33,358 bases of DNA from Desulforapulum autotrophicum. Its GTDB lineage: Bacteria > Desulfobacterota > Desulfobacteria > Desulfobacterales > Desulfolunaceae. The DNA lies in NCBI GenBank assembly GCA_020723285.1, contig DYJE01000044.1:1-33358 (forward strand), given 5' to 3'. Shown piece after piece: positions 1 to 33,358 of this stretch (positions are counted from its first letter, which is position 1; every line of letters begins with the position of its first letter). Below the pieces are notes generated by a model. That model ran no database searches. It had not been told where the DNA came from and saw only the letters and a program-made list of their open reading frames with translations. The translations under genes and the position numbers were made by a program.

Positions 1-14
1 AGTTTTTATTAATT

Positions 15-76
15 AATACATGTTGTTATGAAATTCTACTTTTTACGAGTCCATCTATGTTCGATGTTCGATGTTA
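15..76 (+). repeat. Terminal repeat, left copy: 41-bp core plus GATGTTC heptads
   Basis: Positions 15-55 are identical to the reverse complement of 33318-33358 (41 of 41 bases by eye). The core is followed at 56-76 by three imperfect heptads (tatgttc, gatgttc, gatgtta). The right copy has four heptads, so the core is fixed while the heptad count varies. It lies just beyond the dnaB stop codon. A dispersed intergenic repeat that ended the assembly is the simplest reading. Confidence 0.85.
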
Positions 77-102
77 AAATTGGTATTCCCGCATCCGCTG
101 TA

Positions 103-1488
103 TCACTCGTAGGAGCCATAATCCCCGTATTCACCCAGGACAACATTTTCAAACCGGGTGTACTGGCCGATGAAGGTCAGCACCGCCTTGCCCACGGCAC
201 CGTTCCTGTTTTTCGCCACAATGATTTCGGCTTTTCCCTTGTTGGGGTTGTTTTCCTCTTTATTGTAAACCTCGTCCCTGTAGATGAAGGTGATGATGTC
301 CGCGTCCTGCTCGATGGCTCCCGATTCCCTAAGGTCGGACATCATGGGTCGTTTGTCCGCCCGCTGCTCCACCTGGCGGTTGAGCTGGGACAGGACGAGG
401 ATGGGAATGTTCAGTTCTTTGGCCAGGGATTTCAGGGACCGCGAGATTTCCGAAATTTCAAGATCCCGGCGGTCACCCATGAACGGCCCTTTCATCAGCT
501 GGAGGTAGTCGATGATGATCAGGGAAAGGTCCTTGTCCATCTTGAGTCGGCGGGCCTTGGCACGGATTTCCATGGCCGAGACGTTGGGCGTGTCGTCGAT
601 GTAGATGGGGGCTTCGGAAATGATCCCCGCCGCTTCCGTGACCTGACGCCAGTCGTCTTCGCCGATCATGCCGGTTTTCAGCCGGTCCGAGTTCACCCGG
701 GCTTCGGCGGTGAGAAGACGCATGGAAAGCTGTTCCTTGGACATTTCCAGGGAAAAGATCGCCACCAGCTTGTTTTCATTGATGGCCACGTTCCGGGCGA
801 TATTCAGGGCAAAGGCTGTTTTCCCCATACTGGGCCGGGCCGCCAGGATGATCAAATCCGAATTCTGAAGACCCGAGGTCAGGGCGTCCACCTGTTTGAA
901 GCTAGTGGGAATGCCGGTATACTCGCTGTTGTTGTTCTGCCGTTCCTCAAGGGTGTTGATGTTCTTGATCACCAGTTCGCTCAGGTGGGAAAAGGTGGGC
1001 TTGAGCTTGTTGTCCGCCACATCGAAAATGGCGGTCTGGGCAAAATCGATGGTTTCCGCGGCGTCGCCCTGTTCAGCGTAACATCGGTGGATGATTTCCG
1101 ATGATTTTTCGATAAGGCGGCGCAGCGACGCTTTGTCATGGATGATTTTCCCGTGGTATTCGGCGTTCAGCGTCACGGGCACCGTGTCCATCATCCGGGC
1201 CAGATAAGCCGCCCCGCCGATTTCCTCCAGTTTTCCCTTGGCCTTGAGGTGGTTCACCAGGGTCACCAGATCCACCGGCTCGCTTTTGTTGAACAGCTCG
1301 GTCATGGCTTCGTAGATGATCTGGTGGGCCGGTTTGTAAAAATCCACGGACTTGATGATCGACGCCACATCCGTCAGGGTGTCGTTGTCAAGAAGGATGG
1401 CGCAGAGCACCGACTCTTCCGCTTCCAGGTGATGGGGCGGCAGTTTCTCCGAAATGATGTCTTTTTTTTTCTTTTTGGTTTCAGGCAT
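103..1488 (-). CDS. dnaB: Replicative DNA helicase DnaB
   Basis: Hexameric replicative helicase that unwinds DNA at the fork and works with primase. The 461-residue protein has the usual length. An N-terminal DnaB domain (about residues 15-120, containing HHLEAEESVL) is followed by a RecA-like ATPase core: Walker A ARPSMGKTA at about 217-225, Walker B IIIDYLQL at about 324-331, and a late arginine-rich stretch (QLNRQVEQRADKRP, then SDLRESGAIEQDADI). The ATG at 1488 is chosen because the reading frame upstream of it shows no DnaB similarity. No clear Shine-Dalgarno precedes this ATG. It lies 32 bp downstream of an exported protein gene on the same strand, so the two may be cotranscribed. No intein or frameshift is seen. 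Confidence 0.97.
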   Translation of the reverse strand: MPETKKKKKDIISEKLPPHHLEAEESVLCAILLDNDTLTDVASIIKSVDFYKPAHQIIYEAMTELFNKSEPVDLVTLVNHLKAKGKLEEIGGAAYLARMMDTVPVTLNAEYHGKIIHDKASLRRLIEKSSEIIHRCYAEQGDAAETIDFAQTAIFDVADNKLKPTFSHLSELVIKNINTLEERQNNNSEYTGIPTSFKQVDALTSGLQNSDLIILAARPSMGKTAFALNIARNVAINENKLVAIFSLEMSKEQLSMRLLTAEARVNSDRLKTGMIGEDDWRQVTEAAGIISEAPIYIDDTPNVSAMEIRAKARRLKMDKDLSLIIIDYLQLMKGPFMGDRRDLEISEISRSLKSLAKELNIPILVLSQLNRQVEQRADKRPMMSDLRESGAIEQDADIITFIYRDEVYNKEENNPNKGKAEIIVAKNRNGAVGKAVLTFIGQYTRFENVVLGEYGDYGSYE

Positions 1489-1520
1489 GGTTAAGAAAAT
1501 AGTCGGTGGGCGGCAAAAAA

Positions 1521-2387
1521 TCAAGCGGTTTGACGGTAAAAAAGAACGGCGGCATAACCCCCTGATAACACGAAAACAACCCACAGAACACCCCTCAGGG
1601 GCCAACGGGCTTCACGGGCGGTAAGGATCCGGATTCCGCTGCGGATGAACGTTGTGCCGTGGATACCACCCGCATCGGTTTCCGCAATGACAAAAACAGG
1701 GACCTCTGTTCCGGCCGCCGCATAGCGGTTCATGATGTGAAAATTCACCGGGCATGAAGAGCGAGGCCCCACAACCGTTTCAATTCTGTCCTTGACCACG
1801 GCAAGGGACGGCGGAGCCACAAGCCGGCACAGAACGGTTTTTGGCTCGCCGCCGGTGTTCCGGACAAACCCATGAAGCTCCCCGTTTATTTCAAGATCCG
1901 CCCCGGCCGAGACAAGGTCCAAGCCCTGAACAGTCCCCTCCTTACCTGCTGAAACCGTGGCCATCTCGTAAACCGTGACGGGAATGCCCGCCGAATCCCG
2001 AAACTTAAGGGACACCACCAAGGGATAACCGCCTCTGGCCTCTTTCGGCGGAGTTACCGTAAACAGCACCCGGTTTTCGGCATGAACGGGCCACACCGGC
2101 CTGACCAGACTTTCCGATGTTTTCCACGGAGATTCCATCACCGCTTTGAGTTCATACACGCTGAAAGGACCGTCGTTCACCGAGCGGAGGCGGATTTCCC
2201 GAACGGGACTGCCGCCGTTCACTGTAAGACCCGAGCGGATTCGGATGTCTGCACTGTATCCCTCAACCGGCCGGACAAGCGACAACAGGATCAAGGCCGT
2301 CAGGCAATGAAGGGTTGTTCCCGCCACAGCGAAAGGCCCTTTCGGCTTCGTCGAAGAATAGATGTTTACAAGTCCCTTGTTTTTCAT
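1521..2387 (-). CDS. Exported protein of unknown function with C-terminal membrane anchor
   Basis: I do not recognise a named family. The 288-residue product has a hydrophobic N-terminal segment (about 24-40, LHCLTALILLSLV) that looks like a signal peptide, then about 200 residues rich in beta-type sequence. A motif pair (FSVYELKAVMESP and LHGFVRNTGGEPKTVLCRL) recalls the tandem immunoglobulin-like domains of bacterial surface proteins. A C-terminal hydrophobic helix (LRGVLWVVFVLSGGYAAVLFY) precedes a short basic tail, as in a periplasmic protein anchored at its C-terminus. It sits directly upstream of dnaB on the same strand, which may be incidental. No strong ribosome binding site supports the ATG at 2387, so the start is uncertain. 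Confidence 0.75.
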   Translation of the reverse strand: MKNKGLVNIYSSTKPKGPFAVAGTTLHCLTALILLSLVRPVEGYSADIRIRSGLTVNGGSPVREIRLRSVNDGPFSVYELKAVMESPWKTSESLVRPVWPVHAENRVLFTVTPPKEARGGYPLVVSLKFRDSAGIPVTVYEMATVSAGKEGTVQGLDLVSAGADLEINGELHGFVRNTGGEPKTVLCRLVAPPSLAVVKDRIETVVGPRSSCPVNFHIMNRYAAAGTEVPVFVIAETDAGGIHGTTFIRSGIRILTAREARWPLRGVLWVVFVLSGGYAAVLFYRQTA

Positions 2388-2546
2388 TATTTTTAATCAG
2401 ACACTCCCTTTAGACGGTCTCTATCAATTAAACCGTTCCATGACAAGATCCGAATGACAAAACCGGCCGGGTATTCATGATATCGCAGCACCGGCTCCGG
2501 CAGATCCGACCATGGGACACGGCCATCGCACGCAGGATGAAACGCC

Positions 2547-3068
2547 ATGGTGGAAGTCAAAGGCCAGACCCAGAAAATCAGCCGCATCAAACAGACCATC
2601 ATCGATTTTCTGATCACCATGTCATTGTTCGACGAGCTGAGCCCCATCGAACTGTCCATCACGGCGGAATACATGAACTTCTTCGATCTGGAGCAGGGAA
2701 AGACCCTGTTCAGGGAAGGCGACACCGGCGATTACATCTGCTTTGTGGTGGAAGGAGCCGTGGATGTCCTGAAGCAGTCGGCGTCGGGCAAACGCGCCGT
2801 CATCGCCACGCTGACCCGGGGAAGCACCATCGGCGAGATGTCCATCATCGACAATATCGCGAGATCCGCGACGGTCCGGGCCAGGAAGGATTCCACGCTG
2901 GTGATTCTCTCCCGGAAAGGTTTCAACACCATTCTCGACAGTCACCCCAAGATCGGTATCAAAATCCTCAAAGGCATCGCCCGGCTTCTCAGCCTGAACA
3001 TGCGAAGGACATCCAGCCATCTGGCGGACCATATCCTGTCACCGGAACGCGGGGATCAGGATTCATAG
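2547..3068 (+). CDS. Cyclic-nucleotide-binding domain protein
   Basis: A 173-residue, single-domain member of the CAP_ED/cNMP-binding family. After a helical lead (residues 1-25) comes the beta-roll with the phosphate-binding cassette at about 97-111, reading GEMSIIDNIARSATV. This keeps the Gly-Glu and Arg-Ser-Ala positions that contact cyclic nucleotide phosphate and ribose in the family. There is no C-terminal helix-turn-helix, so it is not a CRP/FNR-type transcription factor. It probably acts as a ligand-binding partner for another protein (inference). A hybrid histidine kinase gene follows within 25 bp, suggesting one operon. An AGGA-type ribosome binding site lies 9 bases before the ATG. 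Whether it binds cAMP, cGMP or nothing cannot be read from the sequence. Confidence 0.88.
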   Translation: MVEVKGQTQKISRIKQTIIDFLITMSLFDELSPIELSITAEYMNFFDLEQGKTLFREGDTGDYICFVVEGAVDVLKQSASGKRAVIATLTRGSTIGEMSIIDNIARSATVRARKDSTLVILSRKGFNTILDSHPKIGIKILKGIARLLSLNMRRTSSHLADHILSPERGDQDS

Positions 3069-3089
3069 ACTGAACATTTGAAAAGGCCC

Positions 3090-5678
3090 ATGGCACACGT
3101 GACCCGAAAAAACATCACCGCACCCGTCATCACGGGGTTCGCCCTTTTTACCCTGTTTTTTATCGCCTTGGGTGCCTTGTCCGTCCACACCGCGATCCGC
3201 CTCGCAAACATTACCAGCACCCTTGAAAACCATTGTTTCCGGGTTTCAAACGCCGCGCTGTCCTGCAAATGGGCTGTCTCGGAACTGATCTGCCAGCAGG
3301 ATCGAATGTTCGGGGACCCCAGAGACGCCAACACAGGAAACCCCGGTGAAATTGAACGTTTGAAAAATCTCTTCTCCGGCTATCTCCAGGTGGTGGAAGA
3401 TAATGTCCTTGAAGCGGACGGAAAGAAAAAAGCGGAAGATACCCGCCGCATTTTTTCGGAATGGATGGCTGTCATGGAAAACCTGACCACCATGAGCCAC
3501 GAATCCGGCCGGAAACCTTCCATAGCGCGGATGAAATCAGACGGTGAAATCAAGGCGGTGGCCCTGGAAAAAAATATCCAGGAACTGATGTATGGAGCCC
3601 AGAGCAGCACCGAAAACCTCATCGGACTCGGCACCCTGCTGAAACAGCGGCTTATCGCCTTCTTTTCCCTGGCCCTTGCCTTTTCCCTCGTTCTGGCCCT
3701 GACTGTGACCATGCTCAGCCATCGCTGGGCACGGACATGGACAAAAACCTTTTTTGAAAGTGAGGCCCGGTTCCTGGGTGCTTTCGAACACGCCAACAGC
3801 GGCGTGGCCCTGGTTTCCATGAGCGGTCATTTAATGAAAGTCAATGAGAAACTTTCCGAAATCATGGAATATTCTGTTGACGAACTTGAACGCTCCACGG
3901 TGGACCGGATCACCCATCCCGAGGATCTTCACATCAGTCGGCAATACATGAACGACGCGGTTTCGAACCGTAACGACCGGGCTGTTTTCGAAAAACGATA
4001 CATCACCCGAAACGGGCGGACCGTATACGGCGAAGTGGCCATCTCCCTGATCCGCAGCAGCTCGGACGAACCCCTGTATTTCGTGTCCCATGTCAAAGAC
4101 GTGACGGAAAGCCGGAAAGCCATGGAGGCCTTGAAAAAAAGCGAGAACCGCTACACCCTGTCCCATCGTATCGGCGGCATAGGGACCTTCGAATGGAACA
4201 TCAAGAAAAAAAAGGTGTACTGGGCCGAAGAGACCCGGGCCATATTCGCCGTGGATTCATCGGGTTTGGGCGGCGACTACGAGGGCGTCAGGGAAAGAAT
4301 TCACCCCGAGGATTACGATTCGTTTCTTGCGGCCGTCTCGGAAAGTATCCGGGAAAAAAAGGAATTCAGGGCCGAAATGCGGATCGTCCTTCCGGACAAC
4401 AGCATCAGGCATGTCCGGGCTTTGGGCGATGTGAGCCGGGATGATGAGGGCCAGCCTGACACGATGACCGGTGTTGTCATGGATATCACAAAAATTAAAA
4501 CCGACGAAGAAAAACACAGGGATCTGGAAAGGCAGCTTATGCGCTCCCAGAAAATGGAAGCCATCGGCCGTCTTGCCGGAGGCGTGGCCCACGATTTCAA
4601 CAACCTTCTGTCCATCATCCTGGGGTACACGGAATTGATGAAAGACGAACTTCAGGAAGACCATCCCCATTATCCGGCCGTCAGTGAAATCATGGATGCG
4701 TCACTGAGAGCCAGGACACTGACCCGCCAGCTTCTGGCTTTCGGCAGAAAGCAGTCGCTTGAAATCGGCGTTTTCGATGTAAACACGGTGATCCGGAATT
4801 TTGAAAAACTCCTCCTGAAAATGATCAGCGAGGACATTGAGCTGAATCTTCAGTTGTGGGAACATCCGGCCATGATCAATGCCGACAGTTCCCAGCTGGA
4901 GCAGGTCCTGATGAACCTCGTGGTCAATGCACGGGACGCCATGCCCAACGGCGGACGCCTTTGCATTGAAACCACCCTTTTTGAAATCGATGAGGATTCC
5001 GCAAAAAGCAGACAGGGCGTGGAGGCGGGTCCCTATGTGCTCATCGCGGTGAGTGACACCGGCATGGGTATTGCCAAGGAAGACCTTGACAGAATTTACG
5101 AGCCTTTCTTCACCACCAAGGAACAGGACAAAGGCTCCGGCATGGGGCTTGCCACGGTATACGGCATCGTCCGGCAGCACGGTGGACATATCTGGGTGTA
5201 CAGTGAAGCGGGTTACGGCACCACATTTAAAATTTACCTGCCCGAAGTTCGGGGCACCCCTGAAACCCGTGCCGTGCATCAGATCTCGAAGCCCATAGAA
5301 ATGAAAAAGCCGGCCACCATTCTGGTGGTTGAAGATGACGAATCCCTTTGTGTGCTTTCGGTGCGAATTCTTGAAAAAAGCGGCTACAGGGTTCTTTATT
5401 CCCACAAACCCTGGGAAGCCGTGGAAAAGGCCCTTGAATTCAAGAATACCATCGATCTGCTCATCACCGATGTGATCATGCCGGACATGAAAGGACCGGA
5501 CGTGTACGAGAAAATCCGGGCCATTCATCCGGGTGTGAAAGTCCTCTACATGTCCGGTTATACCGAAAGCATGATCACCCGACACGGTGTTTTTGATAAA
5601 GAGGTCGGCTTCATCCAGAAACCTTTTTCTAAGCAGATGCTGCTGGAACACACCGCCAAAGCACTTGCGGTGTTCTGA
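3090..5678 (+). CDS. Membrane-bound PAS hybrid histidine kinase with receiver domain
   Basis: Sensor kinase of 862 residues from the ATG at 3090; a TTG at 3078 would add four. Domains in order: membrane helix (about 10-34), periplasmic sensor region (about 36-185), second membrane helix (about 188-212), PAS/PAC 1 (about 225-345), PAS/PAC 2 (about 355-472), and HisKA with the phosphoacceptor His501 in GGVAHDFNNLL. HATPase_c follows with the N box NLVVNARDAM (about 609-618), the G1 box DTGMGI and the G2 region GSGMGLATVYG. A C-terminal receiver (about 742-862) carries the acidic pair in VVEDDE, phosphoacceptor Asp794 in LLITDVIMP, and the conserved Lys of FIQKPF. All catalytic residues are present, so it should be active. 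It lies between a cNMP-binding protein and a CHASE protein with short gaps, consistent with one signalling operon. No dedicated response regulator with an output domain is encoded beside it. Confidence 0.93.
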   Translation: MAHVTRKNITAPVITGFALFTLFFIALGALSVHTAIRLANITSTLENHCFRVSNAALSCKWAVSELICQQDRMFGDPRDANTGNPGEIERLKNLFSGYLQVVEDNVLEADGKKKAEDTRRIFSEWMAVMENLTTMSHESGRKPSIARMKSDGEIKAVALEKNIQELMYGAQSSTENLIGLGTLLKQRLIAFFSLALAFSLVLALTVTMLSHRWARTWTKTFFESEARFLGAFEHANSGVALVSMSGHLMKVNEKLSEIMEYSVDELERSTVDRITHPEDLHISRQYMNDAVSNRNDRAVFEKRYITRNGRTVYGEVAISLIRSSSDEPLYFVSHVKDVTESRKAMEALKKSENRYTLSHRIGGIGTFEWNIKKKKVYWAEETRAIFAVDSSGLGGDYEGVRERIHPEDYDSFLAAVSESIREKKEFRAEMRIVLPDNSIRHVRALGDVSRDDEGQPDTMTGVVMDITKIKTDEEKHRDLERQLMRSQKMEAIGRLAGGVAHDFNNLLSIILGYTELMKDELQEDHPHYPAVSEIMDASLRARTLTRQLLAFGRKQSLEIGVFDVNTVIRNFEKLLLKMISEDIELNLQLWEHPAMINADSSQLEQVLMNLVVNARDAMPNGGRLCIETTLFEIDEDSAKSRQGVEAGPYVLIAVSDTGMGIAKEDLDRIYEPFFTTKEQDKGSGMGLATVYGIVRQHGGHIWVYSEAGYGTTFKIYLPEVRGTPETRAVHQISKPIEMKKPATILVVEDDESLCVLSVRILEKSGYRVLYSHKPWEAVEKALEFKNTIDLLITDVIMPDMKGPDVYEKIRAIHPGVKVLYMSGYTESMITRHGVFDKEVGFIQKPFSKQMLLEHTAKALAVF

Positions 5679-5710
5679 ACGATGTTAAATGAACTGACGG
5701 GAAAACAACA

Positions 5711-7123
5711 ATGCCTCAGGACAACGACGTGATCGAAGATAAAACCATACCCCTCAGGCGGTATATCCCTGCAGCCCTGTTTCTTTTTTTCGGAACGTTT
5801 CTTTCCCTGATTTTCTTTGTCTCCATCAGCAACCGGGAAGATGAAAGCCGACGCCTTCAGTTTGAAAATCACGCCGGACTCATGGCCGATGAACTGGCCA
5901 TCCGTTTATCGGACTACCTAGGAGCCATGCACTTTCTCGGAGATTTCTTCTACAATTCAGACGAAGTGTCCCTGCACGAGTTCAGTCAGTTCACACGAGG
6001 CGCACTTCAGCGTTTTCCGGAATTCAAAGCCCTGGCCTGGTGCCCTTACATCCGGGCTTCCGCCAGAAAGGCCTTTGAAAAGCAGATGGGGTTTAACATC
6101 AGGGAAATGGTGAAAGATGGCGTTCTTGAAACGGCAGGCCTCAAAGAAGACTACCTCCCCGTGGCCTATGTCGAACCCCGGTCCGTCAACGAAATAACAC
6201 TGGGCTTTGACAACACCTCGGAGCATGTCCGCCGCAAAGCGGTGCTTCAGGCCTACCACTCCGGAAAAATCACGGCCACGGCCCGAATCGATCTGATTCA
6301 GAAACCGGAAAAAGATCACGGGATTCTCATAATGCTGCCCATTTATTCAAAAAAGGCCAGTCAGCCCGGCCAAGAAGCCCGGCTGAACAAACTCGACGGC
6401 TTTGTGGTCGGTGCCCTTGTTCTTGACGATGTGATCGGCAAAACCCTTTCCCCGTTCAAAAACCAGGGGCTTTGGCTGGAGGTTTGCGACAAGTCGGCGG
6501 ACTCATCGGACATCCTGATCGTGTCTTTCCCAGCCAGGCCGACTGAGGCCAGGGAACAACCGGTTGTCATGGCCCTTAACCGCCATGTGGATTTCGCGTC
6601 CAGGGAATGGATGATCCGCATCGTCCCCGCACCGGATTCAACGTTCGTGCAACGATCCTTTTATCCCCTTAGCATTCTTGCTGTGTCCATGATTTTCACT
6701 CTCATGGTGGCGCTTCACATGATCCAGAAAATGACCGCCGGATTTGAAAACGAATGGCGGATGAAGCACGAGCACCTGATCAATGAACGACTTGAAACGG
6801 AAATCATCCGCCGCGAGCAGGAGGAGGCCCGGCTCCGGATGACTCAGCAGAGCCTGGAACGGGAAATCAAGGAACGGATCAGTCTTGAAAAACAGCGGGA
6901 CAAATCCATTCTTGAGCTGAGAAAAGCTTTGGCGGAAATGAGGAATCTCCAGGGCATCCTTCCGTTGTGCTCGTACTGCAAGAAAATCAAGGACGACAAC
7001 GGCAACTGGGAACAGGTGGACGTTTACATCCACAAGCACTCCCAGGCCGACGTAAGTCACGGCATCTGCCCGGAATGCATGCGCAAGCATTATCCTGACG
7101 AGTTCAGGGAAATTTACGGCTGA
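5711..7123 (+). CDS. CHASE-domain membrane sensor with coiled coil and C-terminal Cys4 (zinc-type) module
   Basis: The 470-residue protein starts with a membrane helix (about 17-39, IPAALFLFFGTFLSLIFFVSI). A periplasmic region follows (about 50-310) with CHASE-like features, including ALAWCPYI, AYVEP and LGFDNTSE. A second helix (about 317-340) leads to a charged coiled coil (about 345-412, many Glu/Arg/Lys). It ends in a compact module with LCSYCKKIKDDNGNWEQV and GICPECMRKHYPDEF. The four cysteines look like a zinc site, and I know this module as a C-terminal appendage of sensor proteins in Desulfobacterota. No kinase, GGDEF, EAL or methyl-accepting output domain is present. It is the third gene of the signalling run, 32 bp after the hybrid kinase, so it may feed that kinase (inference). 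Its stop overlaps the stop of the convergent panE-like gene by 10 bp. Confidence 0.85.
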   Translation: MPQDNDVIEDKTIPLRRYIPAALFLFFGTFLSLIFFVSISNREDESRRLQFENHAGLMADELAIRLSDYLGAMHFLGDFFYNSDEVSLHEFSQFTRGALQRFPEFKALAWCPYIRASARKAFEKQMGFNIREMVKDGVLETAGLKEDYLPVAYVEPRSVNEITLGFDNTSEHVRRKAVLQAYHSGKITATARIDLIQKPEKDHGILIMLPIYSKKASQPGQEARLNKLDGFVVGALVLDDVIGKTLSPFKNQGLWLEVCDKSADSSDILIVSFPARPTEAREQPVVMALNRHVDFASREWMIRIVPAPDSTFVQRSFYPLSILAVSMIFTLMVALHMIQKMTAGFENEWRMKHEHLINERLETEIIRREQEEARLRMTQQSLEREIKERISLEKQRDKSILELRKALAEMRNLQGILPLCSYCKKIKDDNGNWEQVDVYIHKHSQADVSHGICPECMRKHYPDEFREIYG

Positions 7124-8070
7124 GTCATCCGGTCTTCCATGAACCGGATCATGCGGTACAGCATCTCGTTCACCGGAACCGGAACCCCGTGGCACCTGGC
7201 CAGATCCACCACCGCGCCGGTCAGGGCATCGATTTCCGTTTTCTTCTTCATCCGGATGTCCTGCAGCGTGGAGGATTCGTGCCGGGCCGTGCCGGGAATC
7301 AGCGTGTCCAGCAGAAACTGGTAATAAACATCGGGGCTGTCCCAGTGGCTCTGGTTGCCCGAGGATTCCAGCACGGAAAAAATCTCCCGGACGATGTCCC
7401 CCATGATGCTCCGTGTGTGCTCCGATTCTTTCAAAGCGCCGTAAGGCACGTCAAAAATCGCCCCCAGCGGATTCAACGAGCAGTTGAACAACATTTTGGC
7501 CCAGAGGTCTTTGCCGATGGTGTCCGTGATTTCAGAGGTTAGGCCGCCTGTGCGGATGGCGTCCCGCAAGGGGATGAGTTCCGGTGCCGGGCTGTGGTGA
7601 AGGCTCCCCAGATTCACGGGCTGGACGTGAACCGTCACTTCCACATGGTTGGGGGCATACCTGTGAAACCCGGTGATCACCCGGGCGTTGTAAACCTGGT
7701 TTTCAGGAAAATGATTGATGAAAATCTCCCGGTTGCCCCAGCCGTTCTGGCAGAGCACCACGCAGGTATGACTCCCGATGCGTTCAGGATGGGATGCCAG
7801 AATCCGGGCCGCCGATTCCGAATCATGGCTTTTGGTGCAGACCAGGATGAAATCGTAAACTCCGTTTCCGGGAATATCGGCCATATCCGCATAGACATTC
7901 ACATTCTGAAACGACAGATCGCCGATCAGCCCGGTGCGTTTCAACCCGTCACGCATGAGCGCATCGGCCGTTCCTTTTCGTGCCACGATATCCGGTTTCC
8001 ATCCCGCCGCCATCAGGCAGCTTGCCAGTCCAAGGCCCACGGCCCCGCCGCCAAACACCAGTGAATTCAT
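7114..8070 (-). CDS. panE: 2-dehydropantoate 2-reductase (ketopantoate reductase family)
   Basis: NADPH-dependent reduction of ketopantoate to pantoate in coenzyme A synthesis is the reference activity of the ApbA/PanE family. The 318-residue product has the N-terminal Rossmann motif GGGAVGLGLAS at about residues 6-16. It also has the family signature KDLWAKMLFNCSLNPLGAI near the middle, with the Lys and Asn expected at the active site, and a helical C-terminal domain. The ATG at 8070 is preferred because GAGG precedes it by about 5 bases and the Rossmann strand begins at residue 2. No other pantothenate gene lies nearby. Paralogues in this family often act on other 2-oxo acids, so the exact substrate is inferred. 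Confidence 0.85.
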   Translation of the reverse strand: MNSLVFGGGAVGLGLASCLMAAGWKPDIVARKGTADALMRDGLKRTGLIGDLSFQNVNVYADMADIPGNGVYDFILVCTKSHDSESAARILASHPERIGSHTCVVLCQNGWGNREIFINHFPENQVYNARVITGFHRYAPNHVEVTVHVQPVNLGSLHHSPAPELIPLRDAIRTGGLTSEITDTIGKDLWAKMLFNCSLNPLGAIFDVPYGALKESEHTRSIMGDIVREIFSVLESSGNQSHWDSPDVYYQFLLDTLIPGTARHESSTLQDIRMKKKTEIDALTGAVVDLARCHGVPVPVNEMLYRMIRFMEDRMTQP

Positions 8071-8240
8071 GCCCTCATTTCCCTTGTAAAAAATTTCATT
8101 ATTGAAACATATCAACGCCTAATAACAGATCTGCAAGACATCGTCCATCCTAAATCTCTGATTTTACAAACTTCATCTCGGGCACGGGTCCTGCAAAAAA
8201 CTCTGTTAAAAACCTTAAAACAGACTTCAAGGAGATTGTC

Positions 8241-8759
8241 ATGGTTAATCACACCTTTTTCGGAGAATCCGGCGGCATCAGCACCGAAAAGCAAACAGAC
8301 ACACGCGGTAACCCCCGTGAAAAAGAAGAAACCTGGCAAATCTGGCTGAAAGAAGGCCGCCAGTACATGAAAGCCGGAAGGGGCGACAAAGGCCGGTTCA
8401 ACACGACCATTCGTTACAACCTTCTGGCCATGGCCTTTGAAAAATTTGTCATGGCGATTCTGATGTATCATATGGCGCTTCCCATGAACCACACGTTCAC
8501 AGACCTCATCGAGGCGCTGGAAACGGTCCACCCGCTTGATCCTGAAACCAAAGCCGTTCTTCTGGGCCTTGAAAAGCGGCAGGAAATCTGTTCGTTCGAA
8601 GACAGTGTCACCACCGAAATCACGGATCTGGACATTGCCCTGATGTCCGAGACCATCGCCCGGTTCGAAACACTGGCCCTTGAGATATGCCCGGTTCAAA
8701 AAGCTCCGGTTTATATCCCCAATGGATTCCGGGCCGGAAAAAGCCCCCGCCCGGAATGA
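8241..8759 (+). CDS. Small helical protein of unknown function
   Basis: A 172-residue protein without recognised catalytic motifs. Residues 30-110 look alpha-helical (EETWQIWLKEGRQYMKAG, then RYNLLAMAFEKFVMAILMYH, then HTFTDLIEALETVH). The layout loosely resembles HEPN-type helical bundles, but the RNase signature (Arg, a few residues, His) is not clearly present, so I do not assign it. The ATG at 8241 follows an AAGGAG ribosome binding site (caaggagattgtc). The last dozen codons lie inside a hairpin repeat (8726-8762), whose right arm contains the stop codon, so the C-terminus may have been replaced by a repeat insertion. It is divergent from the panE-like gene and convergent with the transglutaminase-like gene. 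Confidence 0.65.
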   Translation: MVNHTFFGESGGISTEKQTDTRGNPREKEETWQIWLKEGRQYMKAGRGDKGRFNTTIRYNLLAMAFEKFVMAILMYHMALPMNHTFTDLIEALETVHPLDPETKAVLLGLEKRQEICSFEDSVTTEITDLDIALMSETIARFETLALEICPVQKAPVYIPNGFRAGKSPRPE

Positions 8760-8762
8760 CAA
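8726..8762. repeat. Hairpin repeat overlapping the 3' end of the small helical protein gene
   Basis: ATTCCGGG (8726-8733) and CCCGGAAT (8750-8757) form an 8-bp perfect inverted repeat with a 16-nt loop. The 13 bases at 8750-8762 (CCCGGAATGACAA) are identical to the right arm of the 101-bp element at 21415-21515. The stop codon of the upstream gene is inside this arm. Confidence 0.7.
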
Positions 8763-8795
8763 GAACTAAAGAGCAGGACAAGACGCGTCAACGCG

Positions 8796-9491
8796 TCAGA
8801 TCACCTCTTCTTTCGTGAAATCCATATCCCCGCGGTTGTTTTCAGCCATGGTGATCCATCCGGCCACCCGATCCTTTCCGTAGACCGTCTCCCATTCCCT
8901 GAGGATGGTGTTTACGGGGATATCGTGGAACACACCGTGGAAAGCCGTGTATTCCATGAATTTCCTGTTTTCGGAATTGTATTCGTGGAAAATGGAATCG
9001 CTGGCACCGTCAAACTCAAGGGGAGGCACCTTGTGAAGACGGCACAGCCCGGCATTGAAGGCCGGTGTGGCTTTGACCCATTTTCCGCCGATCCACAGAT
9101 CCGTGTAGCCATGGTACACGATCAAATCAGTTCCCAGGTAGTCCAGGAGCTGCCGGGTCAGAAGGTGGTTCTTCACCGATGCGAAGCCCACGCGGGCGGG
9201 AATCCCTGATGCACGGGCCACGGCACAGAGAAGACCGGCCTTGGGAATGCAGAACCCCGCCTTGCGTCTGATGACGCCGCTTGAACGATAGTGTTCGGGC
9301 CTGTGAAAGGGCAGATACGGATTGTACGTGATATCGTCCCGCACTCGGAGGTAGAGCTTCACGGCCTTCTCCCGGTCGTTCAGGGTTTCGTGGCCAAGGA
9401 TGTCCGACGCATAACGAACCACCTCGGGATGGTCGCTGTTGATGATTGCTCCCGGTAAAAGACAGTGTTCAGGATTTTCAGGATTCAGCAT
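8796..9491 (-). CDS. Transglutaminase-like protein
   Basis: A 231-residue cytoplasmic-looking protein of the transglutaminase/cysteine protease-like superfamily. The catalytic-type cysteine is in RRKAGFCIPKAGLLCAVARASGIPARVGFA (Cys at about residue 81). The candidate histidine is in VYHGYTDLWIGGKWVKATPAFN. The third acidic residue normally found after Trp-Val (as in a DPT motif) reads KATPAF here, as in a bacterial subgroup of these proteins. Its substrate is unknown; proteins of this kind act as peptidases or amidases or are non-catalytic. GAGG lies 6-7 bases before the ATG. No signal peptide is visible, and the gene stands alone between two plus-strand genes. Confidence 0.82.
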   Translation of the reverse strand: MLNPENPEHCLLPGAIINSDHPEVVRYASDILGHETLNDREKAVKLYLRVRDDITYNPYLPFHRPEHYRSSGVIRRKAGFCIPKAGLLCAVARASGIPARVGFASVKNHLLTRQLLDYLGTDLIVYHGYTDLWIGGKWVKATPAFNAGLCRLHKVPPLEFDGASDSIFHEYNSENRKFMEYTAFHGVFHDIPVNTILREWETVYGKDRVAGWITMAENNRGDMDFTKEEVI

Positions 9492-9668
9492 TTCTGACCT
9501 CGTTGATGTGGGTATGAATCGGCCGTTCCGGCAACAGCTCAGTGCCGTTGCATGTCAATCGTGCCGTTTCGGAAAGACCCATATTTAATCCATGCACAGC
9601 TTTTTTTCAAGGTGGGATGATGATTGGCATCATTACGCAATTCCCCGGTTTCGCGGCCTTTTTCCGTG

Positions 9669-9698
9669 TTGACAATGGGTCAGTTCTGTGAAATTTTT
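9669..9698 (+). promoter_or_regulatory. Possible promoter of the trypsin-like protein gene
   Basis: TTGACA at 9669-9674 is followed after about 18 bases by the T-rich stretch atttttc, a weak -10. A good AAGGAG ribosome binding site lies before the ATG at 9728. The rest of the 9492-9727 gap shows no gene. Confidence 0.3.
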
Positions 9699-9727
9699 CT
9701 GAAACTTATTCACGAAAGGAGCGAACG

Positions 9728-10930
9728 ATGACGATAAAGCAGCATATCACTTTCTGGACGGCCCTTTTCTGTTTGTTCTCAACCCCCAAAGCCCATGCCA
9801 TCATCAACGGAAGTCTTGACACCACCCATGATTGCGTCGGGGCGGTTTTTTATGAAGATGTTGCCGTGACGACGGGTGTTCTGGTCGATGAGTCCTGGGT
9901 GCTGACTGTCGCGCACGCTCTGGATTATGCGCCGGCATCCCATTTCGTCATTGGAAACGATTTCGCAAGCCTTGATTCAACGGTGTATGCTGTCGATCAG
10001 ATCATCGTGCATCCGGCGTACGCCATGACAGGCGGTATACCTGCCAATAATTTTGCCCTTCTGCATCTGACAGCCCCCGTGACCGGTGTGGACATCCTGC
10101 CGCTCATGTCGTCTTCAAATCTTTTCCCCGGGACGAACGTCCTTTCCGTCGGTTACGGAGATACGTCCAGCACGGGCAGCAGCAACACCCGGCGGCGTTT
10201 CATCGCCAGCACCATCGATTCGACCGAGGCCTCCACCTTCACTCTCGATTTTTCTTCCGGCGGGCCGTGCGGTGCGGATACGGGCGGTGCGTGCATCATC
10301 AGCTCCGGCGGTGCCGATTACATCGCGGGAATCATATCTTACGGGGATTGCGAAACCTATACCGTCAGCGGCCGCGTGTCTTCGGTTTACACATTCATCA
10401 CCGACACCATCCAGGGAGGCGGCGAGGATGTCAATCATATTCCATCAGCCCCCGGACTGCTTTCACCTTCGGACCAGGCCACGTCAGTGAACCGGGACTC
10501 CGTGACGTTTTCCTGGAACCCTTCGACCGATGAGGATGGCGACACGCTGACGTATTCGTTCTATCTCTCTGAAAACAGTTCATTTTCAGGATGCACACCC
10601 GTCAATGTCTCTGCCAGGGCCTCCAACCGGGTATACGCCGCCGGTTTTCTGTTTTCGGGTTTTTTTCTCAGCTTCCTGCTGGGGGGCCTCCGTAAAAAAA
10701 TCCAGGGAATCCCTCTGGTGTGTCTGGCCGCGTTACTGTGTGTCTTTACGGCATGCTCCGACAGCAGCGACACACCCGCCCCCGTGAACACAACCGAAGG
10801 CATGAGCCATGTTGAGGAAGACTTAGACCCTGCAACCACCTATTACTGGAAAGTGGTGGTGGATGACGGCCATGGCGGGGTCCGGTCAAGCGAGGTCCGA
10901 CGCTTCTCGACCGGCGCTGCGGCCAGGTGA
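9728..10930 (+). CDS. Trypsin-like (S1) surface protein with a split Fn3-like domain, internal membrane hairpin and lipobox
   Basis: Residues 1-24 form a signal peptide ending AHA. The mature protein would start IINGS, matching the IVGG-type N-terminus of activated S1 proteases. His63 sits in VLTVAHAL. The triad Asp position is Asn108 (NNFALLHL in place of DIALL), and the nucleophile region reads GADTGGA, placing Thr185 where Ser is expected, so activity is doubtful. From 237 an Fn3-like segment begins (APGLLSPSDQATSV, then GDTLTYSFYLSENSSF) and resumes at about 356-396 (LDPATTYYWKVVVDDGHGG). Between them are a hydrophobic helix (303-320), an RKK turn, and a second hydrophobic stretch ending FTAC at Cys343, which looks like a lipoprotein signal. 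This could be a true membrane hairpin, a processing signal or an insertion. The gene stands alone; a terminator follows. Confidence 0.85.
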   Translation: MTIKQHITFWTALFCLFSTPKAHAIINGSLDTTHDCVGAVFYEDVAVTTGVLVDESWVLTVAHALDYAPASHFVIGNDFASLDSTVYAVDQIIVHPAYAMTGGIPANNFALLHLTAPVTGVDILPLMSSSNLFPGTNVLSVGYGDTSSTGSSNTRRRFIASTIDSTEASTFTLDFSSGGPCGADTGGACIISSGGADYIAGIISYGDCETYTVSGRVSSVYTFITDTIQGGGEDVNHIPSAPGLLSPSDQATSVNRDSVTFSWNPSTDEDGDTLTYSFYLSENSSFSGCTPVNVSARASNRVYAAGFLFSGFFLSFLLGGLRKKIQGIPLVCLAALLCVFTACSDSSDTPAPVNTTEGMSHVEEDLDPATTYYWKVVVDDGHGGVRSSEVRRFSTGAAAR

Positions 10931-10950
10931 TCTGAACCCTGTCAGAAACA

Positions 10951-10986
10951 AACGCCCCGTCCAGGCATCCGCCTGAACGGGGCGTT
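10951..10986. terminator. Two-way hairpin terminator between the trypsin-like gene and katG
   Basis: AACGCCCCGTCCAGGC and GCCTGAACGGGGCGTT form a 16-bp stem with one mismatch and a 4-nt loop. Neither side has a long U tract, but the convergent position (20 bp after one stop, about 40 bp after the other) suits bidirectional termination. Confidence 0.75.
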
Positions 10987-11027
10987 GTTCATTCGTCTCT
11001 GCAGTCACTGCCGAAAAACAAAAAACC

Positions 11028-13780
<2,753 letters not shown>

Positions 13781-15805
13781 ATGACGAAAAACAAGACCCG
13801 GCTTCATGGGTTCTTCATACAGACGTTCACGGTGATCGCCGTTTTCGCAATGATGATTTCGAATGCCTCAGGCGGTGACAGCGAAGCGCTGTACGACCTC
13901 ATCGAACTCAGCATCGAAGACCTGATGAACATCAGCGTCACATCCGTCAGTAAAAAGCCGCAGCGTGTCTCCGAAGCGGCGGCGGCGGTGTTCGTCATCA
14001 CCCGGGAAGATATCCGCAGATCGGGTGTGACCACCATTCCCGACGCGCTGCGCATGGTTCCCGGTGTGGAAGTCGCCAGCATCGACGCCAACAAATGGGC
14101 CGTAACGGCACGGGGTTCCAACGGCCGGTTCGGCAACAAGCTCCTGGTTCTTCTGGACGGACGAAGCGTGTACACGCCGGTCTATTCCGGGGTTTTCTGG
14201 GAAAATGTCGACACAGTCCTCGAAGACATCGACCGCATCGAGGTGATCCGGGGACCCGGCGCAAGCCTCTGGGGTGCCAACGCCGTCAACGGGGTCATCA
14301 ACATCGTCACCCGGCCTGCTGAAAAAACACAAGGTTTGCTGGCAGCCGTCTCGGCAGGCATCGAGGAAAAAGGCCAGGCCACCCTGCGTTACGGAGGGCA
14401 GCTGGGTGATAACACGCCGTTCAGGGTCTATGTGAAGGGCTTTGACAGGGATTCGGCGGTGGACAGTCAGGGCGAAGACATGGCCGACGACTGGCGCTAC
14501 CTCCGGGGTGGCTTCCGCATCGACCATGGAAACATAGACCGGAACCACCTCACGGTTCAGGGAGATATTTTCGACGGAACCAACGGTGAAACGGTCACCG
14601 CCCCGATCACGTCATCGCCCTACAGCACCACGTTCAACAACGACCACAAAGAAAAAGGCGGCAACCTCCTGGCTCGCTGGAGCCGGACCCTGAGCGGCCA
14701 TTCGGAATTTTCGGCACAAGCCTACTACGACCGCAACGAGCACTTCCTGCATCTGGGCAGCATCGCACTCGACACCTTCGATGTGGAAATCCAGCACCGG
14801 TTTCCCCTGGCCGACCGTCACGATGTCACCTGGGGACTGGGTTACCGCCTGTACCGCGATGAGTTCAAAGTCAATCCGGATCTTCTGGCCATGGACCCGG
14901 CGAGCCGGACTTTTGACATTTTCAACGCCTTTATCCAGGACGACATGGGTTTTTTTGATGAGCGGCTGCGCCTGACCCTGGGCTCAAAAATCGAATACAA
15001 CGACCATACCCGGTTCGAGATCCAGCCCAACGCCCGTCTGCTGTGGAAACCTGATGACAGCCATTCGGCCTGGCTGTCGGTGGCCAGGGCTGTCCGTACC
15101 CCGTCGCGGGTTGAAAACGACGCGTCCGTGCTCATGGCCATCATCCCCCCGCCGGCCATGGGGCCGCTGCCGGTGGCCGTGGTGTTTTACGGCTCGGATG
15201 ATTTCGATTCGGAAAAACTCACCGCTTATGAACTGGGCTCACGAATGCAGGCCACAGAACATCTCGCCCTGGACGCAGCACTGTATTACAACAGGTATAA
15301 AGGCTTGCGTGAAACGTCTACCGGCACCCATACACCGGCAGATAACCCGCCGACCTTTATGCTTCTCACCGCCACGGCCAACAACAACACCCAGGGCGAC
15401 ATCTACGGATTTGAACTGGCCGCCGAATGGAAAGCGTCAGAAAGGCTTTGTTTCAAACCGGCATACACCTGGATGCAAAACAGCATCGACTACAGCCAGA
15501 CGGATATCCTGGCCGCCCAGGACCCCAGCCACCAGTTTTCCCTGCGGGCCTCCCTGGATCTTCCCCGGAACCTGGAATGCGACGTGTGGTACCGCCGTGT
15601 GGGACGGGTCAGCGACACCATTGAAGGTTACGACACCGTCGATGTCCGGTTCGGCTGGGCATGCACCCGGAACCTCACCGTATCCCTGGTGGGACAGAAT
15701 CTCCTGGACGATCATCACCCCGAATTCCAGCCCGAAGCCCTTCACACCCTGGGCACCGAAGTGGAACGAAGCGTTTACGGAAAATTTGTGTGGACGTTTG
15801 ACTGA
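13781..15805 (+). CDS. TonB-dependent outer-membrane receptor
   Basis: A 674-residue outer-membrane beta-barrel transporter that uses TonB-ExbBD energy to import a ligand. The start at 13781 (MTKNKTRLHG) is preferred to an ATG at 13703 because AGGA precedes it and it begins a normal signal peptide (FFIQTFTVIAVFAMMISNASG). The N-terminal region LSIEDLMNISVTSVSKKPQ resembles the TonB-interaction lead of this receptor type. The plug domain follows, with ITREDIRRSGVTTIPDALRMVPGVEV, LLVLLDGRSVYTP and IEVIRGPGASLWGANAVNGVINIVTR. The rest is a 22-strand-type barrel with repeated aromatic strands, ending YGKFVWTFD. The ligand cannot be read from the sequence; siderophores, cobalamin or small organics are all possible. 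No TonB, ExbB or periplasmic binding protein is encoded beside it. Confidence 0.94.
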   Translation: MTKNKTRLHGFFIQTFTVIAVFAMMISNASGGDSEALYDLIELSIEDLMNISVTSVSKKPQRVSEAAAAVFVITREDIRRSGVTTIPDALRMVPGVEVASIDANKWAVTARGSNGRFGNKLLVLLDGRSVYTPVYSGVFWENVDTVLEDIDRIEVIRGPGASLWGANAVNGVINIVTRPAEKTQGLLAAVSAGIEEKGQATLRYGGQLGDNTPFRVYVKGFDRDSAVDSQGEDMADDWRYLRGGFRIDHGNIDRNHLTVQGDIFDGTNGETVTAPITSSPYSTTFNNDHKEKGGNLLARWSRTLSGHSEFSAQAYYDRNEHFLHLGSIALDTFDVEIQHRFPLADRHDVTWGLGYRLYRDEFKVNPDLLAMDPASRTFDIFNAFIQDDMGFFDERLRLTLGSKIEYNDHTRFEIQPNARLLWKPDDSHSAWLSVARAVRTPSRVENDASVLMAIIPPPAMGPLPVAVVFYGSDDFDSEKLTAYELGSRMQATEHLALDAALYYNRYKGLRETSTGTHTPADNPPTFMLLTATANNNTQGDIYGFELAAEWKASERLCFKPAYTWMQNSIDYSQTDILAAQDPSHQFSLRASLDLPRNLECDVWYRRVGRVSDTIEGYDTVDVRFGWACTRNLTVSLVGQNLLDDHHPEFQPEALHTLGTEVERSVYGKFVWTFD

Positions 15806-15858
15806 GTGGGCATCATGGGCGATGGCACTGTTTCATCGTCTCGTAACCCACATCCCGT

Positions 15859-18210
15859 TTACGGTGCCACGTAACTCACCGTCCAGTGCCGGGCTTTTTC
15901 CAGCCAGGCGTCCCAGATGGCCTGGGTGTTGGCGTTGGAATAATCCTGCCAGAGAAGTTCCATGTAGTTTTCGTAAAACTTCGTCATGGACGCCCCGTTG
16001 TAGCCGACCAGAAACACCATCTCGTCATCGGCGATGCTGATGTGGTTGAGAATAAACCCACCCAAAGTCCCCAGGTGCTCCTTGTCAAAAAGATAAACCC
16101 AGGCACCATCAAGGCCAAATGAATCATGCTCACCCGGAGACGGGTCGAAGGTATACGTTCGCATTTCGTGGCCGCCATTGTATATTCCCCGGTCCGAAGG
16201 TTTGTAGGGGTAGCCGTTGTCATGGAGGGTGATTTCATAATAAGGGGCACCGGATATCTTTTTCAGAATGAAATAGCCGATGTTCAAAACGGTGACGCCT
16301 TCGTCGTTCTGGTACATGGATTTTTCCACATATGTAAACATCGCCGTGGGGACTTTGGAAATGGTGATCACCGCCTGGTCCGATCCGATTTTCTGTTGAA
16401 CGACGCCCTGGTCGGTGATCTGTTTTCTATAGACGTCCACGGTCAGGGTGTCGGTGGATTTGTCGACGGCGGAATCCGATGCCACGTAAACGATGGATTG
16501 CCCGGAGGTGGTGATGGCGTTTGAAAGTTCAGTGTCATCCACCTTTCTCAGCTTGCCTGTGATGCCGGGAACACTCCAGCGGTATTCGATGACGTCACCT
16601 GTAACGGTTCCGGCAATGGCAGTGAACGTGTAGTCGTCTCCCGGCTGGAGTGTCACCAGTCCCGGTTCGATATGGACGTTGGGTTTTACGGCCACGATAT
16701 CGAAGTAATCGGCTTTGTTGGAGTTGTACAGATCTTTTGTGACACCGCCCACATCCACACCCATGATGGCCAGATCGAACCCTTTGAGGATCTTGTTCAG
16801 GTTGTTGGCGGAGGTTCCCATTTTTTCAAGGGCTGCTTCGGTCAACGCCCCTTTGATCAGGGTCTTGGCGATATACTGGCACAGGGCTTTCCGCAAGGTT
16901 CCATCTGAGAGGGTGGCCTTGATCATGGCTTTGACGGCCCCGTCGTAATCCCCCAGGGAGATGTTCTGGGATACGTTCACCCCGGTCTTAACCACAAGGC
17001 CCACGATGCCCGCGCAGAAATCGCTGAGATCCTTGCCGGTCAGGGCGTTGGCCGTACCGGTGGGAGCCAGGGCAAAGGCGATGGGCAGGTAGTAATCCTT
17101 CACCACCGTGACCGTGGACATGAGAAGCGACATTTCCACAAATTCAGTCCGGTTGACATTGTCGGCCATCCAGTCGGGGAAAGTGTCGAGCAGAGGATAC
17201 GACCCGGCACCCACCACCACGGCTTTGTAATAGGCCTGTTTGGCATCGCCGGGCATTTGGGTCAAAACGACCGGACCGGCGGTCACGGGTTTGTAGGGAA
17301 TTTTTTCCCAGATAAAATCGATGGTGGTGCCGATGACGCCGGATAAACCGTTGGTGGATTTCAGGTAACCGCTGCCCATTTTTTCCCACAGGGCGCTTGA
17401 GAGACGATGGTCCACACCGCCGGTATCCTGGTAGCCCGTGTAGTAAACCCAGTAGTAGCAGTGCCGCCGGTATTCGTTGGTGAACATAACCCCGTCACTG
17501 TTTTCAGATGGAGCGATCTGGACGCCTGATGTGGGATTCTGGGTGATCACGCCGATGTTTGCAGGCGGCGTGGTGTCGCCTTTGGTTTTGTAAGCCGCGA
17601 CAGCCGGTTTTCTTGCGACCGTCCCGTCAAGGAGATCCGCAGGAACCAGGGCGGTCCTTGCCGTTTCGATGGCGGCCTTGATCACCGCGTCGCTGTTCTG
17701 GAGTGCGGCGCTGTCGATGGCCAGTTGTTCTTCGATCACATGGGCCAGGTCCTTAACGGCCTGTTGCGATTCAAGAAGATCAAGAATCGCTTGCCAGTTC
17801 TCGGGCGGAAGATGGTATCCGCCGATATCCATGAACATCAGAACCGCCGCGGTGGAAAGGGCGCTTAACGAGCCCGGTTCGCCTGAGTCCGCATCCACAT
17901 AGCCCAGGAGCATCACGTTGCCGTTCTTGTCGGTGAGCATGACGAGGGCCGGGCCGCCGGAAGGTTCCTCCATTTCAAAAGTTCCATCACCGTCCACCGG
18001 ATATTCTCCGAGAAAACCCTGAATCCTCACATCCGCTATGCTGGCGGCCGAACCTTCCGGAAGCGTCACCGCCCCCTTGGCGGGTTTCGTTTCCACAACC
18101 GTCGTGGAACCGCCCCCTCCTCCGCCTCCGCTCCCGCAGGAAACAAGAACGCATAAAACCCATAACAGGCCGATGACAACGGACGCTCTTTTGCATGCGA
18201 TGGTTTTCAT
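15859..18210 (-). CDS. Large lipoprotein of unknown function
   Basis: A 783-residue exported lipoprotein. The ATG at 18210 follows a strong GGGGAGG site and begins a lipoprotein signal (MKTIACKRAS, then LLWVLCVLVSC) with an acylated-type cysteine followed by a poly-glycine linker (GSGGGGGGGS). After the linker, a region with VRIQGFLGEYPVDGDGTFEM and TAAVLMFMDIGGY resembles the N-terminus of other exported lipoproteins that start with a small beta domain. Around residues 535-590 a segment (LVTLQPGDDYTFTAIAGTV, then YRWSVPG) resembles a PKD or Ig-like fold. No enzyme motif was found. It is convergent with the TonB-dependent receptor gene and divergent from the outer-membrane/lipoprotein pair, so it may belong to the same cell-surface block (inference). 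Confidence 0.8.
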   Translation of the reverse strand: MKTIACKRASVVIGLLWVLCVLVSCGSGGGGGGGSTTVVETKPAKGAVTLPEGSAASIADVRIQGFLGEYPVDGDGTFEMEEPSGGPALVMLTDKNGNVMLLGYVDADSGEPGSLSALSTAAVLMFMDIGGYHLPPENWQAILDLLESQQAVKDLAHVIEEQLAIDSAALQNSDAVIKAAIETARTALVPADLLDGTVARKPAVAAYKTKGDTTPPANIGVITQNPTSGVQIAPSENSDGVMFTNEYRRHCYYWVYYTGYQDTGGVDHRLSSALWEKMGSGYLKSTNGLSGVIGTTIDFIWEKIPYKPVTAGPVVLTQMPGDAKQAYYKAVVVGAGSYPLLDTFPDWMADNVNRTEFVEMSLLMSTVTVVKDYYLPIAFALAPTGTANALTGKDLSDFCAGIVGLVVKTGVNVSQNISLGDYDGAVKAMIKATLSDGTLRKALCQYIAKTLIKGALTEAALEKMGTSANNLNKILKGFDLAIMGVDVGGVTKDLYNSNKADYFDIVAVKPNVHIEPGLVTLQPGDDYTFTAIAGTVTGDVIEYRWSVPGITGKLRKVDDTELSNAITTSGQSIVYVASDSAVDKSTDTLTVDVYRKQITDQGVVQQKIGSDQAVITISKVPTAMFTYVEKSMYQNDEGVTVLNIGYFILKKISGAPYYEITLHDNGYPYKPSDRGIYNGGHEMRTYTFDPSPGEHDSFGLDGAWVYLFDKEHLGTLGGFILNHISIADDEMVFLVGYNGASMTKFYENYMELLWQDYSNANTQAIWDAWLEKARHWTVSYVAP

Positions 18211-18300
18211 AAGTCCTCCCCTTTCAAAAACCGTTTTGACACTCTCACACCCCAGGCACTTCGGACTCATAAGGGACCTCCCCGCAGAGGCATTCCATTT

Positions 18301-18329
18301 TCTGTATCTTATGAAAGTAACCATGTCAA
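18301..18329 (-). promoter_or_regulatory. Promoter candidate for the large lipoprotein gene
   Basis: On the minus strand TTGACA (18329-18324) is followed after 17 bp by TACAGA (18306-18301), a weak -10. Transcription would start near 18294, about 85 nt before the ATG at 18210. It also makes the in-frame upstream start at 18324 unlikely. Confidence 0.4.
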
Positions 18330-18402
18330 TTGACGAATTATAGTTCTAAATAATTGATTATTTATGGAATTTAATTACTCTAAAAAATAAACATATTTTT
18401 CC

Positions 18403-18431
18403 TTGACAGTTCATATTTATGAAAGTATGAA
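18403..18431 (+). promoter_or_regulatory. Strong sigma70-type promoter of the outer-membrane/lipoprotein pair
   Basis: A perfect TTGACA (18403-18408), a 17-bp spacer and TATGAA (18426-18431, four of six), preceded by about 60 bp of very AT-rich DNA that could act as an UP element. Transcription would begin near 18438, leaving a leader of about 138 nt to the ATG at 18576. The rest of the 18211-18575 gap shows no gene. Confidence 0.6.
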
Positions 18432-18575
18432 TGGTTTTCATCAGTGACGAACCCATATCTTATCGAAACCTTCCATGGAACATCAGCCAAGATTTTGGTT
18501 TCAATAAGCCCCAATGATCGGCAAACTGCCGTCGGTCAATCATCTTTCAACTTGTTTCGAACTTATTTGAGAACT

Positions 18576-19523
18576 ATGAAATTTTCACATCTCATCGTCG
18601 CCTGTATAGTGTCTTTTATTTTACTGTCCCATCATTGTTATGCATCCAAGATCAATACGAAACAGATAAAAATCACCGTCATGGACAAAAACATGGATGC
18701 TTACTATTTCATTCCATGGAATGAGAACGAAAGTAAGTATTCAGGGATCGGATTTAAAAAAACAGTGGAATACGAAGACAAGCCGATCACCGGATTCAAG
18801 GAAAGCCGCATCGCGTCCACCACGGAAGAAAACGTGGGAACGATCAATTTTCTTTGCATGAATTCAGGGTTTAAAACCTGTTCCGGTTCAGGATATTCTC
18901 TGGGGCTGATATCCGAATATTCGGATATCAGACGAAAGGATTTCGGTTATTTTCAATACAAACCCGATGACAATGGCCCCTGGGTCGCCACGGATAACCA
19001 GGTGGATATTTTCATGGTACGCCCTGGTTTCAATGGCGCATTATGGGTCAATGCCTTCGATGGCCGTTTCAAAGCGCTGGCTGGAGCGAATGTATACCCC
19101 TCGGCGTGGATTGATGTCAAACAGGATACACGAGCCAAGCCCCTTGCTGACGAAAATGGGCGGATATCCAATGCCGAATTCCAGAAACCTGGGGCGGCGG
19201 TCGCCATCGACATGGACATAGACACCGGATGGGGTTTTCATCTTACAGGCAGCGTCTTCTATGAGCACCTCCCGATGAAGTACAAGGTCTCAGCCCTTAC
19301 CGCCGATATCGCACAGGATGTTTTCCTGTTCACACCCCAAAACATTTCCCTGACAGAAAAAACGTTCTACTATGAGTTCAAAGTACGTTTATCCAAGGAC
19401 ATCTATTCTCTGCACCCGACCATAGGAATCCGGTCTGAAACACTAAAAACGGACGGGAATGTGGATCTCCCTGATTCGAGAAATTCCCATAACACCATCT
19501 TCGGACTGGAAGGCAAGTTCTAA
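18576..19523 (+). CDS. Predicted outer-membrane protein of unknown function
   Basis: A 315-residue exported protein. The ATG at 18576 is chosen because it opens a clear signal peptide (MKFSHLIVACIVSFILLSHHCYA); a GTG at 18444 in the same frame would lie just after the promoter and add an implausible leader. The mature part alternates polar and aromatic residues (FGYFQYKP, WGFHLTGSVFYEHL, FYYEFKVRL) and ends FGLEGKF with a terminal phenylalanine, as in many outer-membrane barrels. I cannot name a family. Two cysteines (FLCMNSGFKTCSG) may form a disulfide. A perfect 26-bp palindrome lies inside the gene at 18906-18931. It is followed after 23 bp by a lipoprotein gene and looks cotranscribed with it. 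GC content is visibly lower than in the flanks. Confidence 0.72.
   Translation: MKFSHLIVACIVSFILLSHHCYASKINTKQIKITVMDKNMDAYYFIPWNENESKYSGIGFKKTVEYEDKPITGFKESRIASTTEENVGTINFLCMNSGFKTCSGSGYSLGLISEYSDIRRKDFGYFQYKPDDNGPWVATDNQVDIFMVRPGFNGALWVNAFDGRFKALAGANVYPSAWIDVKQDTRAKPLADENGRISNAEFQKPGAAVAIDMDIDTGWGFHLTGSVFYEHLPMKYKVSALTADIAQDVFLFTPQNISLTEKTFYYEFKVRLSKDIYSLHPTIGIRSETLKTDGNVDLPDSRNSHNTIFGLEGKF
18906..18931. repeat. Perfect 26-bp palindrome inside a coding region
   Basis: The half-site CTGATATCCGAAT is followed directly by its exact reverse complement, with no spacer. It encodes part of LISEYSDIR in the outer-membrane protein gene. Confidence 0.95.
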
Positions 19524-19546
19524 AGCCGCGTGAGGAGTTCGTCAAC

Positions 19547-21358
19547 ATGCTTCATAATTATCTAAAAAAATCGCTTTTCATTGTCTTCTGTCTGTTTCTT
19601 TTTTCCTGTGGGAGTTCGGATGAAGGCGGTCCTTCATCGGTCAATTCTGGAGTATCCACTGTTCCGGAACAGCTCAGAGGGCAATGGTTTGAAGTCCAGA
19701 ATGCCACGGGAATCTACCTTGGCCCAACGACACCCTATACCCTTGAAAAAATTGAAGAGAACCTCATCAAACTGGAAGACAAGAGCCGAAACATCACAAT
19801 GTTCGCCACCCGTTTCGGGTCCAGCAAGTCCAGCGTCGCCATGGTTGTCTCAAAACCCGATGATGGAAGCACCAAAGGATACTCTGCCATCGGAGGACTT
19901 GAAGTCATACTTCAAAATCTGAATGACAAAAATAACCGCCATGTGGCCCACACGGACAACGAAGGCAAGGTCACCGTCAACGGCCTGATCAGCAGCGATT
20001 ACTCTGTGACCATTGAAGGGAATGAGACATACAGACCCACCCAGCTGGAATATTCGGTGAACGGCCATACCGATCTTGCCATCGTGACACCCTGTGAAAA
20101 AGGCTCTTACTCGTTCAAGACATCCTATCAAAGCGATCAGGAATTCATATACGGGGATTACGCATCCTACTCCGGTTATATCAACATCAAAAACATCGGT
20201 GAAGCCGATGCCGAGAGCGCTTCTTACAGCTTTTCCGTGGATAACGGTTCCCATATTCTCCTTACCGATGACAACGATACAAACCTCAAGGACATCATTA
20301 AGACCATTGAGGCGGGAACGATGAAAACGGTCCGAGTCAAATTCAAAACCAGGTTTTTATCCGATACCGGTGCGGACGGCGATGTGTATGTGGACCGAAT
20401 CAACATTGTCGTCACTGACAAATATGGCAAGAAGTGGCACGACTATGTGCCGATCAACATCCACCGGCGCAGCGTAACCCTTTCCATGGATGGGGATTTG
20501 AGGCATCCGAACTACTCATCGTGCGATTTGAACGGAATCGTTATCTTTCCCGGAAGATACCTCAAACGGATATACGGACTGAAGGAAATCAAAATCCCCT
20601 TGTTCTCATCGGAACCTTATAAATTGCTTATATCAAATATCAATGCGAACACAGAACAAACCTACTCGATTGGCGTTGATGTGCCTTGTCATGCCCGAGC
20701 CGACATCGACCTGTTCGAAGAAACCGGCAAAGACGAACGTGGCGTCAACGGAAACACCACCGGCAATGACACGGAACAAACGGCCATTCAAGTCAAAAGC
20801 GGTGAAAAATATATGGCCTATATCGGCAAAAACGATATCGACTATTATCTGCTCAATATGAGTGAGGCAGCGAAAGAACCGGTGGTCCTGACATGTGATA
20901 AAAGCTCAGCATATCTATCCGTATTCGATACGACCTCAGGACAGCTTATCCGTGGGAACAGCGATGAAAAGATCAATCCCGGTGAAAACGTCGTCCTGAA
21001 TCTTGCCATAACCAACACAGGAACATCCACAGCTTATGGCGTGAAAACCTGCATTGCCCTGACACCAGAAACACAGGCCGATGGTTTCGTATCCATAGCT
21101 TCCGGCATGACGTGCAGCGACTCAAATCAGTACCCCATCGGCGATATTGGCGGAAAAACGACCAAGGATTGCAACGGTTATGTTGCCGGAACCTACTATT
21201 TTTTAAAATATTACACGCCTTACAGCATTAATTTTTTACTTCAGATCAGCGAGGCCGCGCCTGTGGGATATGAGATCGAACTTGTGGCCACCATCACCGA
21301 CGCGAACAATCATCTGTGGACATGCCCTGTCATTCTCCCTGTTTATCCCAATCAATAG
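19547..21358 (+). CDS. Large surface lipoprotein with Ig-like and PPC-like segments
   Basis: A 603-residue lipoprotein: signal LKKSLFIVFCLFLFSC with an LFSC lipobox, then a low-complexity linker. About residues 43-150 contain a small beta domain (LRGQWFEVQNATGIYL) and a carboxypeptidase-regulatory-like segment (GLEVILQNLNDKNNRH, then DNEGKVTVNGLISSDYSVTIEG). The middle has CARDB or Ig-like sequence (GYINIKNIGEADAESASYSFSVDNG). Around 400-440, GNDTEQTAIQVKSGEKYMAY and IGKNDIDYYLLNMS look like a PPC (pre-peptidase C-terminal) type domain, and another Ig-like segment follows (NPGENVVLNLAITNTGTSTAYGV). No enzyme motif is seen, so adhesion or scaffolding on the outer membrane is more likely than catalysis. 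A GAGGAG site about 10 bases before the ATG supports the start. Lower GC than the neighbours hints at transfer. Confidence 0.8.
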   Translation: MLHNYLKKSLFIVFCLFLFSCGSSDEGGPSSVNSGVSTVPEQLRGQWFEVQNATGIYLGPTTPYTLEKIEENLIKLEDKSRNITMFATRFGSSKSSVAMVVSKPDDGSTKGYSAIGGLEVILQNLNDKNNRHVAHTDNEGKVTVNGLISSDYSVTIEGNETYRPTQLEYSVNGHTDLAIVTPCEKGSYSFKTSYQSDQEFIYGDYASYSGYINIKNIGEADAESASYSFSVDNGSHILLTDDNDTNLKDIIKTIEAGTMKTVRVKFKTRFLSDTGADGDVYVDRINIVVTDKYGKKWHDYVPINIHRRSVTLSMDGDLRHPNYSSCDLNGIVIFPGRYLKRIYGLKEIKIPLFSSEPYKLLISNINANTEQTYSIGVDVPCHARADIDLFEETGKDERGVNGNTTGNDTEQTAIQVKSGEKYMAYIGKNDIDYYLLNMSEAAKEPVVLTCDKSSAYLSVFDTTSGQLIRGNSDEKINPGENVVLNLAITNTGTSTAYGVKTCIALTPETQADGFVSIASGMTCSDSNQYPIGDIGGKTTKDCNGYVAGTYYFLKYYTPYSINFLLQISEAAPVGYEIELVATITDANNHLWTCPVILPVYPNQ

Positions 21359-21414
21359 GCCATATTGCGTTCACAAACCACTTCAATGAATCTTCCATGC
21401 CTTGCTCCCCATTC

Positions 21415-21515
21415 TTGTCATTCCGGGTCGGCTTGCTTTTCGACCCGTAAGGCCCGGCAGTGCCTGTTCAAAACTCAAGCGTCGTCTCACCGACACCGGC
21501 CGCCCGGAATGACAA
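21415..21515. repeat. 101-bp element with 13-bp perfect terminal inverted repeats
   Basis: TTGTCATTCCGGG (21415-21427) and CCCGGAATGACAA (21503-21515) are exact reverse complements. An inner hairpin GGGTCG/CGACCC lies at 21425-21446. It carries no gene, and the size and ends are typical of a MITE-like or REP-like intergenic element. The same 13-base arm occurs at 8750-8762. Confidence 0.75.
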
Positions 21516-21552
21516 ACGCACCATTTTTTAACCCGATAAAAAACTGATGTGA

Positions 21553-21601
21553 TAAAAAGGATCGGGCCATTTGTCGGGTTTTTAGAACCTGACCTACGGG
21601 C
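21553..21601 (+). repeat. GTAGGTCGG-family hairpin repeat, copy A
   Basis: Contains gatcgggccatttgtcggg followed by an A/T loop and cctgacctacgg, matching the reverse complement of copy B (31139-31188) over most of its length. The stem pairs gtcgggt with acctgac, with one change. Confidence 0.65.
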
Positions 21602-21821
21602 GTCTGACGCATTCATTCAAAATTTTAACGGGTATTGGCAGGGAAAAAGCCAGACCTGCAATTAATGACTTGCCATGATCCATGACCAACCGGTTTATCT
21701 CTTTATTTCCCGGATTCATACGCCCTTTCATTAAATCATGGCCCGCACAATGAAAATGTGCTACATGGAGCCCGAACGTGAAACCGGTCGACGATGAAAG
21801 ACCCATATCAGGGAGAACACC

Positions 21822-22910
21822 ATGAAACACCAGCGAATCCACAATTTCAACGCCGGGCCGTCGGCCCTGCCCCTTCCCGTGCTCGAGGAAATGAACGAAT
21901 CCCTTTTGAATTTCAAGGGCAGCGGCATGTCCATCATGGAAATCAGCCACAGGTCCCACTGGTTCGACGACGTGATCCACGATGCGGTGGCGAGAATAAG
22001 GCGGCTGATGAACCTCGGCAGCGAATACCATGTGCTGTTTCTGCAAGGCGGGGCAAGTCTCCAGTTCGCCATGGTTCCCATGAATTTTCTTGAAGGTTCG
22101 GCCAGTGCCGACTATGTGGACACCGGAACCTGGTCGTCCAAAGCCATTGCCGAAGCCCTTATCCAGAAAAAGAACATCCGGGTGGTGGCCTCGTCCAAGG
22201 ACAGGAATTACGCCTACATCCCGAAAAACCTCGGGTTTGACAGCGCCGCCGCCTATGTTCACCTGACGTCCAACAACACCATCAAAGGCACCCAGTGGGC
22301 GTCGTTTCCGGACACCGGGGCCGTACCCATTGTCACGGACATGAGTTCGGACATTCTCTCACGGCCCATGGACATGAAAAACATCGGCATGATCTACGCC
22401 GGAGCCCAGAAAAACATCGGGCCTGCCGGGGCCACAGTGGTCATTGTCAGGGACGACATGCTTAAGAAGATCCCCGAAGGGCTGCCCACCATGCTGTCGT
22501 ACAAGACCTTTGCGGACAACAACTCCATGTACAACACCCCGCCCTGCTTCACCATTTACGCGGTCCAGCTCACCATGAAATGGCTGGAGGACACCGTGGG
22601 CGGCATCGAAAACATGGGCCGGATTAACGCGGAAAAAGCGTCCTTGATCTACGGAACGCTGGACCGGAGCGGTTTTTATAAAGGCACCGCCGATGCGGAC
22701 AGCCGGTCCCAGATGAACGTCACGTTCCGGCTGGCCAGCGAGGACCTTGAAAAAAAGTTCGTGGCCCAAGCCCTTGAAAACGGATTCGGAGGTCTTAAAG
22801 GCCATAAATCCGTGGGCGGTTGCCGGGCGTCCATCTACAACGCCACCACCGTGGATTCGGTGAAAGCCCTGTGCGAATTCATGGACCATTTTGAAAAAAC
22901 CAACGGATGA
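21822..22910 (+). CDS. serC: Phosphoserine aminotransferase
   Basis: Pyridoxal-phosphate enzyme that converts 3-phosphohydroxypyruvate and glutamate to phosphoserine in serine synthesis; also used in pyridoxine synthesis in some bacteria. The 362-residue length is usual. The N-terminal NFNAGPSALPLPVLE and SIMEISHRS match the family, and the PLP-binding lysine is Lys197 in YAGAQKNIGPAG. The C-terminal region (GGLKGHKSVGGCRASIYNA) is also typical. The ribosome binding site agggagaac supports the ATG. The stop overlaps the ung start by four bases (ATGA), so translation is probably coupled. Confidence 0.96.
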   Translation: MKHQRIHNFNAGPSALPLPVLEEMNESLLNFKGSGMSIMEISHRSHWFDDVIHDAVARIRRLMNLGSEYHVLFLQGGASLQFAMVPMNFLEGSASADYVDTGTWSSKAIAEALIQKKNIRVVASSKDRNYAYIPKNLGFDSAAAYVHLTSNNTIKGTQWASFPDTGAVPIVTDMSSDILSRPMDMKNIGMIYAGAQKNIGPAGATVVIVRDDMLKKIPEGLPTMLSYKTFADNNSMYNTPPCFTIYAVQLTMKWLEDTVGGIENMGRINAEKASLIYGTLDRSGFYKGTADADSRSQMNVTFRLASEDLEKKFVAQALENGFGGLKGHKSVGGCRASIYNATTVDSVKALCEFMDHFEKTNG

Positions 22911-23566
22911 CCCGGATGTCCTTAGACTCCTGGAAAAACCCTGTGCCGTCTTTTGGAAATGGTTTTGCGAATCATCTTTTGGACACCGTGGCGCAGCTGC
23001 GTGAAAGCCGCATGATTTTTCCAGCTCAGGATCAGGTGCTTCACGCCTTTGAACGGACAGGTTTTGACCGGGTGAAGGCGGTGATTCTGGGCCAGGACCC
23101 CTACCACGGGCCGGGACAGGCCCACGGCCTTGCCTTTTCCGTTCCAAAGGGCGTTCCGGCCCCGCCGTCGTTGCGCAACATCCTCAAGGAAGTGGCCGAA
23201 GACACTGGAAAAAAAAACCGGTCGTCAACAGACCTCACAGAGTGGGCCGACCAGGGGGTGCTTCTCTTAAACACCATCCTGACCGTTGAGGAAGGGAAGC
23301 CCATGTCCCACCAGAACCTGGGATGGGACCGTCTCACCGCCGAGGTTATCCGTGAGCTCGCCGTTCAGCGGGATCATCTGGTGTTCCTGCTCTGGGGATC
23401 CAAAGCCCGGGCATTTGCAAGTGTCATTCCCGAGTCAAAACATCTGGTGCTTCAGGCCGCCCATCCCTCGCCGTTGTCCGCTTACCGGGGATTTTTCGGT
23501 TGCCGCCATTTTTCAAGAGCCAACGCCTACCTGAAAAAACACGGCATAGCCCCGATCCGCTGGTGA
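22907..23566 (+). CDS. ung: Uracil-DNA glycosylase
   Basis: Family 1 uracil-DNA glycosylase, which removes uracil from DNA as the first step of base excision repair. The 219-residue protein has the water-activating motif GQDPYHG (Asp64) and the C-terminal HPSPLSAYRGFFG loop (His186) that inserts into the DNA minor groove. The central motif LLLNTILTVEEGKPMSH is also present. The ATG at 22907 overlaps the serC stop; MSLDSW at 22916 is an alternative start. No signal peptide, so cytoplasmic. Confidence 0.96.
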   Translation: MTRMSLDSWKNPVPSFGNGFANHLLDTVAQLRESRMIFPAQDQVLHAFERTGFDRVKAVILGQDPYHGPGQAHGLAFSVPKGVPAPPSLRNILKEVAEDTGKKNRSSTDLTEWADQGVLLLNTILTVEEGKPMSHQNLGWDRLTAEVIRELAVQRDHLVFLLWGSKARAFASVIPESKHLVLQAAHPSPLSAYRGFFGCRHFSRANAYLKKHGIAPIRW

Positions 23567-23877
23567 TAGTGGATGTCATGTTCGATAATGACGGCCGCCA
23601 TCGCGGACATGGTCGTTCCTGCATGTTGCATTGACGTTCACTCGGGCTGCCGGGGTTCATGTTTGGGTTTGAAATTTATCGTCCTTTCATATAGTATCGC
23701 CCATATCCATCGGGTTTTCGTAAAAAAACCCGGATGCATCAGCAGATTTGATCCATTCCTGACATCGACAGACACCGCATGCTTTCCCCAATATGGGGTA
23801 AGGCATAAGAAAAAGCGGCGCTTAAAGGCGCATGCACTGAGACAAAGGTTAACCCCTTTGATTTCCATGGAGTTTCT
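23567..23877. other. Intergenic region upstream of the short-chain dehydrogenase
   Basis: 311 bp with no credible gene. It contains small hairpins (catcgggtttt with aaaacccggatg, 23709-23736; CCCCA-ata-TGGGG, 23787-23799) and a promoter candidate listed separately. Confidence 0.5.
23669..23697 (+). promoter_or_regulatory. Possible promoter of the short-chain dehydrogenase gene
   Basis: TTGAAA (23669-23674, five of six) followed by TAGTAT at 23692-23697 after 17 bp, or by TATAGT at 23690-23695 after 15 bp. The leader to the ATG at 23878 would be about 175 nt. Confidence 0.35.
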
Positions 23878-24738
23878 ATGGCGAATCCGGCCCTTGCGGC
23901 CTTCAAGGACAAAACAGCCATCGTCACCGGCGGTGCTTCGGGCATCGGGCGCGCCCTTGCCATCGAGATGTCCCTTCTGGGCTGTTATGTGGTTCTTGCG
24001 GATCGGGAGGCAGAAGCGTCGGAAGATGTGCTGAAAACCATCCACGCCCTGGGAGGAAAAGGTTCGGCTGAGATTCTCGACGTGCGGCAGGCCACGGATG
24101 TGGACGCTCTGGTCAGGAAAACGGCCGTCCAGCAGGGCGGCATCGATTTCATGTTCAACAACGCCGGAATCGGCATCGGCGGACGTGTGTCCCGTTATCG
24201 GGAGGAACACTGGAAAGACATTCTGGACGTCAACCTCATGGGCGTGATCCATGGCATCCAGGCCGCCTATCCCCTGATGCGCGAACAGGGGCACGGACAT
24301 ATCGTGAACACCGCCTCCATCGCGGGCCTTTTCCCCGCGCCCTTTGCCGTGTCCTACGCCATGACCAAACATGCCGTGGTGGGCCTTTCCACCTCTTTAC
24401 GGCCCGAGGCCGCAGCTTTCGGCATACGGGTCAGTGTGCTCTGCCCCGGTGTTGTCCGCACACCCATACTCAAAAACTGCGGCAAGCACGGCCGGATGAT
24501 CACCCCTGTTCCCATGGATGTCCAGTTAAAAACCTGGGAGAAGATGCGGCCCATGGAACCCCACGCCTTTGCCCGAAAGGCCCTGAATGAAATCGCTTTG
24601 GGAAAGCCGGTCATTGTCATTCCGGGCTGGTGGCGATGGGTTCAGCGGCTGTACGTTTTGTTTCCGGGCCTTGGTCATGCCGTGGTCAGGAAAATGTACA
24701 ATGATTACGAAAATGCGATTCGTGAAGCCGGGGGATAA
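23878..24738 (+). CDS. Short-chain dehydrogenase/reductase
   Basis: NAD(P)-dependent oxidoreductase of the classical SDR family, 286 residues. The cofactor-binding motif TGGASGIG is at residues 17-24, NNAG at 94-97, and the catalytic set Ser147, Tyr160 and Lys164 is intact (NTASIAG, then SYAMTKHAV). The C-terminal part contains RVSVLCPGVVRTPIL. A late hydrophobic segment (PGWWRWVQRLYVLFPGLG) may give membrane association, as in SDRs acting on lipid-like substrates. The substrate cannot be read from the sequence. A GGAG site precedes the ATG by 5 bases. The gene is convergent with the cupin gene. Confidence 0.92.
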   Translation: MANPALAAFKDKTAIVTGGASGIGRALAIEMSLLGCYVVLADREAEASEDVLKTIHALGGKGSAEILDVRQATDVDALVRKTAVQQGGIDFMFNNAGIGIGGRVSRYREEHWKDILDVNLMGVIHGIQAAYPLMREQGHGHIVNTASIAGLFPAPFAVSYAMTKHAVVGLSTSLRPEAAAFGIRVSVLCPGVVRTPILKNCGKHGRMITPVPMDVQLKTWEKMRPMEPHAFARKALNEIALGKPVIVIPGWWRWVQRLYVLFPGLGHAVVRKMYNDYENAIREAGG

Positions 24739-24758
24739 TTATATTGAACAAATAGTCA

Positions 24759-25223
24759 TCATTCAATAAACCGCTTCATTCCAGGCTCAATCCCCATCAG
24801 CGTCAGCGCCTCCACCGACATCCTGTCAATCAGTGTAAAATCCGCGAACTCAAACCCTGGGGCCACGGAACATCCCACAAGCACAGGGCCGTTCAAAGGC
24901 TCGGCCGCCTGCCAGGTTCCCGCGGGAACCACATGGCAGAAGCGGTTGGCTTCCGCCGAAAGCGTCACGCGAAGGGACGGTGCGGGAGTGCCGTCCCAGG
25001 TGTAAAGGACAAGCCCCTGTCCCTGGTACAGATTCCAGATTTCATCCGATTCCACACGATGGAACCGGCTGACCTCACCCTCGTTCAATGAGAAATAGAT
25101 GTGGGTGAGAGCGGACCGGGTGTTTCCGCTCTCCGTGGTGACGGTTTGAAGGGAGCGGAACACTTCCCGGAACCGCCCTCCTTCAGGATGTTCGATTAAA
25201 TCGATGGGTTTCATTATATCCAT
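24759..25223 (-). CDS. Cupin domain protein (DUF985 family)
   Basis: A small beta-barrel of 154 residues, matching the cupin_5/DUF985 family by its N-terminal LIEHPEGGRFREVFRS and the run SALTHIYFSLNEGEVSRFHRVESDEIWNLYQG. The cupin metal-type residues (His in FHRV, Glu in DEIW) are present, and the second motif reads CHVVPAGTWQAAEP. Family members are largely uncharacterised; some are related to sugar or small-molecule binding, so no reaction is assigned. The start could be 25223 or 25214 (MKPIDL). It follows the three-repeat lipoprotein gene by about 34 bp on the same strand and converges on the dehydrogenase gene. Confidence 0.88.
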   Translation of the reverse strand: MDIMKPIDLIEHPEGGRFREVFRSLQTVTTESGNTRSALTHIYFSLNEGEVSRFHRVESDEIWNLYQGQGLVLYTWDGTPAPSLRVTLSAEANRFCHVVPAGTWQAAEPLNGPVLVGCSVAPGFEFADFTLIDRMSVEALTLMGIEPGMKRFIE

Positions 25224-25257
25224 CCAGCAATACTATTCAAAACCGTCCCCTTTGACA

Positions 25258-26832
25258 CTATTTGATGAAATACTCTGTTCGTGTATAATCCGGCCGCCCG
25301 TCTGTAAAATGAGCGGCTGTGATCACCTTCATCCTGTTCAGGGTAACCAGTTCGAGGCTCTGATTCCTTACAGCAAAACCTTGATCCCAGATAATGTTCA
25401 GCTGTCCGTCAAGGGCATCGGAGGCCAGGGTGTGTATGATTCCCCAATCGCAGTCGTCAGGGGTGCATGCGCCCCATGCCTGAATGTCAAGATCGGTGCC
25501 CAGAAGGATATCAATCCGGGTAATATGATCCGTCTCCATGTTTTCATTCACCCAGTTCCCCACGAAAACATCATGAAAGGCCACCGGATTCGAACGGTAT
25601 TCCGCCCCACACAGCCTGTCGGTCAGCACGATGTACACGGATCGTGGCGGCAACTGGTTTTTGGGGAGGGCAAACCAGATCGATCCCAGATTCGCCGCCG
25701 TACCAAGGCCGCAGAAACCGTAAAGGCGGACGTCTTCGTTGTTGAAAATATCCACCCAGGTCCGCGACGCGCTGGTATTCAGACCGCAGGCCGGCAGGTA
25801 GGGTGCCGGGGCGAAAAGTTCGTCCGGGAAATCGGCCTTGTTCGTCACATCGAATGTATACCGAGTGTACGGATTGCCGTCGAGTGTGTAGTCTTGTTTA
25901 CCCGTATAGACAAGCTGGGGCGTGGGCAGATCCGTGTAGCACGGGACCACAGGCACGGAATTCGACGTGTATTTCACATCGCATTCCCTGTCGTGAAGAA
26001 CGATGTACGCGGACTGTGGCGGCCTCTGGGTCTTGGGAACGGAAAACCAGATCGATCCAAGATTATCCGGCGATTCAAGAGCACAGAATCCGTAAAGCCT
26101 TTCGTTATCGTTGTTGTAGATATCCACCCACGTCCGGGCCGAACTGGTATTCAAACCACAGGCCGGCAGATGGGGGGCGGAATCAAAAAGGTCTGACGGG
26201 AACGAGGCCCTGTTCGTCACATTGAGTTTGTAACGGGTGTATTCCACGTCGCCCACGGTGTAATTTTCGGTTCCCGTCAATTCAAGCTGGGGGGCCGGGA
26301 GTTCGGTATAGCATTCCGGTCCGACTTGAACCGAGTTGGATGTGTACTTTTTGTCACAGGCCCGGTCTTCCATCACAATGTACACATGGGAAGGCGGTCT
26401 GTCTCCTTTGGGCAGGGAAAACCAGAGGGCGTTCAGATCGTCCGATGAACCCAGAGCGCAAAACCCGTAGAGGCGATCATCGTCACCGTTGTAAATGTCC
26501 ACCCAGGTACGAGAAGCGCTTGTGTTTAAACCGCATGCCGGAAGATCCGGGGAAGCCGCAAACAGCTCGTCCGGAAAATCGTCACTGTTGGTGACCTCAA
26601 GTTTATACCGGGTATACTCCGTTCCATCCACGGAATAGTCTTCGGTGCCTGTGAAGACAAGAGCTGGAGAACTCAGAGAGAGATCGCAATTGACGCCGGT
26701 TTCAGGATCATCATCCTTGCTGGACTCCCCACAACCCACGGTAAAAAGAGCCACAAGAACAAACAGGACAAGCGGAGCACGAAAAAGCCCCCGTAACAAC
26801 ACGGATTTCCTTGATATGACGGGTTTCATCAT
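25258..26832 (-). CDS. Lipoprotein with three cysteine-patterned repeats and a C-terminal domain
   Basis: A 524-residue lipoprotein. The signal PLVLFVLVALFTVGC gives the lipidated cysteine at about residue 34. Three tandem repeats of 124-125 residues follow, each with four cysteines at fixed spacing (about 51, 25 and 34 residues) and the motifs YTRYKLEVTN, LPACGLNTSASRTWVDIYN, RLYGFCAL and DRxCDxKYTSN. The final 100 residues form a separate domain with WGACTPDDCDWG and AAHFTDGRPDYTRTEYF. No enzyme motif is seen. The regular cysteine pattern suggests disulfide-braced surface modules, perhaps for binding (inference). The ATG at 26832 is favoured by an AGGAG site 6 bases upstream; GTG (26835) and ATG (26829) are alternatives. 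Confidence 0.82.
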   Translation of the reverse strand: MMKPVISRKSVLLRGLFRAPLVLFVLVALFTVGCGESSKDDDPETGVNCDLSLSSPALVFTGTEDYSVDGTEYTRYKLEVTNSDDFPDELFAASPDLPACGLNTSASRTWVDIYNGDDDRLYGFCALGSSDDLNALWFSLPKGDRPPSHVYIVMEDRACDKKYTSNSVQVGPECYTELPAPQLELTGTENYTVGDVEYTRYKLNVTNRASFPSDLFDSAPHLPACGLNTSSARTWVDIYNNDNERLYGFCALESPDNLGSIWFSVPKTQRPPQSAYIVLHDRECDVKYTSNSVPVVPCYTDLPTPQLVYTGKQDYTLDGNPYTRYTFDVTNKADFPDELFAPAPYLPACGLNTSASRTWVDIFNNEDVRLYGFCGLGTAANLGSIWFALPKNQLPPRSVYIVLTDRLCGAEYRSNPVAFHDVFVGNWVNENMETDHITRIDILLGTDLDIQAWGACTPDDCDWGIIHTLASDALDGQLNIIWDQGFAVRNQSLELVTLNRMKVITAAHFTDGRPDYTRTEYFIK

Positions 26833-27281
26833 CACATTCTCCTATTAATGTTTTCATTTGAAGATGATTTAAAGTTCTTTTTCAGGACTCAAACAGGGAA
26901 CGATTTTTTTGCACATACCATGCCGTCATCACCACAATCCATCCATTTGTTCAGGACAATCGGTTTTTCATGATATTTTAATACTCCAGGGCAAATGAAA
27001 AAGGCGTCATGGTCTTTTTTGGAACATGTTTTCCACAATCATGTGTACTTTTTTTCTTAATAACACCGAAAGAACAAGGTAAAAATAGAGTCAAAGGGAA
27101 ATCATGGATAAAGCGGAAGCCGGTCCGGCATTGTTGTGAGCCCTGCAACAATCTGTTTTACATGGGCGTTCAATCATTTTTCAAGGGAAGGGTTTTTGAA
27201 GCAAACAGCCTATTTTAAAAAAACGGCCCGCCGGGGTTCCGGCGGGCCGTCTGATGTCCATGGTTCTTACTGAAAATCCGC
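26833..27281. other. Intergenic region between the repeat lipoprotein and the 55-residue gene
   Basis: About 450 bp with no credible gene; a possible 69-codon frame at 27009-27218 has no ribosome binding site and no coding character. It ends with the terminator of the small gene (27214-27250). I saw no clear promoter for the lipoprotein gene. Confidence 0.5.
27214..27250 (-). terminator. Rho-independent terminator of the 55-residue gene
   Basis: On the minus strand a perfect 12-bp GC-rich stem (ACGGCCCGCCGG / CCGGCGGGCCGT, 27223-27250) with a 4-nt loop is followed by a run of U residues. It sits 32 bp after the stop codon at 27282. Confidence 0.92.
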
Positions 27282-27449
27282 TTACACGGTCCGTGCGTGA
27301 TTTTCAAGTTCCATCAGGAAGCTGTGGGTGTCTGGAACTTTTTTGATGCAGGTCCGGCCTTCATCCACTTCAAATTTCCGTTTGACCATGCCGCCGTCGA
27401 TCTTGAAAACGATTTTTTCAACCTTCCACTTGATCTCACCGTATTTCAT
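27282..27449 (-). CDS. Small 55-residue protein, unknown function
   Basis: A short gene starting MKYGEIKWKVEK, supported by a strong AAAGGAGG site 6 bases before the ATG at 27449 and by an intrinsic terminator just after the stop. The product is rich in Lys, Glu and Val, with alternating polar and hydrophobic residues (KWKVEKIVFKID, then MVKRKFEVDEGRTCIKKV), suggesting a small beta-sheet fold with one cysteine. I do not recognise it. A longer frame up to 27524 is unlikely, because the ribosome binding site belongs to the internal ATG. It lies downstream of nrdJ on the same strand with about 230 bp between. Confidence 0.78.
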   Translation of the reverse strand: MKYGEIKWKVEKIVFKIDGGMVKRKFEVDEGRTCIKKVPDTHSFLMELENHARTV

Positions 27450-27623
27450 AACAGCCTCCTTTGGGGATCGGGTTGATGTTCGTGTGTCTTTGACCAACAT
27501 ATCGGCGAATGTGTAAAAAATCATGAGGGATTTTTACAAGGCACCGATACATCGGTCCCTTCTTTCTCTCCATTCATGCCCTTTCAGGCCCTGATCTGTC
27601 TGATTTTTTTTTACTCCCCCGAA

Positions 27624-27650
27624 GAACCGTGGTCAACCACACCACGGTTC
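27624..27650. repeat. Hairpin downstream of nrdJ
   Basis: GAACCGTGGT (27624-27633) and ACCACGGTTC (27641-27650) form a perfect 10-bp stem with a 7-nt loop, 27 bp after the nrdJ stop on the minus strand. No U tract follows directly, so it may stabilise the 3' end or terminate weakly. Confidence 0.6.
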
Positions 27651-27677
27651 AACCTTCTCACGCTTTATGAAACAACG

Positions 27678-29966
27678 TCAACCACATTTTGAAAAACCGC
27701 AGGAATGACAGGTCATGCACCCTTCCTCAAAAGCGATGGTCATGCCGCATTCCGGGCACACATCGGCCTTGAGGGAATTGAACATTTTTTTCGGCTTGTT
27801 CACGATCCGGTCTTTGTAGCGTTTCTCAAGCACACGACCGATGGCGTCGGGAATGGAAAGCACCGGGCCGCCCTTCTGGAACACCGCATGCTCGCCGCCG
27901 ATACCTTTGATCTGCTCGATGATTTCCCCCACATCCACGCCGGAACGCAAGGCAAGTGACACCAGCCGTCCGATGGCTTCGGTCTTGGCCGTGGTGGATT
28001 TCCCGGATTTCCCGATGGTGGCGAACACTTCGAACGGCCGTCCTTCGAATTCCGTCACGGTAACGTAAAGTTGGCCCATGCCGGTGTTCATTTTGGTGGT
28101 GAATCCTTCAAGGGTCTCCGGGCGGTCTTTCATCCGGTGAAACACGGGGCTGCCGTTGACCTGAACCGGCTGATCCTTGGTGCCGTTGTTGAAGGACAGC
28201 ACCTGGTCCTCCTTGCTTCCGTCCCTGTAGATGGTGACGCCTTTGCAACCCATATCAAAGGCCTGGTCGTAGATGGCCATGACATCCTCGGGCGTGGCGC
28301 TTTCGGGAAGGTTCACGGTTTTGGACACGGCGTTGTCCGTGTGTTTCTGGAAAGCGGCCTGCATGCGGATATGCCATTCCGGTGACACGTCATGGGCTGT
28401 GACGAACACCTTTCGGACCTCCTCGGGAATTTCATCCAGTTCGGCGATGCCGCCCATGCGGGCGATGGATTCCATGAGTTCAGGGCTGTAGAAGCCTTTT
28501 TCACGGGCTTTGGCCTCAAACCAGGGGTTCACCTCGGTAAGCTCGTTGTTGTCCATCACCCGACGGACGAAGCTGAGGGCGAACAGGGGTTCGATGCCGC
28601 TGGAACAGCCCGCCAGGATGGACAAAGTGCCGGTGGGGGCGATGGTGGTGGTGGTGGCGTTCCGATAGGGGCTGTCCTTCTGATCCTTGTACACGCTGCG
28701 GTCGAAATTTTCAAAAGCGCCGCGGATTTTCCCCAGGTCAGCGGAGGCCCGGTGGGATTCCTTCTGGATAAAACCCATCACCGCATCCGCCAGGGCGATG
28801 GCTTCGTCCGAATCATAGGGGATGTTCAGCCGAAACAGCAAGTCTGCGAATCCCATGACGCCCAGCCCGATTTTCCGGTTACCCTTGACCATGGCGTCGA
28901 TGGCCGCAAGGGGGTAGACGCTCATGTCGATGGTGTTGTCGAGAAAACGCACCGAAAGTTCCACGGTTTCCTTCAGGGCCTTGTAATCCACCCCATATTT
29001 TTCTTCTTTCTCGTTCCAGGTCACGAACACGGAAAGGTTGATGGACCCCAGGTTGCAGGCTTCCATGGGAAGAAGGGGCTGCTCGCCGCAGGGGTTGGTG
29101 GACTCGATCTGGCCGATTTCCGGCGTGGGGTTGTCCCGGTTGATGCGGTCCAGGAAGATGATGCCCGGATCGCCGTTCTGCCAGGCCTGTTTGATGATGC
29201 TTTTATACACGTCCCCGGCGTTCAGGGTTCCCGCCGAATCGCCGTTTCTGGGATCGATGAGCTTGTAGTTCTTTCCGGCTCGGGCCGCTTTCATGAAGGC
29301 GTCCGTGACCCCCACGGAGATGTTGAAATTGTTCAGTTCCCGGTTGTCCTTCTTGCAGTGGATGAACTCCATGATGTCCGGATGGTCCACCCGGAGAATG
29401 GCCATGTTGGCCCCGCGCCGGGTTCCGCCCTGTTTGATCTGCTCCGTGGCCGTGTTGAAAATCTTCATGAACGAGACAGGACCGGAAGCCACACCGCCGG
29501 TGGAACCCACACGGCAGTCCTTGGCCCTCAGCCGTGAAAAGGAAAACCCGGTTCCGCCACCGGATTTGTGGATCAGGGCCGCGTTTTTCACCGTTTCGAA
29601 AATCTTGTCCAGACTGTCTTCCACGGGAAGGACGAAGCAGGCGGCCAGCTGGCCCAGCTCGTTGCCCGCGTTCATCAGGGTGGGTGAGTTGGGCAGGAAC
29701 CTGAATTCCGTCATCAGGTCGTAAAACTGGTCCTCGATTTTTTTCATGTCGGCGTCGCCCGCCCCGAATTTCTTTTCAGCCGCAGCGATATGACGGGCCA
29801 CGCGGCGGAAAAGTCCTTCCGGCGTTTCCGTCACTTTTCCGTGGATGTCTTTTTTCAGGTACCGTTTTTCAAGAACGGTCACCGTGTTTTTGTTCAGTTT
29901 CAGGCTTTTGGCCGAAGATGATTTTTTTTGCATGGACGATTGTACTCCCCCTGTGACGGCGGACAT
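27678..29966 (-). CDS. nrdJ: Class II (adenosylcobalamin-dependent) ribonucleotide reductase
   Basis: Makes deoxyribonucleotides with a radical generated from adenosylcobalamin, so it works with or without oxygen. The 762-residue product has the redox cysteine pair Cys110 (LAACFVLPVEDS) and Cys304 (PMEACNLGSINL), and the active-site triad Asn291, Cys293 and Glu295 in NPCGE. The C-terminal tail has a Cys-rich motif (CPECGMTIAFEEGCMTCHSCG) typical of NrdJ. The ATG at 29966 is chosen because GAGGGGG lies 5 bases before it and because the likely promoter (30096-30124) would put the transcription start downstream of the alternative ATG at 30104. No separate small subunit is needed or seen. The promoter carries NrdR-like boxes. 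It requires cobalamin; no cobalamin synthesis gene is in the window. Confidence 0.95.
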   Translation of the reverse strand: MSAVTGGVQSSMQKKSSSAKSLKLNKNTVTVLEKRYLKKDIHGKVTETPEGLFRRVARHIAAAEKKFGAGDADMKKIEDQFYDLMTEFRFLPNSPTLMNAGNELGQLAACFVLPVEDSLDKIFETVKNAALIHKSGGGTGFSFSRLRAKDCRVGSTGGVASGPVSFMKIFNTATEQIKQGGTRRGANMAILRVDHPDIMEFIHCKKDNRELNNFNISVGVTDAFMKAARAGKNYKLIDPRNGDSAGTLNAGDVYKSIIKQAWQNGDPGIIFLDRINRDNPTPEIGQIESTNPCGEQPLLPMEACNLGSINLSVFVTWNEKEEKYGVDYKALKETVELSVRFLDNTIDMSVYPLAAIDAMVKGNRKIGLGVMGFADLLFRLNIPYDSDEAIALADAVMGFIQKESHRASADLGKIRGAFENFDRSVYKDQKDSPYRNATTTTIAPTGTLSILAGCSSGIEPLFALSFVRRVMDNNELTEVNPWFEAKAREKGFYSPELMESIARMGGIAELDEIPEEVRKVFVTAHDVSPEWHIRMQAAFQKHTDNAVSKTVNLPESATPEDVMAIYDQAFDMGCKGVTIYRDGSKEDQVLSFNNGTKDQPVQVNGSPVFHRMKDRPETLEGFTTKMNTGMGQLYVTVTEFEGRPFEVFATIGKSGKSTTAKTEAIGRLVSLALRSGVDVGEIIEQIKGIGGEHAVFQKGGPVLSIPDAIGRVLEKRYKDRIVNKPKKMFNSLKADVCPECGMTIAFEEGCMTCHSCGFSKCG

Positions 29967-30095
29967 TTCATCCCCCTCGGACAGAGAAAACCCACCGGAT
30001 GACCCGAAGGTTGCCGGGCGTAACGGGCGGTTCTCTTGTCGTTCGAGGAAATGAGCTGAAGGCCGTGGTGTTTTGTTCGTGTTTTTGTTTGGATC

Positions 30096-30124
30096 AAAAT
30101 ACATACACCATATTGTGTTGTCAA
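30096..30124 (-). promoter_or_regulatory. nrdJ promoter
   Basis: On the minus strand TTGACA (30124-30119), a 17-bp spacer, and TATTTT (30101-30096). The -35 is perfect and the -10 matches at four of six. Transcription would start near 30089, about 123 nt before the chosen ATG. Confidence 0.65.
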
Positions 30125-30147
30125 GGCATAATCACACCATATGTCGT
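30103..30147 (-). promoter_or_regulatory. Two NrdR-like boxes in the nrdJ promoter
   Basis: Box 1, ACACAATATGGTGTAT (30118-30103), matches the published NrdR consensus acaCwAtATaTwGtgt at about 13 of 16 positions and fills the -35/-10 spacer. Box 2, ACGACATATGGTGTGA (30147-30132), matches at about 10 of 16. Both share ATATGGTGT and lie 29 bp apart, near the helical spacing usual for NrdR pairs. Confidence 0.55.
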
Positions 30148-30290
30148 AAATAATTCAAAGGATCGGAGCATTTTTTATTTTTTTGTTGCCTGGCCGCCTG
30201 TTTTTGTTTTATCGGTGGCTTTTCAATCCTTTGACACGGGTCGTTGGATGTCCGAAGGCTTTAAATTCTAAACCGAGTGACGAGGAATGT

Positions 30291-31043
30291 ATGAAATTCA
30301 GGCCCTGCATCGACCTTCACCAGGGGGTCGTGAAACAGATCGTGGGTTCCACCCTGACCGACGGTGACGACGCCCCGGCGACCAATTTCCAGGCGGAAAA
30401 ACCGGCACGCTGGTTTGCCGAGCTGTACAGAAAAGACAACCTTACAGGCGGCCATGTGATCCAGCTGGGTCAGGGCAACGAACAGGCCGCCACCGAAGCC
30501 CTTGCGGCCTGGCCCTCCGGTCTTCAGATCGGAGGGGGCATCACCCTCGACAACTGCTCGGAATGGATCGACAAAGGAGCTTCGGCCGTCATCGTCACAT
30601 CCTACGTGTTTCACGACGGTGTCATCGACAAGGACCGGTTGATCCGCCTTTCGGACAAAGTCGGAAAGGAGCGGCTCGTCCTTGACCTGAGCTGCCGGAA
30701 AAAAGGCGCGGATTATCTGGTGGTGACGAACCGCTGGCAGACATTCACCCGTGAAAAGGTGGATTTCGCTTTGATGGACGAACTGTCGAAGCACTGCTCC
30801 GAATTTCTCATTCACGCCGTGGATGTGGAAGGGATGTGCCGGGGCATCGAAACCCCTCTGGTGGAACTTCTGGGCCGGTGGGACGGGATTCCCCTCACCT
30901 ACGCCGGAGGCATCCGATCCATGGACGACATCCGCACCATCGGCGATCTCGGACGGGGCCGCATGGACTACACCGTGGGAAGCGCTCTCGATATCTTCGG
31001 AGGATCGTACCTGAAATACGCGGATCTTGTCCGGCAGTCATAA
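30291..31043 (+). CDS. hisA: Eukaryotic-type HisA: phosphoribosylformimino-AICAR isomerase
   Basis: Isomerase of histidine synthesis (ProFAR to PRFAR), a (beta/alpha)8 barrel, here 250 residues. It matches the fungal/plant HIS6-type subfamily rather than the usual bacterial HisA: FRPCIDLHQGVVKQIVGSTL at the N-terminus, then NFQAEKPA, LQIGGGITLDNCSEWI, LVLDLSCRKKG, FLIHAVDVEGMCRGIE and LTYAGGIRSMDDI, ending GSALDIFGG. The ATG at 30291 starts exactly at the conserved MKFRPCIDLH; earlier in-frame starts add non-conserved sequence. No other his gene is nearby. It is divergent from nrdJ. The substrate is inferred from the family; paralogous use cannot be excluded. Confidence 0.92.
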   Translation: MKFRPCIDLHQGVVKQIVGSTLTDGDDAPATNFQAEKPARWFAELYRKDNLTGGHVIQLGQGNEQAATEALAAWPSGLQIGGGITLDNCSEWIDKGASAVIVTSYVFHDGVIDKDRLIRLSDKVGKERLVLDLSCRKKGADYLVVTNRWQTFTREKVDFALMDELSKHCSEFLIHAVDVEGMCRGIETPLVELLGRWDGIPLTYAGGIRSMDDIRTIGDLGRGRMDYTVGSALDIFGGSYLKYADLVRQS

Positions 31044-31050
31044 GCCGGTT

Positions 31051-31087
31051 CGAAAAATAATGATGAGGCCTTATTGTCGGATTTCGT
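31051..31087 (+). repeat. GTAGGTCGG-family repeat, truncated copy D
   Basis: cgaaaaataatgatgagg followed by ccttattgtcggatttcg closely matches the left part of copy C (31317-31352); the closing arm is missing. Confidence 0.55.
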
Positions 31088-31138
31088 TTTTCCACCGCCC
31101 CGGCAGTCAATGAACGGTTCGTTACAGGCGCACATCCA

Positions 31139-31188
31139 TCGTAGGTCGGGTCCAAAGACCCGACAAATGACCCGATCATCATAATAAT
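31139..31188 (-). repeat. GTAGGTCGG-family hairpin repeat, copy B
   Basis: tcgtaggtcgggtccaaa followed by gacccgacaaatgacccg: gtcgggtc and gacccgac form a perfect 8-bp stem with a short loop. Reverse orientation relative to copies A and C. Confidence 0.7.
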
Positions 31189-31229
31189 TAGGCCGTTATC
31201 CTTCATTGTCGTTTGAAATATATCTTTGG

Positions 31230-31322
31230 GTTCTCGTTCCAAGGTTCGGCCCTGGCTGTGTGAGTGTATGGAAGCTCCAGCCTCGGCCGGGCATTCCCAG
31301 GCCAAAGCCCTGGAAACGAAAC
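31230..31322. repeat. Degenerate intergenic element with CTCGTTCC-type ends
   Basis: Begins ttctcgttccaagg, contains gaagctccagcctcgg and gcattcccaggc, and ends ccctggaaacgaaa. Its ends are imperfect inverted repeats. The wording resembles the intergenic repeat type that reads CATTCCCAGGC...GGGAACGAG in many genomes. Confidence 0.5.
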
Positions 31323-31375
31323 AATGATGGGGTCTTATTGTCGGCTTTCGTGCCGAAAGCCGACCTACGACGGGC
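31317..31375 (+). repeat. GTAGGTCGG-family hairpin repeat, copy C
   Basis: ggtcttattgtcggctttcg followed by tgccgaaagccgacctacga: gtcggctttcg and cgaaagccgac form a perfect 11-bp stem with a very short loop. Confidence 0.75.
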
Positions 31376-31427
31376 TTGCTTTCCGTAAACCATTATCTTT
31401 CGTTGACCAATCCGACGGCTCCGCCGG

Positions 31428-32258
31428 TCATTTCCGGCTGAGGGCCAGGGCGGACAGCAGCACCAGACTTCCGCCTGCAAGGATGTTCCAGGTCAGCCGT
31501 TCATCGTAAAACACCATGCCGAAACAGATCCCGCTCACCACCTCGACGTAGGTCAGGAACGACGCCCGCGACGCTTCGACTCTGCGAAGGCCGTAAAAAA
31601 AAAGGCCGAAACCCAGTATCCCCACCACAAGTCCGTAGCCGCAACCCAGCCCGGCCTGCCAGATCAGGGGAACCGGCCGGTTTAAAAGCAGGAAAGGGAA
31701 AAAAGCGAACGTGCCCAGACAGTTCTGGAACCAGAGGGTTTCAAAAGGGCTGTAACGCTCGGCGTTCTTTTTGAAAATCACCACGGTCATGGAATAGATC
31801 AGGGCCGATGCAAGGATGAACCCCGCGCTTTCAAGACGCTGGTCCGAAAGGGTCAGGGTCTTGTTCATGAGGATCAGGGCCACCCCGGAGAATGTGGTGG
31901 CAAAAAGGGCAAGACGCCGTAATGAAAGGGTTTCACCCAGAAAAAGACAGCTCCAGAATGTGGCGAACACCGGCCAGGTGTACAGCAGAATCACCGAGGT
32001 GCTGATATCCCCGAAGGCGTAGCCCGCAAAGTACAGCACCAGGCGAAGGCCGTTCAGAAAAGAGGCCAGAACCATGGGCCGGTCCTTCAGGCTGGGCCAT
32101 GGTTTTTTCCTGATGAGGAATGCCAGACTTATCGCCGCAAAAGGAACCACCATCCTGAAAAAGGCCATGGTGGTGACCGGAAGGCCCGCCTTTTTAATGA
32201 AAATACCCGACGATCCGAACACCGCCGCCGCAAGTATGATGGAAAGATAAGGAATCAT
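31428..32258 (-). CDS. EamA/DMT-family transporter
   Basis: An inner-membrane protein of about 276 residues with ten predicted helices in two EamA repeats, the layout of drug/metabolite transporter family exporters. The first repeat begins YLSIILAAAVFGSSGIFIKKAG and ends near VALILMNKTL; the second begins at about GFILASALIYSMTVVIFKK and ends WNILAGGSLVLLSALALSRK. Members of this family export amino acids, nucleosides or other metabolites, and the substrate is not predictable here. The start is uncertain: ATG at 32258, or TTG at 32282 adding eight residues; neither has a strong ribosome binding site. It is transcribed away from the DUF3842-cooT pair. Confidence 0.9.
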   Translation of the reverse strand: MIPYLSIILAAAVFGSSGIFIKKAGLPVTTMAFFRMVVPFAAISLAFLIRKKPWPSLKDRPMVLASFLNGLRLVLYFAGYAFGDISTSVILLYTWPVFATFWSCLFLGETLSLRRLALFATTFSGVALILMNKTLTLSDQRLESAGFILASALIYSMTVVIFKKNAERYSPFETLWFQNCLGTFAFFPFLLLNRPVPLIWQAGLGCGYGLVVGILGFGLFFYGLRRVEASRASFLTYVEVVSGICFGMVFYDERLTWNILAGGSLVLLSALALSRK

Positions 32259-32372
32259 GCCGGGGACTGTTACAGCGTTCAAGGCGGCAAGTCCAGAAAA
32301 ATAATACCCGGCTGTTCCGGGTTTTCAGACAATGGGGGGGGATTGTTGACCGGCGAAAACTGGAAAAAACAA

Positions 32373-32402
32373 TTGACACCCGGAATCCCTTTTGGGTATA
32401 TG
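32373..32402 (+). promoter_or_regulatory. Promoter upstream of DUF3842-cooT
   Basis: A perfect TTGACA (32373-32378) followed after 17 bp by GTATAT, or after 18 bp by TATATG (32397-32402). Transcription would start near 32408. Confidence 0.6.
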
Positions 32403-32407
32403 GGATG

Positions 32408-32526
32408 AAACGTCCGCCCGAAGGCGGATAAAACACGAACGATGCTGTAAAAAAAATCATAACCGAATCAAGCCACGAAGGCATGAACCCAAACGGGTTC
32501 ACACGTCTTCGTGGCTTTTTTATTTT
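32408..32526 (+). ncRNA. Candidate small RNA or leader with intrinsic terminator
   Basis: About 120 nt between a promoter and a terminator. The first hairpin is TCCGCC-cgaa-GGCGGA (32413-32428), then an A-rich linker, then the terminator hairpin (32471-32520) with a T-run. Either a free small RNA or an attenuated leader of DUF3842-cooT. It does not match a riboswitch class that I can recognise. Confidence 0.5.
32471..32526 (+). terminator. Intrinsic terminator/attenuator ahead of DUF3842
   Basis: AGCCACGAAG pairs with CTTCGTGGCT and an inner TGAACCC pairs with GGGTTCA around an AAAC loop, followed by TTTTTTATTTT. It lies about 30 bp before the DUF3842 start, on the same strand, with no other plus-strand gene just upstream. 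Confidence 0.85.
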
Positions 32527-32558
32527 GTGCGGACAGGGAAAGGACAACTTTTTTGATC

Positions 32559-33005
32559 ATGGGAAAACGGATCTGTGTGATTGACGGCCAGGGCGGCGGG
32601 ATCGGAAAAACCCTGATCAGGGCTCTTAAAACCTGTTACGGCGAAGCCATCGAAGTCTGGGGTCTTGGCACCAATGCCATCGCCACCGGCCAGATGCTGA
32701 AAGCCGGCGCGAACCGGGGAGCCACCGGTGAAAACGCCATTGTCCGTTCCGTGATGCAGGCCGATCTGGTGATCGGTGCCGTGTCCATCACCTGGCCCAA
32801 CGCCATGCTCGGGGAAGTGACACCGGCCATGGCCGAGGCGGTGATGGGATCACCGGCGCAGAAAATCCTTCTGCCCCTGTCCCAGGAAAATGTGAGAATC
32901 GTGGGGCACCAGAGTGAACCCTTGCCCCATATGGTGAGAACCGTCGTTGAAGACATCGTGAAGGAGGTCTGTTTCCCATGTGTGAAGCCAGCGCGTATGA
33001 ACTGA
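32559..33005 (+). CDS. DUF3842 family protein
   Basis: A 148-residue protein of the DUF3842 family, of unknown function. The N-terminus KRICVIDGQGGGIGKTLIRAL has a glycine-rich loop resembling a nucleotide-binding fold. Further conserved stretches are EVWGLGTNAIATGQMLKAGANRGATGENA and ADLVIGAVSITWPNAMLGE. It overlaps the cooT-family gene by 28 bp, so the two are likely translated together. The ATG at 32559 is used; a TTG at 32553 gives better spacing to AAGGA and is an alternative. The upstream terminator-like hairpin may control its transcription. A role with nickel or CO-type metabolism is only a guess from the neighbour. Confidence 0.85.
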   Translation: MGKRICVIDGQGGGIGKTLIRALKTCYGEAIEVWGLGTNAIATGQMLKAGANRGATGENAIVRSVMQADLVIGAVSITWPNAMLGEVTPAMAEAVMGSPAQKILLPLSQENVRIVGHQSEPLPHMVRTVVEDIVKEVCFPCVKPARMN

Positions 33006-33172
33006 TTGACGGAGAGGAAGTCCTTTTTATGGAATCCGTGGACCTGCTTGAGCCCGTGGACGATGAAACCTATCGTCTGACCAGCATTTTCGGGGACCGG
33101 AAAACCATCCGGGGAAAAATCGTATTCATGAATCTGGTGAACCATAAAATGGTGTTCAGCACCGGCACCTGA
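32978..33172 (+). CDS. CooT-family nickel-binding protein
   Basis: A 64-residue protein of the CooT family, starting MCEASAYELIDGEEVLFMESVD. In characterised CooT the cysteine at position 2 binds nickel in a small homodimer that helps nickel delivery to CO dehydrogenase; Cys2 is present here. The rest (IFGDRKTIRGKIVFMNLVNHKMVF) matches the family's small beta fold. A strong AAGGAGG site lies inside the end of the DUF3842 gene, 10 bases before the ATG. No CO dehydrogenase or other nickel enzyme gene is in the window, so its partner is unknown. Confidence 0.85.
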   Translation: MCEASAYELIDGEEVLFMESVDLLEPVDDETYRLTSIFGDRKTIRGKIVFMNLVNHKMVFSTGT

Positions 33173-33181
33173 ACCCGGAAC

Positions 33182-33260
33182 ACCCTGTTTAAACGGGTAT
33201 AGCGAAACCGGAAAAGACATGTCAGGCACCCACTCCCCTTTCCTGTCTTTTTTCGGTTTC
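33182..33260 (+). terminator. Hairpins downstream of the CooT gene, possible terminator
   Basis: Two symmetric sequences: accctgtttaaacgggt (33182-33198, one mismatch) and a larger imperfect stem, GAAACCGGAAAAGACA with TGTCTTTTTTCGGTTTC (33204-33260). The T-rich right arm could serve as a terminator in either direction. Confidence 0.45.
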
Positions 33261-33289
33261 ATTCCGTGTCTGGAGGAACTGATGAAGAT

Positions 33290-33358
33290 GAACATTGAAC
33301 ATCGAACGTCCAACATCGATGGACTCGTAAAAAGTAGAATTTCATAACAACATGTATT
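33290..33358 (-). repeat. Terminal repeat, right copy: GATGTTC heptads plus 41-bp core
   Basis: Positions 33318-33358 are the exact reverse complement of 15-55. Before it lie four imperfect heptads (gaacatt, gaacatc, gaacgtc, caacatc; 33290-33317), one more than in the left copy. Confidence 0.85.

Follow-up and report, generated by a model that had tools for sequence, protein, structure and literature searches.

Layout of the window gene and its Fn3 domain

The window, that is, the whole 33,358-nucleotide stretch analysed here, carries on its forward strand a 400-aa open reading frame whose predicted product comprises a signal peptide, a trypsin-fold domain and a C-terminal Fn3 domain interrupted by a hairpin of two hydrophobic helices. 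Its features are as follows.

9728..10930, + strand: whole protein, open reading frame of 400 aa, with the ATG at 9728 and the stop codon ending at 10930
9728..9799, + strand: N-terminal signal peptide, residues 1–24, with a likely signal peptidase I site (AHA/IING) judged by eye
9827..10390, + strand: trypsin-fold domain, residues 34–221 (PF00089, E 8.4e-17; alignments to prostasin)
10436..10615, + strand: first half of Fn3 (strands A, A', B, C and C'), residues 237–296 (AlphaFold2, block pLDDT 92–98)
10631..10690, + strand: hydrophobic helix 1, V302–L321, predicted to run from outside to inside (sequence; low-confidence AlphaFold2 helix at domain residues 74–83)
10691..10699, + strand: positive turn R322–K324 (RKK), predicted to be cytoplasmic (sequence; loop charge pattern in relatives)
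10709..10753, + strand: hydrophobic helix 2, I328–A342, resembling a lipoprotein signal (sequence; low-confidence AlphaFold2 helix at domain residues 92–105)
10754..10756, + strand: lipobox cysteine C343 (FTAC), with Cys at this place in 125 of 127 relatives
10757..10801, + strand: linker downstream of the Cys; most relatives have a Gly-rich one here (sequence)
10802..10927, + strand: second half of Fn3 (strands E, F and G), up to the C-terminus (AlphaFold2, block pLDDT 92–98, last block 86)

This arrangement agrees with the sequence-only reading, which had described an Fn3-like domain split by a helix, an RKK turn and a second hydrophobic stretch ending in FTAC. The insert between the Fn3 pieces (within residues 237–400) measures about 60 residues. 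Downstream in the window, a 730-aa frame on the reverse strand (11028–13220) looks by eye like a catalase-peroxidase.

The trypsin-fold domain is probably an inactive pseudoprotease, as suggested by two alignments to prostasin: the His of the catalytic triad is kept, Asp is replaced by Asn and Ser by Thr, and the His-Asp-Ser triad of an active trypsin-like protease is thus absent from the aligned window domain. The signal peptide appears to stop directly before IING; judging by eye, cleavage by signal peptidase between AHA and IING would directly yield a trypsin-like free N-terminus.

For the Fn3 domain, the evidence from the window sequence itself is weak, with Pfam giving PF00041 at residues 250–293 (E 9.5e-4) and PF16656 at residues 364–395 (E 9.9e-6), each below its cut-off. 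An AlphaFold2 model of residues 237–400 was built with 55 aligned sequences. Its block means of pLDDT are 92–98 in the first half and 92–98 in the second half (86 in its last block), and 51–66 in the insert. Strands lie at domain residues 7–10, 15–18, 22–28, 39–45 and 56–58 before the insert and at 123–128, 135–143, 149–151 and 155–159 after it, and the two helices separate strands A, A', B, C and C' from strands E, F and G. Comparison of the model with the PDB (VIA-align 2) returned Fn3-type domains, the best with Z 11.1 and an rmsd of 2.8 over 97 residues (model range 2..163), and the best row of a Foldseek search against the PDB had an E value of 6.8e-4. By these two lines, model and PDB comparison, the window domain shows the seven-strand Fn3 sandwich A-B-C-C'-E-F-G, and alignment with unsplit Fn3 domains places the insert in the C'-E loop. 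A second AlphaFold2 model, of a Nitrospirota-like member (L154, record titled Bacterium BMS3Bbin05; 40 sequences), also pairs the halves as one Fn3, with pLDDT 90–98 and 81 in the block joining the insert and the second half. Both models represent the uncut chain, and confidence in the hairpin is low (block means 51–66 in the window domain). The two halves are thus predicted to pair into one fold across the insert. This is what the sequence-only reading had expected; it had also named a predicted fold with no such pairing as evidence to the contrary, and both predicted folds show the pairing.

Recurrence and family-wide anatomy of the split domain

Relatives of the full window domain occur well beyond the window. 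When 395 genomes of the phylum were searched with a BLAST-type method, eight relatives besides the window gene spanned the whole domain; they are located at the ends of GSDH-like proteins (L013–L015) and of proteins that by eye are subtilases (L016–L020). A profile built from these had matches at E<=1e-8 in 67 of the 244 genomes in the class around genome G279, a few of the rows being Fn3 fragments only. With a larger profile at E<=1e-12 and no more than nine candidates scored per genome, 12 of the 395 genomes matched, the window genome included. Within the order of the window, 14 of 146 genomes matched at E<=1e-7. A scan of named genomes kept 80 loci of 285 relatives, and among 84 profile-matching frames a regular expression flagged 61 as having the hairpin. 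Among the matches listed, hairpin-bearing records are titled Nitrospirae, Thermodesulfovibrio, Troglogloeales, Desulfuromonadales, Gammaproteobacteria, Gallionellales, Deferribacteres and SAR324, and a Cys-less form of the hairpin (L191) stands in a record titled Betaproteobacteria, while the Bacteroidota rows among the matches listed are unsplit Fn3 proteins; single titles may be wrong, since most records are metagenome bins. The best match of the window domain (L165, titled Nitrospirae) covers query residues 4–160 including the hairpin at 39% identity (E 5e-29). Because other proteins match residues 4–160 together with the hairpin, the window layout goes beyond chance. In total, 127 non-redundant tail-bearing proteins were collected from Desulfuromonadia, Nitrospirota, Gamma- and Betaproteobacteria, SAR324 and others. 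The module is therefore widespread across several phyla and sporadic in the order of the window, where it may have arrived by transfer. One scan of viral_contigs gave no viral relatives at E<=1e-3.

These data bear directly on the idea that the layout is a one-off insertion, a gene fusion or an assembly artefact. The full span is indeed rare near the window: within the order it occurs in two of the 146 genomes, namely that of the window and G703 (where L138 is by eye a CSLREA-like beta-helix protein), and among 58 near relatives searched by BLAST it is found in none except the window genome itself. However, the same layout occurs in many genomes of several phyla, which refutes a one-off insertion and leaves this explanation with practically no weight. 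The sequence-only reading had proposed a search for other split cases and stated that homologues lacking the insert, together with no similar inserts elsewhere, would favour such an event; similar inserts were found elsewhere. A second copy in the window genome was considered and rejected, since the candidate (L002) is an ordinary lipoprotein that matches by its signal, and two other rows are weak (E 0.47 and 1.2).

To describe the anatomy of the family, 206 profile-matching frames were reduced to 149 distinct ones with a usable F-strand motif and hydrophobic peak (25 lacked these, and the rest were duplicates). From the 149, a further 18 were excluded, either because they were not C-terminal or because no hydrophobic stretch lay close by; judged by eye, these are Fn3 proteins without a split. 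Removal of four near-identical rows from the 131 selected frames left the 127; the C-terminal position is partly a selection rule, because the F strand was required within 45 residues of the end. Outside this count are L085, whose frame is broken, and L089, which has YSW instead of YYW and no Cys. L085 (reverse strand, about 3114–3143) shows a nine-G run in the Gly linker after the Cys that coincides with a frame break before the second Fn3 half, reflecting either phase variation or a sequencing error.

In 125 of the 127 proteins a lipobox-type Cys stands at the end of helix 2, and the count is the same without a rule on the preceding residue. The residue before the Cys is A, G or S in 122/125, and L, I, M or V occupies position -3 in 100/125; the window protein, with F at -3, departs from the usual residues there. 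The residue after the Cys is G in 105/125 and Asp in one. The suggestion that helix 2 would pass as a lipoprotein signal, made for the window protein, is thus matched by a lipobox-type Cys family-wide. In all 125, the inter-helix loop carries more positive charge than either flank (a net charge averaging +3.5, compared with -2.0 and -1.3), which supports the positive-inside topology proposed earlier, with both Fn3 halves on one side. Mean hydrophobicity of helix 1 exceeds 1.7 in 121/125, and a comparison stretch further upstream exceeds it in 1/125. Both halves retain Fn3 core residues, namely the Trp of strand B and the YYWK of strand F. The Trp of strand B, the lipobox Cys and the Trp of strand F are invariant in three alignments (A2, A3 and A5), although the invariance of the Cys is partly by choice, because L065, L089 and L191 were left out and the profiles were built from Cys-bearing rows. 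These three are the members without the Cys, L065 and L191 within the 127 and L089 outside. L065 has THA/GE at the place of the Cys, which by eye could be cut by signal peptidase I, and L191 (2316–4820) retains the hairpin but lacks both the Cys and any evident cut site. Since these members lack the Cys, the module may work uncut in some proteins; L065 and L089, to judge from their sequences, may use a signal peptidase I site.

Cargo and proposed anchoring and processing

The split domain is attached to diverse cargo. Among 125 proteins, 36 match a subtilase query and two a GSDH query, and at least ten of the 125 are short proteins made of one Fn3 plus the split Fn3, a count that is too low because the pattern was narrow. 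In 20 chosen representatives, Pfam recognised subtilase, trypsin (L200), GSDH, SBBP beta-propeller, Calx-beta, cadherin, HYDIN/VesB-like Ig, laminin-G and GLUG repeats; six of the 20 gave no Pfam match at E<=1e-5. By eye, L065, L074, L075 and L089 are CxxCH-bearing, cytochrome-like proteins with the tail. At L077 (about 3369–5930), two subtilase-like genes with split-Fn3 tails have their ends facing each other. At L232 (7355–14022) and L233 (4290–12799), an exosortase gene stands a few genes away from a short gene coding for Fn3 plus split Fn3, and the neighbours appear to resemble EpsI, PrsK and PrsR.

At the N-terminus, 96 tail-bearing frames with an upstream stop in the locus were counted from stop to stop, so that the first 110 residues can include untranslated codons. 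A hydrophobic stretch was found in 93 of these 96 and a lipobox-like site in two, and hence the tail proteins carry their lipoprotein-type signal at the other end. In the window protein, this internal signal has the parts of a lipoprotein substrate: RKK as n-region, I328–A342 as h-region and the A342–C343 junction.

The sequence layout, the conservation of the Cys and of the charge pattern, the diverse cargo and the single Fn3 fold predicted by modelling all suggest an anchoring function. Our preferred reading, to which we assign a probability of roughly 0.6, is that the split Fn3 with its hairpin forms a portable C-terminal membrane-anchoring module, in which the protein is lipidated and cut at Cys343 by Lgt and LspA while pairing of the Fn3 halves keeps the cargo on the lipidated half. 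Specifically, the N-terminal signal peptide would direct export of the precursor, leaving the first Fn3 half outside; helix 1 would stop transfer and the RKK turn would remain inside. Helix 2 would then re-enter the membrane as an internal lipoprotein signal, Lgt would lipidate Cys343, and LspA would cut in front of it. Strands A–C' on the cargo chain and strands E–G on the small lipidated chain, 58 residues long in the window, would together form one beta-sandwich, whereby the cargo would be held by a lipid at its C-terminal end with its N-terminus free. We infer the lipidation, the cut and the persistence of the Fn3 clasp; helix 1 may stay in the inner membrane or be trimmed. Because the layout recurs on unrelated secreted proteins in several phyla, it probably serves as a C-terminal anchor with the two cut halves clasped.

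A competitor to cleavage is an uncleaved two-helix anchor in the inner membrane, with the Cys unmodified or lipidated without a cut. Two hydrophobic helices would be enough for anchoring, and L191, which keeps the hairpin without the Cys, provides a natural test case. A plain helix, however, is not expected to show the pattern of lipoprotein processing described above (Cys in 125/127, A/G/S before it and G after it), and we consider this reading unlikely. More improbable still is that a cut frees two independent products that separate, given that Fn3 core residues are kept in both halves and that the halves are modelled as one fold.

The preferred reading, lipidation and cleavage at Cys343, could also be extended by a second cut in helix 1, made by a membrane protease of the rhomboid, rhombosortase or exosortase type, after which the cargo would leave the inner membrane and accompany the lipidated half to the outer membrane. 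This extension overlaps with the preferred reading and we regard it as possible but doubtful. Helix 1 with its basic cluster resembles a sorting tail, AG.G is enriched near its start (41/125 against a mean of 9.4 in shuffles; 28/125 with the stretch chosen first), the residue after the Cys is not Asp in 124/125, and an exosortase lies within a few genes of two members of about 290 aa. The distribution of sorting enzymes argues against it. A rhombosortase match (TIGR03902) exceeds the cut-off in 4 of the 21 genomes that carry the module and in 1 of the 20 that do not, the latter defined by no match at E<=1e-8 in the profile search of 244 genomes, and the window genome has no TIGR03902 match at E<=1e-5. 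Matches below the cut-off occur in 39 of 42 genomes and in all 14 controls, and are probably other rhomboids. For exosortase (TIGR02602), 13 of the 21 genomes with the module and 11 of the 20 lacking it exceed the cut-off, as does the window genome. Neither enzyme is supported as an obligate partner. The idea that every member of about 290 aa comes with an exosortase was dropped: in the 11 genomes with such a member, a subset of the 21, ten are over the cut-off, and G433 has the gene and no exosortase over the cut-off.

Only tentatively do we propose a general version of the mechanism, in which the universal lipoprotein machinery would make the anchor: an internal signal would be cut inside a beta-sandwich, helix 1 would be trimmed, and the cargo would travel to the outer membrane by the non-covalent Fn3 clasp alone.

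Should the preferred reading be correct, cleavage would take place within a folded domain, and the two halves would afterwards serve as a clasp. In subtilases with propeptides the N-terminus is used or removed, and trypsin-fold proteins need a free N-terminus. A C-terminal module could explain how such proteins are anchored by lipid, and an N-terminal lipid would block a free N-terminus of the kind that the window protein may expose, a possible rationale for anchoring at the other end. For the window gene this rationale is weak, since the triad of His, Asn and Thr indicates a likely pseudoprotease. Lipoprotein predictors that read only N-termini would miss this class of tail.

Named relatives and comparable systems

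The claim of the sequence-only reading that the layout matches no named architecture does not stand, because NCBIfam has a named relative in NF058595 (invert_tail), titled "lipo-invert putative C-terminal anchoring domain". The model covers a helix, a basic loop, a lipoprotein-like helix and a Cys, as in the split-Fn3 tail; the comparison uses the name, length and cut-off of its record alone. It matches 52 of the 55 members of alignment A2 at E<=0.1. The window domain scores 15.1–16.5 bits (15.5 in the genome) against a cut-off of 37, and the full window protein retrieves no NCBIfam family at E<=10, NF058595 appearing only with the domain alone or with relatives. Weak matches to this model are unspecific, as ten other places in the window genome outscore the window gene and all 14 control genomes match at E<=1. 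At E<=1e-6, none of the control genomes and 30 of the 244 class genomes match, partly through split-Fn3 genes of the earlier profile search and partly through ordinary lipoproteins; one split-Fn3 gene (L108) and one ordinary N-terminal lipoprotein (L107) exceed the cut-off. The existence of NF058595 indicates that curators had noticed a tail of this build, with its function marked as putative. The window tail is of the same build, yet it lies below the curated cut-off and is not filed as a member. We found no description of a split-Fn3/lipobox tail in the literature searched, whose reach largely excluded subscription journals. The split-Fn3 tail thus exists, is conserved and has been little described; it is a variant of an already named kind, and the central idea of the sequence-only reading is the best available mechanism, but with a named relative.

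Ordinary lipoproteins, the substrates of Lgt and LspA, have a positive n-region, a hydrophobic h-region and a small residue followed by the Cys, which leads into a flexible tether. The split-Fn3 tail differs in that the signal is internal and near the C-terminus, and the part preceding it is exported rather than cytoplasmic. The family midcut-by-XrtH (NF033207), whose name suggests a protein cleaved in its middle by a sorting enzyme, matches 1 of the 55 members (E 0.046); an exosortase is no requirement for the split-Fn3 tail. No CTERM model of NCBIfam matched the window protein or its domain, and the MYXO-, VPLPA- and VPxxxP-CTERM models each matched 1 of the 55 members weakly (E 0.019–0.056; E 0.095 for a second MYXO model). 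Proteins of the PEP-, GlyGly- and MYXO-CTERM kinds end in a terminal tail with a signature motif, whereas here the Cys and Fn3 strands E–G come after.

The nearest studied systems found are MYXO-CTERM and GlyGly-CTERM, which a single terminal helix sets apart from the split-Fn3 tail, as far as the accessible parts of the sources describe them. In MYXO-CTERM/myxosortase, anchoring is C-terminal and an invariant Cys is proposed to be lipidated before an intramembrane cut; according to the accessible part of that source, the Cys precedes a single helix at the extreme C-terminus and there is no defined lipobox (PMC11980579). In the split-Fn3 tail, by contrast, the Cys follows the second helix and is itself followed by half a folded domain. 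In GlyGly-CTERM/rhombosortase, a serine protease such as VesB is held at the cell surface by its C-terminal end through a helix and basic residues; in the accessible parts of these sources, the tail lies at the extreme C-terminus, with no second helix, no motif Cys and no split domain (PMC13393428, PMC3237569). The MYXO-CTERM and GlyGly-CTERM anchors need dedicated sorting enzymes, whereas for the split-Fn3 tail the general lipoprotein enzymes could suffice, acting in the middle of a protein.
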